From Affinundibacterium baiyunense (GTDB taxonomy: Bacteria; Pseudomonadota; Gammaproteobacteria; Burkholderiales; Burkholderiaceae_D), in assembly GCF_018139645.1 (NCBI RefSeq), contig NZ_JAGSPM010000004.1, positions 310,001 through 374,000 of the forward strand: DNA of 64,000 nucleotides, read 5' to 3'. How positions within the stretch are numbered: position 1 is the stretch's first letter; each line of letters starts with the position of its first letter. Made by a program: the position numbers and the translations under genes. Under the pieces are notes generated by a model. It had not been told where the DNA came from. It saw only the letters and a program-made list of their open reading frames with translations, and did not search any database. Below are positions 1-64,000 of the stretch, in pieces.

Positions 1-860
1 CTGTCGACACCGACCGCCTTTAAAAAATACAACTTACCTAGATCCTGCTCATGCTGTGTATGTACATACCATGCCGCTTGTGCTCGATCAGGAAAATCTT
101 TGTGATATTTTGCGCGTTCAATTAGCAACCAACGCAAAAAGACTTCGTTCTCGGCGAGATTCAAACCAATAATCAGTAAAGGCTTATGAAACAAAATTTG
201 TAGCCATGTGTTCGCGCCCTCCCAGTCATTGATCGCACCACCAGCAGACAAGCGTTTACTGCCTTTGTGCAAACGCGCGCGTGCTCTCTCGACGGAGCCC
301 ATGTAATGCGTCAATCCCAATCGAATACTACGATGGTATTTCTGCATACCATTAATATGCCAAATTCCAAATCCGCCGCAAGGATGGTCAAGTTTACTGT
401 TACTGAAATAGGTTTCCCAGGGATAAAAATCAGTGAACGCGTTTTTACTAGTGACAAAGGCGGGCGCCTGCACTGACTCACTTAGCGTATGTTCAAAATT
501 CGTCGTCAATATGGGACAAGCAAAATGCCGTGCCCAACGTGTAATGCTTTGGTGCTGAACAGCAGGTTTCCAATCCGCCATTAATTGACAAAATTGCTGC
601 TGCAAACTTGGTAGTTTTTTTGATGTTTGAGAATTTTTCAGTGGTCGACGCGAAGCAAGCTCGAGCACATCATAAAACTCGGTCAATGAAATTCCCTCAG
701 GGAGTTTGCCATTCAATTCTGGCAAGCTACTTTTCGCCAAGGTGCTTAATAGCGCATCCCAAGAGTTGGTATTTGCACGACTGTTATAGCGATTGATGCC
801 ATTCCCAATCAATAGTGCCAGTTGATGTTGATGTTCTTGAATTAGATCTCTTAGCAGCAT
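1..860 (-). CDS. SIR2-like NAD-binding domain protein (3' end beyond window)
   Basis: An uninterrupted reading frame begins with ATG at 860 and is still open at base 1, so 286 residues of the N-terminal part are visible and the C-terminus lies outside the window. GAGAAG lies about 5 bases before the ATG, which supports the start. The protein shows the marks of SIR2-like domains: LLIGNGINR at residues 16-24 (nucleotide-binding loop), a conserved Trp at 34, ILTTNFE at 117-123, WHING at 167-171, and a late IIGLNLAENEVFLRWLL segment at 230-246 resembling the loop and helix that close the fold. Family members bind NAD+; many bacterial ones act in antiphage defence by depleting NAD+, others are uncharacterised. 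No defence partner is visible, since the neighbour at 902 is a transporter. Fold assignment is fairly secure; function is open. Confidence 0.72.
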   Translation of the reverse strand, partial: MLLRDLIQEHQHQLALLIGNGINRYNSRANTNSWDALLSTLAKSSLPELNGKLPEGISLTEFYDVLELASRRPLKNSQTSKKLPSLQQQFCQLMADWKPAVQHQSITRWARHFACPILTTNFEHTLSESVQAPAFVTSKNAFTDFYPWETYFSNSKLDHPCGGFGIWHINGMQKYHRSIRLGLTHYMGSVERARARLHKGSKRLSAGGAINDWEGANTWLQILFHKPLLIIGLNLAENEVFLRWLLIERAKYHKDFPDRAQAAWYVHTQHEQDLGKLYFLKAVGVD

Positions 861-901
861 AAATTCTTCTCAATTGAAGCACTTCTAAATTCAGCAAATC
901 G

Positions 902-1720
902 TCAAACTGCCTTCAAGAGAAAGCTCATAGCAACGCCGCTCAACATCGTAGCAAAAATCAATTGCACCGTTTTAGGATCAAGAAAATTCGCTAGTCGACG
1001 CCCCGCCAACACGCCAGCAATTGAAGCCGCAGCGAACCATAAAGAAAGCACTATAGGTAATTCGACACCATGAAGCACTGCTGAACCTACGCCTACCGCA
1101 CCTACTAACGCAATTACCATCAAGGAGGTGGCAGCGGCACTCTGTATCGTCAAGTTGGTGAAATGGCGCAATAGAGGAACAATAATAAAACCACCACCGA
1201 CTCCCAATAGTCCTGTCGCAAATCCAGCACAAGCACCGATAAGGCCGATGATCGCCGCAGTTGACCAACTCCAATCAAAACGTCCCGTTTGCTGGTTGAC
1301 CATGGCCAGCGCTTCATTTTTTACTGCAGCACTAAGAGCTGCACGAGCATCGGCACGCACTTGCAAAATCAATCGCGTGACAACTAACATCAACACCAAT
1401 GAAAATGCCAGCATCAAGCCGCGCTGTGACATTTGCTGCGCCAGCAAAACACCTAAGGCCGTGATCGGTGCGCCAGCGACTGCCATCAGTGTTGCCGCCT
1501 TATACCGAACTTGACCACGTCGCAAACCATCGATCGCACCAATCATCGCCCCGATACTGACAGCCAATAATGCAACTGGCGTTGCCTGCTGCATGGTCCA
1601 GCCTTGAGAATAGACCAATGCTGGAACGGCCAACATGCCTCCACCGGCGCCGGTCAACCCCATGATTAAACCGACCATCAAACCGATCGATAGAAGTACA
1701 AATAAGGCAAATAAACTCAT
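902..1720 (-). CDS. TauE/SafE (TSUP) family sulfite/organosulfonate exporter
   Basis: A polytopic inner-membrane protein of about 272 residues with some eight hydrophobic segments. The two halves carry the paired glycine-rich TSUP signatures, GLTGAGGGMLAVPAL near the start and GLLGVGGGFIIVPLL in the second half. The family moves sulfite, sulfoacetate or related sulfur anions across the inner membrane. The frame can be extended to a TTG at 1753, adding 11 residues, but the ATG at 1720 starts directly at the first membrane helix as is usual; neither has a strong ribosome site. It is divergent from a persulfide-dioxygenase-like gene at 1980 and a DUF2892 gene at 2931, a combination known from sulfide and persulfide detoxification operons. 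I infer that it exports the sulfite produced by that enzyme. Confidence 0.85.
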   Translation of the reverse strand: MSLFALFVLLSIGLMVGLIMGLTGAGGGMLAVPALVYSQGWTMQQATPVALLAVSIGAMIGAIDGLRRGQVRYKAATLMAVAGAPITALGVLLAQQMSQRGLMLAFSLVLMLVVTRLILQVRADARAALSAAVKNEALAMVNQQTGRFDWSWSTAAIIGLIGACAGFATGLLGVGGGFIIVPLLRHFTNLTIQSAAATSLMVIALVGAVGVGSAVLHGVELPIVLSLWFAAASIAGVLAGRRLANFLDPKTVQLIFATMLSGVAMSFLLKAV

Positions 1721-1979
1721 GAAGAAAAAAGTGGTAATTAGAAGTGACTGCAAAAAGTCACATTACCTTAGAAAAGAAATTGCGACAAGCAAATCGCTAG
1801 CGAGCAAAGAAAATGTGTTTTTCATCCTATGTGAAAAATCAAATGAACGCCAATTGCCTGTGGTTTCACACGCAGATAACTGAATTTGTCTTGCATTCAA
1901 AAACTGGTTTGCTATGATTGTCTGCCACGATTCCCATTCAAACCAATCAACGTATTCAATCAAAGTATCCAATTAAAGT

Positions 1980-2840
1980 ATGAGACCGCAGATACAAAAT
2001 TTTTTTGACCCTAGCACTTGCACTGTCAGCTATCTTGTTTTCGACCACGTTGGTGGCCATGCTGCCATTATTGATCCTGTGCTTGATTATGATCACAAAT
2101 CTGGTCGTAGCAAAACGATTTCTGCGGACAAACTCCTACACGCACTCACAGAACAGCAATTAACGCTAAGCTGGATCTTAGAAACGCACGCCCACGCTGA
2201 TCACATCTCCGCAGCACATTACTTACAACAAGCGGCCGGTGGAAAAATCGCAATCGGCGCGCATATCAATCAAGTACAAACAGTTTTCAAACAGATCTTT
2301 CATCTTGAACCAGCATTCGCGGTCGATGGCTCACAATTTGATCACTTGTTTCAAGAAGATGAAATTTTCAATATCGGCGAATTAACTGCTAAGGCTTTAT
2401 TTGTCCCCGGTCATACGCCCGCCGACATGGCATATCAAATTGACGATGCGATTTTTGTTGGCGATACCATGTTCATGCCCGATGTTGGGACTGCGCGCTG
2501 CGATTTTCCTGGGGGCGATGCGCAAATGCTATTTGCATCGATTAAGAAGCTCTTGTCCTATCCGGATGAAACACGACTCTTTATGTGTCATGATTATCCG
2601 CCGAATGGACGAGAAGTTAGTTTTGAAACGACCGTCTTTCAACAAAAGAAAAACAATATTCATGTACATGATGGCATCAGTGAAGCCGATTTCATTGCGA
2701 TGCGCAAAGCGCGCGATGCGACACTCGATATGCCTCTCTTGATTTTACCAGCGGTGCAGATCAATATTCGAGCGGGCAATTTACCACCAGCGGAAGCAAA
2801 TGGAATTAGTTACTTAAAGATTCCATTCAATAGCATCTAA
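1980..2840 (+). CDS. MBL-fold metallohydrolase, persulfide dioxygenase-like (ETHE1/Blh type)
   Basis: A 286-residue cytoplasmic metallo-beta-lactamase-fold protein. The metal site motif THAHADH is visible near residue 64, with further ligands in the PGHTPADM segment, GDTMFMPD and the late CHDYPP motif. The length, the opening IQNFFDPSTCTVSYLV and the PDVGTARCDFPGGD segment fit the ETHE1/Blh group of iron-dependent persulfide dioxygenases, which oxidise glutathione persulfide to sulfite. It lies divergent from a TauE/SafE exporter and 90 bases before a DUF2892 gene; related operons are controlled by ArsR-type BigR, but no regulator gene is seen here. The 226-base gap to the exporter start should hold both promoters. 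Glyoxalase II is the main alternative, less likely in this context. Confidence 0.86.
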   Translation: MRPQIQNFFDPSTCTVSYLVFDHVGGHAAIIDPVLDYDHKSGRSKTISADKLLHALTEQQLTLSWILETHAHADHISAAHYLQQAAGGKIAIGAHINQVQTVFKQIFHLEPAFAVDGSQFDHLFQEDEIFNIGELTAKALFVPGHTPADMAYQIDDAIFVGDTMFMPDVGTARCDFPGGDAQMLFASIKKLLSYPDETRLFMCHDYPPNGREVSFETTVFQQKKNNIHVHDGISEADFIAMRKARDATLDMPLLILPAVQINIRAGNLPPAEANGISYLKIPFNSI

Positions 2841-2930
2841 AAGAGCATCAGCAAAACAGTCGCAACACATCAAATTTGTTTTCATCAATGAGCTTCACTT
2901 TTCGTTTTTTTACTTCATCAGGAGAGCGCT

Positions 2931-3119
2931 ATGAAAGTCAACGTCGGAACTACAGATCGTCTAATTCGAATCATTGCCGGAGTCGCTTTAATCGCAGGCG
3001 CTGCGACAGGCTATATAGGCATGTGGGGCTACATCGGCATCATCCCTATCCTTACTGGTACTTTACGCATTTGCCCTGCTTATTTGCCGTTCGGTATCTC
3101 TACCTGTAAAAAAGATTAA
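2931..3119 (+). CDS. DUF2892 (YgaP-like) small membrane protein
   Basis: A 62-residue protein with the complete DUF2892 pattern: a polar start KVNVGTTDRLIRI, one or two hydrophobic helices (about 13-28 and 31-45) and a closing CPAYLPFGISTCKKD with two cysteines. In other bacteria this domain is found alone or fused to rhodanese (YgaP) and occurs with sulfide- and persulfide-handling genes. The ATG follows AGGAGAGCGCT, a strong ribosome site. It is 90 bases downstream of the persulfide-dioxygenase-like gene and probably cotranscribed. The biochemical role of stand-alone DUF2892 proteins is not established; an accessory membrane role in sulfur handling is inference from context. Confidence 0.85.
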   Translation: MKVNVGTTDRLIRIIAGVALIAGAATGYIGMWGYIGIIPILTGTLRICPAYLPFGISTCKKD

Positions 3120-3146
3120 TCCACTTCGTTTGCATCTGGAGTTTGC

Positions 3147-4295
3147 ATGAATAATAGCCCTCTTCCAACCACAACACTCAAGCCAATTCGACGAATCGCG
3201 ATTAGCACCGGCGGTGGCGATGCGCCGGGCTTAAACGCAGTGATTCGAGCAGTGGTGCTCGCTGCATTACAACGTGGTTGGGAATGCTTTGGGATACGCG
3301 AGGGCTTTAATGGCATTCTGCGACCAGATCGTTTTCCGGTCGATGGCGTATTCAAAATCAGTAAAGACCAAGTGCGCGGTATTAGCCATCTCGGCGGCAC
3401 CATGCTTGGCACCACAAATCACGGCAACCCCATGCGTTTTGTCATGAGAAATCCAGACGGTAGCGAATATGAAGTTGATCGCACCGACGATATTATTCAA
3501 CACCTACGCCAGATGCAGGTCGATGCATTGATTTGTGTAGGTGGTGATGGAACGCTGACCATCGCCCATGCGTTGCACCAACGTGGATTGGCACAAGGCT
3601 TGCGTGTGATTGGTGTACCGAAAACGATTGATAATGATTTGGACAAAACCTACACCACCTTCGGTTTCGACACAGCAGTCGCATTTGCCACAGATTGCAT
3701 TGATCGCTTGCATAGCACGGCTGAGAGCCATCGCCGAATTATGGTAGTCGAAGTGATGGGACGCTACGCAGGCTGGATCGCCTTACATGCAGGAATGGCG
3801 AGCACCGCACATGCGATCTTGATCCCAGAAATTCCCTACGACATCGAGCAAGTGGCAAAAAAAGTTCATGCCCGCACCAAAGCTGGTCGTCATTACAGCA
3901 TCGTCGTAGTCGCAGAAGGCGCGCGCGCAAAAGACGGTCAACGCGTGCTAGAAGAACAAGCGCAACTAGGTGGCGTTGAACGCTTAGGAGGCATAGGTGA
4001 GCAACTCGTACGCCAACTCGAAGCGCTTACTGGAAAAGAAGCGCGTGCAGTGGTTCTTGGTCATCTACTGCGTGGCGGTAGCCCCACTTCTTTCGATCGT
4101 TTGTCAGCATTGCGTTTTGGCGCAGCGGCGGTTCGTGCATTGGACCAAGGCTTTTCTGGCATTATGATTTCGCTGGCATTCCCGAATGTTGAATACGTCA
4201 ACTTAGATGAGGTCGCGGGCAGAATGAAAGCAGTTCCCTTGGATGGAGATACTTTGCAAACTGGGCGCGATATTGGTATTTGCTTCGGAGACTAA
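3147..4295 (+). CDS. pfkA: 6-phosphofructokinase (mixed-substrate type)
   Basis: A 382-residue protein that phosphorylates fructose 6-phosphate in glycolysis. The PfkA fold is evident: TGGGDAPGLNAVIRA at 21-35, VGGDGTLTIAHAL from 131, PKTIDND at 158-164 and MGRYAGWIAL near 204. The first motif has Gly where PPi-dependent enzymes have Asp, and the second has Lys where classical ATP enzymes have Gly. This Gly/Lys pairing is typical of the group called mixed-substrate PFK, where ATP use is common, so I expect ATP but cannot exclude PPi. It is longer than E. coli PfkA (320 residues), with about 13 extra N-terminal residues. The ATG follows CTGGAGTTTGC. It is convergent with the GGDEF/EAL gene. 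It could consume the hexose phosphate made by the maltose genes further along. Confidence 0.88.
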   Translation: MNNSPLPTTTLKPIRRIAISTGGGDAPGLNAVIRAVVLAALQRGWECFGIREGFNGILRPDRFPVDGVFKISKDQVRGISHLGGTMLGTTNHGNPMRFVMRNPDGSEYEVDRTDDIIQHLRQMQVDALICVGGDGTLTIAHALHQRGLAQGLRVIGVPKTIDNDLDKTYTTFGFDTAVAFATDCIDRLHSTAESHRRIMVVEVMGRYAGWIALHAGMASTAHAILIPEIPYDIEQVAKKVHARTKAGRHYSIVVVAEGARAKDGQRVLEEQAQLGGVERLGGIGEQLVRQLEALTGKEARAVVLGHLLRGGSPTSFDRLSALRFGAAAVRALDQGFSGIMISLAFPNVEYVNLDEVAGRMKAVPLDGDTLQTGRDIGICFGD

Positions 4296-4368
4296 CGATG
4301 CTGATTCAGCATTGTTAAACGATCTCGCATATATACGTGCACATACATGCGCATAGATAGAAGCACAA

Positions 4369-7300
4369 CTAAATAACTTCACGCCCCTGCAAGAATTCTT
4401 GAAACTTGAGCGCATCTAATGGCTGGGCAAAAAAGTAGCCCTGCACTTCGTCACATTGATGCGCTTGTAAAAACTCAAGCTGCTCATTGGTTTCAACGCC
4501 TTCGGCAATCGTGCGCATGCCAAGACTCTTCGCCATACTGATCACCGCGCTGATGATCGCCTTATCCTCGGGATCAGTGCCGATATCTCGTACAAATGAT
4601 CGATCGATTTTTAATTTAGAGACCTGAAATTTCTTGAGATAACTGAGGGATGAATAACCTGTGCCAAAATCATCAATCGCCATTCTGACTCCGCGATGAT
4701 GTAGATCATTCATGGTTGCAATTGCAGCAGGTGGATCAAGCATCGCAACACTTTCCGTCAATTCTAATTCCAGGAATTGCGCATCTAAGCCAAGCTCTCG
4801 CAAAATTTGCGACACCGTTCCAGGTAAATCAGTATGTCGAAACTGAATTGCCGACAAATTCACCGCTATACTCAATTCGCGCCAACCGGCATCATGCCAT
4901 TGACCTAATTGCGAAACGGCAGTGCGCAATACCCATTCTCCGATAGCCAAAATCTGCCCGGTTTCTTCCGCCACTGGAATAAATTCGGCTGGTGAGATTG
5001 AACCCATTTCAGGATGATGCCAGCGCAGTAAGGCTTCCGCACCAATCACTTTACCTGTTTGCAATTGAATTTGTGGTTGATACAAAACTTGTAGCTGATC
5101 ACGCTCTAAGGCATAACGTAGCGCATTCACCAACTCGAGATGACGTCCAGATCGTGCCTGCATTTCTTGCGTAAAGAATCGGAAGTTATTGCGACCATCT
5201 TGCTTGGCTCGGTACATCGCTGTATCTGCATTACGCAGCAAGGTTTCTAGGTCTTCACCATCACCTGGATAAACCGCGATGCCAATTGATGCTGACACAT
5301 TTAGATCGTATTGACCAAGTACATAAGGTTGACTCACCGTTTGCAATAATTTTTCCGCGACACGCTCAGCGCCAACTTCATCTGCGCCCGCTAACAGCAA
5401 GATGAACTCATCACCACCAAGACGCGAAATGATATCGTCTTCTCTGAGGACATCACGCAAACGACGCGATAATTCAACTAAGAGTGCATCACCAGTGCTA
5501 TGCCCCAACGAGTCATTGATATTTTTAAAGTGATCCAAATCGAAAAATATCAACGCTAAATTACTACCCTTACGTTTAGCCGAATTGATCGCAAACTGCG
5601 AGCGCTCTTCCAACAATACCCGATTCGGCAAACCCGTCAATACATCATAGTGAGCCAAATACTGAATTCGTTCCTCGGTACGTTTTTTATCGGTAATATC
5701 CTCTTGCAAGGATAAGAAATGGGTCACCACACCATTGGCATCTCGCACTGGAGAAATGTGCGCTAATTCAATATGTTCTCGACCATCACGGTAACGGTTG
5801 ATCAATTCACCTTGCCAACTTTCTCCCTTGCGTAAATGATCCCACATTTCTTCATAAGTAAACAAGGGCGTTTTTCCAGATTGCAGAATGCTCGGACGTT
5901 GCCCAAGCACTTGATCTAAACTCTGCCCGGTCTTGCTAACAAAGGCTTGATTCACATACTCAATTTTTGCATCAATATCCGTAATGATAATTATGTTGGG
6001 ACTCTGTTCGACTGCTTGCGATAGCTTACGCAAGTTACTTTCTGTGCGATTTTTTTCTATAGCAAGCGCCAGAAAGTGAGAGGCCATTTCTAGCATACTC
6101 AAATGCCAAGCTTCAGGCTTCGCTGGCTTTGCGTGATAAATCGCGAATGCACCAAGAATCTGATTATTCGATGCACGTATCGGCTCCGACCAACAGGAAG
6201 CCAATCGCGCACGCTTTGCTAATTCTCTAAACGCAAACCAATAAGGATGATTGTCGATATCTTCAACTATCGTTCTTTGTCCGGTCGCCATTGCATGACC
6301 ACAGGAACCAATACCATTTCCAATTGCCAATCCATCTATCGCTTTCGCAAAAAAATCCGGTAAACCAGGCACCGCACCAACACGCAAATGCACCCCATCA
6401 CGATCTAACAAAACGATAGAGCAAATACTTTCCGGTATCAGATCTTCTAAATGCAATATCACGTCGCGAAACATGTGTGCTAGCGACTTGGCGCTATTAA
6501 TCTGCTCCAACATAAAACTACGCAAAGCTTCGGTTTGCCTTGATCGTTGACGCCCCATTTCGAGTTCAAATCGATTCAGTGCAAAGCTCAAATCCATCGC
6601 CAATTCAACTAATAGTGTTTGAATCTCCTTATCAAATGCATTGACGTTTCCGGCATATACATTAATCACACCGCACACAGCCCCATTTTTAAATAGGGGA
6701 ATCGCAGCGGAGGCTGCCCATCCATGTTGTTGCGCCAACATACCCCAATCGGTATCGCTATTTTCATTCGCAAAATCTTGTGACCAAGTGGCAATCGCAT
6801 TACGTACCGCGGATACGCAGATATGCTGAGGATCGTCTACGTCCTTCACCAAATTCGTATCGGCGTCAACTTGACGATTCGATATCGCATCCGCTGCACG
6901 ATCAAGTAAAAATTTCTTACGCTCCAGAATTTCGATTCCCGCGCCGAAAGCAGTGGTCGGCACGATCTCATTTTTCTCTGGCGCATACACGCCTATCCAC
7001 GCCATTTTAATGCCGGCGTATTGCACCATATCGCTACAAATTTGCTGAAATAATTCTTGCTCGGAATGACTACGAACAATCGCTTGATTGCATTGGCTTA
7101 AGACATTATAGAACTGCGTCAATCGTTGATTACGTAACTCGGCCCTTTGCCGACGTGCCTCAATACTGGCGAGAGCGGTGCGTGCAACCGCGATTAAGCC
7201 CAACACACTGCGCTCTGATTGCTCAGGCACCGAAATAGGCTGTGAAAAATCTCCGCGCCCCAAATTATCTAAATGAGCTCGTAAGTCAGAAACTGGCGCC

Positions 7301-8046
7301 CCCAAAGTTCGATGTAAACTTTGGTAAGCACGCCAAAGCAAAGCCGTCATCAAAATGCCAGTACTGATCAACAAAATTCTGAGCCACATCGCCACCTGCT
7401 GCGCATTTTCAACCGCGCTACGTGTGCGTGCTTCCATTAATTGATGATACTCAGCAATCGGCCACATCACTCCTGCTTTCGCAACCCGATATGCTTGATT
7501 AGTTAGCATCCCCAAAGCAATTGCTGAACTTGGGGTGTTATTAGATTTGGAAAAATGCTCCTGCGCTAACGCCATTGCTTGGCGTTCGATCACGCTTAAT
7601 CGATCAGAATTGTCTAAAGCTAATTGCAGTTTGGCGCGCTCGGTTGAATTAATCGCAGCTCCCTGCATTAACTCTTTAAACGCAATCTTTTTACCGCTTG
7701 ATGGGCGCGGTCTTTGCTCATCGACTAGCACCAAATCCCAATAAACTTCATCATAATTGATGGGACGCTCTGCGCTGCCGTTCCGAATCGCCAGCACTTC
7801 CTCGTAATATTGTCGGTAGATTTGTTGGCCCGACGTGACATAAGCGCGAGACATGCGCGTTAAGTCTTCCGAAGATTGACGTAGCTCGTTACTCAATGCA
7901 TGTGCAGCGAAGCGCGCTTCATTCGCCGAATCAACACGTTTTTCTGCTTGTACGTATATTGTAAAGATCAGAAAAAAAGCCAATATCATGACCAAACTGA
8001 GCCAAAAATTTCGTGTGAATCTCAGCAAATGATAGGTGATGATCAT
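4369..8046 (-). CDS. Membrane GAF-GAF-PAS-GGDEF-EAL cyclic di-GMP protein
   Basis: A 1225-residue inner-membrane signalling protein. In order: a membrane helix at about 13-33, a periplasmic helical sensor region, a second helix near 217-237, a HAMP-like linker, two GAF domains (about 330-490 and 520-665), a PAS domain (about 670-790), GGDEF (about 800-960) and EAL (about 970-1220). The cyclase site is intact (RLGGDEFILLL), and so is the phosphodiesterase site (GAEALLRW, AIDDFGTGYSSL, TIAEGVE). Both making and degrading c-di-GMP are therefore possible, with the balance set by the sensor domains. GAGAAAG precedes the ATG closely. It is a single gene, convergent with the phosphofructokinase, and its signal is unknown. 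Confidence 0.9.
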   Translation of the reverse strand: MIITYHLLRFTRNFWLSLVMILAFFLIFTIYVQAEKRVDSANEARFAAHALSNELRQSSEDLTRMSRAYVTSGQQIYRQYYEEVLAIRNGSAERPINYDEVYWDLVLVDEQRPRPSSGKKIAFKELMQGAAINSTERAKLQLALDNSDRLSVIERQAMALAQEHFSKSNNTPSSAIALGMLTNQAYRVAKAGVMWPIAEYHQLMEARTRSAVENAQQVAMWLRILLISTGILMTALLWRAYQSLHRTLGAPVSDLRAHLDNLGRGDFSQPISVPEQSERSVLGLIAVARTALASIEARRQRAELRNQRLTQFYNVLSQCNQAIVRSHSEQELFQQICSDMVQYAGIKMAWIGVYAPEKNEIVPTTAFGAGIEILERKKFLLDRAADAISNRQVDADTNLVKDVDDPQHICVSAVRNAIATWSQDFANENSDTDWGMLAQQHGWAASAAIPLFKNGAVCGVINVYAGNVNAFDKEIQTLLVELAMDLSFALNRFELEMGRQRSRQTEALRSFMLEQINSAKSLAHMFRDVILHLEDLIPESICSIVLLDRDGVHLRVGAVPGLPDFFAKAIDGLAIGNGIGSCGHAMATGQRTIVEDIDNHPYWFAFRELAKRARLASCWSEPIRASNNQILGAFAIYHAKPAKPEAWHLSMLEMASHFLALAIEKNRTESNLRKLSQAVEQSPNIIIITDIDAKIEYVNQAFVSKTGQSLDQVLGQRPSILQSGKTPLFTYEEMWDHLRKGESWQGELINRYRDGREHIELAHISPVRDANGVVTHFLSLQEDITDKKRTEERIQYLAHYDVLTGLPNRVLLEERSQFAINSAKRKGSNLALIFFDLDHFKNINDSLGHSTGDALLVELSRRLRDVLREDDIISRLGGDEFILLLAGADEVGAERVAEKLLQTVSQPYVLGQYDLNVSASIGIAVYPGDGEDLETLLRNADTAMYRAKQDGRNNFRFFTQEMQARSGRHLELVNALRYALERDQLQVLYQPQIQLQTGKVIGAEALLRWHHPEMGSISPAEFIPVAEETGQILAIGEWVLRTAVSQLGQWHDAGWRELSIAVNLSAIQFRHTDLPGTVSQILRELGLDAQFLELELTESVAMLDPPAAIATMNDLHHRGVRMAIDDFGTGYSSLSYLKKFQVSKLKIDRSFVRDIGTDPEDKAIISAVISMAKSLGMRTIAEGVETNEQLEFLQAHQCDEVQGYFFAQPLDALKFQEFLQGREVI

Positions 8047-8306
8047 TGACTTTCTCGACAGGTCGTTACTAAAAAGTATATCTCTTCAGTAGAAGTGTTG
8101 ACTAACAATCGCGGCAAATACTTAATTCAGATGACACGCAACAAAGAGCCAAATTCACTACCAATTTATCCAACAAAAAAGCAGTACATCTTGATTATTT
8201 ATAACAGCTAAACGGCTCACCACCTTGATCGAAAACAAGAAAGCTGTCTAGTTTCAGTGTGCGAAAACAACAACACGAAAGTCCGCTATTTTCAAGGTTC
8301 TGAATA

Positions 8307-8338
8307 TAAAAAAAGGATGCTGCGCAAACAGCATCCTT
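8307..8338 (-). terminator. Intrinsic terminator of the CorC/HlyC gene
   Basis: On the minus strand AAGGATGCTG pairs exactly with CAGCATCCTT across a 6-base loop, followed by a run of eight T. It lies about 70 bases after the stop of the gene at 8407-9747. The rest of the 8047-8406 gap (360 bases) should hold the promoter of the GGDEF/EAL gene; I see no further gene in it. Confidence 0.85.
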
Positions 8339-8406
8339 GCCACCATGAATTACCGCCAAACTAACGACTCGAATACGATAATTCAAGCAAGATGGTTCAG
8401 CATAAA

Positions 8407-9747
8407 TTAATGCTCGTATTCAGAGCGCTCAAGCTTGGGATGGACGCGCACCAAAATGATTCTTGGTCCATTCATCTTTTTCACCACCACGTCAAATTGT
8501 GGAAACTCGATCTTTTGTCCTTCTTCTGGCAAATCCCCTAGCACTTGCATGATCAAACCGCCGATGGATTCAACTTCTTCATTATCAAGATCAATGCCCA
8601 GCGCAATTCCTAGTGTAAACAAAGGCAAACTACCTTTACCGATCAAAGTGCCATCATCTAATAAAGTCCAATCGTTGTCGTTTTGACGGAACTCATCACG
8701 AATCTGTCCAACCAAGGCACTTAATAAATTATCCAATGTTAGAAAACCGACCGGCTTACTATCACGATATCCCACCATTGCGAAGTGCGGTGCACCTTTA
8801 CGGAAGCGGCGGAATAATTCGAGTGCAGGGGTATTTGGCGGAACGTATTCCACATGACGTAAATGCTTGGATAAGTCATCTAAAGATTTGCCACTTTGCT
8901 GCGCTAGAAATAAGTCTTTCAAATGCAACATTCCCAATACCGTTTCTCCATCACTATCGATATACGGATAGCGACTAAATCGATTACGTGCCGCCGTCGC
9001 CATATTCTCTTCTAAGCTAGCGTCTTTATACATCGCCACAACTTCATTGATCGGTCGCATCAAATCAGAAATCTCAAGATCACCAAAATCGAGCATCTGC
9101 GCCATGATGCTCCATTCGTCTGGCGTCAACTGTTTGCTAGCATGGCTACCACGCAAAATCATTTTCAATTCTTCTGGAGAATAGTGCGCATCGCTGCCAT
9201 GACTAGCGTCCAGCCCCAACCAACGCAGCACAGCATTAGCGCTTTTATTCAACACCCAAATCGCTGGGAACATCATCCAATAAAACAAATATAAGGCGGG
9301 TGCCGTCCACAAAGAAACGCGTTCTGGGGTGCGAATCGCCATCGACTTCGGTGCGAGCTCACCGACCACAATGTGCAAGAAGGAAATCACAAAGAAAGCA
9401 AAAAATAAGGAGATGCTATGAATCCACTCGGCAGACTCGATGCCGAGTGCGGTCAACAAAGGCTCTAAGATTCGGGCAAACGCTGGTTCACCAACCCAAC
9501 CTAGACCAAGCGAAGCCAAGGTAATACCCAGTTGGCAAGCAGACAAATAAGCATCCAGATTCTGATGCACGGCAACCAATAAGCGCCCACGCAAGCCGCC
9601 CACTTTGGCTAAACTACGTACACGCGTTGCCCGCAATTTGACTAATCCAAACTCCGCAGCAACAAAAAAACCATTCAGCAGCACCAAGAAAGTTGCTGCG
9701 ACGATATACAAAATATTATCCAACGCCTTGCTTTCAAAAATAAACAA
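8407..9747 (-). CDS. Hemolysin family CNNM/CorC-type protein (DUF21-CBS-CorC_HlyC)
   Basis: A 446-residue protein with the DUF21 membrane domain (hydrophobic segments near 10-30, 75-90, 105-130 and 140-165), the motif GFFVAAEFGLVKLR near the start, a CBS pair (about 225-340) and a C-terminal CorC_HlyC domain (about 355-435). The family is implicated in magnesium, cobalt or other divalent cation efflux; the old name hemolysin is historical. No ATG or GTG is available: an in-frame stop lies just upstream and the first possible starts are TTG codons at 9747, 9723 and 9711, so TTG initiation is expected. The last one gives the typical short N-terminus. A strong terminator follows the gene. Confidence 0.87.
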   Translation of the reverse strand: MFIFESKALDNILYIVAATFLVLLNGFFVAAEFGLVKLRATRVRSLAKVGGLRGRLLVAVHQNLDAYLSACQLGITLASLGLGWVGEPAFARILEPLLTALGIESAEWIHSISLFFAFFVISFLHIVVGELAPKSMAIRTPERVSLWTAPALYLFYWMMFPAIWVLNKSANAVLRWLGLDASHGSDAHYSPEELKMILRGSHASKQLTPDEWSIMAQMLDFGDLEISDLMRPINEVVAMYKDASLEENMATAARNRFSRYPYIDSDGETVLGMLHLKDLFLAQQSGKSLDDLSKHLRHVEYVPPNTPALELFRRFRKGAPHFAMVGYRDSKPVGFLTLDNLLSALVGQIRDEFRQNDNDWTLLDDGTLIGKGSLPLFTLGIALGIDLDNEEVESIGGLIMQVLGDLPEEGQKIEFPQFDVVVKKMNGPRIILVRVHPKLERSEYEH

Positions 9748-10016
9748 ACGTTACTTTACCCTAGAAATACGACAACTCTGTGGCAAAAACCATAGAAGCA
9801 CAAATCAATCCTGACTGAAAACCATCTCATAAGGCGATAAACCACTCTCAATACATCAATTGCGGTAATAATTCCCGTTCACGCCGCGATTTTGTCATTT
9901 CATGATTGTTAAATTCTGTGTCATCGCATTTCTATTGACAATCGTTAATGCAAAAGTGACACTCCTCAGCATTCAAGCACTTGATTCAATTGTCATTTTT
10001 TTAATGGAATAGCACA

Positions 10017-11015
10017 ATGAACACAATCGTCCGCGACTCTTTATTACTCACATTACTCACTTCAATTGGCTTTAGCATCATCGCGCAACAAGCACACGCA
10101 CATGAATACGAAGCCTTAATCAAAGCGAAAAAATATGCCGAGGTAGAGAAAGCCACTAGCCTCAAATTAGCAACAGAGCCGAATAATCCCGATGCACTCG
10201 TGGCAAAAACCGAATTGATTTTAATTGAAGGCAAAGAAAATCGACTTGATGAAGCGGGCAAAATCGCTGAACAATGCATTGCGCATAATCCCAAAAACTC
10301 CGAATGCCATGAAGCCTTAGGCAATGTGCTAGGAACCAAAGCGATGCGTGGCGGCGTGATGTCAGCGATCAGTTACGTTGGCAAAATTCGCGACTCTTTC
10401 CGCAAAGCGATTGAACTCGACCCCAACAATTTCAGTGCACGTAGTTCCCTAATGCAGTTCTATCTACAAGCTCCTAGTTTTGTAGGTGGCGGTAAAGATA
10501 AGGCAAAAGACTTGATCGTCGAAACCATTAAAGTTAGCCCTTCAGCAGGCGCATTGCTACAAGCCTCTTTAGACTTATATGAAGACAATTTTGATCGCGC
10601 AAGTTCAGTCGCATTAGCGGTAAATACGACGCAGTCGGAAGCCTTGGCTAAACATCAGCGTAATGTCTTATCTGGGATCGGCCATGCACTGATCACCGAA
10701 AAAAGAATGGCGCAAGCTGAGAAGATTTTTCAAGAATTATGCAATCGTTTCCCTGACTCAATTCACGGCTATTACGGTCTAGGTAAGGCACTGCAAGAAC
10801 AAGGCAAAATCAAGGACGCCTTACCGCATTTAGAAAAATCATTAGCGATCGAAGCCAATGCGAATGTGCTGTACCGCTTAGGCAAAGCATGGCAAAGCTT
10901 AGGGGACAAAATCAAAGCCATTGCCGCATTTGAGAAAGCCCTAAGTTTTAAACCAGAGTTAGCGAAAAAAACCAAAGCAGATGCCGAAGAACAGTTAAAG
11001 GCTTTGAAAGGTTAA
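10017..11015 (+). CDS. Secreted tetratricopeptide repeat protein
   Basis: A 332-residue protein with an N-terminal signal peptide ending near AHA at residue 29, so it is probably periplasmic. The rest is helical repeats with TPR spacing, clearest in the final third (GYYGLGKALQEQGKIKDAL, then VLYRLGKAWQSLGDKIKAI). Such proteins scaffold other proteins; no catalytic motif is visible. GGAATAGCACA precedes the ATG. The 269-base gap upstream separates it from the divergent CorC/HlyC gene and should contain both promoters; a TTGACA lies near 9933 but I cannot pick a convincing -10. The substrate or partner is unknown. Confidence 0.8.
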   Translation: MNTIVRDSLLLTLLTSIGFSIIAQQAHAHEYEALIKAKKYAEVEKATSLKLATEPNNPDALVAKTELILIEGKENRLDEAGKIAEQCIAHNPKNSECHEALGNVLGTKAMRGGVMSAISYVGKIRDSFRKAIELDPNNFSARSSLMQFYLQAPSFVGGGKDKAKDLIVETIKVSPSAGALLQASLDLYEDNFDRASSVALAVNTTQSEALAKHQRNVLSGIGHALITEKRMAQAEKIFQELCNRFPDSIHGYYGLGKALQEQGKIKDALPHLEKSLAIEANANVLYRLGKAWQSLGDKIKAIAAFEKALSFKPELAKKTKADAEEQLKALKG

Positions 11016-11168
11016 CAGGATGAATTAACTTACTTGCATACTTGCACTAGCGCTGCACAACCGCTACGCTGAAAGTTGCAGGTGCTGGCGTATTCCTTGC
11101 AATACAAAACAGATCTAAACGATGCCAACAAAGTCGATCTCCACGGCAGTTTGACACGTATCAAGTAA

Positions 11169-11203
11169 AGCCTGAAAAGACGCCGCCAAGCGCCTTTTCG
11201 GGC
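11169..11203. other. Long hairpin in the gap after the TPR gene
   Basis: GCCTGAAAAG pairs with CTTTTCGGGC (one G-T pair), then continues inward by three more pairs after one mismatch, leaving a 6-base loop. There is no T run on either strand, so it is not a standard intrinsic terminator. It lies 56 bases before the likely start of the YitT-like gene and could be a factor-assisted terminator, an attenuator or a leader structure. Confidence 0.4.
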
Positions 11204-11258
11204 GACAAGCAAATTACAATGCGCAATCTTTCCCATTTTGCTTAGTATTCGCTTGACC

Positions 11259-11891
11259 ATGAAATCTGTAATGTCTACCCCACCACGCCCACCTGTTGCC
11301 GTCCCACATAATTTGTTTGAAGACGTATTGGCGATCTTAACCGGGACATTGTTGGTATCACTTGGCGTTGCCTTATTTAATCAAGCCGGCTTATTCACAG
11401 GCGGCACTGCAGGTTTGGCATTTCTGATTCATTACGCCAGCGATTATTCCTTCGGTTCGGTATTTTTTGTGTTGAACTTACCTTTCTATTGGCTAGCTTG
11501 GAAGCGCATGGGATGGCGTTTCACACTCAAAACATTTATCTCGGTTGGCTTGGTTTCGGTGATGTCTGGCTTACACCCAAAAATGGTACAACTTAGTCAA
11601 CTCACTCCGTTTTACGTTGCCTTAATTGGCGGCTCTTTAATGGGAGTGGGCTTTATTGTCTTGTTCCGCCATCAAGCCAGTCTAGGCGGTATTAATATTC
11701 TGACTTTGTATCTGCAAGAAAAGCATGGTTTACGCGCAGGAAAAATCCAAATGGGTATTGATCTTTGCATCGTCCTCGCCTCGTTTTTAGTGGTCTCACC
11801 GATTGCCATGCTTGCATCCATACTTGGCGCGGTCGTACTCAACTTGGCGATTATGCTCAATCATCGACCTGGCAGATATTTAGCGGTTTAA
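11259..11891 (+). CDS. YitT family membrane protein
   Basis: About 210 residues with five to six hydrophobic helices and the YitT/DUF161 signature GLFTGGTAGLAFLIHY near residue 46. These are inner-membrane proteins of uncertain transport function. The C-terminal YitT domain found in longer Bacillus members is absent; this shorter form is common in proteobacteria. The frame extends back to a TTG at 11238, but ATG codons at 11259 and 11271 are more likely; none has a strong ribosome site. It stands alone between the TPR gene and the FabH-like gene. Confidence 0.78.
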   Translation: MKSVMSTPPRPPVAVPHNLFEDVLAILTGTLLVSLGVALFNQAGLFTGGTAGLAFLIHYASDYSFGSVFFVLNLPFYWLAWKRMGWRFTLKTFISVGLVSVMSGLHPKMVQLSQLTPFYVALIGGSLMGVGFIVLFRHQASLGGINILTLYLQEKHGLRAGKIQMGIDLCIVLASFLVVSPIAMLASILGAVVLNLAIMLNHRPGRYLAV

Positions 11892-12027
11892 TATCCTTAT
11901 TGGTTGGAATATTTCCTCTAAGTTTTGCCCATATTTAAAGCACTTACAAAATACCCGTGTAAAATCGGTGTGCTAAGCACCGCCTACAGAAGCGCTGCAA
12001 TTCACTACGCCAACCGAGGAAACCCAG

Positions 12028-13152
12028 ATGAATCAAGTCGTCATCAGCGGCACAGGTCTATACACGCCGACCGAATCTATCTCCAACCAAGAATTAATCG
12101 CCAGCTTCAACGCCTATGTTGAACAATTCAATCAGGATAATGCCGCAGCTATTGCGGCTAGCGAAATCACTGCGCTGGAACCATCAAGTGAAGCCTTTAT
12201 TGAAAAGGCTTCTGGTATCAAATCACGCTATGTCATCAATAAATCAGGTGTGCTTGATATTGACCGCATGGTGCCGCATATCGCAGAGCGTAGCGATGAT
12301 GAACCATCCATCATGTGTGAAATGGCGGTCACGGCAGCAAAACAAGCGCTGGAACGTGCAGGAAAAACTGCTGCCGATGTCGATGCAGTGATTTGCGCGG
12401 CGAGCAATATGCAACGCGCTTATCCAGCTATGGCAGTCGAAATCCAAAATGCACTCGGCATCGATGGCTACGGCTACGACATCAACGTTGCCTGTTCTTC
12501 CGCCACTTTTGGCATACAAGCAGCCATGAGCGCAATTCAAAGTGGTCAAGCACGAGCTGTGTTGGTGGTTAATCCTGAAATTACGAGCGGACACTTGAAT
12601 TGGCGCGATCGCGATAGCCATTTCATTTTTGGCGATGCATGTACGGCGATCTTATTAGAACGCGCTGATCTAGCGACTTCTTCTCACCAATTTGCAATTT
12701 TGGGTATGAAGTTGAAAACCCAATTCTCCAATAATATTCGCAACAACTTTGGTTTTTTAAACCGTGCGGATGAAAGCGGCATCGGCAAAGCGGATAAATT
12801 ATTCCGCCAGCAAGGGCGCAAGGTTTTTAAAGAAGTTTGCCCTATGGCTGCAGAAACTATCACCAATACAGTCCAAGCAGCAGGCTTAGATGTCAACACG
12901 GTGCAACGCTTCTGGTTACATCAAGCCAACTTGAATATGAATCTTTTGATTGCACGATTGATTTTGGGACGCGATGCAACTCCAGAGGAATCACCGACGA
13001 TTTTGGATACCTATGCGAACACCTCATCCGCTGGTTCTATCATCGCTTTCCACAAACATCAAGATGACTTAGTCAAAGATGCAGTTGGCGTCATTTGTTC
13101 TTTTGGCGCAGGCTATTCAATCGGTTGTGTGGTGGTGAAGAAACTCAACTAA
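12028..13152 (+). CDS. Beta-ketoacyl-ACP synthase III family protein (FabH-like)
   Basis: A 374-residue thiolase-fold condensing enzyme. The catalytic triad is visible: Cys156 in [10 protein letters not shown], His298 in WLHQANLN and Asn331 in YANTSSAGS. Enzymes of this type condense an acyl-CoA with malonyl-ACP to start or extend acyl chains. The protein is about 55 residues longer than E. coli FabH, mostly through an insertion around residues 30-95, so it belongs to a diverged FabH-like subgroup rather than the primary FabH, which normally sits in the fab cluster with plsX and fabD; those genes are absent here. GAGGAAACCCAG precedes the ATG. A bidirectional terminator follows. The acyl substrate cannot be read from the sequence. 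Confidence 0.85.
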
Positions 13153-13171
13153 AAGCGACACTAGTACCAAA

Positions 13172-13223
13172 TAAAAACGCCAGCCGGTGGAGACAAACAA
13201 CTGCTCCGGCTGGCATTTTTTTA
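13172..13223. terminator. Bidirectional terminator between FabH-like and DsbA genes
   Basis: GCCAGCCGG at 13179-13187 pairs with CCGGCTGGC at 13206-13214. A T run follows on the plus strand (13216-13222) and an A run precedes it, giving a T run on the minus strand. It serves the two convergent genes on either side. Confidence 0.88.
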
Positions 13224-13260
13224 TGCGTTCTTACTGGTTCGCAATTACACCGAGTCCCAC

Positions 13261-13959
13261 TTATTTCGGCGCTGTCAATTTGTCTTTTTGTGCCTGCGCA
13301 ACCAACCAATCCAATACCGGAAACAATGCTTGATTAGCTTGATCTTCACTTGGTCGACCATGTTCACTACCCGCCATGGATGGAGAGGTTTGAAAACGTC
13401 CATCGACAATCAAAGTCGGCCAAGAATTGATTTCATAATCAGACATCACGCGTGGCGCACGTGCTTGTTTAGTCTTGATCGTAAATGAGTTATAAGCACT
13501 AAAAAACGCCGCTTTATCAATCGTCGTTTTATTGATGAAATCACGTACCTGCTCATCCGTCATCAAGCGATTACGTTGCACATGGTAGGCATCAAACACT
13601 TGGTTATGTAATTCTTCAGTCTTTCCGATCGCATCGAGCGCAAAGAATAATTTTTGCTGAGTTTCAGCACCAGGGTTCAGAACATGGATACGTTTGAATG
13701 CAATTTTATCGCTGTTTTTCTTTACCCATTCCGCAAGGCTAGGTTCTAAATGGTGACAAAAGTGGCAGTAGTAAGCAAAAAATTCTATCACTTCAATTTT
13801 GCTTCCCGCATTGGCGGCTTGCGGTTGCGACAGCAATCGATATTCCTTACCAGCCTCTGGTTTAAGAATGCTGGCATTGCTTGCCAAGTTCAGCAAACCC
13901 AATCCAGTTCCTGCAATCAGTTGAGAAAACCGACGTCTGTTAATTTGAATAGGCGACAT
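13261..13959 (-). CDS. dsbA: Thiol:disulfide interchange protein DsbA-like
   Basis: About 232 residues with a thioredoxin-like fold. The active site is CHFC in EFFAYYCHFCHHLEP, and the cis-Pro strand is INSWPTLIVDG. It catalyses disulfide formation in periplasmic proteins. The N-terminus carries RRRFSQLIAG followed by a hydrophobic stretch, resembling a twin-arginine signal, which is unusual since DsbA normally goes through Sec/SRP. The frame extends to a TTG at 13983; the ATG at 13959 with GGAT upstream is preferred. It is downstream of the GH13 gene in the same direction, 105 bases apart, and may be transcribed from its own promoter. No DsbB lies nearby. Confidence 0.85.
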   Translation of the reverse strand: MSPIQINRRRFSQLIAGTGLGLLNLASNASILKPEAGKEYRLLSQPQAANAGSKIEVIEFFAYYCHFCHHLEPSLAEWVKKNSDKIAFKRIHVLNPGAETQQKLFFALDAIGKTEELHNQVFDAYHVQRNRLMTDEQVRDFINKTTIDKAAFFSAYNSFTIKTKQARAPRVMSDYEINSWPTLIVDGRFQTSPSMAGSEHGRPSEDQANQALFPVLDWLVAQAQKDKLTAPK

Positions 13960-14088
13960 ATTTTTATCCGTAGAAGCAAACAAAAACTCAGTATAAACGC
14001 AAATATAGTTTCGCGTGAGTGCTTCAGGATTCCCTGCAAGTTGTACGTAACTCTAACTTGTATTTGATCTTCGAGCTTGCAGTCAAAT

Positions 14089-15717
14089 TCAGAGATGGCG
14101 TTTGACACCTATCCACGCGCCAAATGCGGGCAACAACAGACGGGCCTCTTCTTTTTGCCCTGCCAAGCCATGTCCAGACAATGCGATTGCATCTTGAATT
14201 AGCGGCCACTCGAAACTTTGAGGATCAGGCGATAAATTAAATATCGCGACCAAAGCAGGTGCTGCATCAGATTGTCGACTCAGGGCCAATAAAGGTTCTG
14301 GCACATCGTAGAACTGAATATCGCCACGCAATAGTTGCGGAATACTTTTGCGCCAACGCATCACGCGGCGTGCAAAATTTAAGACAGATTCTGCATCCTT
14401 CTCTTGCTCAGACACAGCTAAACCCCAATGCTCCATTGGCACCGGCAACCACGGTTTGGCCTTAGAAAATCCTGCATGTGCTTGTTCACTATCCCACACC
14501 ATAGGCGTGCGACAACCGTCTCGACCTTTGGATTCTGGCCAGAAAGTCAGCCCAACCGGATCTTGCAAATCCGCATAAGCTAGCTCAGCTTCGGTCAAAC
14601 CTAATTCATCCCCCTGATAGATGCAAGGCGTGCCCTTCAGCGTCAATTGCAAAGTCAAAATCATCTTGGCAAATGCGGCACTGGCATTGTCACGCCCCCA
14701 ACGCGTATTTACGCGAGCCACGTCATGATTCCCAACCGACCACGAGGCGCAGCCATCTTTGACACGTGCTTCAAACGCTTCAACTTGTCGCCGGATATGT
14801 GCGGCAGAAAATTCTGCTGTCAACAAATTAAAGCTATAGGCCATGTGCAAACGTTGATCGCCTTCGGTGTACTGCGCCATCACTTCGAGCGCATCGTCAG
14901 CACCAACTTCACCAATAGAAATCGCTTGGTATTCATCTAACAAAGCACGCACTCTTTCCAGAAAAATTAAATTCTCTGGGCGGGAATTATCAAATAGATG
15001 GGCTTGCATACCGTAAGGATTAGACGCCGCAACATTCACGGTATTACGCTTTTCTGCGACCGGATTATCACGTAATTGCTGATCATGAAAATGATAAATA
15101 CAAGCATCCATGCGGAAGCCATCCACACCGCGATCCAACCAAAAACGCATATTTTCTAAATGTGCTTGTTGCACCTCGGGATGATGAAAATTCATATCCG
15201 GCTGGCTGCTAAGGAAGTTATGCAAATAATACTGGCAGCGACGGGTATCCCACTGCCATGCAGATCCACCAAATATCGACAACCAATTGTTCGGAGGCGT
15301 TCCATCAGGTTTTGAATCTGCCCAGACATACCAATCTGCCTTGGAATTATGTCGATTACTACGGCTTTCAACAAACCATGGATGCGTCTCCGCTGTGTGA
15401 GATAAGACTTGGTCTATCATAATTTTCAAACCTAGCGCATGCGCGCGTGCGATCAATGCGTCAAAATCAGCTAGGCTGCCGAATATGGGATCGACATCGC
15501 AATAATCGGCGACATCGTAACCAAAATCTTTCATTGGCGAAGTGAAAAAAGGAGATATCCAAACTATATCGACGCCCAAGCTTGCAATGTAATCGAGCTT
15601 TTGTGTAATGCCGCGTAGATCGCCAATACCATCATCATTACTATCCTTAAAGCTACGCGGATAAACTTGATATATGACGGCTTCACGCCACCAATTTGGA
15701 TGCTGAGTAGAAATCAT
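14089..15717 (-). CDS. GH13 alpha-glucosidase (oligo-glucosidase, GH13_23-like)
   Basis: A 542-residue cytoplasmic enzyme without a signal peptide. GH13 regions are clear: YQVYPRSFKDSNDDGIGDL near the start, the nucleophile Asp in GVDGFRMDAC near residue 200, the acid/base Glu in SIGEVGAD near 266, and the third carboxylate in SVGNHDVAR. The YQVYPRSF and GIGDLRG motifs mark alpha-1,4 or alpha-1,6 glucosidases rather than endo-amylases. It should release glucose from maltose and short maltodextrins. It follows maltose phosphorylase and beta-phosphoglucomutase on the same strand, but a terminator-like hairpin separates it from the phosphorylase gene, so it may be expressed at a lower level or from its own promoter in the 244-base gap. 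Confidence 0.9.
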   Translation of the reverse strand: MISTQHPNWWREAVIYQVYPRSFKDSNDDGIGDLRGITQKLDYIASLGVDIVWISPFFTSPMKDFGYDVADYCDVDPIFGSLADFDALIARAHALGLKIMIDQVLSHTAETHPWFVESRSNRHNSKADWYVWADSKPDGTPPNNWLSIFGGSAWQWDTRRCQYYLHNFLSSQPDMNFHHPEVQQAHLENMRFWLDRGVDGFRMDACIYHFHDQQLRDNPVAEKRNTVNVAASNPYGMQAHLFDNSRPENLIFLERVRALLDEYQAISIGEVGADDALEVMAQYTEGDQRLHMAYSFNLLTAEFSAAHIRRQVEAFEARVKDGCASWSVGNHDVARVNTRWGRDNASAAFAKMILTLQLTLKGTPCIYQGDELGLTEAELAYADLQDPVGLTFWPESKGRDGCRTPMVWDSEQAHAGFSKAKPWLPVPMEHWGLAVSEQEKDAESVLNFARRVMRWRKSIPQLLRGDIQFYDVPEPLLALSRQSDAAPALVAIFNLSPDPQSFEWPLIQDAIALSGHGLAGQKEEARLLLPAFGAWIGVKRHL

Positions 15718-15812
15718 AAAGCGTGCAATTGAACAGATTAAAGTTCGAATTAAAATTAACGATTCGTTTTAAGCTCTATCGTTATCGTCGTTAAAACAAA
15801 CATATCGTAGAT

Positions 15813-15849
15813 AAAAAAAGCCCCTCACTTACTCTCGTAAGGAGGGAGC
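15813..15849 (-). terminator. Terminator-like hairpin after maltose phosphorylase gene
   Basis: On the minus strand GCTCCCTCCTTAC pairs, with two mismatches, with GTAAGTGAGGGGC across a GAGA tetraloop, followed by seven T. It lies inside the apparent pgmB-mapA-GH13 operon and could reduce expression of the GH13 gene. Confidence 0.7.
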
Positions 15850-15961
15850 CGAAACTCATCATCGAGCTGATTACCCCTCCGATGTGAGCAAGAAATACCC
15901 TAATAAGGCTGTAACAATAAATACTTTATCAAATACTTGTCAAAGAGTAGCTTACACCAAA

Positions 15962-18274
15962 CTAACGCGCCACTGTCAATAGCTGTCGCGCCGGACTGCG
16001 CATTTCTTTGCCACTGACATACAGCATTAATCCCAAGTCGGATTCATTTTCTATCATGATCGCATTACTTGCAACTGTCACCTTCAACAAACTACCGCGG
16101 AAAGTAATACGGAAAGAATAGCCCTGCCACTGCTTAGGCAAACTTGGATTCAGATGCAGTGTGCCTTGACGCACACGCACGCCACCAAAACCTTCAACCA
16201 CCGACATCCAAGTGCCCGCCATCGATGTGATATGCAAACCATCGTCAGTATCGTGGTTGTAATCATCTAAATCCAAACGCGCGGTACGCAAATAGAATTT
16301 ATATGCCAGATCCTCGTACCCCAATGAAGACGCCAAAATCGAATGAATACATGGCGATAACGAAGATTCATGTACGGTCAGCGGCTCATAAAAATCAAAG
16401 TTCTTTTTTATCGTCTCTTTATCGTAGTTCGCTTCAAAGGTATAAATCCCTTGCAACACATCGGCTTGCTTAATGTAGCAAGAGCGCAGAATCCTATCCC
16501 ACGACCAGTGTTTATGTATCGGATATTCGCCTTTAGGAATCGCTGTCATTGGCAACAATTCTTTATCCATAAAACCATCGTGCTGAATAAACACACCAGT
16601 TGGCGCATCTACTGGCAACACTATTTTTGCCGCCACATCTGCCCAGATAGCTTCTTCGTCTTCGTGACCACCAAATTGGGTTTTGACGACAATCTCAGCA
16701 TAACGCTTTGGATCACTTGCTTTTACTTGGGCAAGAGATTCACGGGTGTAATTTAAAGTCCATTGCGCCAGCAAGTTAGTGTACCAATTATTGTTGACGT
16801 TATTTTCGTATTCATTTGGCCCAGTGACGCCTAACATAATGTAGCCATTGCGACGATCTGACCATTGCACACGTTGACGCCAGAAACGAGAGATCGCGAT
16901 CAACACTTCTAAACCGTATTCCGCCAAATAACCCACATCACCGGTGTGATTGATGTAATTGTAGATCGCAAAACTCATCGCACCATTACGGTGTATTTCT
17001 TCAAACGTGATTTCCCATTCGTTATGGCATTCTTCGCCATTAATGGTCACCATAGGATACAAAGCCGCGCCATGCTTAAAACCCAGCTTAGCGGCATTTT
17101 CAATCGCACGACCGAGATGCTTATAACGATACACGAGCAATTGACGCGCTACTTTCGGATCAGCAGTTTTCAGATAAAACGGTAAGCAATAAGCTTCGGT
17201 ATCCCAGTAAGTCACACCGCCGTATTTTTCACCTGTGAATCCTTTCGGGCCGATGTTCAAGCGCTCATCTTCACCTGTGTAGGTTTGATTCATCTGCAAG
17301 ATGTTGAAGCGTATCGCTTGTTGAGCAGCGACATCACCTTCAATTGTGATATCGCACTCTGCCCATTTTTTCGCCCAAGCTGCGCGCTGCTCGCTAAGCA
17401 TCGCAGCAAAACCTTTGCTGTAAGCAGCCGCCGCAGAAGTTTCTGCATTTGCTTGTATCGTCGCCTTGTCCGCATACAAGGAAGAAATCACGGCGACATA
17501 TTTAATCAGGCTAACGGATTGCCCTTGTTCTATATTGCAATTGACTGTATTGCCAACTAGCTTTTCTTGAGAAAACGGCGCGATCGTATAAGACGCGTCA
17601 TCACCATCATGCTCCAGTGCTAACTTAAATGCACAAGCGACATGAAATGCGGTTTTCTTAGTTTCACCCGTGATCGCTGCGCTTCCTTGCGCTGCAGTAC
17701 GTGAAATTTCGACCCAAAATTGTTCGTCGTAATTGGAATCTTGGTTGACGACATTCAAGTCAAGCAAAGGTGAAAACGTGAGTTTTCCGCTGAAGTTGAG
17801 CGCTTTCACGGTATACCGAATTACTGCGTTGTCCGTATCAACAATGCTTGTAAAACGGGTAGATTGCACTTCGACTTGCTTACCAGAAGCGAGCGTAGCG
17901 ACGAAACTACGCTGCAAGATGCCCTCTTGCATATTCAGCACACGTTTAAAACCAGCAACTTGCGCAGTCGCCAAGTCTAATTCTTCACCATCAACGCTGA
18001 CGTTAATGCCTATCCAATTGGTCGCATTGAGAACTTTCGCAAAATATTCTGGATAGCCATTTTTCCACCAACCTACGCGTGTTTTATCCGGATAGTAAAC
18101 GCCCGCTACATAGCTACCGCGTAAGCTGCTGCCGCTATATTTTTCTTCAAAATTCGCGCGCTGGCCCATCTTGCCATTGCCTATCGAAAAAATACTTTCG
18201 GAGATACGATTCAAAGCAGGATCAAAGCCTTCTTCGATAATATTCCAAGGGTCTTTTTTGATGTAGTCTCTCAT
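15962..18274 (-). CDS. mapA: Maltose phosphorylase, GH65 family
   Basis: A 770-residue cytoplasmic enzyme that splits maltose with phosphate into glucose and beta-glucose 1-phosphate. The architecture is that of GH65: an N-terminal beta-sandwich (about 1-280), a linker, an (alpha/alpha)6 barrel (about 330-700) and a small C-terminal beta-sheet domain. The general acid is Glu488 in GVTGPNEYENNVNNN, with WDTEAYCLPF near 350 and the phosphate-loop segment HESSLSPCIHSI near 620. Length matches maltose phosphorylases; related trehalose and kojibiose phosphorylases remain possible, but the flanking beta-phosphoglucomutase and alpha-glucosidase genes favour maltose. GGATGAGA precedes the ATG. Confidence 0.9.
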   Translation of the reverse strand: MRDYIKKDPWNIIEEGFDPALNRISESIFSIGNGKMGQRANFEEKYSGSSLRGSYVAGVYYPDKTRVGWWKNGYPEYFAKVLNATNWIGINVSVDGEELDLATAQVAGFKRVLNMQEGILQRSFVATLASGKQVEVQSTRFTSIVDTDNAVIRYTVKALNFSGKLTFSPLLDLNVVNQDSNYDEQFWVEISRTAAQGSAAITGETKKTAFHVACAFKLALEHDGDDASYTIAPFSQEKLVGNTVNCNIEQGQSVSLIKYVAVISSLYADKATIQANAETSAAAAYSKGFAAMLSEQRAAWAKKWAECDITIEGDVAAQQAIRFNILQMNQTYTGEDERLNIGPKGFTGEKYGGVTYWDTEAYCLPFYLKTADPKVARQLLVYRYKHLGRAIENAAKLGFKHGAALYPMVTINGEECHNEWEITFEEIHRNGAMSFAIYNYINHTGDVGYLAEYGLEVLIAISRFWRQRVQWSDRRNGYIMLGVTGPNEYENNVNNNWYTNLLAQWTLNYTRESLAQVKASDPKRYAEIVVKTQFGGHEDEEAIWADVAAKIVLPVDAPTGVFIQHDGFMDKELLPMTAIPKGEYPIHKHWSWDRILRSCYIKQADVLQGIYTFEANYDKETIKKNFDFYEPLTVHESSLSPCIHSILASSLGYEDLAYKFYLRTARLDLDDYNHDTDDGLHITSMAGTWMSVVEGFGGVRVRQGTLHLNPSLPKQWQGYSFRITFRGSLLKVTVASNAIMIENESDLGLMLYVSGKEMRSPARQLLTVAR

Positions 18275-18381
18275 CGCTATCTCATCCGTATTGGTCTAAC
18301 TAGTTTCTTTTCTGAGTTCTTTCCGAAGTCTTCTCTGTATCGAAGTTTGAATCGACACTGGCAACGACTAATTACAAGTAA

Positions 18382-19032
18382 TTACGCGAATTTAGCGAGC
18401 ACATCAGTAATACTCAATCCCGCAAAATTCGGCAATACAAAATGCGCTTGATCGAGCACATTCGCGGCACCAATTCCCACCACTTTCATACCCGCGTGAC
18501 GCGCTGCTAAAACACCCGCAACTGCATCTTCAAACACAATGCAATCGCTAGCTGCCACACCTAACTCTTCTGCCGCTTTTAAAAATACTTCGGGATCTGG
18601 CTTTGCTTTACTCACTTTATTGCCATCGACAATCGCATCGAACTGATCGAGTAATTGAATGCGCTCTAATATCAGCACTGCATTCTTGCTCGCTGAACCC
18701 AAGGCTACTTTCATGCCTTGTGACCGCACTGAATGTAAAAATTCGGCTGCTCCTGGCAAGATTTCTTCTGGACCAATTTGCTGGATGTACTCCAAATACC
18801 AAGCGTTCTTACACACCAACGCAGCCTCAAACTCTTCCGCATTCAAGTGCTTATCTCCTAGGCGCAAAATCAACTTCAAGGATTCAATTCGACTCACACC
18901 CTTGAGCTGTTCATTGTCATGCTCAGTAAAATCAAACCCCAAACTGTTCGCCAAACGCTTCCACGCCAGATAGTGATATTTGGCGGTATCTACGATTACT
19001 CCATCGAGATCAAATATGCAGGCTGGTTTCAT
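18382..19032 (-). CDS. pgmB: Beta-phosphoglucomutase
   Basis: About 216 residues of the HAD superfamily. It interconverts beta-glucose 1-phosphate and glucose 6-phosphate, channelling the product of maltose phosphorylase into glycolysis. With the ATG at 19032, the nucleophile Asp8 and acid/base Asp10 fall in CIFDLDGVIVD at the positions known from Lactococcus PgmB. Other motifs are GSASKN (Ser), SKAKPDPEVFL (Lys) and FEDAVAGVLAA (acidic pair). A TTG at 19050 would add six residues and is less likely. It is the first gene of the operon, 107 bases before mapA, and lies behind two LacI-type operators at 19103-19150. Confidence 0.92.
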   Translation of the reverse strand: MKPACIFDLDGVIVDTAKYHYLAWKRLANSLGFDFTEHDNEQLKGVSRIESLKLILRLGDKHLNAEEFEAALVCKNAWYLEYIQQIGPEEILPGAAEFLHSVRSQGMKVALGSASKNAVLILERIQLLDQFDAIVDGNKVSKAKPDPEVFLKAAEELGVAASDCIVFEDAVAGVLAARHAGMKVVGIGAANVLDQAHFVLPNFAGLSITDVLAKFA

Positions 19033-19102
19033 AAGCTTAAGCGTCAACAAATTTAAATAAATGGCGCTCGATTGATTTTGCTAGAGTTTTCTCAATAACA
19101 AA

Positions 19103-19118
19103 TTCAAAGCGCTTTGGA
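19103..19118. promoter_or_regulatory. LacI-family operator, pgmB-proximal site
   Basis: TTCAAAGCGCTTTGGA, one base from a perfect 16-base palindrome with the central CG typical of LacI-family operators. It lies 71 bases before the pgmB ATG. Its centre is 32 bases from that of the second site, about three helical turns. The likely ligand is the regulator encoded at 47741-48739. Confidence 0.8.
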
Positions 19119-19134
19119 TTTATACAAAGTTTAA

Positions 19135-19150
19135 TTCAAAGCGCTTTGAA
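19135..19150. promoter_or_regulatory. LacI-family operator, pgmB-distal site
   Basis: TTCAAAGCGCTTTGAA, a perfect 16-base palindrome, the same sequence class as the site at 19103 and the pair upstream of the TonB receptor gene near 60.7 kb. Confidence 0.82.
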
Positions 19151-19329
19151 AAGTAAAGAAAAAAAGAGCGCCTTTTGTTGTTTTCTGCAATTACAAAGAG
19201 AAGGCTCAATCACCGTCTCAATAGAATCGAGCTGAAAAGGCAGCGCATTAAAAATCTTCAGCGGTAGCTTGAATTTAAATTGTTACATTATTGCAATTTA
19301 GAGTAATATTATTTATTGTAAATCTCTAG

Positions 19330-19464
19330 TTTTTTAGGCAATCAGGCATCACTCTCCCGTACGATGCACTGCTACTCGGCATCATCGTAGTCGGATTGAT
19401 ACAAAGCATAGGAATCTATTTTTTTGTCACTCTACTGGGCAAACAACTTCACAATCGCACATAA
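19330..19464 (+). pseudogene. Possible remnant of a membrane protein gene (C-terminal end)
   Basis: Within the 455-base gap between pgmB and the DUF2695 gene, a frame opened by a TAG at 19327 reads 44 codons to a TAA. It encodes a convincing hydrophobic helix (ALLLGIIVVGLIQSIGIYFF) followed by a polar tail. There is no ATG or GTG start, so it looks like the leftover end of a decayed membrane protein gene, or chance. I cannot name the family. The rest of the gap holds the two operators. Confidence 0.28.
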
Positions 19465-19487
19465 ATTGATTTGGAAAATTTCTTGTA

Positions 19488-19835
19488 ATGTTCCATCACA
19501 TTGATACGATTCAAATTATGAACAAAGCCAATAAATCAGCCCAAAAAGCCAAACTCAAAGCCTGGCGTGACGGTGAGCGCATGAAGGCGCAAAACTTGTT
19601 TCCCCTAGCTGATTCGAGATTACAAGAGTTTTTTGAGATGTTGGAAAAGCTACGAGCTAAGCACGGTTGCTTTCATGATATTCGACATGCTTTGCATGTC
19701 ATTCAAGCGATGCAGTTAGCAAAAGAAGACGCCGATAGATTACTCGATTGGTGCAATCAACATGGCGGCTATTGTGATTGCGAAATTGCTGCGAATACTT
19801 TTATGCATTGGCATGAAAATCGCGTTCGGACTTAA
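19488..19835 (+). CDS. DUF2695-like small protein
   Basis: A 115-residue soluble protein. The C-terminal part contains RLLDWCNQHGGYCDCEIAAN, matching the DUF2695 pattern in which a GGYCDCE motif follows a helix. The N-terminal third is rich in Lys and Ala. The start may instead be the ATG at 19518, which begins the Lys-rich segment; neither has a clear ribosome site. DUF2695 proteins have no assigned function and often occur among orphan immunity-like or stress genes. The two following genes, one Imm10-like, make an immunity-type island plausible. Confidence 0.6.
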   Translation: MFHHIDTIQIMNKANKSAQKAKLKAWRDGERMKAQNLFPLADSRLQEFFEMLEKLRAKHGCFHDIRHALHVIQAMQLAKEDADRLLDWCNQHGGYCDCEIAANTFMHWHENRVRT

Positions 19836-19879
19836 AAACAAACTTAACAGTTTCAATTTTCTGAAGTGAACTTCACAAC

Positions 19880-20842
19880 ATGAAATTACACATACTCGCA
19901 AAGTCTTACGATACTCATGGCGCACATAGTACGCTTTCCCCCATAGGCGATTTTCTACTAACTGATGCACCGAACTTTGGCGACGCAGTTGAAGAGATCA
20001 CGATCACACTTTGTTTTCATGATTCTGGTCCAGCAAAACGAAGTTTGCAGGGATTACTGGAACTACATCAGGCTTATCGCGCATCACTGCCCAAAGTCAC
20101 TTACCGAAAATCAAAACGACTTTTTGAAATTGAGATCGCCAGCGAATTAATGGATGGAAGAGATTGGAGATCTTCTGAAAAAATATCTCTTCCCTTATTT
20201 CAAGCTGGAGTCGAAGAAGTCTGTCACGCCTTGCAGTTAATAAAAAAACGGATCACTGCTGCGGATCAATTTGATGTTAGTGCTTTCTTAAACCACTGCG
20301 AGATAAAAAAGAACGAAGTACCGACATCACTCAACGCCCTGCAAAAATTACTGAAAGAATTAGAGATGCGCGCACAAGCAGCACTATCCAACACCTCACT
20401 CTGGGAAACCCTAGACGTTGACTGGGATTGCTTTCATCCAGATGCAATTCACACCCTTGATTCAGCATTTTTTTGGGACGACTGTGACGATTTCTCTCCG
20501 CATGGCAATGATACTGGCGCTGACGTACTAGCTGAATATTTGGAATGGGTAGAAGCACATCCAAAATCAAACCCGCTAAAACTACTTGAACTGCTCGCAA
20601 AACAATGGGGCTACGAATCATTTGCATCGATAGAAGAGGATGTTCGCGCAGATATGGTTCTCGCTTTAACGTTTTCCGAAATCAAAGTGAAAAACAAATG
20701 CGACGAGACTTTGCGAAAAATGGCACTTTCTGCACTTGAATGGCAAGGTCAACAAGCTGAGGCAGCGAAAGATTGGGAACATCGACTCGACAGAATCAAA
20801 TCAATCGAAATCATAGAGGATAAGTTACGCTCACTAAATTGA
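19880..20842 (+). CDS. Hypothetical protein
   Basis: A 320-residue soluble, acidic protein that I do not recognise. There is no signal peptide or membrane segment. The first half (to about 120) is predicted mixed beta/alpha; residues 120-175 and 265-320 are helical and charged, and the middle (about 178-225) is rich in Asp and Trp (TLDVDWDCFHPDAIHT, FFWDDCDDFSPHG). It starts 45 bases after the DUF2695-like gene and ends 61 bases before the Imm10-like gene, so it may share their transcript. The size and acidity recall polymorphic-toxin immunity proteins, but that is only an impression. Confidence 0.65.
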   Translation: MKLHILAKSYDTHGAHSTLSPIGDFLLTDAPNFGDAVEEITITLCFHDSGPAKRSLQGLLELHQAYRASLPKVTYRKSKRLFEIEIASELMDGRDWRSSEKISLPLFQAGVEEVCHALQLIKKRITAADQFDVSAFLNHCEIKKNEVPTSLNALQKLLKELEMRAQAALSNTSLWETLDVDWDCFHPDAIHTLDSAFFWDDCDDFSPHGNDTGADVLAEYLEWVEAHPKSNPLKLLELLAKQWGYESFASIEEDVRADMVLALTFSEIKVKNKCDETLRKMALSALEWQGQQAEAAKDWEHRLDRIKSIEIIEDKLRSLN

Positions 20843-20903
20843 CCCGACACAATCCATAACAATCCATGAACAAGCTACACATTCAGTATGAAGAGAACAT
20901 AAC

Positions 20904-21290
20904 ATGAGTACTTTCGAATTTCACGCAAATTGTGTTGTTACCCAAGACCCGAATTGCGAGGGTCATTTAGTGGGCTTCGCCGATCAAGATGCAGCACAAA
21001 TTTATTTGATGCTACAGCGTGCGTATGAGTACGACGAACAAGATCGCGAGCTTGGTATGGATACCTATTATGTCGAATGGTGTAATCAAGAGAATTCAGG
21101 TTATGGAGGCATTCGTCAATTCAGCTTACATCGTAACTTAGCAGAACTCGTATTCGATCCTGATGTCAGTGCAGAATTAGACGGTTTACATCAAGTATCA
21201 ATCAGTTTCGAGCTTGACGAAAATCAGTTTGAATTGCTCAAGCAAGCACTGCAAAAAATCTTTGAAAATAGCGACTGTTTAAAAATATAG
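20904..21290 (+). CDS. Imm10-family immunity protein
   Basis: A 128-residue protein with the Imm10 pattern: GHLVGFAD, then YLMLQRAYEYDEQDRELGMDTY, a YVEW..Q...SGYGGI segment and an alternating C-terminal strand-helix region. Imm10 proteins neutralise toxins of polymorphic or contact-dependent systems by binding the toxin domain. No toxin gene, Rhs or CdiA protein lies in the window, so this would be an orphan immunity gene, which may protect against toxins of neighbours. AAGAGAAC precedes the ATG. Family assignment is by motif only. Confidence 0.68.
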   Translation: MSTFEFHANCVVTQDPNCEGHLVGFADQDAAQIYLMLQRAYEYDEQDRELGMDTYYVEWCNQENSGYGGIRQFSLHRNLAELVFDPDVSAELDGLHQVSISFELDENQFELLKQALQKIFENSDCLKI

Positions 21291-21417
21291 ACGATCATTT
21301 CATCAGTTGCGCTGTGAAAAAAGCCTACAACACACACATGCAATCAAACATTCGCATGACTTTTCGATTCAGCTCAACCACAATTAGACTTTCCAACACA
21401 CATTTCGGAGTAGCTAT

Positions 21418-21804
21418 ATGAAACGCGTCACTGGCATAGGCGGCATCTTTTTCAAAGCAAACGATGCTCCAACTTTACACGCTTGGTATAAACGCCATCT
21501 TGGCATCGATGTACAGTCTTGGGGTGGCACCGCATTCTCGTGGTCTGATGAAGAAGGTAGACCGACTGGTGGCTCAACAATCTGGTCAATCTCGGCGAGA
21601 GAAAGCGATATGTTTGCACCTAGCTCCGCCGCTTTTATGATTAATTATCGCGTCGAAGATTTGCATGGCTTAGTCAAATTATTGAAAGAAGAAGGCTGTC
21701 AGGTGCTCGATAAAATTGATGAGTCCGAATACGGAAAATTCGCTTGGGTAATTGACCCAGAGGGAAACAAAGTCGAACTATGGCAGCCGCCAGAAGGTCA
21801 GTGA
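21418..21804 (+). CDS. VOC family protein (glyoxalase/bleomycin resistance fold)
   Basis: A 128-residue protein with the paired beta-alpha-beta-beta-beta modules of the vicinal oxygen chelate superfamily. Visible marks are the opening IGGIFFKANDAPTLHAWYKRHLGI and the closing FAWVIDPEGNKVELWQPP, where the last Glu is a usual metal ligand. The segment GGSTIWSISARESDMF lies between. Such small proteins bind or transform diverse substrates, so no specific reaction can be assigned. CGGAGTAGCT precedes the ATG. Confidence 0.85.
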   Translation: MKRVTGIGGIFFKANDAPTLHAWYKRHLGIDVQSWGGTAFSWSDEEGRPTGGSTIWSISARESDMFAPSSAAFMINYRVEDLHGLVKLLKEEGCQVLDKIDESEYGKFAWVIDPEGNKVELWQPPEGQ

Positions 21805-21901
21805 ATTTCATCACATTTCATTGCGTACAAATATCTGCTTGCGAGGTACCACTGAGCTGACCAAGGTTAACCATAGCTGCGTAAGTCTGTCTAAGGCGTA
21901 C

Positions 21902-21907
21902 TATAAT
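21902..21907 (+). promoter_or_regulatory. Putative sigma-70 -10 box for the OB-fold gene
   Basis: A perfect TATAAT lies 33 bases before the ATG at 21941. No good -35 hexamer is found 16-18 bases upstream (GCGTAA at that position), so the promoter is only partly supported. Confidence 0.5.
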
Positions 21908-21940
21908 GCGAACCCATTTGATTTTCAGGAGTCTTTATCT

Positions 21941-22249
21941 ATGATCGATGCATTAATCGCTGGACGCCTACACGGGATTGCCGAACAGAGAACAGGCCAT
22001 GCTGGTTCTATTTACGTTACTTGTAAAATCAAAGCGATGACCGATGATGGTGACAATATTATTTGCAATGTCATTGCGTTTCATGACGCCGTTTGTGCCC
22101 ACCTACTACAACTAGAAGATGGTGCAAGTGTCAGTTTATCAGGTGCGCTAACACCCAAGGTCTGGACTGATAAGCAAGGCAATGTGCGCCCTGCCTTGGA
22201 TTTGGTTGCGCACAGCATACAAAAGCTAGCTGCACGCAAAGACAATTAA
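21941..22249 (+). CDS. Single-stranded-DNA-binding-like OB-fold protein
   Basis: A 102-residue protein resembling a short SSB: an opening ALIAGRLHGIAEQRT, central strands SIYVTCKIKA and NIICNVIAFHD, and LEDGASVSLSGALTPKVWTDKQGNVRPALDLVAHSIQ, which matches the fourth and fifth strands of SSB OB folds. It lacks the acidic C-terminal tail through which housekeeping SSB recruits partners and is about 70 residues shorter, so it is a paralogue rather than the main SSB. The frame stays open upstream into the VOC gene, but AGGAG placed 8 bases before the ATG decides the start. A bidirectional terminator follows immediately. Confidence 0.78.
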   Translation: MIDALIAGRLHGIAEQRTGHAGSIYVTCKIKAMTDDGDNIICNVIAFHDAVCAHLLQLEDGASVSLSGALTPKVWTDKQGNVRPALDLVAHSIQKLAARKDN

Positions 22250-22294
22250 AAAACGGCGACTTTGAACTGAAGCTCAATCATGTCGCCGTTTTTT
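22248..22294. terminator. Bidirectional terminator between OB-fold and glycine-zipper genes
   Basis: AAAAAACGGCGAC at 22248-22260 pairs exactly with GTCGCCGTTTTTT at 22282-22294. It gives a T run on both strands and sits between convergent genes. Confidence 0.88.
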
Positions 22295-22324
22295 CTTAGA
22301 GGAATTCTAAAGATTTTCTACAGA

Positions 22325-23044
22325 TTAATCGTTACGAACCAAGCGTCCACCAACAAGTTTCACGCGATCACCACTACGCCATTCAGGTTCGCTCTCTGAT
22401 TTTAAAGTACGCACTTCACCGTTTTCCATCTTAACGCGAACCTCATATGTGATTCGTGTACTGCGGCTCTTTTCTATTTCATTACCCGCATAACCACCAC
22501 CAACCGCACCAGCAACCGTCGCTAACTTACGGCCATTACCTCCGCCAATCTGATTGCCGATCACGCCACCGATCACCGCTCCAGCGACTGCGCCGACGCC
22601 ACTTCCTTTTTCTGCTTTTTGTTCAATACTGCGTACAGACTCGACCGTGCCGCATTGAAGGCAAATCGGCTTCTCAGATTTTTCTGCATTAGAATTGGAC
22701 GAATTTTTCTGCGATGCTGCTTGTGTAGAATTTTGATTCGCAACCTTGCCTTCTGTCTTGATCGAACTCTGCTTTCTATCAGGAGTAGCTGTAGGCTGAA
22801 CAACTTGTGCTGTCGCGGATTTTTCAGCATTCTTTACATCAACCATCGAAGCATCAGCTACATTAGAAACTTTGCCGTTCTCGCTTACATTCGCAATCTG
22901 CTGATTAACCTCAGCCTTAGGCTCGCCATTCGAATTGGGTAACAGACCTGTCATCGCAGCAACACCCACCAAACTGAATACAATGACAGAGCCAGCGGCG
23001 ACTGCAATTAAGGGATGAAGAGATTTTTTCTGTTGATCACTCAT
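22325..23044 (-). CDS. Glycine-zipper 2TM domain protein (SlyB-like)
   Basis: A 239-residue envelope protein. A single membrane helix near residues 11-33 is followed by a low-complexity Ser/Lys/Asn/Gln linker (about 40-125), then CLQCGTVESV and a glycine zipper pair (VGAVAGAVIGGVIGNQIGGG and AGAVGGGYAGNEIE) at about 145-190, and a beta-rich end (YEVRVKMENGEVRTL). This is the rickettsial 17 kDa antigen/SlyB domain found in outer-membrane and periplasmic proteins. There is no lipobox, so it is probably held by the inner-membrane helix rather than by lipid. It is monocistronic. Confidence 0.85.
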   Translation of the reverse strand: MSDQQKKSLHPLIAVAAGSVIVFSLVGVAAMTGLLPNSNGEPKAEVNQQIANVSENGKVSNVADASMVDVKNAEKSATAQVVQPTATPDRKQSSIKTEGKVANQNSTQAASQKNSSNSNAEKSEKPICLQCGTVESVRSIEQKAEKGSGVGAVAGAVIGGVIGNQIGGGNGRKLATVAGAVGGGYAGNEIEKSRSTRITYEVRVKMENGEVRTLKSESEPEWRSGDRVKLVGGRLVRND

Positions 23045-23210
23045 TTTGTACTCGTTTTGTAGTTAGAAGTAAGAGTTTAACGGTAATACCTGATGCCTGG
23101 TTGACTAACATAAACCTCGACCAATTGATCTCACAAGAGATATCGATGTTGAACTCTATACAAAACTCTCATAAGATGCGAGTCTCACTGTTTTATTTAT
23201 AAGGATTTCT

Positions 23211-25379
23211 ATGTCCCTACATCCATGGTCCGTATTAGGCGCCACATTCGTAATTGCATTAAGCTCTTCCGCCAATGTCAATTCTCAAACAAACGTGCCT
23301 CCAACAGTTCAAGCACCAATGACAACGATGCCTGTTCCCCCAATCGCAGCAAAATCCAATTGGTCTGAAGTGCGTCACGGCGAAACCGTGACCGATGATT
23401 ATCGTTGGTTGCAAAAGAAAGAAGACCCCAAGGTCATCGACTATTTGAATGCAGAAAATGCCTACACCCAAGCAATGACATCTGGCGTGCAAGCACTTGC
23501 TGATAAGTTGTTTGCTGAGACCAAAGGCCGCATGAAAGAGACCGATTTATCGGTACCTGTACGTCGCGGAAAATACTACTACTATTCACGCACCGAAGCT
23601 GGCAAACAATATGGAATTAATTGCCGTCGCCTTGCTGACGCCAAACTCAACTATGACGAAAAGGCGGTTGAAGAAGTCTTGTTAGACCAAAATGAATTAG
23701 CAAAAGGACAGAAATTCTTCATGGTGGCGGGCACTTCCGTTAGTCCAGATGATCGTTATTTAGCATATCTGACCGATACTACTGGTTATCGTCAATTCAA
23801 ATTACAAATCAAAGATTTGAAAACCGGTGAGCTACTCAAAGATACAGCCGAGCGAGTCACTAGTATGGCGTGGGCGGCAGATAACAACACTATGTTCTAT
23901 GTGCAGGAAGATGCAACGACCAAACGTTCTGATCGTTTATTCCGTTTGACACTGGGCGACAAAGCGACCGAAATTTATCATGAAAAGGTTGAACAATTTA
24001 GCATTGGCGTTGGTACAAGCCGAGACCGTAAGTTCATTCAATTGCAAGCATACGCAACGGATACCAGTGAAGCGTGGTTACTACCAGCGAATCAACCGCA
24101 AGCAAATTTTAAATCGGTGTTGGGACGTGAAAAAGGACATCGTTACAACGTAGAACATCGCGATGGAAGCTTATATATCCGCACCAATAAAAATGCAAAA
24201 AATTTCCGCATTGTTACTGCACCGCTGGCAAATCCAACTGAGAAAAATTGGAAAGAAGTGGTTAAACATGATGACAATGTCTTGGTTGGCAGCTATGAAG
24301 TGTTCCGAGATTACTTAGCCGTTACCGAAAAAACACAGGCATTGAACCGTACCCGCATCTTCAATTTCAAAACCAAACAATGGAAGAGCGTACAGTTCAA
24401 TGATGAAGTGTATTTAGCAAATAGCGCAGGTACACCTGAATTCACTGCACAAAAATTGCGTATGTCTTACCAATCTCCAACCACTCCACCAATGGTGATG
24501 GATGTAAATATGGCGACCGGTGAACGCACGATCTTGAAACAACAAGAAGTTGTTGGTGGATTTGATGCCAGCAAATATGAAGCACGTCGTTTGTGGGCGA
24601 CGGCTAAAGATGGTGTCAAAGTGCCTTTATGGGCAGTCTACAAAAAAGGCGTTAAATTTGATGGCACCGCACCTACACTATTGTACTCATACGGTAGCTA
24701 CGGCATTTCTACCGAAGCGACTTTTGCGTTGAACCGCTTAAGCTTGCTTGATCGTGGCGTGATTTATGTACAAGCACACATCCGTGGTGGTACAGACTTA
24801 GGTGAGCGCTGGCACGAAGATGGTATGTTGATGAAGAAGAAAAATACCTTTACCGACTTCATCGCCGCCGCAGAATTTTTGATTCAAGAAAAATGGACTA
24901 GCAAGGATAAATTGATTATTCAAGGTGGTAGTGCTGGTGGTTTATTGATGGGTGCGGTCGTAAATATGCGTCCTGACTTATTCAAAGCGGTCCATGCTGC
25001 GGTGCCATTCGTCGATGTCATGAACACCATGATGGATGCTAGTTTGCCATTGACCACGGGTGAATATCTAGAGTGGGGTGACCCAAACAACAAAGCGGCT
25101 TACGACTACATGCGCAGCTATTCTCCTTACGACAATATCGAGAAAAAAGCCTATCCAGCGATGTTGGTCACGACCGGTTTAAATGACAGTCAGGTGATGT
25201 ATTGGGAGCCTGCAAAATACGTTGCTAAATTACGTGCGCATAAAACGGACAATAATCCGCTGCTATTGAAAACAAATATGGCTGCTGGACATGGCGGCGC
25301 GTCGGGGCGTTACGATGCAATTAAAGAAGGTGCATTTAATTTTGCTTGGATGCTGTCGCAATGGGGTATCACGGAGTAA
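23211..25379 (+). CDS. S9 family oligopeptidase B-like prolyl oligopeptidase, secreted
   Basis: A 722-residue serine peptidase. The N-terminal half is the seven-bladed propeller; the C-terminal alpha/beta-hydrolase domain carries the nucleophile Ser574 in GGSAGG, Asp659 in GLNDSQVMYWEP and His694 in AGHGGASGR. These motifs fit oligopeptidase B, which cuts short peptides after Lys or Arg. An N-terminal hydrophobic segment (about 6-22, ending near ANVNSQ) suggests export, whereas the E. coli enzyme is cytosolic. AAGGATTTCT precedes the ATG. It is a single gene with its own terminator. Confidence 0.9.
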   Translation: MSLHPWSVLGATFVIALSSSANVNSQTNVPPTVQAPMTTMPVPPIAAKSNWSEVRHGETVTDDYRWLQKKEDPKVIDYLNAENAYTQAMTSGVQALADKLFAETKGRMKETDLSVPVRRGKYYYYSRTEAGKQYGINCRRLADAKLNYDEKAVEEVLLDQNELAKGQKFFMVAGTSVSPDDRYLAYLTDTTGYRQFKLQIKDLKTGELLKDTAERVTSMAWAADNNTMFYVQEDATTKRSDRLFRLTLGDKATEIYHEKVEQFSIGVGTSRDRKFIQLQAYATDTSEAWLLPANQPQANFKSVLGREKGHRYNVEHRDGSLYIRTNKNAKNFRIVTAPLANPTEKNWKEVVKHDDNVLVGSYEVFRDYLAVTEKTQALNRTRIFNFKTKQWKSVQFNDEVYLANSAGTPEFTAQKLRMSYQSPTTPPMVMDVNMATGERTILKQQEVVGGFDASKYEARRLWATAKDGVKVPLWAVYKKGVKFDGTAPTLLYSYGSYGISTEATFALNRLSLLDRGVIYVQAHIRGGTDLGERWHEDGMLMKKKNTFTDFIAAAEFLIQEKWTSKDKLIIQGGSAGGLLMGAVVNMRPDLFKAVHAAVPFVDVMNTMMDASLPLTTGEYLEWGDPNNKAAYDYMRSYSPYDNIEKKAYPAMLVTTGLNDSQVMYWEPAKYVAKLRAHKTDNNPLLLKTNMAAGHGGASGRYDAIKEGAFNFAWMLSQWGITE

Positions 25380-25428
25380 CACCGACCCAGAATCACTCTA
25401 ATTTTTTCGAGATAAATTAGAGTCTGAA

Positions 25429-25457
25429 AATGCCAGCCTTAGTGCTGGCATTTTTTT
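25429..25457 (+). terminator. Intrinsic terminator after oligopeptidase gene
   Basis: TGCCAGC at 25431-25437 pairs with GCTGGCA at 25444-25450, followed by seven T. A second AT-rich hairpin (ACTCTAATTT with AAATTAGAGT, 25395-25423) lies just upstream. The remaining sequence to 25710 has no convincing gene; it should hold the P450 promoter. Confidence 0.85.
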
Positions 25458-25710
25458 ATCTCAAATCGATTGAACAAGATCGCCACAACAGCATCGCTAG
25501 CTACTCCCAACACTGCGCACAAAGTAAAACCCAATATCGACCGCGCACTACATCCCACAAAGAGTGCTTTAGCCTCATTTAAAACAACGGCTACTCAAAA
25601 AGTATTGATAAAAATAGACATTTATTTACCCATACATTACTCTGCGACTTAAAACCGTGCCTAAAAAGCATATTTTAAAAACACAAAAATAAATCGTCAG
25701 GGAGATCACT

Positions 25711-26937
25711 ATGGACATCGCAACAAAAATCAAAACTTGGGCCGGCAATAACCTACCTCTCATCTTCGCCATATTACGTTTCATCAAACCGAATCTTGTA
25801 CTTAAAGAATTTGCTTTGATCACTCGCTTTAGCGATGTGCAAGAAGCACTATCTCGTCCGAATGCGCTCGGCGTGACTTACGCAGAGAAGATGGAGAAAA
25901 TTACCGCTGGCAGTAACTTTTTTCTCGGGATGAACGACACCCCACAATACACCCGCGATGTATCCAATATGCGTTTAGTAATCCGGCGCGATGACCTAGC
26001 TCAAATCGTCGCCCCTATGGTCGAGCGATTTGCGGAACAGCTGGTGAACAAAACGGCTGGACAAATCGAGATGGTTAGTCAACTCAGTAGCATCGTTCCT
26101 TGCCAATTTAGTGCTGCATATTTGGGCGTTGCAGGGCCAAGTCAAATAGAACTATTCGACTGGACTAGCAGTATGTTCGCCTACTTGTTTTATCCCAATA
26201 ATCCCGCAGAAGTTGATCAAGCTGCACTCGCCAACAGCGTAAAAACTTGTGCCTATTTGGATCAACTCATTGCGCAAAGAAAACTAGCACTAACGCAAAA
26301 TACAGCATCAAATCAAATCAGCGACGATGTACTTAGTCGGTGTCTGCAATTGCAAGCAAGTGGCACGCCAGGCATGAGCGATCTGGAGATTCGTAACAAC
26401 TTGATTGGCATCATTATTGGTCTAATGCCGACCACTTCTAAATGCGCGGTCTTGGTCATCGACTATTTACTTGATCATCCCGCGTTACTTGCCGAGGCAC
26501 AAGCAGCAGCGCTACAAGACGATAATGAAAAACTCCGTAAGTTCGTGCTTGAGGCATTACGATTCAATAGCTTTGGCGCCGGAATTTTCCGTATCGCCAA
26601 TGAAGACTACGTGATCGCCAGTGGTAGTTTGCGCGCAAAGAAAATCAAAAAAGGCACTAAGGTCTTAGTCGCATTGCAATCAGCGATGTTGGATGGACGC
26701 GCACTCGATGATCCAAAATCTTTCCGACTCGATCGCCCTGATTATCATTACATGCACTTTGGTTATGGCATGCACACCTGCTTTGGTCAATACATCAATA
26801 TGGTGCAAATTCCCATGATTATCAAAGCCTTGCTTCGCAAAAAAAATCTACGCCGTGTACCTGGAGATGACGGCAAAGTTCGCTATCAAAATAGCTTCCC
26901 GACTAGTTTGCATTTGTCTTTCGATCAGGTGTCGTAA
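25711..26937 (+). CDS. Cytochrome P450 with atypical I-helix
   Basis: A 408-residue soluble P450. The heme-binding loop is intact, FGYGMHTCFG with Cys357, and the K-helix ExxR is Glu281-Arg284. The I-helix, however, reads IIIGLMPTTSKCAV at about 234-247, so the usual acid-alcohol pair (Asp/Glu-Thr) is replaced by Pro-Thr. The helix C region reads NDTPQYTRDVSNMRLV, without the common His. Loss of the acidic residue is seen in P450s that use peroxide or act as isomerases or dehydratases rather than mono-oxygenases, so ordinary oxygen activation is in doubt. No ferredoxin or reductase gene is nearby. AGGGAGATCACT precedes the ATG. It opens the plus-strand series that leads to the MNIO genes. Confidence 0.88.
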   Translation: MDIATKIKTWAGNNLPLIFAILRFIKPNLVLKEFALITRFSDVQEALSRPNALGVTYAEKMEKITAGSNFFLGMNDTPQYTRDVSNMRLVIRRDDLAQIVAPMVERFAEQLVNKTAGQIEMVSQLSSIVPCQFSAAYLGVAGPSQIELFDWTSSMFAYLFYPNNPAEVDQAALANSVKTCAYLDQLIAQRKLALTQNTASNQISDDVLSRCLQLQASGTPGMSDLEIRNNLIGIIIGLMPTTSKCAVLVIDYLLDHPALLAEAQAAALQDDNEKLRKFVLEALRFNSFGAGIFRIANEDYVIASGSLRAKKIKKGTKVLVALQSAMLDGRALDDPKSFRLDRPDYHYMHFGYGMHTCFGQYINMVQIPMIIKALLRKKNLRRVPGDDGKVRYQNSFPTSLHLSFDQVS

Positions 26938-27024
26938 GTGACTCAATAGATGTCGGCATACTCAATGCCAATCACTAAACCCGAATATTCATTAATCCTC
27001 ATCACAGATTGAGAGGTCGAGATT

Positions 27025-29385
27025 ATGCAAACCCAGCACCAACTTTCCCAAGAAGTGATTGAGGCCGAGCTGGAAGAAATCAATCAACGTCAATTCTTAG
27101 ACAATGACGGCAAGCTGTTATCACGTCATGAACAAGCCTTGATCGATTTTGATCGTATCTTGCTTGCACCTGAAAAACGCTCGGCAGTTCTGAATGAGGT
27201 GCTGGACGAAATTCACAACACCCAAGCGGCGTGGGATGCCGATCCTGATGTGGCACATCGAGGACTAGTTGGCCTAGCGTTTTCTGGTGGCGGCATACGA
27301 TCAGCGACGGTCAATTTAGGCGTGATACAAGGGCTACGAAAACTAGGCTTACTGAAAGCGGTCGACTATCTGTCTACGGTATCTGGTGGTGGCTACATTG
27401 CCTCTTGCTACAGCGCAGTACACGCGGTTGAAACGCAACAACAATTGGAACATGCAAATCTCACAAAAGCACAAACTGACACCAAATCACACACTGAGGT
27501 AAGTACAAGTCAACACGCTGAACAAGTCAAACAAATACGCGCCCATGAGGCCTTATTTGGACACCAGCCAGGCGTTCGAGAAAACGCTGTTTTTCGCCAT
27601 TTGCGCAATAATGCAAATTACATGGCCCCCGGCGGATTGATCGATGTATTACGTGTACCAAGCGTGTTCTTGCGCGGCATGTTTGTCAACTTCTTGATCG
27701 TTTTTCCAATATTGTTGGTGATGGCGGCAATCAGTGTTTTACTCATCTCTAACTCCTCAAACCCACGTCATCTAATTGCCTCATGGTTTGCTCATTTTCA
27801 TTTACCTATCATTGAAAACTTCGCCATCACGCTTGCGCTAATTTATGCAACGATAGCGATGTATCTGCTTTCGCCGCTCGCCAATTTGCTACTTGCATCA
27901 ATCAAACAAAAAAGGGAACTAACAACAGAAACTGAAAGTAAAAACGCGAATTGGCTTCGTCGCGACAAAGCAAGCAAAGTGTTAGGCTGGTGTATCGCTG
28001 CCATACTGAGCAGTTTCTTCATTGAGTTACAAGTCATCGCAATTCATCTGTACGGTACTGAAGTTGAAGGCCGATTTAGCTTTCAAACTTTAATTCTGTT
28101 CGGAAGCTTCTCTGCTTTCGGATTGAGTTATTTGGCGTCCAAGCTCTTGCCTAGCATCGCAAGTCTCGCATCACGACTAACCATCTATCTCTTGGGCTTG
28201 ATTGGGTTTACGGTGTTCTGGCTATTCTATCTGCATCTATGCAATGACTTACTGCATATAGCGCCCTCCCCGCTAGCTGAATTTGCATGGAAGAGTCCAA
28301 TCGGATTTTTCACTATTGCTTTGATTTTGTTCTTATTTAATCATTACACGGCGAACGTCAACTTTACTAGTTTTAGTTGCTTCTACCGAGATCGCTTAAG
28401 CAAAGCCTATATCTTTGGCTTAAACCGACAAGCAATGGTGCAACAAGCAGATGAACTAAAACTATCGGAATTAGATTCGACATTCGCTCCCTATCACTTG
28501 CTCAATTGCACCTTAAATCTGAATCGCACTAGTCAAGCCTACTGCGATGACCGACGTGGTGACTTTTTCTTCTTCAGTAAGCGCTACGTGGGTAGCGTCA
28601 GCACCTCTTACTGCCGCACCGAAGAATTAGAGAAACAAAATTCTGACCTCAACTTAGCCACCGCAATGGCCATATCGGCAGCGGCAGTCGCGCCAAATCT
28701 TGGAAAGAGCACTATTAAGCCATTAGTATTCATCTTGGGCATGCTCAATATTCGCTACGACTATTGGTTGGCAAATCCCACTTGGATTAAGCACAAACGA
28801 GTAGTCAAAAACCGTCCAGGTCCAAATTACTTTCTGCGCGAACTAACTAGTAACTTAACTGCCGACTCCCCGTATATCAATTTGTCCGATGGTGGTCATA
28901 TCGAAAATTTAGGGATCTATGAATTAATAAGGCGAGAATGTAGGCTGATCATCGCTGCCGATAGTGAGGAAGATTTAGGCCTGACTTTTTCTAGTCTTGC
29001 AGATGTCATTCGTTTGGTGCAAATCGATTTCGGTGTAATCATCGTGATGCAAGGATTAGACAAGATTCGTAATGGTCAACAGCACTATGCGATTGGCAGT
29101 ATTTATTATCGCAATGAAAAAGTGGGTAAATTAATTTACCTAAAAACCTCCTTGTTGGGTGACTTTAGCTTGCGAGATAGCTTATCGGATGAAGCCTATT
29201 TATCCTCACATTTGCGCAGCGATAATTTTGCCTTTGATCACAATCCGTATATCGCGCATTACAAAATGCAAGACCCCGCATTTCCACATCAATCTTCAGC
29301 AAATCAGTTTTATGACGAAACTCAATTCGAATGCTATCGCTCTTTGGGATTTCAAATCGCTACCGAATCGCTAGGAAGACGCTGA
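27025..29385 (+). CDS. Patatin-like phospholipase with membrane domain
   Basis: A 786-residue protein. The patatin catalytic parts are split: the oxyanion loop GLAFSGGGIRSATVNLG (about 85-101) and nucleophile Ser in TVSGGGYIAS (about 119-128) lie at the N-terminus, while the catalytic Asp is in NLSDGGHIENLGIYEL near residue 630. Between them sit about six membrane helices (roughly 215-440). The active site faces the cytoplasm if the N-terminus is inside. The expected reaction is lipid acyl hydrolysis. It starts 87 bases after the P450 gene, with GAGAGG upstream of the ATG, and is probably cotranscribed. Residues 130-195 form a polar insertion rich in Gln, His and Thr. Confidence 0.85.
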   Translation: MQTQHQLSQEVIEAELEEINQRQFLDNDGKLLSRHEQALIDFDRILLAPEKRSAVLNEVLDEIHNTQAAWDADPDVAHRGLVGLAFSGGGIRSATVNLGVIQGLRKLGLLKAVDYLSTVSGGGYIASCYSAVHAVETQQQLEHANLTKAQTDTKSHTEVSTSQHAEQVKQIRAHEALFGHQPGVRENAVFRHLRNNANYMAPGGLIDVLRVPSVFLRGMFVNFLIVFPILLVMAAISVLLISNSSNPRHLIASWFAHFHLPIIENFAITLALIYATIAMYLLSPLANLLLASIKQKRELTTETESKNANWLRRDKASKVLGWCIAAILSSFFIELQVIAIHLYGTEVEGRFSFQTLILFGSFSAFGLSYLASKLLPSIASLASRLTIYLLGLIGFTVFWLFYLHLCNDLLHIAPSPLAEFAWKSPIGFFTIALILFLFNHYTANVNFTSFSCFYRDRLSKAYIFGLNRQAMVQQADELKLSELDSTFAPYHLLNCTLNLNRTSQAYCDDRRGDFFFFSKRYVGSVSTSYCRTEELEKQNSDLNLATAMAISAAAVAPNLGKSTIKPLVFILGMLNIRYDYWLANPTWIKHKRVVKNRPGPNYFLRELTSNLTADSPYINLSDGGHIENLGIYELIRRECRLIIAADSEEDLGLTFSSLADVIRLVQIDFGVIIVMQGLDKIRNGQQHYAIGSIYYRNEKVGKLIYLKTSLLGDFSLRDSLSDEAYLSSHLRSDNFAFDHNPYIAHYKMQDPAFPHQSSANQFYDETQFECYRSLGFQIATESLGRR

Positions 29386-29472
29386 TGCGAATTTGAATCA
29401 CTAATAGCAATTCCATATAGCGCCACCTGAGGCCTTCACTTCTTCACTCAGCTCTATTCTTTAAGCGCATTC

Positions 29473-29500
29473 ACACGTAATCATCCTTTTGATTACGTGT
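29473..29500. other. Perfect inverted repeat before the lectin-like gene
   Basis: ACACGTAATC and GATTACGTGT form a 10-base perfect stem with an 8-base loop, without an adjacent T run on either strand. It lies in the 301-base gap between the patatin-like and lectin-like genes, about 190 bases before the next start. It may be an operator or an RNA processing site; I see no gene in the gap. Confidence 0.45.
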
Positions 29501-29686
29501 AATGCAAAAAAACTACTCTCTTAAAATCAGGCTCTTGCCACTGACAAAAGCCCATCCATATCTGGTAATTCTGTTTGGCATAAAAAATGCTAAAGCATCT
29601 ACACCAGCCGATTTTGCTTCTCATTCAATCATAAAATAAATCGGCAAATTTGACTTTTTATCGGGTAAAAAAACGGGGGTGCCTCA

Positions 29687-31030
29687 ATGCCAAATCAACG
29701 TATTGTGGTGCAAGCGACACAAGCTTGGACCGATACTGGAATCATGATTTCAGCAGATAACGCCGTCACAATCAGTTTTCAAACAGGTGCGTGGACTGCC
29801 GATCCGCAGACCAACCAGCAGCAACTTTATGGCCCCGCTGGCGACTCACAAATTATTGTCCCACCGACCCAAACACAGTATCCTTTGGTCGGTGCACCAA
29901 TGGGCGCCTTAGTTGGACGAATTGGCGACAATCCGGTATTTCTAATTGGTGCAGGTCCGACAGAAGTACCTCGCGGCCAGACAGGTTCTTTGTCTTTGTG
30001 TATCAACGATGATATTCACGCGGTGTACGGTCCAGGGCTTGCCGACAACCGAGGTCAAATTACTGTCTTCATTTATCACAGCAACACAATACCCATTCTT
30101 ACCCGCAGTATCATCAACGAACCAGCACAAACATCACCAGCGGCGCCAACGTCTAGTTTAGGCCCACTCGAATATTTAATTGGCACATGGACGAATAAAC
30201 TCACTGATACAGACGATCTGCCCTACTCATACAATGTCATGCCCTTGCCTCAGCTTGATCCTAGTTCACCAACGGGCTACATACTGAAAAATTTTGCCTA
30301 CTACGAAGAACTGAGCTTCAGCGCAATTCATGGCAGTGCAGCAAATCGTGGTGGAATCGGTACACAAAACTGCAATGTCTTATTCTATGAACAGCGTGTC
30401 TATTTCGCCGAAGGTCCGAATAAGAATGCTTTAGTACATGCAGAAAACGGGTCACTACTCTTTATCAACGATCAGCTTCAACTGCTTGGCCCTTACGGTA
30501 ATGGTAATCAAGCAGGATTAGGAAATCAAACCGTCAAAGACAGCGTCGCGCCCTCGCAGCAGTTTAATATTATCAAGCAAATATCGGTACCACATGGCAA
30601 TTCCATCTTAGCTGCGGGTAGCTATCAACAGCAGTCTGGTGCGCCATCGATTCCTGTCGTATCAAGCTTGCCAGAAGGTGTCGATACACAGCAATACACA
30701 CAAATTGATCCTATTTCCAATCCCAATCCAAGCTACACACGCAATCCCAATCAAGCGCTCGCCGATGCCTTACTTGCTGCGCCAGTAACGACATTCCTTA
30801 CATTAAATGTCAGCAGCAAGAACGGCGGCGGAGGTGTCACTAACATAGGCTTTGAACAGCAGCATGCGCAAGTCGAATCTTACCAATGTACCTACTGGTT
30901 AGAAGCCTTAAATGAAGCAACAGAATTCACTCAACTCCAATACTCACAAACCATCATGATGCGCTTACCGATCGGTGAGCAATTCATTCTTTTTCCACAT
31001 ATAACGACGAACACCTTAAGCAAAATGTAG
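29687..31030 (+). CDS. LecA-like lectin domain fused to a possible beta-barrel domain
   Basis: A 447-residue protein without a signal peptide. Residues 1-137 match the PA-I (LecA) galactose-binding lectin pattern: VVVQATQAWTDTGIMIS, a YGPAGDSQ segment, GALVGRIGDNPVFLIGAG, SLSLCINDD and DNRGQITVFI. In LecA, Asp and Asn residues of the last two strands bind calcium and sugar; equivalents (NDD, ADN) are present. After a Pro/Ala linker, residues 158-447 begin LEYLIGTWTNKL, recalling heme-binding nitrobindin or lipocalin-like barrels, but this is a weak resemblance. GGGGGTG precedes the ATG. It is 71 bases before the ferritin-like gene. A sugar- or glycolipid-binding role within this cluster is inference. 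Confidence 0.68.
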   Translation: MPNQRIVVQATQAWTDTGIMISADNAVTISFQTGAWTADPQTNQQQLYGPAGDSQIIVPPTQTQYPLVGAPMGALVGRIGDNPVFLIGAGPTEVPRGQTGSLSLCINDDIHAVYGPGLADNRGQITVFIYHSNTIPILTRSIINEPAQTSPAAPTSSLGPLEYLIGTWTNKLTDTDDLPYSYNVMPLPQLDPSSPTGYILKNFAYYEELSFSAIHGSAANRGGIGTQNCNVLFYEQRVYFAEGPNKNALVHAENGSLLFINDQLQLLGPYGNGNQAGLGNQTVKDSVAPSQQFNIIKQISVPHGNSILAAGSYQQQSGAPSIPVVSSLPEGVDTQQYTQIDPISNPNPSYTRNPNQALADALLAAPVTTFLTLNVSSKNGGGGVTNIGFEQQHAQVESYQCTYWLEALNEATEFTQLQYSQTIMMRLPIGEQFILFPHITTNTLSKM

Positions 31031-31101
31031 CCAATACATCACTCAATTTTCGCACTTACCTATGCCACTCACTCCCCTGACTTTTATAGAAAGGCTCTAC
31101 G

Positions 31102-32781
31102 ATGTCTTCTAAACCAATTCATAATGCTCAGCAATTTCCTGCCGACCGATCCGCCTTGCATCAGTTATTGCAACTCGCCGTCGAGGTTGAGCTGTTTACG
31201 ATCCCGCTCTATATGTCTTCACTGTATTCTATTCGTGGCATGTATATGAGTTCGTCTAGCAGTCAAGCCTTGTGGCCAGGCATAAAGCCAAACCCCAATG
31301 TAAGTAGCGCAAATCAGTATGCATACAATGCTATCTTCAGTGTCTACATTCAAGAAATGCTGCATTTACAGTTGGCAAGCAATTTATGTACTGCCGTGGG
31401 ACTAACTCCTCAATTTCCGGCTCTCGATTACACCAAGTTTGGCACAACAATCCCCTGCATTGGCGACTTAAGAAAGGTCAAAGGGTATGAGGATGTCGAA
31501 GTAAGATTGGGGCCATTAGATCGCAACCAAATCAAGCTATTTCTAGCGATCGAAATGCCTGACTGGGAAGCAAACGACGATGCTCATTTACGCCCTACTA
31601 CCCCATTTCCTACGGATGCTAGTGGCAAACCGGTAATCCCATCGGAATTTGGCTCAATTGGGCACCTCTACCACTGCATTCAGCAGTACTTTGATATTGT
31701 CTATGACGACAAAACGACTTTATGGGAAAAACTATTTACAGCAAATTCCGTACAAGTGGATATGTTTAATTTTAAATCCGCGAGCGCGCAACATCCCAGC
31801 AGAGAATATCCACATTTTCCGGTGACCATTGCCAGTGATGCGACTGCAAAGCAAGCACGTAAGACCGCACAAGAAATGATTACTGCGATTCTTGATCAAG
31901 GTGAAGGTGCGCAAGCTAATTCCGTAGTCCCTAGTCGATTTGTACCTGCCGAACAAAAGATGGAGAAAGACGAGAGCAAGGGAAACGCGGTAGTTCGCGC
32001 ACAATGGGATAAACAAAGCCACTATGATCGCTTCGCGCTAGTTGCGTCTTGGTTAGACATGATAGAAACTTGGCCGACCTGGTTGGCGTCACGTCCGAAA
32101 GCTGGGGCCTGGACAGCAAATGACTTATTAATGGAGCCTAGCCAAGCCACGCCAGCTGAATTCGAAGCTGCTCAAGCACGTGCCTTAGCAATGAACGATC
32201 CCACTACTCCACCTGAAATTGACAATGCACTAAGCCATAGCTACTGCAATCTTCTTGCGGCAATTGAATCGAGCTGGAGCGATGCAAAAATTAGCTTCCC
32301 CGCTGCAGCTATGCAAGCTTTATCAACCCGTGTTGCTACGGTATGGGCAACTGGTGGCTCACCTAGTTTTACTCCTGTTACACCGACTGTGATTAGCAAC
32401 AACGCACATGCATGCCAGGGACTTGATCCAAACTCACCAGGAACGAATAGCTGCGCCAATGCTGTTATTCATACCTGTGCTGGATCGAATAGTTGCGCCA
32501 ACCAAGGCGGGTGTGGGTACCCTCCGAGTCAAAGCTTGCCTGATTTCAATTCAGCAGCGGGCAATGGAGGCTGTGGTGCGCCGATTCCTGATGCACAAAT
32601 TTTTCACAGTACAAATCCAGCGATTTCTGTCGAGGGCGTTAATATTGGGGCGAGCAATGGCCAAAGTGTCTATGACACGGCCTGGCAAGTGTTTCAAGCC
32701 CGATTTGCATCCAATCCCGCAATAAAGGCAGCACAGAAACCCAAACCCAACAATTTGCGTATTGTTCTACCACCAAGTTAA
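31102..32781 (+). CDS. VioB-like ferritin-fold protein with cysteine-rich C-terminal segment
   Basis: A 559-residue protein. Residues about 15-320 match the ferritin-like domain called iminophenyl-pyruvate dimer synthase, known from VioB of violacein synthesis: possible metal ligands are Glu28/Glu30 in VEVELFTIPLY, Glu85 and His88 in YIQEMLHLQLASN, His188 in SIGHLYH and His307 in SHYDRF. A helical region runs to about 415. Residues 436-492 then hold six cysteines in CxG/NSC/GGCG patterns: C438, C451, C459, C465, C471 and C491, with NSCAN twice and GGCG twice. About 67 residues follow. This segment resembles cysteine-rich substrates of MNIO enzymes, and an MNIO gene follows 88 bases on. I infer that the tail is modified by it. 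AAAGG precedes the ATG. No other violacein genes are present. Confidence 0.75.
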   Translation: MSSKPIHNAQQFPADRSALHQLLQLAVEVELFTIPLYMSSLYSIRGMYMSSSSSQALWPGIKPNPNVSSANQYAYNAIFSVYIQEMLHLQLASNLCTAVGLTPQFPALDYTKFGTTIPCIGDLRKVKGYEDVEVRLGPLDRNQIKLFLAIEMPDWEANDDAHLRPTTPFPTDASGKPVIPSEFGSIGHLYHCIQQYFDIVYDDKTTLWEKLFTANSVQVDMFNFKSASAQHPSREYPHFPVTIASDATAKQARKTAQEMITAILDQGEGAQANSVVPSRFVPAEQKMEKDESKGNAVVRAQWDKQSHYDRFALVASWLDMIETWPTWLASRPKAGAWTANDLLMEPSQATPAEFEAAQARALAMNDPTTPPEIDNALSHSYCNLLAAIESSWSDAKISFPAAAMQALSTRVATVWATGGSPSFTPVTPTVISNNAHACQGLDPNSPGTNSCANAVIHTCAGSNSCANQGGCGYPPSQSLPDFNSAAGNGGCGAPIPDAQIFHSTNPAISVEGVNIGASNGQSVYDTAWQVFQARFASNPAIKAAQKPKPNNLRIVLPPS

Positions 32782-32869
32782 GTTTTCAATTTTATGACAA
32801 GAGACTTTTGTATATCTACCTTTCCGTTGATCGTGTAAAAGTCTCTGCAATCCAAGGACCAGTCTATAC

Positions 32870-33817
32870 ATGCAAGACCCATTCAATCAATCGCGTTCAA
32901 TTGAACACCGCTTGCCCAATCTTGGATATGGGATTGGACTACGTCCTTGTCACACGCAAGACCTACTGCGATATCAAGCTGGGGAAAAAATCGGCGATCA
33001 CTTTGCACCAGATTGGTTGGAGGTCATCACGGAAAATGTAATGGATGATCATGGCGTCAACCGTCGGGTACTGCATCAAATTGCAGAAAGCTATCCCCTT
33101 GTGTTTCACGGTGTTTCACTCTCGGTCGGTAGCAGCGAGGCCCTCAATATCGGCTATCTGAATAAATTAAAGCAACTATGCGCAGAGTTCTCGCCAGTGT
33201 GGATTTCTGACCATTTATGTTGGACTAGCTTCGGCGGTATCAATAGTCACGACCTACTACCTATGCCCTTACATCAACACAGTTTGAGTCACCTTATTGC
33301 CAGGGTAAATCAGATTCAAGACTTTTTGGGACGCCGCCTAATTTTAGAGAATCCGAGTAGTTATCTACATTACCTTGATTCAGATATGCTGGAGTGGGAG
33401 TTCCTTAATTCACTGTGCGATGCGACCGGTGCAGGCATACTATTAGACATCAACAATATTTACGTCTCGGCATTCAACTTAGGCTTTAACGCAAACGACT
33501 ACATTCAAGGTATCACCCCCGACCATGTCGTTCAAATTCACCTCGCAGGCCCACAACACTGTGGTACCCACATCATCGATACGCACGATAGTCCTGTACC
33601 TGAGGTAGTCTGGCAACTTTACACACAACTGATACGCAGAACAGGGCCTATCAGTTGTCTATTAGAATGGGATGCAAATATTCCAGAATTTCACATTCTT
33701 CTGAGTGAACTTGCAAAAGCGAGGGATGTATTTCCAATTTCAAAATCGAACACAAAAATCGAGGCGGCTGTAACGATAGCAAGGCACGATAAATTCTCTA
33801 TGAGAATTGCAGTATGA
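32870..33817 (+). CDS. DUF692 multinuclear non-heme iron oxidase (MNIO)
   Basis: A 315-residue TIM-barrel enzyme of the MNIO family (MbnB, TglH, BufB and relatives). Conserved metal-binding stations are visible: His80 in FHGVSLS, Asp114-His115 in SDHLCW, Glu160 in ENPSSY, Asp193 in LLDINN, His224 in IHLAG, Asp237 and His239 in DTHD, and Glu266 in LEWD. Known members oxidise cysteine residues of ribosomal peptides, forming oxazolone-thioamide, thiooxazole or related groups. The gene overlaps the DUF2063 partner gene by 4 bases (ATGA), the usual arrangement. No short precursor peptide gene is seen, and the adjacent cysteine-rich ferritin-like protein is the best candidate substrate. About 30 C-terminal residues extend beyond the core. 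Confidence 0.9.
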   Translation: MQDPFNQSRSIEHRLPNLGYGIGLRPCHTQDLLRYQAGEKIGDHFAPDWLEVITENVMDDHGVNRRVLHQIAESYPLVFHGVSLSVGSSEALNIGYLNKLKQLCAEFSPVWISDHLCWTSFGGINSHDLLPMPLHQHSLSHLIARVNQIQDFLGRRLILENPSSYLHYLDSDMLEWEFLNSLCDATGAGILLDINNIYVSAFNLGFNANDYIQGITPDHVVQIHLAGPQHCGTHIIDTHDSPVPEVVWQLYTQLIRRTGPISCLLEWDANIPEFHILLSELAKARDVFPISKSNTKIEAAVTIARHDKFSMRIAV

Positions 33818-34704
33818 ACCAGCAAATTGCGCAACTACAAGAACAAATATTGAAGCATATCACTGGCGTTTCTAGCACTACCATTGATACAAATTCCCTT
33901 ACAGCTTCCGCATTTTCAACTAGTTCGATTCAAACAATAGAAAATGGGGTTGATCACTTACTACGACCTAACGCACACTTACCCCCAGCCCAAGCACTCG
34001 CAATTTACCAACGTGCCTATATTGCTCGCTTACTGGAGTGCCTGCGCGCAGATTATCCTGTTTTGAGACAGTATTTAGGAACTCAACTATTCGATCATTT
34101 TGCGACCGAATATATCCAGGCTTTTCCTCCAACATCATATAGTCTGTTCGACTTAGGCAAAAATTTTTCAGATCACTTAGAACAAAGTTGTCCTGATCTT
34201 GCCTCATTTAATCAGCAAGATAAAGTAACTCACCAGTTACCAATACAAATCGCGGTAGCAGAACGGCTACGAATTCGCGCGGCACGTGCAATTGGTCTAG
34301 AACAACGCCAACTAATCGAACCCAACTACCACAACCTTCAGCATGCGAAGGCAATCGCATTATCTATTTCAGATGCTTGTGGCTTGATGTCTGCGCATCC
34401 AGCTTTACTCGATATTTTAAGCGGTGAAAATCGTGAACGAGATTATGTCAACATAGATCGCATCTATCTTGCGATCAGTCGTAGTAACTACCGAATCCGC
34501 ACAGACATCCTTCAAATATGGCAGTATCATTTTCTACATTTACTTGCGCAATCAACACAAACGCCGATTTTGCTAGAGGATCTAGTCATGCACACAAGCA
34601 AGGAATCTAACCTTGATGCTGAGACGATTTATGCACATCTTTCACTTTGGTTACCAATTGCCATTAGCAGAGCGTATTTATACGTCGAATTTGTTGATAC
34701 TTAA
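33814..34704 (+). CDS. DUF2063 MNIO-partner protein (HvfC/BufC/MbnC-like)
   Basis: A 296-residue protein. The DUF2063 domain lies at about 48-150, with LPPAQALAIYQRAYIARLLECLRADYPVLRQYLG as its core, followed by helices and a C-terminal winged-helix-like part (about 225-290). The domain was once called DNA-binding, but in RiPP clusters these proteins pair with DUF692 enzymes and help bind the substrate peptide. The start overlaps the MNIO stop (ATGA), so translation is probably coupled. The first 45 residues are Ser/Thr-rich and look disordered. It is the last gene of the plus-strand series; a 142-base gap follows. Confidence 0.85.
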   Translation: MNQQIAQLQEQILKHITGVSSTTIDTNSLTASAFSTSSIQTIENGVDHLLRPNAHLPPAQALAIYQRAYIARLLECLRADYPVLRQYLGTQLFDHFATEYIQAFPPTSYSLFDLGKNFSDHLEQSCPDLASFNQQDKVTHQLPIQIAVAERLRIRAARAIGLEQRQLIEPNYHNLQHAKAIALSISDACGLMSAHPALLDILSGENRERDYVNIDRIYLAISRSNYRIRTDILQIWQYHFLHLLAQSTQTPILLEDLVMHTSKESNLDAETIYAHLSLWLPIAISRAYLYVEFVDT

Positions 34705-34846
34705 AAGATTGAATATCTCTACCAACTTAGAACTTTCTTACAAATGATCGCTTAGGCACGTCCGAACAAACAATTGAGAAAAACAAGATTATTCAATGCT
34801 ATGATGCATGTACGTTTTTTTCAGTTGAACTCACATTTGAACTTTC

Positions 34847-35701
34847 ATGCAGCCATCTGATCCACGCATTGTTTCATCAAATCGTCCACCCAATCGTCGT
34901 ACCGCTTTCCTCGCTGCGCGCAAAAAACAAGAGATCAATCCGACCGTACAACGTCAAGTGGCTGCAATCAAGGCTAAGCATACGCTTGGACTGCCCCTAC
35001 TTGATCAAATACAGACACAATCCAGCACAGTGACTCATGTTCAGTTACATCCAAAACAAATAATCCTCGGGATCGTCGCTTCGACTTCATTTATCGCTGG
35101 CTTATTAGCAGCGATTGAGCAATCGATGCTAATTGCGAGTGCTAGCGGCTTGTGCTTTTTGCTTAGTGCAACTTGGCTTGGACTTACGCGACGTCACAAT
35201 CGACAAACTAGTTCGACACAATCTACTTCAGTGGCTTTATTCACTGTTGCCAATATCATCGCATTTGATGGTGCTATTGCTGCACTTTACGGTACACGCG
35301 AAAAAGTTGAGCAGCCGCCACACGATTCTGAACTACAGCACAAATTAGATAAGTTGAAATCGATTTTGCTCTCGATCAAAGCACAGTTTGTTCGCATCCA
35401 CCAATTGACAGCAAAGTCGGATGCACAGGAGGTGTTGAGTTATGACGATCAGTTTTATTTGAACGCCTGCTTACAACGATATTTACCGGATAGTCTTGAA
35501 AGTTATTTACGCGTACCGCCAGCAACACGTCTGACACATGCAGTACAAGGTGAACAAACCGCCTTGGATTTGCTGCTGCATCAATTGCATCTCTTGCATA
35601 CTGAAATTGATCAACGCGAACAAGCGCTAACAAAAAACGCTGCTGAGCAATTAATGCGTCAGCAGCGTTTTTTAGAAGAAAAGAGTCGTAGCTCGCGCTA
35701 G
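34847..35701 (+). CDS. Hypothetical membrane protein next to TelA island
   Basis: A 284-residue protein with a basic N-terminus (Arg/Lys rich, residues 1-45), two adjacent membrane helices (about 71-90 and 93-113) and a cytoplasmic helical remainder. The C-terminus (about 235-284) is charged and Gln/Glu-rich, likely a coiled coil. I do not recognise a family. It converges on the YiaA-like gene, with only two bases between the stop codons, and its last 70 bases contain a perfect terminator hairpin. The neighbouring TelA and YiaA-type genes suggest an envelope-stress role, as seen for other small membrane partners of TelA; this is inference. Confidence 0.65.
   Translation: MQPSDPRIVSSNRPPNRRTAFLAARKKQEINPTVQRQVAAIKAKHTLGLPLLDQIQTQSSTVTHVQLHPKQIILGIVASTSFIAGLLAAIEQSMLIASASGLCFLLSATWLGLTRRHNRQTSSTQSTSVALFTVANIIAFDGAIAALYGTREKVEQPPHDSELQHKLDKLKSILLSIKAQFVRIHQLTAKSDAQEVLSYDDQFYLNACLQRYLPDSLESYLRVPPATRLTHAVQGEQTALDLLLHQLHLLHTEIDQREQALTKNAAEQLMRQQRFLEEKSRSSR
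35632..35673. terminator. Terminator hairpin embedded in coding sequence
   Basis: AAAAAACGCTGCTGA at 35632-35646 and TCAGCAGCGTTTTTT at 35659-35673 are perfectly complementary over 15 bases with a 12-base loop, giving a T run on both strands. It lies inside the last 25 codons of the gene at 34847-35701 and just beyond the stop of the convergent YiaA-like gene, which it can terminate. It is the only strong terminator at this junction. Confidence 0.82.
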
Positions 35702-35703
35702 TA

Positions 35704-36180
35704 TTACTGGGTAGATTGCGTTGATTGAGTTGCTTGCGCCGGAACTTCGCTGGCAGTGAGGTCGGAACGTGCCATCAAATCTGCCTCATGCGCATCGCGA
35801 ATTGTTTTTGCTAAGGTAAATGTGGTGCTGATCAAGAATAACCAACTGACCACCATATAATTCTTTTCCGCAGCAGGAATATTCATACGCCACAGTCCCC
35901 AAGCTGTTAATAAAACAGCGGCTGCGAACGCAACCCAGACTGTCATCACCCATGAAGGCGTATCGACTTGCCCATCACGATTATCACGTATCATTTTAGC
36001 GACTGCAAAGCAGGCGAATAAACTAAAGAACAAACCCAAAGCGACGAAAGCCCGGTCTAACTCCTGCCCAGGTAATTGAATCGTGCCAACCGCACACGCC
36101 ACCACTGCGATCGCAAACGCTAACCAAACCTGCAAACGCCAAGCATTGCTATCACGATGCATAATGTACTGTGTTGCCAT
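35704..36180 (-). CDS. YiaA/YiaB-type inner membrane protein
   Basis: About 158 residues with two YiaAB two-helix repeats. Each has a pair of membrane helices (about 15-32 and 40-60; 80-98 and 107-125), and a similar W-V-A-F-A signature recurs (QVWLAFAIAV, TVWVAFAAAV). The C-terminus ends in a Gln/Ser/Thr repeat (QATQSTQSTQ). The function of YiaA proteins is not established. The frame extends to 36219, but GGGGA before the ATG at 36180 decides the start. It is downstream of telA on the same strand, 83 bases apart, and probably in one operon. Confidence 0.8.
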   Translation of the reverse strand: MATQYIMHRDSNAWRLQVWLAFAIAVVACAVGTIQLPGQELDRAFVALGLFFSLFACFAVAKMIRDNRDGQVDTPSWVMTVWVAFAAAVLLTAWGLWRMNIPAAEKNYMVVSWLFLISTTFTLAKTIRDAHEADLMARSDLTASEVPAQATQSTQSTQ

Positions 36181-36263
36181 ACTTAATTCCCCTTTTTTAT
36201 AAGTCATCACTACATTCAAAAACTCATCACACCAAATACTATTTTGAAAACCTAGTTGAGCGA

Positions 36264-37466
36264 CTACAAAGCGACTGGTCCAGATAATTCTTGCTGTGTT
36301 GCTGCACGCGCCTGTTGTTGACGATGCTTATCTAGATAGTGTTCTGCCTTTTGCAATTGCTGTTGCAGAATATGATTGTTCTGTCCCATCACATCAATTG
36401 CCTTTGAGCGAAACGTATCCATCGCATCCATCGCTTTAAATGTTTGCTCAAACATTTCTTTCAGTTTGTCGATTCCCAACATCGGATTTTGTGCAAACTG
36501 ACCAACCTTATCCGCATGTTGATTTAATTGTCGGCCTGTTTCTGCGACCAAATTCTCTATCGTGCTATTTATTCCGCTTAAGGCATCCATCACTTTCATT
36601 TGATTGCCTGTTGCACGAGCTAACGTTTGCGCCACCGCCAATGCACTCATGCCAGTTGTAGCCACGCGACTACATCCATTCATCATTTCGCGGCCAGTCT
36701 TCTTTAACACATCTAAGGCCAGATAACCATTGGTACAAACTGCTTGTTGCGTCAACATATCTTGTAGATTCTGCCTTGCATAAAACAATACCTCTTGTTC
36801 TAGAGCTTGTGCACGCAATGCATCAGTAGCCTTAAGAATTTGTACGCGTTCATGCAAACGACGATCTAAGGTTTCTGCAAAGTGAATAGCGGCATTCAGC
36901 TTTTGCATAGCGTCCCATAACTTTTGGCGCGTCGCTTCAATATCAATCACATCACGTTGCATATCGTCACGCGCGGCATTTAACTGCTGCATACTCTTTT
37001 GCAATTGCCCTGCCGCGCCCTGATATTTACGAAAATAACTTTGTAATTTATTTCCATAAGGAATCAAGCCAAATATTTTTTTCGCTTGAAATAAATCTCC
37101 TTCTTTACCTGGATTTAAACCATCCAAATGTCCGCGCATCTCTTGAATCGCCTTAAATGCGGAACTATCTTCCATCCCAATAAAGTTGGCTTGCATTAAG
37201 CGACCTTGCATTAATGTGGAAGCGATCGAGATTTCCTCGCGACCAAGCGCAAAAGCGCTATCAAGCCGCGCCTTAAAACCCTCACTTTGCAGATCTTCCG
37301 TCAACAATCCATGCATAAAACGATCAACTTGCTCTTCCACTGCATTTTTCAAGTCATCGGTCAACGGAACGGCTGTTTTTGCCATTTGCTCACTAACAGG
37401 TGTCATTACCTCCGGTGCTTGCAATACAAATGTATCGTTAGAACTACCCACAATCTGCTCGGTCAT
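36264..37466 (-). CDS. TelA family toxic anion resistance protein
   Basis: A 400-residue soluble, almost wholly helical protein matching the TelA/KlaC family. Visible family features are GLIPYGNKLQSYFRKYQ near residue 134, the conserved helix LEQEVLFYARQNLQDMLTQQAVCTNGYLALDVLKK (about 222-256), and GMSALAVAQTLARATGNQ. Members are linked to tellurite and other anion or envelope-antibiotic tolerance; the mechanism is unknown. AGGGATAAG precedes the ATG. It is followed by the YiaA-like gene. The 329-base gap upstream (37467-37795) separates it from the divergent phospholipase D gene and holds promoters only, as far as I can see. Confidence 0.85.
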   Translation of the reverse strand: MTEQIVGSSNDTFVLQAPEVMTPVSEQMAKTAVPLTDDLKNAVEEQVDRFMHGLLTEDLQSEGFKARLDSAFALGREEISIASTLMQGRLMQANFIGMEDSSAFKAIQEMRGHLDGLNPGKEGDLFQAKKIFGLIPYGNKLQSYFRKYQGAAGQLQKSMQQLNAARDDMQRDVIDIEATRQKLWDAMQKLNAAIHFAETLDRRLHERVQILKATDALRAQALEQEVLFYARQNLQDMLTQQAVCTNGYLALDVLKKTGREMMNGCSRVATTGMSALAVAQTLARATGNQMKVMDALSGINSTIENLVAETGRQLNQHADKVGQFAQNPMLGIDKLKEMFEQTFKAMDAMDTFRSKAIDVMGQNNHILQQQLQKAEHYLDKHRQQQARAATQQELSGPVAL

Positions 37467-37795
37467 CTTATCCCTTTCGGTTAGATTTAAGATATTGGCA
37501 ATTTAAATTGAATATGCCTAGATAGCAACAATTACTTTGGCGCGCAATCTCAATAAACTGCGCTTAACTACCTCTGTAACTAGTTGCGTGGGCAGGAGTT
37601 TGGGATTGATTGCGATCGATTTCCACACAAGATTGAATAGTTTCAAGTTCTTACTCAAAAGGTGTCTAGATACGATACTCGTCGGCGACTTTTCAGATTG
37701 TCAGCAGAAAATTTATACGCAACTGAGATTCTACGGAATCAGTTTGCTTGTAAAATGAGAAACTACTATCAATCGTAATTTCATCTCATCTGGCT

Positions 37796-39406
37796 ATGCG
37801 CCCTGCAAACAAACTCAAACTTAGTTTCGCCATCTTTATTTTGCTCTGTCTATTTTCTTACTTAGACCGACCATTTCCCAATTCCAAAACGGTCTACGAC
37901 AGCGTGCCTTTGCCCGCAACAACGGAGAGTAATCTACAAGCGAGTTTCGAGTTTTTATCGGCCGACAAAAAGAATGCGCAATCGTGGTCATTACCAGATT
38001 ACATCAACTCCGTCACCGCCGAGCATCCACAAAAAACCGGGGCGTATATTTTAGAAAATGGTTTCGAAGCACTACTCGCTCGCGCTTGGCTGGCTGACCA
38101 TGCAACTAAGAGCATTGAGGTGCAATATTTTATTTGGAGCAATGACAACATCGGCACCTTAGCCTCGGAAGCCTTAATCCGTGCGGCCAATCGCGGTGTT
38201 AAAGTACGCGTCATCGTCGATGATTTACTCATCGAAGCAGAAGATAAAACCATACTCGCATTAGCCAAACATCCCAATGTAGAAATTCGCATCTACAATC
38301 CAAAACACCGCGTTGGCACCAATATTGGTAAGCGTCTGTGGAATATCGTCGCCGACTTTAAATCAGCCAATCAGCGCATGCATGACAAAACCTTCGTGGT
38401 CGATGGCTTAGTTGCGATTACTGGCGGTCGTAATATGGCAAGTGAATATTTTAATTTCCATCACGAATCTAATTTTCGTGATCGCGATTTATTAATACTC
38501 GGTAGCGCCGTCACCAAAGTCGGTGACAACTTTAATAATTTCTGGCAGCACCCATTAAGCGTTCCTGTAGAAACCATTTTTGCGGAACATCGCTTCATGC
38601 AAGCATCACCGGAAATTAGCAATCAAGAAGTAGCCAACATCTATCAACAATTGCATGCCTATGCAAATCTCGACAGTAATTTTGACCCCTTACTCAAACA
38701 AGCGATACGTAGCATTCCCGAATCATTCGAGCGCTTGTCAAAAGAAATTGTCTGGACAGATGTTGAATTTATTCATGACATACCTGGGAAAAATCGTAGT
38801 GCCGACTTGCAAGGTGGCGGCGATAGCACGCGCGCATTAGCGACTTTGGTGGATCAAGCGCAGCAAGAAATCTTGATCCAGTCGCCGTATTTGGTTTTAT
38901 CCGACAAAGCAATCGCGATGATTAAACGCAGTTTAGAGCGAGGCGTAAAAATCACAATCAATACCAATTCCTTGGCTTCTACCGACAACTTACAAGCCTT
39001 TAGTGGCTATCGTAACCAGCGTGAAGAATTATTAAAGATGGGAGTAAAAATCTTTGAATTTCGACCTGATGCAGGAAGTCGAGGGAAATTACTCAACTCT
39101 CCGGTGATCGACAAATACAAACCTGCGGTATTTAGCTTGCACGCCAAATCGATGGTGATCGACAACAAAATCGCTTATGTAGGAACATTTAATTTTGATC
39201 CGCGTTCTGAGAATCTGAATACCGAAGTCGGTGTGATCATCCACAATCAACAACTCGCAGAACAACTTGTGCAAGCGATAAAACAAGATATCCAACCCGG
39301 CAATAGCTGGAACGCTGAACTCGATGATCCCGATCAGCACGTCTCATACTCGAAGCGATTTCAGGTTTGGCTGATGCAATTACTGCCACTCCGCCCCATA
39401 CTATAA
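37796..39406 (+). CDS. Phospholipase D family protein (cardiolipin synthase-like)
   Basis: A 536-residue protein with one N-terminal membrane helix (about 8-24) and two HKD active-site motifs: RMHDKTFVVDGLVAITGGRN near 198 and SLHAKSMVIDNKIAYVGTFN near 447. The two halves form the bilobed PLD fold, probably in the periplasm and membrane-anchored. Family members hydrolyse or transfer phosphatidyl groups; bacterial forms with this layout include cardiolipin synthase C (ClsC), but a partner ymdB-like gene is not present. No clear ribosome site precedes the ATG. It is a single gene; a TAAAAT near 37750 may be its -10 box. Confidence 0.87.
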   Translation: MRPANKLKLSFAIFILLCLFSYLDRPFPNSKTVYDSVPLPATTESNLQASFEFLSADKKNAQSWSLPDYINSVTAEHPQKTGAYILENGFEALLARAWLADHATKSIEVQYFIWSNDNIGTLASEALIRAANRGVKVRVIVDDLLIEAEDKTILALAKHPNVEIRIYNPKHRVGTNIGKRLWNIVADFKSANQRMHDKTFVVDGLVAITGGRNMASEYFNFHHESNFRDRDLLILGSAVTKVGDNFNNFWQHPLSVPVETIFAEHRFMQASPEISNQEVANIYQQLHAYANLDSNFDPLLKQAIRSIPESFERLSKEIVWTDVEFIHDIPGKNRSADLQGGGDSTRALATLVDQAQQEILIQSPYLVLSDKAIAMIKRSLERGVKITINTNSLASTDNLQAFSGYRNQREELLKMGVKIFEFRPDAGSRGKLLNSPVIDKYKPAVFSLHAKSMVIDNKIAYVGTFNFDPRSENLNTEVGVIIHNQQLAEQLVQAIKQDIQPGNSWNAELDDPDQHVSYSKRFQVWLMQLLPLRPIL

Positions 39407-39612
39407 TTGACATGTGAAAACGGAATTTACACGTAAAAAGACTTCAAGACCTAAGCATTTAAACCTCAACAGGAAAAAAGAATAAGTCTTCTTGTCATTC
39501 GTAAAAGACTTGCACATTTTTTCGATTCATTTCTAGTCAAAAATCTTTCTTCAGGGATATATGCGGCATAAATCGTGCTAGCATAAGATGCAAACTTCGC
39601 GAAGGTGGCATC

Positions 39613-41385
39613 ATGTCAGATCACGTCAAGCTAGATGAAGAGCAGCATAAGACGGCCGATGTTCACTATCGGCTATTAGTCGACAGCATCACCGACTATG
39701 CCATCATCATGCTAGATCCAGCCGGATATATTCAGAGTTGGAATGCTGGCGCACGACACATTCTGGGTTACTCGCAAGAGCAGATCTTGACGCAGTCAGT
39801 ATTGTCCTTGTTTTCTGAAGAGATACTGAACAATCACTTTCCCCCATCATTATTATGCCACGTCGCCCAACACGGACAATACGAAGTTGATACTTGGTTA
39901 CACCGACAAGACGGTTCTGAATTTTGGGCTAATGTATTAATTACCGCACTGTTTGAGCCTAACGGGAAGCTAATCGGCTATAGCCAAATCATCAAAGACC
40001 TCAGCGAGCGGCGCCGCATTGATGAGCGTTTTCGACGTGTGGTTGAATCCGCACCCAACGCCATGGTGATGGTGAATCACCACGGTAGTATTGAAATGGT
40101 GAATACCCAAGCAGAGCGTTTATTCGACTACAGCCGAGCTGAGATGTTGGGACAAAAAATCGAAATCCTTGTGCCTGATCGCTTTTGTCATGGACACCCA
40201 GCAAAACGCGATATGTTTTTGCATGCACCACAATCACGACCAATGGGCGCGGGACGCGATCTGTTTGGCAGACGCAAAGACGGCAGCGAATTCCCGATTG
40301 AAATTGGCCTCAATCCGATTGAAACCGATGAAGGCATGATGGTGCTGTCTTCGATTGTTGATATCTCTGAACGCAAGCGTTTGGAAGAACGTTTTCGACG
40401 TGTCGTCGAATCTGCTCCAAATGCGATGGTGATGGTCAACTCACGAGGAAAAATAGAAATGGTGAATACGCAAGCCGAACTATTATTCCAATACGCACGT
40501 GTAGAATTACTTGGTCAACTGATAGAAATTTTGGTGCCTGAGCGATTCAGACATGAGCATCCAAACAAGCGACATCAATTTTTCGGCGACTTACAATCAC
40601 GTCCCATGGGCGCTGGTCGAGATCTATTTGGACGTCGCAAAGATGGCAGCGAATTCCCTATCGAAATCGGTCTGAATCCGATAGAAACTGAAGAAGGCAT
40701 GATGGTGCTATCATCGATTGTCGACATCTCAGACCGTAAGCAAAAAGAGCTACGAATTCAAGAAGCGCTCACTGAAAAAGACGTATTGCTCGGTGAAATT
40801 CATCATCGCGTTAAAAATAATCTACAAGTCGTGCACAGCTTACTTAGCTTGCAATCCTCACTAATCAATGACGAAGCGGTCAGAAACATGTTGATGGATA
40901 GTCAGAACCGCATTCAATCTATGGCATTGATACATCAAACACTATATCAATCAAATAATTTTGCGCGTGTCGACTTTTCTGATTTCTTAGAAGCCTTAAT
41001 TCCTACCCTAGTCAATTCTTACTCAATATCGGGAAAAAATATCACGCTGACGGTGGATGTCGATGAAGTGTATCTACCAATCAATTCAGCAATTCCTTGT
41101 GGCTTACTCATCAATGAATTAATTACAAATGCACTCAAACATGCTTTCACAGATCGTAGCGAAGGCAGGATCAGTGTTTCTTTATCGACAAAGGATAACA
41201 AAGAAATTCAATTGATCATCAGCGACGATGGCAATGGCATTGCTGATCATCTGAATCTAGATGAGGTCGAGACCTTGGGCTTGCGCCTGGTAAATTTACT
41301 GTCGCAACAACTGAATGGCGTACTGCATATACAGCGTCAGCATCCTACACAGTTTGTTTTGCGCTTCCCACTGACTGAACATTAA
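39613..41385 (+). CDS. Triple-PAS sensor histidine kinase (HisKA_2 type)
   Basis: A 590-residue cytoplasmic kinase. Three PAS domains (about 15-135, 137-257 and 258-378) precede a HisKA_2 dimerisation domain, where the phospho-accepting His is in [13 protein letters not shown] near residue 397, and a HATPase_c domain (about 465-588; N-box [14 protein letters not shown]-box DDGNGI). PAS2 and PAS3 are near-copies of each other. There is no membrane segment, so the signal is internal, perhaps redox or a ligand. The ATG follows AAGGTGGCATC. The response regulator gene begins 14 bases after the stop, so the two form an operon and presumably a cognate pair. Confidence 0.9.
40027..40740 (+). repeat. 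In-gene tandem duplication encoding PAS2 and PAS3
   Basis: Two copies with a period of 363 bases (121 codons), beginning with the same CGTTTTCGACGTGT at 40027 and 40390. The encoded segments both begin [16 protein letters not shown] and both contain [19 protein letters not shown]. Divergence is concentrated in the middle of the units. Confidence 0.88.
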
Positions 41386-41399
41386 ACGAGGACTTCACC

Positions 41400-43535
41400 A
41401 TGCTGACACGCGTATTAATCGTGGAAGATGAGAGTATCGTCGCTCTTGATCTGCAACGACGTCTAATTCGACTTGGTTACGATGTACCTCGCGTCGCCGC
41501 TAGTTGTGAACAAGCGCTCAAGGCCATACAAGAAGCCATGCCACATATCGTCCTGATGGATATCAATATTGCTGGTGATATTGATGGTATAGACACGGCG
41601 GCTCAAATCGATTTACCAGTCATTTTTTTAACCGCATATTCTGAAGAAAGTACCTTACAACGCGCCAAAGCCAGCAAACCTTATGGTTATCTGGTTAAAC
41701 CATTTTCAGAGCGAGAACTACATGCGACCATACAAATGGCATTGGAACGCCATCAAGTCGAGACCCGCTTAAAGATGAGTGAGAACTTGCTCGCTATCGC
41801 CTATGCAAAAATGGAAAGTGCGAAGCGTGAATTAGAACTCCATGCAAGCGAGCTATTTAAAGAAAAACAACGTCTAGAAGTCACACTTAATTCCATCGGC
41901 GATGGCGTTATCACGACCGATCACGCAGGAAATGTCACGTACTTAAACCCCGTCGCTGAGAGAAAAACTGGCTGGTCATGCGCTGAGGCGATAGGTATGC
42001 CGATCTCAAGAGTACTCACCTTAATCGACGAAGAGACAGGCCTGGAGAGTGTTTCACCAATAGAAACAACACTCAAAACTGGGCAAGTTACAGGCATGGC
42101 GCATAAGAGTGCATTAGTCAATCGCAATGGCAGCCGTTTTTCTATCGAAGACTCGACTGCCCCAATGTTAGACCGCAACGATCAAATTATCGGTGCCGTA
42201 GTCGTTTTCCACGATGTCAGCGAAACCAAACGTCTGGCAGATGAGATGACTTATCAGGCTACGCATGATGAGCTCACCGACTTAGTGAATCGCCGTGAGT
42301 TTGAGAAGCGTCTGCAAAAAGCGGTACAAGGTAGCGTTCTGCATCAACAGCAACATGCACTCGCCTACCTTGACCTAGACCAGTTTAAGATTGTCAATGA
42401 CACCTGCGGTCATAATGCTGGCGATGAATTACTACGTCAGATCACCGGTTTATTGCGTTTAGCTTTACGCGCTAACGACACCCTAGCAAGACTGGGCGGT
42501 GATGAGTTTGGCGTGCTACTTGAAACTTGCCCACCCTATGTAGCCTTACAAATTTCAGAAAAATTGCGGAATATTATTGGCGATTTCCATTTCAGTTGGG
42601 ATGGCAAAACTTTCCCGATTAGTGTCAGCATTGGTTTAGTCAATTTTGGCGGACAAGAAGCAGAACGACAAGGCGTGCACGAGATTATGCGTTTCGCTGA
42701 TTCCGCTTGCTACACAGCTAAAGATCTTGGTCGCAACCGAATTCACATCTATCAAACCGAAGATAATGCCATCACAAAACGTCATGGTGAATTAGATTGG
42801 TATACCAAGATTTGCAGTGCCCTAGCTGATAATCGCCTAGCATTGTATGGACAAAAAATTGTCGCATTAAATCCATCAGTGGATGGGCAACACCAAGTAC
42901 ACGTGGAAATATTATTGCGCTTGATTAATCAGGAAGGAAAGGTAATTCCACCGATGGCCTTTATTCCAGCAGCAGAGCGATATGGATTAATGCCTGAGAT
43001 TGACCGCTGGGTGATCCACCACGCGTTTTCCTTTATTTCGAAAATAGCCGCACCTGAAAATGCGATGTTCTCCATCAATCTCTCCGGCGGTAGCTTAAAC
43101 GACGAAAAAACACTCAACTATATTTACGAACAACTCGCGATCAGTGGTGCAAGGCCGCAAAGCATTTGTTTTGAGATCACCGAGACCGCAGCAATCGCCA
43201 ATCTATTAAATGCACGTGCATTTATCGTGAGTTTGAAAGAGAAAGGCTGTTATTTCGCCTTAGATGATTTTGGCAGTGGTATGTCTTCGTTTGCCTATCT
43301 CAAACATCTGCCAGTCGATTTACTAAAAATCGATGGCTGCTTTGTCAAAGATATTATCAGTGATTCTGTTGACGCCGCGATGGTCGATGCAATCAATAAG
43401 ATTGGCCATGTGATGGGCTTAAAAACCATCGCCGAATTTGCCGAGAATCAGGAGATCATCAATCAATTACAGATGATGGGAGTCGACTATGCTCAAGGCT
43501 ATGGCGTTGGTTATCCTGAACCATTAACTAAATAA
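41400..43535 (+). CDS. REC-PAS-GGDEF-EAL response regulator
   Basis: A 711-residue cytoplasmic protein. The receiver domain (about 1-125) has the acidic pair in VEDES, the phospho-acceptor in VLMDINIAG near Asp55 and Lys in YLVKPFSE. PAS follows (about 160-280), then GGDEF (about 290-450) with an intact RLGGDEFGVLL, and EAL (about 470-705). In the EAL domain the signature is EILLR, a variant found in active enzymes; the DDFGSGMSS and KIDGCFV motifs are present. It may both make and break c-di-GMP under control of the adjacent histidine kinase. The ATG follows ACGAGGACTTCACC. It is convergent with the next gene, 17 bases apart. Confidence 0.9.
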   Translation: MLTRVLIVEDESIVALDLQRRLIRLGYDVPRVAASCEQALKAIQEAMPHIVLMDINIAGDIDGIDTAAQIDLPVIFLTAYSEESTLQRAKASKPYGYLVKPFSERELHATIQMALERHQVETRLKMSENLLAIAYAKMESAKRELELHASELFKEKQRLEVTLNSIGDGVITTDHAGNVTYLNPVAERKTGWSCAEAIGMPISRVLTLIDEETGLESVSPIETTLKTGQVTGMAHKSALVNRNGSRFSIEDSTAPMLDRNDQIIGAVVVFHDVSETKRLADEMTYQATHDELTDLVNRREFEKRLQKAVQGSVLHQQQHALAYLDLDQFKIVNDTCGHNAGDELLRQITGLLRLALRANDTLARLGGDEFGVLLETCPPYVALQISEKLRNIIGDFHFSWDGKTFPISVSIGLVNFGGQEAERQGVHEIMRFADSACYTAKDLGRNRIHIYQTEDNAITKRHGELDWYTKICSALADNRLALYGQKIVALNPSVDGQHQVHVEILLRLINQEGKVIPPMAFIPAAERYGLMPEIDRWVIHHAFSFISKIAAPENAMFSINLSGGSLNDEKTLNYIYEQLAISGARPQSICFEITETAAIANLLNARAFIVSLKEKGCYFALDDFGSGMSSFAYLKHLPVDLLKIDGCFVKDIISDSVDAAMVDAINKIGHVMGLKTIAEFAENQEIINQLQMMGVDYAQGYGVGYPEPLTK

Positions 43536-43552
43536 AACATAGCCTATAAAAA

Positions 43553-44944
43553 TTAGCAAAGGATTGCACCAATTTTTTGCGGGTTGTCGGCTAAATCCTC
43601 ATCACTAATGGTATAAACCGGCGCGAAGCCGCCACCAGGTGTACGGAAGTTAGTAGTTTGTCCTTGATACACACGCGCCGCTGTCCATTGTACGCGTGCA
43701 TCATAGGTGTATTGGCGAATATCAAATTTCATCTGTTCGGGTAATGCAGGTGATCCCGAAATTCGCTGTCCCGGCGTGATGATGCTTTGTGCGATGTAAT
43801 CAGCAGATAAAATTTCATCCCATACGCGTTTCGTTAATTTATCGCCGCGATACGTTGCACGCCCTCCATAACCGGCATTCGGTTTAAAAAACAAGTGGCG
43901 TCGATTTGCCCATAAACGCTCGGCTTGATCTGGACGCACAATCTCGGTACGTGGGATATTTTCTAACAGACAAGCTTGTAATTCGGGGCTCACGCCAAGT
44001 GCTTGCAATTGTTCAGGATCGGTCCAAATCGCTAAATTGGCCTTATCAGCGAATAATGCATGCACTTGCGGATGCGGCGTTAAGACAACCGCATCCGCCA
44101 GATAAGCCTGTCTTAGCGCGTTCGTATTTGCTTGTTCTAGATAAAAATCAGTCAATCGGTTGTATACCAAGTCGATCTTGATATCGCCTTGCCACAAGCG
44201 TCCTTCACGCCAAGTCAATTCTTGCGGCGCAGCGATTAGCGTATGTATGCCAGCGCGCTGAAGCAATTGTTGGAACAATAAAAATTCTGGATAGAGATAC
44301 TGCTCAGTCGGCGCATCGTCGACGATCGCTATCACACGCAGTTCAGCAAACGAAGTATTCGCTTGTGCCTGTTGCGCCAGCGTCCACTCATGCCGAAACA
44401 TAGCAACGATGTCTTGTTCAAATGCTTGTACAGTCGAACGATCGTGCACGATATCATCCATCACCGCACAACAAGCTCGTTGGGCGCGTGCCAACACCGC
44501 ATTGAGCATGGCGCCACCAGCGTTTGTATTGACCTCGATCAGACCAATTTTTTCGTCATGTAAATGAAAGTCGTAACCGAAAAAAACACCCTTTGCAGCC
44601 TGCTTTCCATGTCGCGCAATTGCGGGCGCATTACTTAAAACCTTGTCGCGAAACGCTGGCATCGCCACCACAGATTCTATCGCTTGGATCACCGCAGTCA
44701 TGGCGCTTTGCTGACTCGATGAAACAAATACAGGCTGCGCAGAGAACAGATGCGGGCAACGTTGTTCAATTAAGTCGAAAATCTCTGGCGCGGCGAGTTC
44801 CACTTTAATCGCCTGCTTTAAAGCCCCATCAGGCAAGCTCAAACAAAAGCATTGGCTGTTTAATTGTTGTATCGCTTTTGACGCTTCGCCCTGCACATGA
44901 CAGGCATGACAAACTTGGTCTGCTAGATTATCCGTTGCGTTCAT
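43553..44944 (-). CDS. ATP-grasp-like protein of unknown substrate
   Basis: A 463-residue soluble protein. Features that suggest the ATP-grasp fold are LFFKPNAGYGGRATYRGDKL near 345-364 (Lys and Gly-rich loop), LIEVNTNAGGAM near 135 and the late KFDIRQYTYDARVQW, with FRTPGGGFAPV near the end. ATP-grasp enzymes join a carboxylate to an amine or thiol through an acyl phosphate. The substrate is not evident, and members close to this are annotated only as hypothetical. The N-terminus has a CHACHVQGEA segment with two cysteines. It is upstream of nothing obvious and follows the DUF1801 gene on the same strand, 20 bases apart, so they probably form one operon. Confidence 0.62.
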   Translation of the reverse strand: MNATDNLADQVCHACHVQGEASKAIQQLNSQCFCLSLPDGALKQAIKVELAAPEIFDLIEQRCPHLFSAQPVFVSSSQQSAMTAVIQAIESVVAMPAFRDKVLSNAPAIARHGKQAAKGVFFGYDFHLHDEKIGLIEVNTNAGGAMLNAVLARAQRACCAVMDDIVHDRSTVQAFEQDIVAMFRHEWTLAQQAQANTSFAELRVIAIVDDAPTEQYLYPEFLLFQQLLQRAGIHTLIAAPQELTWREGRLWQGDIKIDLVYNRLTDFYLEQANTNALRQAYLADAVVLTPHPQVHALFADKANLAIWTDPEQLQALGVSPELQACLLENIPRTEIVRPDQAERLWANRRHLFFKPNAGYGGRATYRGDKLTKRVWDEILSADYIAQSIITPGQRISGSPALPEQMKFDIRQYTYDARVQWTAARVYQGQTTNFRTPGGGFAPVYTISDEDLADNPQKIGAILC

Positions 44945-44964
44945 TTAGATATGACTGAAGTAGA

Positions 44965-45348
44965 TTACAGGCCTTGATAGGCAAGCTTAATGTAATGCAT
45001 TACATGTTTGTTTTTAATATCAGCAAGTGTCGTCAACTTGATATGTCGACGAAACTTGCCTTTACCTTCCAATACACCAAACTGATCGGGTAAACCTGCG
45101 CCTTCACCAAACTCCAATGACACATGATTCGCATACGCAAAGATCCCGCAAAACGCCTGCTCGACTGCGAACAAAATACCGCCGTATTTAATTTCTTCTT
45201 GAACTGTTTCATCGGTCGAATTACTTGCGCTGAGAATCTGTTGACGTAATGCTTGTACCAGCTCATAGCAAACTGCATTTGTCAGGCGCAAATCCTGCAA
45301 AAACTGTTCAACACGATTTTCCATGTCGTTACGATCTTGCGTTGTCAT
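44965..45348 (-). CDS. DUF1801 domain protein
   Basis: A 127-residue soluble protein with the DUF1801 fold (YdhG-like): EEIKYGGILFAVEQAFCGIFAYANHVSLEFGEGAGLPD, followed by GKGKFRRHIKL and a closing helix. The family is structurally known but its function is not. The ATG overlaps the stop of the upstream membrane protein gene by 4 bases, which indicates translational coupling, and the ATP-grasp-like gene follows 20 bases later. Confidence 0.85.
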   Translation of the reverse strand: MTTQDRNDMENRVEQFLQDLRLTNAVCYELVQALRQQILSASNSTDETVQEEIKYGGILFAVEQAFCGIFAYANHVSLEFGEGAGLPDQFGVLEGKGKFRRHIKLTTLADIKNKHVMHYIKLAYQGL

Positions 45349-45815
45349 AAATCACTCCAAACTTGGCGTAAGCCTATAGCATGAACTGCAGCCAGCAACA
45401 AACAAATCGCAGAGCTGGTCCACCAAAAAAGATCACTATTCCCAACAAAATAAGGTTTTAACCAAGGAAATGCCAAGCCACGTGCAAGTAATACGATGAT
45501 CAAACCGAGTAAAACCAAACGCCGCAATGGTAGTGCCATGATCAAACCAGCTGCGGATAAAGCATAGGCGGAACAAAGCAAGAGCGCAATACCAACTATC
45601 GCCGCCATCAACAAGGGTTGTGTGTGACCACGACTCAGCATCGCAACAACTGCCTCACCGGCGCCAAGCAAACGAAACAAAGGCACACCCCAAATAAGAC
45701 AAGCAAAGTGTAACAGCGCGGCGACAAACGTCATCGCCGCGGCAATACTTAGATAAAGATTGTAGGTCATTTGCATAGTCTTATTTGCGTAGTCTTGTTG
45801 GGTGACTAAATTCAC
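45345..45815 (-). CDS. Hypothetical four-helix membrane protein
   Basis: A 156-residue inner-membrane protein with four hydrophobic segments (about 19-42, 62-82, 85-112 and 128-150) and little polar sequence between them. I do not recognise a named family; small four-helix proteins of this sort are often labelled DUF-type hypothetical. The start is probably the GTG at 45815, with GGAT 9-12 bases upstream; ATG codons at 45776 and 45770 would remove 13-15 residues and lack a ribosome site. The stop overlaps the DUF1801 start (ATGA). Confidence 0.68.
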   Translation of the reverse strand: MNLVTQQDYANKTMQMTYNLYLSIAAAMTFVAALLHFACLIWGVPLFRLLGAGEAVVAMLSRGHTQPLLMAAIVGIALLLCSAYALSAAGLIMALPLRRLVLLGLIIVLLARGLAFPWLKPYFVGNSDLFWWTSSAICLLLAAVHAIGLRQVWSDL

Positions 45816-45855
45816 TGAAATTCATCCACAGCGCGATTCTTGATTTACCGAAAAA

Positions 45856-46284
45856 TTACTTCTTCCCTTCACGCAATTTTCCCATTGCTTGCATCATTTC
45901 TTTTTGTATCGCCGGCATAATCTCGCCCATATAAACGCCAAATTTTTTCATCGCACTGGCACCTTCTTTTGATTCATAAAAGCTTGCGATCGCGTTTAAT
46001 TCATCGGCCGTAAACACCTTGACCATTTTCTCTTTTGAGATCGATTCGAGAAATTCAATACGTACAATACTGCGAATATCCTTTAAAAATTTCTCTCTTT
46101 GGTCTGCTGGCATCTGCTGCGCAAGCGATGTATAAGCATCCTCTAACATAGCCGACATCGGAACACTTTTCAGATAGCGATCTGCGGCTTTCGCGCGTAA
46201 CTCTGGACTATCTTGCGCAACCGCCGCCGAGGAAAAACTCGCGCACGAGAAAAATAAAGCAACAATTAAACAGTTGAATTTCAT
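45856..46284 (-). CDS. DUF2059 periplasmic protein
   Basis: A 142-residue protein with an N-terminal signal peptide ending near AAVAQ at residue 24. The mature part matches DUF2059: a first helix pair, VRIEFLESISKEKMVKVFTADELNAIASFYESKEGASAMKKFG (about 78-120), and a final Met/Lys-rich helix. The family is common in Burkholderiales and has no known function; periplasmic location is inferred from the signal. A 137-base gap lies upstream. Confidence 0.83.
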   Translation of the reverse strand: MKFNCLIVALFFSCASFSSAAVAQDSPELRAKAADRYLKSVPMSAMLEDAYTSLAQQMPADQREKFLKDIRSIVRIEFLESISKEKMVKVFTADELNAIASFYESKEGASAMKKFGVYMGEIMPAIQKEMMQAMGKLREGKK

Positions 46285-46420
46285 TTTTTATCTCACCAAT
46301 TAAATTAAAAATACTATTCTACCGATATTCAATTAAATAAAAAGTAAATTAACTGACAAGCAAAACTTATATTTCTTCAACTTAATTTGGCTTCACTGCA
46401 CTCGGTACAATTCAAGACGT

Positions 46421-46777
46421 TTATTCCGCATCGATTGCTTTAAACGCTCTTAACCAAGCACCCGAAAAGACGAAACGTGGAAAATTAATCCACTGCTCTA
46501 TCAATAATCTAGCAATCGCATTGAACTTGCTAGTAAAAGGAACTGGCGGCAAGGCTTCTATTGCATGACCACGTCCTTGCAAGATAAGCGAAAGCAGCAT
46601 CAGGCCGATACCGACTAGCGCAGCAACTAATGAAGTCGCAATCAGACTAACGACTAGGCTTAAGTTTCCTAGCCAAAATAGCGGCACGGCCACAATATGA
46701 ATCATCAAATTCTTGCGTGATCGATGATAGGAAGAATAGCTGTCCCATTGCCAGCGAATCAGTTCATGCAATTGCAT
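46421..46777 (-). CDS. Mpo1/DUF962-like membrane protein
   Basis: A 118-residue protein with two hydrophobic segments (about 24-46 and 49-66). The pattern YHRSRKNLMIHIVAVPLFW near the start and QGRGHAIEALPPVPF near 67 resembles the Mpo1/DUF962 family, whose yeast member is an Fe(II) dioxygenase acting in fatty-acid alpha-oxidation. The His of the first and second segments could be metal ligands. Proteobacterial members are uncharacterised. GAGGC(A) lies upstream of the ATG. It stands alone on the minus strand. Confidence 0.6.
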   Translation of the reverse strand: MQLHELIRWQWDSYSSYHRSRKNLMIHIVAVPLFWLGNLSLVVSLIATSLVAALVGIGLMLLSLILQGRGHAIEALPPVPFTSKFNAIARLLIEQWINFPRFVFSGAWLRAFKAIDAE

Positions 46778-46869
46778 AGTTTTGCCTCCTTATTAGTTGA
46801 TTATTGGTTGGTTTTGTGGTGCGGGTAAATCAAATAAGTACCCATTTTACGATTAACATCGATCTGCAA

Positions 46870-47613
46870 TTATTCTGGATCGGCGTCGAGCAATTGTTGC
46901 AAACGACGTTCGTAGAAATTCAGGAAATCTTTGGTTAGTGCGTAATGTTCAGTATCCTCATACTTTACTTCTTCTATTCCGTTACCGCTAAACTGAAAAA
47001 TTTTTGCATTCGGATAGGCTAGAAGAATCGGTGAATGCGTTGCAATAATCAATTGCGAATCATTTTGCACTAGCTGATGAATTGCCGACAATGCAGCGAG
47101 TTGACGATTGGGCGATAATGCCGCCTCTGGTTCGTCTAAGAGATACAGGCCTTTACCGCGTAGCTTTGTCAACAAAAGTGCCATGAACGCTTCGCCATGT
47201 GAACGTGCATGCAGTGATTTGCCACCGTAACTATCGAGGTAGCCCATCTTATCCATATAAGTGGCGACATTAAAGAAACTTTCAGCGCGTAAAAAATAGC
47301 CATCGGCTGGTCGCTTAAAACTTTGCGCCAATAGCAAAACAGAATGCAGCGGAGAAATCGTATCAGCAGTTTGAAAACGCACGCTTTTAGTACCGCCTTC
47401 AGCACTAAAACCTAGGGCGATCGCGATGGCTTCTAAAACGGTCGATTTTCCCGAACCATTTTCGCCTACAAAGAAAGTAACATCGGGATGAAACTGCAAG
47501 TTGTTGATTGCTTGCACTGCCGGCAAATAATATGGGAACTGGTCTTGATCAAACTCCGCGTCGGCGCGTATTGACACTTGTCGCAAATAGGGTTTCGCTT
47601 GCAGACTACTCAT
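46870..47613 (-). CDS. AAA/ABC-type ATPase (SMC-like, ATP-binding)
   Basis: A 247-residue soluble ATPase. The Walker A is GENGSGKST near residue 51, the signature-like ARSHGEAFMALLL near 136, the Walker B LYLLDEPEAALSP near 157 and a switch His in IATHSPILL. This is the family of small stand-alone ATPases with RecF/SMC-type heads (AAA_21-like), not an ABC transporter, since there is no permease gene and the spacing is short. Similar single-gene proteins are common and of unknown function; related heads occur in Old-family defence systems, but no nuclease partner is seen. Confidence 0.8.
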   Translation of the reverse strand: MSSLQAKPYLRQVSIRADAEFDQDQFPYYLPAVQAINNLQFHPDVTFFVGENGSGKSTVLEAIAIALGFSAEGGTKSVRFQTADTISPLHSVLLLAQSFKRPADGYFLRAESFFNVATYMDKMGYLDSYGGKSLHARSHGEAFMALLLTKLRGKGLYLLDEPEAALSPNRQLAALSAIHQLVQNDSQLIIATHSPILLAYPNAKIFQFSGNGIEEVKYEDTEHYALTKDFLNFYERRLQQLLDADPE

Positions 47614-47740
47614 AACAGGTGCGCCTCAAATTAGGAAAGCAAGCACCTTAATGGAATACGTAAGAAAAAACAAATCGAATTTTAATATCGCTATCTAGGC
47701 AAGCTTTACATTGCAGATGAACGCAACAGATCAAAAAAAA

Positions 47741-48739
47741 TCATCTGACGGTTTCACCAGCAATCAATATAGGTTGCCATAACACTTGTAGTTCTGACGG
47801 TGGCGTGCCGTTCTGCAAAGATAGCAGCATCTCTACCATTTTCTTACCTGCCAAATCGGGATTCGGTTGTTCTATCGTCGTTACATTGTAACCAGCCAAA
47901 GAATCTTCCATCTTGCCCCACACGATGATCGACATTTGCTTGCCGATGGTAACACCCGCATCGAGCAAAGCGCGCATCGCACCGACGCCAGCCATATGGT
48001 TATCGACAATGACGGCACTTGGCGGCGTCGCACTAGCAAGTAACTGTTGCATGGCAGCGTAACCACCACGCCGGTCATTTGAATTATCTTTGAGGTATTC
48101 TGGATTCGGCTGCAAGCCTGCATCGCGCATCACGTTCTGAAAACTATCAAATCGCTGGCGCGCAAAATTCATTTCTAATGGCGCACTCATCAAAGCAATC
48201 CGTTGATGACCATACGCGAGTAAATGTTCGACCGCCACCCGCATACCGCTCTCGTTGTCGTAATCGAACCATGCGTGTGGCTCATTGACACTAGTCCGAC
48301 CATGGGCGACAAATGGCAAACCATGTTGGGCGAGATACGCGACGCGTTCATCATACAATCGAGTACGCCCCACAATCAAACCATCAACTCGGCGCTCTTT
48401 CACCATATGCTCGTAAGCACGTAATTCATTCTCTGGCGAGACTGGCGCCATGATTAAATCCATCTGGCGATATTCCAATGCCTCAACCATACCACCGACA
48501 ATTTGCATGAACATGGGATCAGCCAAATCATTCGCGATCAGCGCATGAATAATACCGATCACGTTGGTACGACCTGATGCCAAGCTGCGCGCCATCGGAT
48601 TGGGACGATAACCAAATTGTTCAGCGGCCTCTAAAACACGTTGACGAGTACGCGCACTGACTTCTGGATAGCCGTTCAATGCACGACTAACCGTGGTTTC
48701 AGAGATGCCGAGATTTTGTGCCAAGCTTTTCAGATTCAT
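47741..48739 (-). CDS. LacI-family transcriptional regulator (maltodextrin type)
   Basis: A 332-residue repressor. The helix-turn-helix (MNLKSLAQNLGISETTVSRALNG) and hinge (RPNPMARSLASGRT) are typical of LacI/GalR proteins, with a periplasmic-binding-protein-like sugar domain after them (VIGIIHALIANDL, GMRVAVEHLLAYGHQRIAL). It lies downstream of the alpha-glucosidase, amylase and MFS genes, so the effector is probably maltose or a maltodextrin. The paired palindromes at 19.1 and 60.7 kb are the likely targets. No such palindrome is found directly upstream of this gene, so autoregulation by that site is not indicated. Confidence 0.88.
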   Translation of the reverse strand: MNLKSLAQNLGISETTVSRALNGYPEVSARTRQRVLEAAEQFGYRPNPMARSLASGRTNVIGIIHALIANDLADPMFMQIVGGMVEALEYRQMDLIMAPVSPENELRAYEHMVKERRVDGLIVGRTRLYDERVAYLAQHGLPFVAHGRTSVNEPHAWFDYDNESGMRVAVEHLLAYGHQRIALMSAPLEMNFARQRFDSFQNVMRDAGLQPNPEYLKDNSNDRRGGYAAMQQLLASATPPSAVIVDNHMAGVGAMRALLDAGVTIGKQMSIIVWGKMEDSLAGYNVTTIEQPNPDLAGKKMVEMLLSLQNGTPPSELQVLWQPILIAGETVR

Positions 48740-48872
48740 GGTGCCAAATTCAGTATTGATGACGACAGGCGACTTACAGAAAAGCGAAGTTTAATAGCAT
48801 GCAGCATGCAGGACAAGGTATTTTGTCCGCGTCTTTGCAGATCATTAACTTCGCCAAATCAGAACATCTTAA

Positions 48873-51338
48873 TTACCAATTCACACGAATTAAATTTGTT
48901 GATTTCGCATTTGCACGGACTTGGGCTGCAAGCAACTTTGACTCTGGGTTCCAGCTAAATACAGCTTTCTTACCGTTCACAATCACATGATTTGGCGCTT
49001 GCTCCACATTATGCAAAAACAAGGAAACCTGTTTGCTCACAGCTTTCATTTTCTTTCCATTGTGCTGCTGCATCTGAATTTGCAACGAAGATTTCCCATT
49101 GCTTTGAGTCTGCAATGCACTTGTAAAATGATGAAGACGATAACGACCTTGTTGATAGGACCGCGCTGTGACTCCATCATCTTCATACATGCTTCCCTGC
49201 GCACTGGTCACTGCTGCGTCATGATAGTAATGCAGCTCTAACGCGCTCTCATCATAAAACTGCGTACTTTGCATAGGCTTAGCCATAGGAATGAAAGCAC
49301 CAGCGCGCACAAATACCGGAATATGTTCTTGCTGCACTTTTACCGTATGCTGCGTACCACCTTTGTAAACCTGACCGCCATAAAAATCGATCCAAATTCC
49401 TTGTGGGAACATCACGTCGGCCTGTTGTTGCCCTGCTTGCATAATTGGTTGCACTAAAAAATCACTCCCCCATAAATACGAAGCGGAATGAGCACGCAAT
49501 TGCTCTTTATGTGGCTCAGCAAAAAATAATGGTCGCATCAAAGGCAAACCCAATTGCTGATTTTCGAACGCGAGGGTGTAATTGTAAGGTAGCAAACGGT
49601 AGCGTAATTCAATCGCAGCTTTTGCTAACTGCTTAGCCTTAGCGGCGCGAAAGATCGGTTCTGAAGCAACTTCTTCTTGTGCATGTGGGCGGAAGATAGG
49701 CTGAAACACACCGTACTGTAACCAGCGCGCATACAACTCATCGTCTAAATTTGCGCCAGCAAATCCACCTAAATCCGAGTGCATGTATGCCAAGCCTTGC
49801 ATACCCATTTGCAATGCGATTTCTGGCTGCGAGCGTAGACCTCCCCAAGTACGATTCACATCACCAGACCAAGGAATCAAGCCAAAGCGTTGCGAACCAG
49901 AATAACCAGCGCGCATCAAAATAAAAGGACGTTGTGTAGGAAAATCTTTCTGATATCCCTGTGCGATTAACTTCGCCCATTCATGTCCATAGATATTGTG
50001 TACTTGATCTGCACCGAGTTGACCGTTCGCATGACGTAACTCGCTAGGATGCACTTCTGGCTCACCAAGATCACCCCAAACACCAGCAACACCTTGCTGC
50101 GCTAAACCTTTGTAGATATGCCAAAACCAGTCACGCGCTTTTGGTTGGAATAAATCAATCAATCCCGTATTACCAAAATAGAAGTCATAGGTAAAAGGCT
50201 TACCTGCGTGATCTGTCGCCAGAATTTTTTCTTGTACTGCCTCTTGCCAACGATTTGAGGTGGTCAAAATAAATGGCTCAGTGATGAGTACGGTTTTCAC
50301 ACCTTGCTGATTAAAATCCGCAATCATACTTTTCGGATTTTTAAAATTGTCTTGGTCGAAGGCGAGATTACCCATCGTCCCTTTCACTTCTTTACCAAAC
50401 CAGTACAAATCAAAAATAATCGCATCGACAGGAATTTGCTCTGCACGATATTGGGCAATGACTTGACGCGCCTCGGCTTCTGAATGATAACCAAATCGAC
50501 TGGCAAAATTACCGAACGCCCAGCGCGGTGGCAGTGGTTGGCGACCAGTGAGTTGGGTGTAATTAGCAATCAATTTCGCCCATGATGCGCCTGCAATAAT
50601 TTGATAGGTTTTTCGTCCGCCTATGGTTTCATAGCTGAGTGAATTATCCTTATTGCTATCGAGATCAAGTGTGCCGATAGCGGCATTATCAAAATGGATG
50701 CCATACATCTTAGATGAATATACCAACGGTATCGCAAAGTTCATTTGACTCGATTGTTCTTCGTAGCCGTAATGCGCTTTATTGTAAAGCGGTAGTCGAT
50801 GTCCGCGGCGATTCATACCTAGCGCCCGCGCCCCTGCTCCATACAAAGCTTCATTGGCATCTAAATGAAAACTTAAGCGCTCTTTATTCTTCTCAACGCT
50901 GGCTATCTTTTCATAACCCATTTTTTCCGAGGTTAATAGTTTACCTTGATAAAAATAGCTGATCTGAAATGGTGCTTTCTTTATGCGAACAGAAATACCA
51001 GTGCTTGCATAATCAATCTGCTGTGCGGTTTCTTGAAACTGCATTTTGACCACTTGCGGCTTCGCCACCACCGCATGCGATTGCTGATCAAATGCAGAAA
51101 TCACCTCACCTTTAGGGATAAACTGAATCTCAACAACTTCTGTCGAATAAGGGCGGATTTGATATTCACCATCGTTCGTCACGATGACTAAATGTGCTGG
51201 GCTTTGCTTTACTTGCAGCACTTGGCGTTGCGGATTTTGCGCATAAGCAGAGCTACTTAAAACAAACGTATTAAAAGCAAACAGAATCGCTGCGGAGATG
51301 ATACTCACAGGCCGAAAGTGGTGTGAAGTTTGTTTCAT
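48873..51338 (-). CDS. GH31 alpha-glucosidase, exported
   Basis: An 821-residue glycoside hydrolase. A signal peptide (hydrophobic about 13-33, ending near AYAQ) sends it to the periplasm. The catalytic nucleophile lies in GVWGDLGEPEVHP, and VDAIIFDLYWFGKEVKG precedes it in the barrel; RPFILMRAGYSGSQRFGLIPWSGDV is the typical conserved region, and a C-terminal beta-domain follows. The family includes alpha-glucosidase and alpha-xylosidase; the amylase context favours alpha-glucosidase. Its ATG overlaps the stop of the amylase gene by 4 bases (ATGA), so translation is coupled. Confidence 0.88.
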   Translation of the reverse strand: MKQTSHHFRPVSIISAAILFAFNTFVLSSSAYAQNPQRQVLQVKQSPAHLVIVTNDGEYQIRPYSTEVVEIQFIPKGEVISAFDQQSHAVVAKPQVVKMQFQETAQQIDYASTGISVRIKKAPFQISYFYQGKLLTSEKMGYEKIASVEKNKERLSFHLDANEALYGAGARALGMNRRGHRLPLYNKAHYGYEEQSSQMNFAIPLVYSSKMYGIHFDNAAIGTLDLDSNKDNSLSYETIGGRKTYQIIAGASWAKLIANYTQLTGRQPLPPRWAFGNFASRFGYHSEAEARQVIAQYRAEQIPVDAIIFDLYWFGKEVKGTMGNLAFDQDNFKNPKSMIADFNQQGVKTVLITEPFILTTSNRWQEAVQEKILATDHAGKPFTYDFYFGNTGLIDLFQPKARDWFWHIYKGLAQQGVAGVWGDLGEPEVHPSELRHANGQLGADQVHNIYGHEWAKLIAQGYQKDFPTQRPFILMRAGYSGSQRFGLIPWSGDVNRTWGGLRSQPEIALQMGMQGLAYMHSDLGGFAGANLDDELYARWLQYGVFQPIFRPHAQEEVASEPIFRAAKAKQLAKAAIELRYRLLPYNYTLAFENQQLGLPLMRPLFFAEPHKEQLRAHSASYLWGSDFLVQPIMQAGQQQADVMFPQGIWIDFYGGQVYKGGTQHTVKVQQEHIPVFVRAGAFIPMAKPMQSTQFYDESALELHYYHDAAVTSAQGSMYEDDGVTARSYQQGRYRLHHFTSALQTQSNGKSSLQIQMQQHNGKKMKAVSKQVSLFLHNVEQAPNHVIVNGKKAVFSWNPESKLLAAQVRANAKSTNLIRVNW

Positions 51339-53053
51339 GGTTTACCCAAAAGAATCATTGAATGTTGACCTGCAATTTGGACTTTGCCAGATTGAACGAT
51401 AACACTTTGGCCAGAGTAGTAATCGTGCAAACGCTCACCATCCCGGAACGCCGCGCTGACATCTATCGTATGCGTTTTGGCTCTAGGCAAATCGAGCGCA
51501 ACGATGACCTGATCACTCACACCATCTTTTTGATAACTACGTTGAAAAACATACGGCTTCGCAGAAATTTGCTGATGTACGCCAGCGCCGACCGCAATAT
51601 GCGCGGCACGGAATTGCCCTAATTTTTGCCAATGCTGGAGCAAGTCGCGGTAGGTGGGAGTAGCTTGATAGGTGAATGGCATTTGCGTCGATGTTAACGG
51701 CAAAGGAACATCTTTTTGCAGTACCGACCAATCCATCATCGATCGCAATTTCGCATCACCTTGCGCTTCGGCGATGTTTAATAATCGCGCGATCTCATCG
51801 CCGTAATAAATCTGCACAGAACCCGGCGTCAGCATCAATTTAGTTGCTGATTCAAATGGGCGTTGGCGTGCAGGATCAAACGGACTGCCATCATCATGCG
51901 AGCTAATGTAATTTAATACCGAATAGCCTTTTAAATCCTGTTGCAAGTAGTTGGTATAGCGACTAAATAGCGTTTCGTAATCTTGCTGTGCATCCGATTT
52001 GAAACCAAAATTAATCATGCTATCAAAGCCATTCGCATAATAATTGACACGACTACCGCCATCCATACGGAACTGCAAACCATCGCTGATCGGATAGTTG
52101 TATGCCTCGGCAGTCATGAAAAATGGCGCATCGCTGAGCTTCTTTTGGGGATGTGCGCGCTTCCACTCCTCAAAAGCGATATGCGCTTCTTGCTTCAATT
52201 CTTTCCAAACGCTGGCTTCTACATGCTTAACAGTATCAACACGGAATCCATCAATGCCATATTTGCGTATCCAATCGGTGTGCCATTTCATCAGATAATA
52301 ACGCGGTGCGCGTGGGAAACCGGTGCGCGCAAAATACGCATCTAACTCTTTTACTTCGCGTTCATAACGTCCCTCTTGCTTCCACTTTTGTACTAGCTGC
52401 GGAGGCAAATCGACTGGCGTATCGCTCTCGGTCAAGATGTCCGGTAAGTTTTTTACCAGAGTACATTTGATTGCACCATCTGCCGTTTTATAGTCGCAGG
52501 TTGGCTCTGTACGCACCCAATCTGTAGGCCACACCGTGTCGGTTGCAGTCACTGGTCCGATATGATTCATCACCACATCAAGCAAAATGCGTATGCCATG
52601 CTGATGTGCGACTTCGACCAGTTGTTTAAAATCTTTCTCACTGCCTAAATTCGCGTCTACCTTGGTAAAGTCTTTGGTCCAATAACCATGAAAGCCATAC
52701 GACTTGCCCGTGCCTTCATCAGTTCCTTCATGAATTTGCTCGACTGGCGGCGTGATCCATAAAGCATTCACGCCCAAGCGGCTGAAGTAGCCATCCTGAA
52801 TTTTTGCAATCACACCTTGCAGATCACCGCCCATAAAACCACGCAAGGGCGCGGCATCGGCTTGTCGTTCGTACGCCAAATCATTTGTCTTATCTGCGTT
52901 ATGAAAACGATCTGTAAGCAAAAAATAGACGGTGGCGTTTTCCCATAAGAAGGGATGTTTGCTTGCTCGCTTACTTTCAGCCGCGCTCGCATGTTGAGTC
53001 AGGCTCAGGCTCAGGCTCAATAGCGACAAACAAATTAGGGTCTTATGAAACAT
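51335..53053 (-). CDS. GH13 alpha-amylase, exported
   Basis: About 572 residues with a signal peptide (FHKTLICLSLLSLSLSLTQHASAAES), so periplasmic or secreted. Amylase regions: LTDRFHNADKTND near 48, LLDVVMNHIGP near 165, GFRVDTVKHV (nucleophile), FMTAEAYNY (acid/base) and NYISSHDDGSPF. Two long loops (about 185-235) carry CDYK and CTLV cysteines. The frame extends upstream to 53158, but AGGATTTTTT before the ATG at 53053 and the signal peptide decide the start. It starts 36 bases after the MFS stop. It produces short maltodextrins for the GH31 enzyme. Confidence 0.88.
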   Translation of the reverse strand: MFHKTLICLSLLSLSLSLTQHASAAESKRASKHPFLWENATVYFLLTDRFHNADKTNDLAYERQADAAPLRGFMGGDLQGVIAKIQDGYFSRLGVNALWITPPVEQIHEGTDEGTGKSYGFHGYWTKDFTKVDANLGSEKDFKQLVEVAHQHGIRILLDVVMNHIGPVTATDTVWPTDWVRTEPTCDYKTADGAIKCTLVKNLPDILTESDTPVDLPPQLVQKWKQEGRYEREVKELDAYFARTGFPRAPRYYLMKWHTDWIRKYGIDGFRVDTVKHVEASVWKELKQEAHIAFEEWKRAHPQKKLSDAPFFMTAEAYNYPISDGLQFRMDGGSRVNYYANGFDSMINFGFKSDAQQDYETLFSRYTNYLQQDLKGYSVLNYISSHDDGSPFDPARQRPFESATKLMLTPGSVQIYYGDEIARLLNIAEAQGDAKLRSMMDWSVLQKDVPLPLTSTQMPFTYQATPTYRDLLQHWQKLGQFRAAHIAVGAGVHQQISAKPYVFQRSYQKDGVSDQVIVALDLPRAKTHTIDVSAAFRDGERLHDYYSGQSVIVQSGKVQIAGQHSMILLGKP

Positions 53054-53088
53054 AAAAAATCCTATCTTAGAGAAAATACCCAAGCGAT

Positions 53089-54417
53089 CTATTTTGCAAT
53101 TGCCTTCTCGGCCTCGTCCTGTACAAACAAAGTCAATACGCCGGCCAGCACCATACATGCACCACCCAACATCAAAATCTTGACGGATTGATTGGCAAAA
53201 AAGTGCTTCAAGATCGCCCCTAAGACAACGCCAGCAACAATCTGCGGAATCACTACAAAGAAGTTAAACAAACCCATGTAATAACCCATTTTATTTGCGG
53301 GCAAAGCGCCCGCCAAAATGGCATAAGGCATGGTCAATACACTCGCCCAAGCAATACCCACGCCAACCATCGGCAGCAATAACATCTCTTTGGAGGTGAT
53401 CGCAAAAATACTAATCAAACTAAATCCACCAATCGCTAAACACAACAAATGTACGAATTTGCGGCTGGTGACTTTGGCCAACATCGGCAACAAAAACGCG
53501 GCAATTGCAGAGACGCCGCCATACATGGCAAACATGATGCCAACCCAATTACCCGCCTCTTGATAAGCACTCGATTGTGCGTCACTCGATTGAAAAACAC
53601 CAGAAGCGATCGAAGGTGTGGTGTAGACCCACATCGCAAACAGGGCAACCCAAGTAAAGAACTGCACGATAGCCAGTTGCACCATGGTCTTTGGCATCTT
53701 GAAGAAGCCACCTAAGATTTCTTTCACCGCATTGCCCAAGCCCTGATTCGCCGCACGCTCAGCCAAGAATGCATTCATATCGGCGGGTGCATCTTCTTTA
53801 CTCAACAAAACTGTCCACATGACCGCCAAGAAATACACGCTGCCGCCTACGTAGAAAGAATAGCGTACGGTATCGGGAATCGCGCCATTAACAGGAACAT
53901 TGCTGACGCCAAGATAGTCAGTAAAAATCGTTGGCAATAAGGAGGCGATCACGCCACCACAACCGATAAAAAAAGTTTGCATCGCAAAGCCACCGGTTTG
54001 CTGACTCGCATCTAGTTTGTCGCCAACAAATGCACGGAACGGTTCCATCGATACATTGATTGACGCATCCATCAACCACAGCACAAATACGGCCATCCAC
54101 AAGACACTGGAATTTGGCATCAGAAACATCGCGATCGATGCCAATACCGAACCAATAAAAAAGAAAGGACGACGACGTCCCCATTTTGGATGCCAAGTGT
54201 TATCGCTTAAATAGCCAATGATAGGTTGCACCAACAAACCAGTAATCGGTGCCGCTAGCCAAAGAATAGACAAGCTATCGATATCAGCACCCAAGGTAGC
54301 AAAGATACGGCTGGTGTTGGTATTTTGTAGCGCAAAGCCAAATTGAATACCGAAAAAGCCAAAGCTCATGTGCCAAATCTGCCAAAACGACAGTTTAGGT
54401 TTTGCTAGTTGATGCAT
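53089..54417 (-). CDS. MFS sugar transporter (maltose/sucrose type)
   Basis: A 442-residue inner-membrane carrier with 12 hydrophobic helices. The family marks are MSFGFFGIQFGFALQNTNTSRIFATLG at the start, PIIGYLSDNTWHPKWGRRRPFF between helices 2 and 3, and SMEPFRAFVGDKL after helix 4. This is the bacterial relative of SLC45/plant sucrose carriers, found in maltodextrin loci of Caulobacter and Xanthomonas, where it takes up maltose by proton symport. It lies upstream of the amylase and GH31 genes in the same direction. A 96-base gap with three tandem 13-base repeats precedes it. Confidence 0.88.
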   Translation of the reverse strand: MHQLAKPKLSFWQIWHMSFGFFGIQFGFALQNTNTSRIFATLGADIDSLSILWLAAPITGLLVQPIIGYLSDNTWHPKWGRRRPFFFIGSVLASIAMFLMPNSSVLWMAVFVLWLMDASINVSMEPFRAFVGDKLDASQQTGGFAMQTFFIGCGGVIASLLPTIFTDYLGVSNVPVNGAIPDTVRYSFYVGGSVYFLAVMWTVLLSKEDAPADMNAFLAERAANQGLGNAVKEILGGFFKMPKTMVQLAIVQFFTWVALFAMWVYTTPSIASGVFQSSDAQSSAYQEAGNWVGIMFAMYGGVSAIAAFLLPMLAKVTSRKFVHLLCLAIGGFSLISIFAITSKEMLLLPMVGVGIAWASVLTMPYAILAGALPANKMGYYMGLFNFFVVIPQIVAGVVLGAILKHFFANQSVKILMLGGACMVLAGVLTLFVQDEAEKAIAK

Positions 54418-54458
54418 AAGTGTCCCCTCAAAAATTCGGTAGTTTGTTTATTCTTTAT

Positions 54459-54496
54459 GTGTATTGCTTAGGTGTATTGCTTATGTGCATTGCCTA
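54459..54496. repeat. Three tandem 13-base repeats upstream of the MFS gene
   Basis: GTGTATTGCTTA occurs at 54459-54470 and 54472-54483, followed by GTGCATTGCCTA at 54485-54496, a 13-base period close to one helical turn. It lies about 40 bases before the MFS start, between it and the antiporter stop, and could be a direct-repeat binding site. Confidence 0.7.
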
Positions 54497-54513
54497 ATAC
54501 CTTGCAAAGCGTG

Positions 54514-55722
54514 TTAAGAACTGCGTCCTATCAACTCGCGCAAACGCATTAGTTTTGGCTGCACCACTGGCACCGTTAACATGGTGCTTGCAATTGCCAT
54601 CAGTAACAAAGCGGTAAACGTGGCGTTCGTGATGATGGCTTTATCTAACAAAATATTGGCAAAAATAATCATGATCAGGGCTTTGGTTTGCAGTAACCAG
54701 CCAATGATGCTGGCCTCGCCTTTTTTCCATTTCAGTACACGTCCTGCGATTTGAATGCCGATCAGTTTTCCAGAAACGGAGGCTACCAACAGCGCGAACG
54801 CGGCAATGAACACACTTGCCCCACCCATCGTCCAATTGGTTTTTAAACCGGTACTCAAGAAAAAGACGGGCATCATTACCAGCAAGACATGGTGACGCAA
54901 CGCATCCATTTTTTCTTGATTAAACCAAACCGCATCCATTACAGCACCGGCCAAAAATGCACCTACCATAAAATGTAAGCCAGCCCAATCCGCCGCAAAT
55001 GCACAGATAGCCAACCAAATTAATGCGGCATACCAACGATCTGTTTCTTGTAAGCGCAGCATCAATTTTCTAAACAACCATGCTGCGAAGCCAAATGCCA
55101 TTAGAAAAATAGCTTGACGACCAACTCGAGTCCAATCGAGCAAGATCAAAGCCAATACACCCCAAATCGCAATATCGTCGACACTGGCGTAGCGTAAAAT
55201 CCTTTGTCCTAATGGTTCACGCAAGATCTGCATTTTTTCCATCAACAAAATCAAAATCGGTAAAGCGGTAACTGCACAAGACATGCCGATACCAAGCACG
55301 AATTGCCACGACAAAGCTTTCTCACCAATCCAACCCGCCATCGGCAACATACCCAGCGCTACACCACTACCGACCAGCAATGGCATACCAAGTGCCAATC
55401 CCGCAGTAATTCCACTTTCGCGTTTGTGTTCCCAAGCTTCCTTCAAATCCAATTCAACACCAGCAATCATTACAAAAATCATGACAGCCCAAAGTGCGAT
55501 TCCGTTTAAATGCTGCACCACCACTGGATTAAAGACGAATTGATACACCTCAGGTAAAGCATTGCCCAGCACGCCAGGCCCAAGCAAAATACCCGTGATG
55601 ATCTGTACTACAACCAAGGGGGCGAAGTAATCTGTTTTCCCGAGCCGCCAAATCAGATAAGGCAAACTAAAAATCACGAGCATCGCAATCAGGAAAATTT
55701 CGGTGTTACTCATCATAGTCAT
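54514..55722 (-). CDS. CPA2 family cation:proton antiporter (Kef-type)
   Basis: A 402-residue membrane protein with about 12 hydrophobic helices, matching the transmembrane part of the Kef/NapA-type monovalent cation:proton antiporter-2 family. FMIAGVELDLKEAW near residue 88 and SVDDIAIWGVLALILL near 178 (acidic pair in a membrane helix) are characteristic, as is HFMVGAFLAGAVMD. No RCK/TrkA_N domain follows, so it lacks the usual nucleotide gating. It sits between the halogenase and MFS genes; Kef-type genes appear in some sugar loci without a known role. The ATG at 55722 or 55713 may be used. Confidence 0.82.
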   Translation of the reverse strand: MTMMSNTEIFLIAMLVIFSLPYLIWRLGKTDYFAPLVVVQIITGILLGPGVLGNALPEVYQFVFNPVVVQHLNGIALWAVMIFVMIAGVELDLKEAWEHKRESGITAGLALGMPLLVGSGVALGMLPMAGWIGEKALSWQFVLGIGMSCAVTALPILILLMEKMQILREPLGQRILRYASVDDIAIWGVLALILLDWTRVGRQAIFLMAFGFAAWLFRKLMLRLQETDRWYAALIWLAICAFAADWAGLHFMVGAFLAGAVMDAVWFNQEKMDALRHHVLLVMMPVFFLSTGLKTNWTMGGASVFIAAFALLVASVSGKLIGIQIAGRVLKWKKGEASIIGWLLQTKALIMIIFANILLDKAIITNATFTALLLMAIASTMLTVPVVQPKLMRLRELIGRSS

Positions 55723-55768
55723 TCCAATGCAAATTGAGATTGCAACAAACAGAAAAGCTTAAAAAAAC

Positions 55769-57277
55769 TTAACGCATCGCAGCACAATGCTGAGCAATAT
55801 AGGCAGCATGATCCGGCATCACCTTCACGCACTTGGCGATCACTTCACGCACACTTTCGAGATACTCTAAGGTATCTGCTTCAGTTTGTAGATTGACTAA
55901 AGAATGAAAACTCTCGACTGGCATGTTTTGTCCTTCAAGCACTTGCAGCCAGCCGACTTCAGCAAACAATTCATCATCCACACGCAGTAGACGGCCGCTG
56001 GCTCGATACATTTCCATCTTATGCATCAAGCTTTCTGGCACCGCCATCTCGGCACAATTTTTCCAAAATGGCGCATCTTCACGTTGATTTAATTTGTAAT
56101 GCAAGATCACGAAATCACGAATGCGTTCGTATTCAAATTTGCTTTGACGATTGTATTCACTGATATCGACTTGATTAAACACTTTGCCTGGAAAGAAACT
56201 AATCAAACGCGCGATGGCGGTTTGTATCAAGTGAATACTGGTGGATTCTAATGGCTCCAAGAAACCACTCGCTAAGCCAATCGCAACCACATTCTTATTC
56301 CAACATTGCTTACGCATTCCCGTGGTGAATTTCAACAAGCGTGGTTCTGCCAAAGGTTTGCCATCCAAGTTTGCCAATAAGCTTGCGGCAGCTTCGTCTT
56401 CGCTAGTAAATTGGCTGCAAAACACGTGACCATTGCCAATGCGATGTTGCAAAGGAATGCGCCATTGCCAACCTGCTTTATGCGCTGTTGAGCGTGTGTA
56501 AGGCGTTAGCACTGGTGCCGATTCGCAAGGTACTGCTAGGGCACGATCGCATGGCAAGAAATGCGTCCAGTCTTCGTAACCGGTCTTCAATGTTTGCTCG
56601 ATCAAAAGACCACGGAAACCTGAACAATCAATAAATAATTCGCCAGCAATCACCTCGCCATTTTCCAACACGATGGATTCGATAAAGCCATCTGTATCGC
56701 GTTGCTTTACTTGCGTGATTTTTCCTTCGGTGCGCACGACACCTAGCTTCTCCGCATACTTACGCAGATATTTCGCGTACAAACTCGCATCAAAATGATA
56801 GGCATGAGCGATTTGATTCAATGGCGAATTTTCTACCTCATGATTCGCTGGCATGAACTTATTCGCTTTTGCCGCCATGCGCGTAATCGAATATTCTTCT
56901 AACGGTGCGACCTTGCCTTGTTGGCGAAATTTTTGCCAATATTGGTCAAAACGCACCGTGTAGGTATCTTGACCGATAGTGCCGAAACCATGCATGTAGC
57001 GATCACCAAGTTTGCCCCAATTGACAAATTCAATACCTAATTTAAAGGTGCCTTGGGTTTCTCGCAGAAACTCATTTTCATCAATGCCCAAGACATGATT
57101 GAAGCGCTGTATCATCGGAATCGTGGCTTCGCCCACACCGACAATGCCGATCTCGTCAGATTCGACCACGCGAATCTTGACTTGCCCTTGCAGAGTTCGG
57201 GCTAAGGCGGCAGCTGTCATCCAGCCTGAAGTACCACCACCTACAATCACCACATCTTGAATTAATGGATTATTCAT
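55769..57277 (-). CDS. Flavin-dependent tryptophan-halogenase family protein
   Basis: A 502-residue flavoprotein of the tryptophan halogenase family. The FAD loop is VGGGTSGWMTAAALA (13-18 GGGTSG), with GVGEATIP at 47-54, Lys79 in GTFKLGIEF (same number as the catalytic Lys of PrnA), WQWRIP at 270-275, which marks halogenases versus mono-oxygenases, and EPLEST at 341-346. The enzyme type installs Cl or Br on aromatic substrates using FADH2 from a reductase, which is not encoded here. Members of this family commonly lie next to TonB receptors in Caulobacter, Xanthomonas and relatives without known substrates. Three 11-base repeats lie upstream. Confidence 0.85.
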   Translation of the reverse strand: MNNPLIQDVVIVGGGTSGWMTAAALARTLQGQVKIRVVESDEIGIVGVGEATIPMIQRFNHVLGIDENEFLRETQGTFKLGIEFVNWGKLGDRYMHGFGTIGQDTYTVRFDQYWQKFRQQGKVAPLEEYSITRMAAKANKFMPANHEVENSPLNQIAHAYHFDASLYAKYLRKYAEKLGVVRTEGKITQVKQRDTDGFIESIVLENGEVIAGELFIDCSGFRGLLIEQTLKTGYEDWTHFLPCDRALAVPCESAPVLTPYTRSTAHKAGWQWRIPLQHRIGNGHVFCSQFTSEDEAAASLLANLDGKPLAEPRLLKFTTGMRKQCWNKNVVAIGLASGFLEPLESTSIHLIQTAIARLISFFPGKVFNQVDISEYNRQSKFEYERIRDFVILHYKLNQREDAPFWKNCAEMAVPESLMHKMEMYRASGRLLRVDDELFAEVGWLQVLEGQNMPVESFHSLVNLQTEADTLEYLESVREVIAKCVKVMPDHAAYIAQHCAAMR

Positions 57278-57315
57278 CTTAAGCTCTCGCGCTAAAAAAG
57301 AATTGATGGAAATTT

Positions 57316-57348
57316 GCTTCGATCAGGCTTCGATCAAGCTTCGATAAA
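57316..57348. repeat. Three tandem 11-base repeats upstream of the halogenase gene
   Basis: GCTTCGATCAG, GCTTCGATCAA and GCTTCGATAAA follow one another without gaps (57316-57348), 39 bases before the start codon of the halogenase-like gene. The 11-base period matches the DNA helix, which could suit cooperative protein binding, or reflect slippage. Confidence 0.75.
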
Positions 57349-57502
57349 ATTGGAAAATTTTCTAGAAATCTTAGTGTACTGCACCGCATTCCGAGAAACC
57401 CATTTACCAAACTTATTTTCATCAAGTCTTTTCTGTTTTTTCTTTTTCGATCGTTAATTTCGAAACACAAAGAAACCAACAACATCGACAAAATCAAAAG
57501 CT

Positions 57503-57539
57503 AAAAAAAAGACCCCTGCCATGCCGCGCAGGGGTCTTT
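57503..57539 (-). terminator. Intrinsic terminator after the TonB receptor gene
   Basis: On the minus strand AAAGACCCCTGC pairs exactly with GCAGGGGTCTTT over an 8-base loop, followed by a run of eight T. It lies 13 bases after the receptor stop and limits readthrough into the halogenase gene, which therefore probably has its own promoter in the 274-base gap. Confidence 0.9.
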
Positions 57540-57551
57540 ACTTAGTTCAAG

Positions 57552-60386
57552 TTAGAACTTGTAGTTTGCGCCGAACAGATAAGTTCTACCGTAAGTCACT
57601 TTATTCGTGATCACGTTAGGATCGGTGTTGTACTCTTGGAACGGTGTATTGTTCCAGTTGTTTGCTTGCACCAACAAAGACAATCCTTTCAACCAGCCAG
57701 ATTGGAATTCGTAAGATGCTTGCAAATCAACCAGCGTTTCACCTTTCACCATCGTCAACTGCATATTGTCTTGGTAATCGCTTACTTGACCTAAGAAGTC
57801 AGAACGCTTACGTGCAGCCCAAGCCACTTGGAAGCCATTCTTTTCGTAGTACAGACGCAAGTTCGAAACTTTCTTCGACAAACCTGGCAATGGAATATTC
57901 AAAGATGTCACTGCCACATTACCGAAACCAAATCCTGGCAGAGTAATTTTGCTGGAGGTATCAGAGTGATTCAACATCGCACCGAAACCATCGAGGTATG
58001 AACTAAACATATTGAACGGTACGTTCACAGCCATTTCAAAACCATGGATGCTACCGCCTTCGCCGTTACGTGGCGCAGTCAACAAACCAACTGTTGAACC
58101 TTTATATGCACCAGTTAATGGCAATGGTGTTTTCGCACTAACAAATGGCGCGAAATCAAATGTTGTTGGTGAACGATAGATGTAGGTATCTAAAGATTTG
58201 TAGAAACCTGCGAAGCTGAAATAACCTTTGTTACCAAAGTATTTTTCATACGACAAATCTAAAGCTTTAGCCAGGAATGGTTTCAAGTTTGGATTACCAC
58301 CGCTACCAGTCAAGATTGGATTATTGCCTTGCGTTGTGACTCCAAATGCTTGGCTTGCGCGCATATCGTCCATATTTGCGCGTGACATGATCTTGCCAGC
58401 ACCAACACGGAAGTATTGATCGCTACCCAAATTAAACGACACGTTCAAGCTTGGCAGAATATTGGAGTAAGAAGTTCCACCACCAACCACGCTAGATGGG
58501 CAAGTTGCCGCTGTGATACCTGTACAGTTAGCTAAATCAACTTGGTTACCAGTAGAGGATTGATTGGTATGAACAAATTGCACACCGACATTACCACGAT
58601 AGTTCAAGCCCATCAATTCACCGTCTAAGTCACCCATCGCATAAGCGGTAGTCACTTTTTCATGAACTGACCAATCTTTTGCCAACACTGATGCATCAAC
58701 CCAGCGAGCTAGATCATAAATTGAACCCAAAGAACCTTCTGGATCAAATGAAACAATAGGCAAACCAGTTGTTCCAGCAACACCCACTGCAGAACCAGGT
58801 ACAGTTGCGGTTGCATAGCCGTTAGTGCCTTTTACAACCAAACGACCTTCTTGACCTGCACGAATTTTTTCACGATCTGTACCATTCACGCCAAAACGTG
58901 CAGTCACAATCGGACCAAACTCTACATCACGGCTAGCCGTCAAACGGAAGCTCGTTACTTTGTCATTCACCGTTGGCAGCGCAACATAACCAGCTTGTGG
59001 AGAATCAACGCCACCGCCCCAACCATTCACGTCAGTCAGTTTAGCAACATTGCGATCACCAAAGTTTAAGCTGGTTGTGTACTTCACATCATTGAAGTTA
59101 CCACCATTGAAGCCTGTGTAGCTGATCGAGGAAAGACCAGTTGCGTTACCTGGTTGACCTGCCGTTGTTTCGTAGCGTGATGCGTCTTTTTTCGCTTTGG
59201 AATAAGCTAAATCGGCGTTCAAAGTCCATTCATCCACTTTCAAATCACTATTCCAACCGATGGATGTGAACTTATCTTTTGCAGATTCTTTATGGTTACG
59301 AACAACGCCTTTGTAGTTACTGAAAGTACCTGCTGTAACTACACCATTGACGATAGTTGCATTAGACAACACGCCATCTGGATCATAACCACCAGCAGAA
59401 CCCGCAATCGCACCTTCTAAACCTGTCTTTTTCAAGCTAGAACTACCGGCTGAGTAGAATAAGTCGATTGTCGATTTAAAGTTTTTGTTTGGTTTAAATT
59501 GCAGAGTTGCGGATGCACCATCGCGATCACTCTTACTCGTTTCTGTATCCGCACCGAAACCACCGATGGTCTTAACTTTAGCACCGTTGTAATCGACCTC
59601 TGGAGACCAACCACCCCAAGTATTAAAACGTTGTTGCGCGCCGCCATCTTCTTTGAACTTGGTGAAGCCTAATGACAAACCAATCGTGCGATCTGCGAAT
59701 TGATCAACATAAGAGAAAGAAATACGATCGCCGCTACCTTCTGATGCAGTTTGCACGCCAGTACGTTGCTTACGATATGCGGCAGATACAACTTGCTTGC
59801 CAAAATCGAGTGGCTTCAAGGTGTTCAAATCAATCGTCGCTGCCAAACCTTGACCGATCAAGGACGCATCAGGTGTTTTGTAGATCATGACTGAACCCAT
59901 CAATTCTGCTGGGAACAAATCAAACTCTGGTGCACGTGCATTACCTGTTGACGCTTGTTCGCGACCATTGAGCAATGAACCATTAAATGATGGCGACAAA
60001 CCACGCACACTAATATCGGCTGCTTTACCAGAAGAACGACTACGTTGTGCCGTCACACCTGGCAAACGAGAGATGGATTCTGCAACGCTAGAGTCTGGCA
60101 ATTTACCAATATCTTCAGCAGAAATCGCTTCTACGATGGAGGTGGAGTTTTTCTTCAAAGAAATCGCTGCTTCAATACCACGGCGAATACCAGTCACAAC
60201 CACGGTCTCGGTGGTTTGCTGTGAGTCTGCCTTTGCCGCTTCTTTCGCTGGCTCAGCTTGCTGCGCAAACGCAGCACCTGAACTTAGCGCCAACATCACT
60301 GCGCAACCAGCAGCAATCGGGGTTAACTTGACCATCGCACGGTTCAGACTCGAACTCTGCTGGCGCTTGCTTAAATTCAGTTCCAT
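57552..60386 (-). CDS. TonB-dependent receptor (TonB-Xanth-Caul family)
   Basis: A 944-residue outer-membrane receptor. A signal peptide ends near AAFAQ at residue 42, followed by a TonB-box-like ETVVVTG near 60. The plug domain (about 62-200) contains LPDSSVAESISRLPGVTAQR and ISVRGLSPSFNGSLLNGRE. The rest is a 22-strand barrel ending in a terminal aromatic TYLFGANYKF. The long loops and length fit the family of carbohydrate receptors found in Xanthomonas and Caulobacter. Its position in the maltodextrin cluster and the operators upstream point to uptake of maltodextrin. GGAGATTTAA precedes the ATG. The 537-base upstream gap holds two operators and no other gene. Confidence 0.93.
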   Translation of the reverse strand: MELNLSKRQQSSSLNRAMVKLTPIAAGCAVMLALSSGAAFAQQAEPAKEAAKADSQQTTETVVVTGIRRGIEAAISLKKNSTSIVEAISAEDIGKLPDSSVAESISRLPGVTAQRSRSSGKAADISVRGLSPSFNGSLLNGREQASTGNARAPEFDLFPAELMGSVMIYKTPDASLIGQGLAATIDLNTLKPLDFGKQVVSAAYRKQRTGVQTASEGSGDRISFSYVDQFADRTIGLSLGFTKFKEDGGAQQRFNTWGGWSPEVDYNGAKVKTIGGFGADTETSKSDRDGASATLQFKPNKNFKSTIDLFYSAGSSSLKKTGLEGAIAGSAGGYDPDGVLSNATIVNGVVTAGTFSNYKGVVRNHKESAKDKFTSIGWNSDLKVDEWTLNADLAYSKAKKDASRYETTAGQPGNATGLSSISYTGFNGGNFNDVKYTTSLNFGDRNVAKLTDVNGWGGGVDSPQAGYVALPTVNDKVTSFRLTASRDVEFGPIVTARFGVNGTDREKIRAGQEGRLVVKGTNGYATATVPGSAVGVAGTTGLPIVSFDPEGSLGSIYDLARWVDASVLAKDWSVHEKVTTAYAMGDLDGELMGLNYRGNVGVQFVHTNQSSTGNQVDLANCTGITAATCPSSVVGGGTSYSNILPSLNVSFNLGSDQYFRVGAGKIMSRANMDDMRASQAFGVTTQGNNPILTGSGGNPNLKPFLAKALDLSYEKYFGNKGYFSFAGFYKSLDTYIYRSPTTFDFAPFVSAKTPLPLTGAYKGSTVGLLTAPRNGEGGSIHGFEMAVNVPFNMFSSYLDGFGAMLNHSDTSSKITLPGFGFGNVAVTSLNIPLPGLSKKVSNLRLYYEKNGFQVAWAARKRSDFLGQVSDYQDNMQLTMVKGETLVDLQASYEFQSGWLKGLSLLVQANNWNNTPFQEYNTDPNVITNKVTYGRTYLFGANYKF

Positions 60387-60686
60387 TTAAATCTCCAAAT
60401 GTTTTTTATCACTGCAATCTAGGGGGGGAGGAAATCAACAACTACTTCTTATTTTCAGCATCGAATTCGAATCCATGAACTTTTGGTCTAAATTCAAATC
60501 TTGGCTCAAGTTTGTACCAAAACTAAATTTAGTGTCAATCAGAAAGATGGCAGAATTTAGGAAGTATTTTTGCCTCACTATGAAGAAATCATCTATTACG
60601 TGGCTTGAAAACCACAATCACACCAGCATAATTTATGTAGTCAAACTACATTTTGCAAATTTCATTGCAAAGATTTTACCAAAAAA

Positions 60687-60702
60687 TTCAAAGCGCTTTG
60701 TA
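60687..60702. promoter_or_regulatory. LacI-family operator, TonB receptor proximal site
   Basis: TTCAAAGCGCTTTGTA, two mismatches from the perfect palindrome seen near 19.1 kb. It lies 301 bases before the receptor ATG. A TAAAAT on the minus strand (60673-60678) just downstream may be a -10 box overlapped by repressor binding. Confidence 0.8.
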
Positions 60703-60719
60703 TTTTTCACTCCAATTTA

Positions 60720-60735
60720 TTCAAAGCGCTTTAAT
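60720..60735. promoter_or_regulatory. LacI-family operator, TonB receptor distal site
   Basis: TTCAAAGCGCTTTAAT keeps the core TTCAAAGCGCTTT. Its centre is 33 bases from that of the proximal site, compared with 32 bases for the pair upstream of pgmB. Confidence 0.78.
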
Positions 60736-60863
60736 TTTTCCATCTTTTGGACTGCGGCCAAAAAAATTCAAATAAAAGAAATTCAAAACGAAACCGAATG
60801 CGAACTTAAGACGCAATCAATGACCACACACCCAGTCTAGGATGAAATCTTTGTTGCGCCCAT

Positions 60864-60893
60864 AAAAAAACCGCGATATGCAATCGCGGTTTT
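60864..60893 (-). terminator. Intrinsic terminator after the histone-like gene
   Basis: On the minus strand AAACCGCGAT pairs with ATCGCGGTTT around a short loop, followed by a run of seven T. It lies about 30 bases after the stop of the gene at 60924-61649. Confidence 0.85.
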
Positions 60894-60923
60894 CGACTCA
60901 AACTAGAAAGCTCAGAATGATAC

Positions 60924-61649
60924 TTAGCCCAATTTTGGACGCCCTGCCTTAAGTGTTTGCAAATTTTCCACCAAATTTTTCAGTGTACTGATCGGTGTTT
61001 TCTTCAATAACACTAAACCTACGCGCAATAGCTGACTTTTCTTCACTTCAATCCCTGCGGCGATACAAGCTTTTTTCACCTCTCCTAGCACCGCATACTC
61101 AGCCTCTGGCATCGTAAAGCTATCACGTACTAATTTAGGCTTCTTGACTTTCTCTTTAGGGGTGGATTCAGACTTTGCGCTTGGCACCGATTTCTTCGCC
61201 ACAGACTTGCCATTCTCTAGTTGAACAGCATCTACTGACTTTGCCGCGCCTTTTACAGCTACCTTCTTAGTGACCTTTGCCGCTGATTTAGACTGTGTCT
61301 TCGATGGCGACGTTGGTTTATCAGATGGAGAGTTGATCGCAGGCGCTGCCTTCGCTACTGTCTTCGTTACTGTCTTAGCTGCAGACTTAGCTGCAGGTTT
61401 AACTGAAGCTTTAGTCTCTGACTTATTCACAGGCTTATTTAAAGGCTTAGAAATTGCCTTTGAAACTGGCTTCACAGCTACCTTTGCCACTGCAACTGGA
61501 GTCTTTAACTCATCCGCGCTACGCATTGCTGCCGCCTTTGCCGCTGTGCTCGCAATCGTTTTTGCTGGCACCACGGGAGGTTTAGCCTTCACCGCAGCCT
61601 TCACAACCACTTTTGCCGGCGCTTTTTTCTTCGCTGTCGTTACCATCAT
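60924..61649 (-). CDS. Histone H1-like Lys/Ala/Pro-rich DNA-binding protein
   Basis: A 241-residue very basic protein. Residues 1-165 are repeats of Lys with Ala, Pro, Val and Thr (KAAVKAKPPVVPAKT, KPAAKSAAKTVTK), resembling the C-terminal tail of eukaryotic H1 and bacterial H1-like proteins. The C-terminal 65 residues are a conserved globular part (DSFTMPEAEYAVLGEVKKACIAAGIEVKKSQLLRVGLVLL) seen in Burkholderiales nucleoid-associated proteins. A role in nucleoid binding is inferred. GGAG lies 3 bases before the ATG at 61649 and 6 before the next ATG at 61646, so the second start is likely. Confidence 0.78.
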   Translation of the reverse strand: MMVTTAKKKAPAKVVVKAAVKAKPPVVPAKTIASTAAKAAAMRSADELKTPVAVAKVAVKPVSKAISKPLNKPVNKSETKASVKPAAKSAAKTVTKTVAKAAPAINSPSDKPTSPSKTQSKSAAKVTKKVAVKGAAKSVDAVQLENGKSVAKKSVPSAKSESTPKEKVKKPKLVRDSFTMPEAEYAVLGEVKKACIAAGIEVKKSQLLRVGLVLLKKTPISTLKNLVENLQTLKAGRPKLG

Positions 61650-61798
61650 TAACTCCTTCTCGGTTACTACTGAATTACACTGAATAACTACTGAAAATAT
61701 CTATCAATACAAAATCAACGATACACATCCAAATAAAATAAATAATATAAACAATTTACATCAATAGTAAAAAGAACGCAATTTATTCAAAACTACAT

Positions 61799-63256
61799 TC
61801 AAACTCGAGCACGCACAACAAAATCGATGCCAATTTCGCGCCAACACTCAATTTCCTTACGTAACCAGAAGGCGACTGTCGGATGCAGGCTAACCCAATC
61901 TGGTTTTAATTCCAGCTCGATCTTACTTTTCATCTTGAGACTGAAATCCATGTAATCGAGTTCAACGCGTGAATGCATAAAGCTGACCGCCAACCGTAGC
62001 GCCAACACCGCTTTTGCAAAATCGGCGTCAGCGAATGCATCACCCAATTTTCGTAAATTACCTTTCTGACTTAACACCAAACGACTCATCAACTTTTGTT
62101 CGCGTGTGGTGAAGCCAGGGATATCTGCATTTTCAACTAGATAGCTTCCATGCTTGTGATATCCGGTGTGTGACACCACCATACCAACTTCATGTAGCAG
62201 CGCGCTCCAATACACATAGTTACTTAAGTTATCAGCAGCAGGCTTCAATTGTGCAAATAAGGAACGCGACATATCTGCCACCAACTTCGCACGATTAAGA
62301 TCGGCGCGAAATAAGTTCAACACATCCAGCACGGCTTGTTCGCGTCGATCTCGTTTGGTTGAACGCAAATACAAATCCCACATCACCCCCATACGCAAAC
62401 CCGCTTCGATGGGTTGCAAAACTTGGATATTTAATTCTTGGAATAAACCGATCAAAATCGCTAAACCACCAATCACCATCGCGACGCGCTCTGGCTTGAT
62501 ACCTTGCAAATTCAGATCATCAATTTGTCCGCGTTGTATGCAATAGGCGCGTAATGCCTGCAACTTTTCTAGCGTGACTTCCGCATCACCGAAGCCGTTT
62601 TTATACAAGGCATCAGAGATCGCTCTAACTGTTCCCGATGAACCATATGCATTGCGCCAAAACTCGGGTTGATAAGCTGGCGTGGCATCTTCTAACAATG
62701 ATCGTACCGCTAACACCGCAGCATCAAAGCCCTCTTCCGTGATAACACCTTGCGGAAAATAATGAGAACTATGTTTGACCGTTCCCATTCCAAAGGACTC
62801 AACCTTCACGATCTCATGTCCACGCCCCAAAATAATCTCGGTCGAGCCTCCACCGATATCAATCACCAAGCGACGCTCGGCTGGTATTGCTAACGAGTTC
62901 GACACACCTAGGTAAATTAAGCGCCCTTCTTCTTCACCTGAAATTACTTCAATCGGCAATCCTATTGCTGCTTCAGCTGCTGGCAAAAAATCAGCCGCGT
63001 TCTTTGCGATACGGATGGTGTTTGTCGCTACCACCCGAACAGAATCAATCGCGTAACTAGCCAAGATTTCTTTGAATCGCGCCAAGCAGGCAATTGCTCT
63101 CTGCATCGCTTCCGGCGTTAAGTTTCCATCTTGATCTAATCCAGCAGCTAAGCGTATAGGATCACGTGCGCTACGAATCACGCGGATTGCAGTGCCTTCA
63201 TGACTACCTATATGTAAGCGAAAACTATTTGACCCAAGATCTACCGCTGCAAACAT
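61799..63256 (-). CDS. ppx: Exopolyphosphatase/pppGpp phosphohydrolase (Ppx/GppA)
   Basis: A 485-residue enzyme that removes terminal phosphates from polyphosphate or hydrolyses pppGpp. The actin-like ATPase fold has AAVDLGSNSFRLHIG at the start, VISGEEEGRLIYLGV near 120 and VIDIGGGSTEIILG near 143; SSGTVRAISDAL near 210 follows, then a C-terminal HD-like helical domain (about 305-480). Length lies between GppA and E. coli Ppx. It is a single gene, with the histone-like gene 149 bases downstream. Ppx and GppA cannot be separated by sequence reading alone. Confidence 0.9.
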   Translation of the reverse strand: MFAAVDLGSNSFRLHIGSHEGTAIRVIRSARDPIRLAAGLDQDGNLTPEAMQRAIACLARFKEILASYAIDSVRVVATNTIRIAKNAADFLPAAEAAIGLPIEVISGEEEGRLIYLGVSNSLAIPAERRLVIDIGGGSTEIILGRGHEIVKVESFGMGTVKHSSHYFPQGVITEEGFDAAVLAVRSLLEDATPAYQPEFWRNAYGSSGTVRAISDALYKNGFGDAEVTLEKLQALRAYCIQRGQIDDLNLQGIKPERVAMVIGGLAILIGLFQELNIQVLQPIEAGLRMGVMWDLYLRSTKRDRREQAVLDVLNLFRADLNRAKLVADMSRSLFAQLKPAADNLSNYVYWSALLHEVGMVVSHTGYHKHGSYLVENADIPGFTTREQKLMSRLVLSQKGNLRKLGDAFADADFAKAVLALRLAVSFMHSRVELDYMDFSLKMKSKIELELKPDWVSLHPTVAFWLRKEIECWREIGIDFVVRARV

Positions 63257-63428
63257 GCGCTTTTTCCTTCATACATTGAATACGATGCGGCCATCGACGA
63301 TCTGACCACGAAAGAACTCATCATATCGCACAGCTTGATACTGACAAGTACCCCAGCAATCGGATAAATGATATTAATGATTAATTGTGACGCGAATGTG
63401 ACAGTCTTCCGCGCACGAAATTATTCGC

Positions 63429-64000
63429 CTAACTGATGCTCTCAGGCGTCGGCAAGAAGAAACGCGGACGTAAATTATCGAGTCCAGTTGAATTGAGTAT
63501 CTCGCTCAAACGCTGAGCTGATTTATTATTGCGGTTACCTTTATACTCGGCGATGATCAATTCGTTTTTCATTGAATGCTCCCAACCGACCAATTCGGTC
63601 ACGCGCACGTGATAACCGTGAGACTCCAATTGCAGGCAACGCAGCACATTGGTAATTTGGCTACCAAACTCGCGCGTATGCAATGGATGACGCCACATTT
63701 CTGATAAAGGGTTATTTTTTACCGCATCCCCTTTGGTCTTGCGCAATTCGGCGGCAACCTCAGCCTGACAGCATGGCACCAATACCATAAATTTTGCTTT
63801 CTTTTTTAACGCAAAATCAATCGCATCGTCGGTTGCGGTATTGCACGCATGCAGCGCAGTAACGATATCAATTTGCGCAGGCAAAGCTGTCGATTTAGTC
63901 GACTCTGCCACTGACAAATTCAGAAACTGCATTCCCTGAAAACCAAGTCGTTGCGCCAATTCAGTTGATTTGGCGACCAATTCATCGCGTGTCTCGATAC
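63429..64000 (-). CDS. SAM-dependent methyltransferase (5' end beyond window)
   Basis: The frame is open to the right edge of the window, so the N-terminal part is missing and 190 C-terminal codons are visible. Visible motifs are VTALHACNTATDDAIDFALKKKAKFMVLVPCCQAEV near the middle, with the Asn-Thr and PCCQ segments of a class I methyltransferase that acts on nucleobases or similar, and the later WRHPLHTREFGSQITNVLRCL. A SAM-binding GxGxG motif would lie outside the window. The sequence resembles the family with a GSTCD-like methyltransferase fold. The target is unknown. Confidence 0.7.
   Translation of the reverse strand, partial: IETRDELVAKSTELAQRLGFQGMQFLNLSVAESTKSTALPAQIDIVTALHACNTATDDAIDFALKKKAKFMVLVPCCQAEVAAELRKTKGDAVKNNPLSEMWRHPLHTREFGSQITNVLRCLQLESHGYHVRVTELVGWEHSMKNELIIAEYKGNRNNKSAQRLSEILNSTGLDNLRPRFFLPTPESIS

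Follow-up and report, generated by a model that had tools for sequence, protein, structure and literature searches.

Bufferin/captophorin systems, in which precursors of the BufA1, BufA2 and EGKCG types occur with BufB and BufC, are the closest described counterparts of a three-gene cassette found in the window, that is, in the whole 64,000-nucleotide stretch of DNA analysed here. They share with the cassette an MNIO of the BufB group, a partner protein containing DUF2063 and an RRE, similar Cys motifs, and a Cys-rich substrate gene located directly upstream of the MNIO gene. Unlike the bufferins, the putative substrate in the window is a ferritin-like protein of 559 residues, longer in most relatives, with no evident signal peptide; the MNIOs linked to its Cys-rich tail form a clade of their own, and the tails fall under the cut-off of the BufA2 model.

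A survey published in 2025 (PMC12452194) has already proposed that MNIOs modify proteins, so the precedent given in the initial annotation, that MNIO substrates are usually short precursors, holds only in part. The large or fused substrates of that survey (MerC-Buf, EGKCG-EF-hand and TIGR04222) resemble the window protein in carrying a Cys-rich segment on a larger, MNIO-linked protein, but the survey presents them as membrane proteins or proteins with a signal peptide, and the TIGR04222 clusters as lacking a DUF2063 gene. The word "ferritin" is absent from the main text of the survey, the supplements being outside the search. Its Discussion gives the rule that DUF2063 partners go with precursors bearing a signal peptide.

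Organization of the cassette

The genes for the ferritin-like protein, the MNIO and the DUF2063 partner follow one another on the + strand (Table 1). A gap of 88 bases separates the first two, and the last two overlap by 4 bases. The initial annotation had described these sequence features correctly, with coordinates exact to the single base. Upstream of the cassette lie genes of the heme-binding, patatin and P450 types. A search of loci with the FMP-type heme-binding query placed this gene next to the cassette only in the window and in L001, L002 and L003, and it probably lies outside the cassette core. Promoter-like sites number 3, fewer than the average of 11.0 in shuffled sequences, and the 8 terminator-like sites are near the chance level of 6.0.

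Table 1. Positions of the cassette genes, their parts and the upstream neighbour in the window.
Feature	Position	Strand	Evidence
FMP-type heme-binding protein, upstream neighbour	29687..31030	+	NF040572 247.3 bits
Ferritin-like protein, proposed MNIO substrate, 559 aa	31102..32781	+	PF12902 E 1.2e-30; homologues found
Ferritin-like domain, residues 1-424	31102..32373	+	Z 29.7 to 3hl1; ligand-residue conservation
Cys-rich tail, residues 436-492	32407..32577	+	Cys conservation; low pLDDT; BufA1/BufA2-like motifs
Post-tail helix, residues 523-534, VYDTAWQVFQAR	32668..32703	+	helix in structure model
MNIO (DUF692/PF05114), BufB subgroup	32870..33817	+	PF05114 E 3.4e-96; NF050167 327.1 bits
MNIO partner, PME type 1	33814..34704	+	PF09836 E 2.9e-19; AlphaFold2 model

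Ferritin-like domain and Cys-rich tail

PF12902 is the sole Pfam match of the 559-residue protein (residues 23-312, 107.5 bits against a cut-off of 22.3), and no NCBIfam model matches it up to E 0.1, so that it does not qualify as a TIGR04222 protein. The initial annotation had called the protein VioB-like, which holds only as membership of PF12902; the label is not adopted here, VioB itself, an iminophenyl-pyruvate dimer synthase, being outside the comparison. The closest solved fold found for the domain is that of CC_0557 (3hl1; 280 residues aligned, rmsd 2.6), a PF12902 ferritin-like protein with the same fold and ligand pattern. Foldseek matches beyond 3hl1 were discarded: their E values were 0.36 or higher, most were rhodopsins or transporters, and true ferritins appeared only at E 6.6. 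In a family alignment that includes the window protein, Glu-30, Glu-85, His-88, Glu-151 and Glu-268 are conserved in 18 of 18 members and His-307 in 17. These residues are putative iron ligands, a role that is inferred.

The ferritin-like domain reaches about residue 424, beyond which a disordered tail is predicted: pLDDT is 24-29 across residues 431-500 of the structure model and below 50 throughout the segment 426-505. The tail contains Cys-438, Cys-451, Cys-459, Cys-465, Cys-471 and Cys-491, whose codons begin at 32413, 32452, 32476, 32494, 32512 and 32572, respectively, while the other 502 residues contain 4 Cys. When the protein was shuffled 20,000 times, 117 shuffles had six Cys residues within some 57-residue stretch. 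The clustering by itself is therefore no more than moderately unusual, and it is the conservation of the Cys residues that provides strong evidence for the tail. Cys-438, Cys-459, Cys-471 and Cys-491 are kept in all 18 family members, the window included, and Cys-451 and Cys-465 in 17 each; single losses are seen in L004 (Leu for Cys-451) and L039 (His for Cys-465). A seventh Cys (column 485) is present in 15 of the 18 and is replaced by Ala in the window, L001 and L003.

The sequence beyond the tail is also conserved, close to the C-terminus. Val-523, Ala-527 and Trp-528 in the post-tail helix are invariant in alignments of 16 and 15 rows, and Val-523 and Ala-527, though not Trp-528, remain so when a phage protein is added. 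It is possible that this helix acts as a recognition element, but this is an inference.

Linkage between the tail and the MNIO

In all 23 testable tailed loci the very next gene encodes an MNIO, whereas no linked MNIO was found beside any of 24 tailless PF12902 genes (13 and 11 in two sets) within the available flanks, some of them short. Three tailless proteins end in a C-terminal CDGSH domain instead. Thus, the tail and the MNIO are jointly present or jointly absent in every testable locus. A DUF2063 gene encoding 265-369 residues comes next in 20 of 22 testable loci. The check suggested by the initial annotation, that a DUF692 gene should accompany every Cys segment, is therefore passed on the sampled loci. 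Its refuting case, a homologue with a linked MNIO but without the cysteines, did not turn up, and only the single losses in L039 and L004 come near it.

Left out of the 23 tailed loci are L017, in which the contig ends before the gene does, and L124 and L126, both truncated phage copies; the DUF2063 count excludes L012. The tailless count excludes L040, L041, L155, L156 and L157, which are partial, weak or sub-cut-off and beside which no MNIO was found either. L023 and L042 are the same gene, and H2 (Pseudoalteromonas sp. NC201) is outside all counts. Because 13 of the 23 tailed loci come from one genus and the tailless L042, L051 and L158 are near-copies, the loci are not independent, and so a Fisher p-value for the linkage was set aside as evidence. 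A query of genome contigs with the single protein returned 3 close relatives. In a sample not selected for the tail, and restricted to one phylum, PF12902 was found in 17 of 398 genomes: 3 have tailed proteins, all with an MNIO, 11 have clear tailless proteins with no MNIO found, and 3 give weak matches.

L107, which also counts in favour of the pairing, has the tail and the MNIO together with a ferritin domain that groups with the tailless lineage; its tail found no match in plasmids by tblastn. The ferritin-like protein and the MNIO are also encoded on two contigs of uncultivated phages, where a full-length partner is missing, and the phage ferritin-like protein found no match in a phage collection.

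The initial annotation had also stated that no short precursor gene is present. This holds in that no small Cys-containing open reading frame (25-150 residues, at least 2 Cys) is widely common near the cassette: of the 14 most widely distributed groups around 19 loci, the two largest reach only 4 loci each, and a comparison of positions by eye puts both of them on the strand opposite the DUF2063 gene.

MNIO and its partner

The window MNIO passes the BufB model (NF050167, cut-off 310 bits), and all 7 tail-linked MNIOs scanned exceed the NCBI bufferin-maturase cut-off. Glu-160, Asn-161, Asp-193, Asn-196, His-224, Asp-237, His-239, Glu-266 and Asp-268 are among the residues invariant in 61 of 61 aligned MNIOs; the initial annotation had seen all expected metal stations in this enzyme, and the iron-binding role of each residue is only inferred. 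Asp-268 is the proposed catalytic residue. The tail-linked MNIOs form one clade of 23 rows (support 100/99 in the second tree), which sits among bufferin-type MNIOs and is distinct from the MNIOs that adjoin bufferin precursors within the same genus. The second tree omits L098, L099 and L082, which have long branches or odd composition and are included in the first; support for the BufA1 group is 100/98 in the first tree and 57/96 in the second.

One MNIO position has been tied to substrate choice (PMC12668002). It is small in the tail-linked MNIOs (Ala in 19, Gly in 2 and Ser in 2), compared with Asp in 8 of 8 BufA2-linked and Phe in 2 of 2 EGKCG-linked enzymes, but a small residue is not exclusive to them, since Ala, Ser or Gly occurs in 3 of 28 BufA1-linked MNIOs.

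The partner consists of DUF2063 (residues 47-122) and an RRE-type domain (about residues 165-296), and so it meets the definition of PME type 1. Its AlphaFold2 model (pLDDT 80.7) matches 3dee (Z 14.1), TglI (Z 12.3) and the RRE domains of TbtB, TbiB1 and PqqD (Z 8.0-9.1). The NCBIfam HvfC model scores it far under the cut-off (21.1 of 142 bits).

Resemblance to bufferins and lack of an evident signal peptide

The window protein matches neither the BufA1 (DUF2282) nor the BufA2 model and so does not qualify for either family by model score, and no tail reaches the BufA2 cut-off, E values of 0.18 and 0.27 being obtained for two of four relatives scanned. The scores of the tail profile against BufA1 and BufA2 were not reached in any of 200 column shuffles, but the best shuffles come near the real scores (22.5 against 24.0 and 19.3 against 20.4), and the hhalign probabilities are modest (41.6% for BufA2 and 21.8% for BufA1). 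The tail motifs are similar to bufferin cores, and homology is unproven.

In a crude hydropathy test carried out on the window protein only, the best 12-mer scores 1.47 and lies within the first ferritin helix, compared with 2.2 and 2.4 for two BufA precursors; by this test the protein has no evident signal peptide and does not meet the Sec signal-peptide criterion of bufferins and oxazolins. In some relatives (L012, L043 and L050) the longest frame begins before the likely start and gains a hydrophobic N-terminus, so the absence is not settled for all of them. The window cassette thus runs counter to the published DUF2063 rule, and recognition of a substrate without an evident signal peptide is unexplained.

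Proposed mechanism and alternative explanations

Comparison supports well the suggestion of the initial annotation that the large ferritin-like protein itself is the MNIO substrate, although there is no chemistry and the modification itself is inferred. Gene linkage, the conserved Cys residues, the separate MNIO lineage, the partner fold and the lack of a widely common alternative precursor provide the basis in sequence. It is likely (probability about 0.72) that the three genes form a self-contained cassette producing a metal-binding arm, probably bearing 5-thiooxazoles, tethered to a protein; the modification, the metal and the reaction of the ferritin domain are inferred. In this view, the RRE-type domain of the partner would recognise the ferritin-like protein, and the MNIO would oxidise Cys residues in the disordered tail; the most likely result is 5-thiooxazoles, the groups formed in characterised MNIO-PME1 systems. 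The mature protein would be ferritin-like and probably cytoplasmic, with a tethered arm binding a soft metal, most likely Cu(I). By inference, modification of the tail is very likely and its being a 5-thiooxazole is likely, as is the cytoplasmic location; that the arm stays attached in the service of the ferritin-like domain, instead of being cleaved away, is more likely than not, and copper binding could prove right or wrong with similar chances. Against this reading stand the lack of chemistry, the sub-cut-off BufA2 matches and modest profile scores, the unexplained recognition, the single Cys losses, the small selectivity residue shared with a few BufA1-linked enzymes, the non-independence of the loci and the phage cassettes without a full-length partner.

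The ferritin-like domain might instead be a giant leader, from which a host protease cuts the modified tail to release a free metallophore peptide. RiPP precursors are usually processed, and the tail, predicted to be disordered, is not part of the matched domain, but conservation of the putative metal ligands in 17-18 of 18 members and of the post-tail sequence near the C-terminus makes this unlikely. It is also conceivable that the MNIO modifies the tail with another group, such as a thioamide/oxazolone or a new product, in keeping with the separate clade and the prevalence of Ala at the selectivity position. This too is improbable, as the clade lies among bufferin-type MNIOs and its 7 scanned members all passed the BufB cut-off, and the products of the FonB variants F250A and F250D retain the 305-nm band (PMC12668002). 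Least plausible is that the tail stays unmodified, binding Zn or Fe-S or forming disulfides, while the MNIO has another target or modifies an unlinked precursor together with the ferritin-like protein, which would then be a tailoring enzyme. Direct metal ligation by the H-x-C pairs and GGC motifs would be possible, and the CDGSH domains at the C-terminus of three tailless proteins also favour this view. However, the joint presence or absence of tail and MNIO in all testable loci and the lack of a widely common small Cys reading frame nearby argue against it, as does the second MNIO of the window genome, which adjoins its own BufA1-type precursor.

A bolder extension of the tethered-arm reading, no more than possible, is that a copper-loaded thiooxazole arm works as a module that transfers electrons or delivers metal for the ferritin-like di-metal site, replacing the CDGSH/ferredoxin-type Fe-S domains found at the same end of some other PF12902 proteins, and that phages use the same module.

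Biological significance

If the tethered-arm reading is true, the very widespread machinery for making metallophores would also act, probably in the cytoplasm, on an intact protein with a metal site. The association that PMC12452194 reports between DUF2063 partners and precursors bearing a signal peptide would then be broken. The cassette offers a clean system for partner recognition of a substrate without a signal peptide, and raises the questions of what role a thiooxazole arm would play on an iron-type protein and why phages carry it.

Linkage of the Cysteine-Rich Tail to the MNIO and Its Partner

An initial annotation of the window described a ferritin-like protein with six tail cysteines, followed by an MNIO gene and a DUF2063 gene overlapping it by 4 bases, and all of these features have held together with the gene coordinates. 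The homologues of the ferritin-like protein in Undibacterium amnicola and U. seohonense share 87% and 79% identity with it, which places the window in Undibacterium or a genus very close to it. The cassette is preceded by P450, patatin and FMP-type heme-binding genes, and weakly similar P450-like ORFs are found near the cassette in the tailed loci L106 and L122.

Coordinates of the window cassette and of features in the compared loci
Feature	Locus	Position	Strand	Basis
Ferritin-like protein, 559 aa	window	31102-32781	+	ORF; Pfam PF12902
Six tail Cys	window	32407-32577	+	within 559-aa ORF
MNIO	window	32870-33817	+	Pfam PF05114
DUF2063 partner	window	33814-34704	+	Pfam PF09836; 4-base overlap with MNIO gene
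P450, patatin, FMP-type genes	window	25711-31030		
P450-like ORFs	L106	2570-5119		
P450-like ORFs	L122	10504-12580		
Phage ferritin-like/MNIO region	L123	3912-14905		IMG/VR contig
Phage ferritin-like/MNIO region	L125	2831-17583		IMG/VR contig
ORF after phage MNIO	L123	10816-10977		
ORF after phage MNIO	L125	11163-11318		
Second MNIO of window's genome	L083 (G000:C14)	3274-4113		
MNIO after KKEASCSKK-repeat ORF	L098 (G003:C2)	3222-4004		
Tailless gene with CDGSH stretches	L036	5776-7830		
Tailless gene with CDGSH stretches	L109	5010-6755		
Tailless gene with CDGSH stretches	L152	5091-7073		

The MNIO gene lies directly downstream in all 23 tailed loci whose contig permits the test (window, L001-L004, L012, L038, L039, L043-L050, L106, L107, L120-L123 and L125; for L044, L046 and L047 the MNIO is seen in L009, L014 and L021, shorter loci covering these genes). 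The gene after the MNIO encodes a DUF2063 protein of 265-369 residues in 20 of 22 loci, both exceptions being phages. No MNIO was found in the available flanks of 24 tailless PF12902 genes (13 plus 11, the latter being L145-L154 and L158), some of these flanks being short (0.9 kb downstream in L034; contigs of 6.4 and 7.7 kb for L147 and L154). With E values up to 10 allowed, a tail profile recovers all 18 tailed proteins and none of the 13 tailless ones; its ten training rows come from tailed proteins, and so only the lack of tailless hits is informative.

Cys-438, Cys-459, Cys-471 and Cys-491 are found in all 18 aligned proteins (window included), 16 of which show 32-87% identity to the window protein, and Cys-451 and Cys-465 in 17 each. 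A seventh family cysteine, present in 15 of the 18, is missing from the window, L001 and L003. In the tail of L039, His replaces the conserved Cys-465 (SNLHKGQGGCG). The clustering of six cysteines alone is weak evidence, being matched in 117 of 20,000 shuffles.

Structural Models of the Ferritin-Like Protein and the DUF2063 Partner

The AlphaFold2 model of the window protein, based on a 15-row alignment, is folded to about residue 424, and residues 426-505 have pLDDT below 50; the overall pLDDT is 62.7, so fine detail is unreliable. The closest structural match of the folded part is 3hl1 (Caulobacter CC_0557), with a Z score of 29.7 across 280 residues, and the second-best is a Dps-like protein (Z 9.2). 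Glu-30, Glu-85, His-88, Glu-151 and Glu-268 are kept in 18/18 family members and His-307 in 17/18, and it is inferred from this conservation that the pattern resembles a ferritin-type di-metal site. A short helix after the tail (residues 523-534) is conserved; its Trp is not kept once the phage protein is added to the alignment.

The model of the window DUF2063 protein is good (pLDDT 80.7) and aligns along most of the chain with 3dee (Z 14.1) and TglI (Z 12.3). Residues ~165-296 match the RRE domains of TbtB, TbiB1 and PqqD (Z 8.0-9.1), and a methyltransferase matches the same region as well (Z 9.6).

Lineage of the Tail-Linked MNIOs

PF05114 is found in 31 of 41 genomes. The ORFs upstream of 65 MNIO loci, which include some overlapping copies and are enriched in tailed loci by selection, are labelled BufA1 (30), tailed ferritin-like (21), BufA2 (10), EGKCG (2) and others (2). 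Tail-linked enzymes form one clade in a first tree (18 of 59 rows, support 96/99) and in a second one, which adds phages and further genomes and omits three odd rows (23 of 61 rows, 100/99). The position of FonB Phe-250 has been tied to substrate choice (PMC12668002). The equivalent residue, located through the motif LE-x-D-x without alignment to FonB, is Ala in 19, Gly in 2 and Ser in 2 tail-linked MNIOs, Asp in 8/8 BufA2-linked, Phe in 2/2 EGKCG-linked and Thr in 22/28 BufA1-linked enzymes; Ala, Ser or Gly also occurs in 3/28 of the latter.

The second MNIO of the window's own genome (L083) is ordinary, with a BufA1-type precursor upstream. In L098, an ORF of 102 residues that resembles a precursor and contains KKEASCSKK repeats, of a type not assigned here to any named family, lies upstream of an MNIO that has a long branch and groups with EGKCG-linked enzymes.

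Distribution and Phage-Borne Copies

The protein is present in 14 of 60 relatives, all of one genus. PF12902 is found in 9/369 genomes of a class sample, 3 being tailed with an MNIO; in a phylum sample the tail profile matches 3/398 genomes and PF12902 17/398 (own genome included in all these counts). The tail occurs in 4/200 genomes of the order of genome G664, itself included.

A ferritin-like gene and an MNIO also occur on two phage contigs, IMGVR_UViG_3300041409_000508 (71 kb) and 3300036800_000259 (35 kb), flanked by portal/terminase genes on one side and HNH/helicase genes on the other; two further phage contigs (L124 and L126) stop within the gene and are partial copies. The terminase of 3300041409_000508 shows 32.7-35.9% identity to 20 of the 1,761 phage records that match it; most of these are phages of Rhodococcus and Mycobacterium. 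In a small search (E 2.6e-5 and 2.3e-4), the ORF of 51-53 residues that follows the phage MNIO resembles the DUF2063 partner only over an early part, without the RRE region. This ORF may be a minimal partner or a remnant. In L125, an FMO-like flavin enzyme follows this ORF and a DNA methylase precedes the ferritin-like gene.

Origin of the Tail

The domain tree splits 22 tailed proteins at 100/100 from a group of 13 tailless proteins plus the tailed protein of L107. The MNIO of L107 falls in the tailed clade, although its ferritin domain groups with tailless proteins. Tail and enzyme may have moved jointly between ferritin domains, a reading that remains tentative because the L107 branch is long, a single change suffices in 10% of bootstrap trees and the reading rests on the tree without a topology test. 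Since the tail is so rare in the class of genome G508 (1/78 genomes, G508 included), it is also possible that L107 reflects a recent transfer or that its contig is a contaminant.

The tail motif N-x-C-A...H-[ST]-C-x-G resembles the two central cysteines of BufA1, which are those modified in bufferin 1 (PMC12452194), and the C-x5-C-x5-C that follows resembles BufA2. The hhalign probability is 21.8% against BufA1 and 41.6% against BufA2, compared with 87.8% between BufA1 and BufA2. None of 200 column-shuffled tails attains either of the two real scores, although the highest shuffled scores are only slightly lower (19.3 vs 20.4 for BufA1; 22.5 vs 24.0 for BufA2). This likeness is a resemblance without proof of homology, and either common descent or convergence to the preference of the enzyme is possible.

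Possible Chemistry and Role of the Tail

All characterised MNIO-PME1 cases yield 5-thiooxazoles, and the products generally bind Cu, as stated by the authors (PMC12668002). Because the enzyme and the partner belong to this group, the simplest reading is that the MNIO would make 5-thiooxazoles on the tail cysteines too. The window protein lacks a hydrophobic N-terminal core and is therefore inferred to be probably cytoplasmic. The longest frame in L012, L043 and L050 gains a hydrophobic N-terminus; since the close relative L048 begins at an internal Met, this Met is inferred to be their true start. Type-1 partners are reported to accompany signal-peptide precursors (PMC12452194); the present cassette appears to be an exception to this rule.

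No paper on a ferritin-like/MNIO cassette was found in the open-licence PMC literature searched (titles and abstract openings; the bufferin-ferritin query was weak and matched 'buffering'), and the word 'ferritin' is absent from the main text of both PMC12538549 and PMC12668002. Bacterial DUF692-type RiPPs have been tied to phages through co-expression (PMC11118758), the relevant passages not describing a phage-borne cassette.

The tailless proteins of L036, L109 and L152 each have two C-terminal CDGSH stretches, with a ferredoxin-type match above the cut-off in L036 and L152 and only below it in L109. These C-termini hint that the PF12902 domain cooperates with C-terminal redox or metal modules, and it is possible, by inference, that the modified tail might be such a module.
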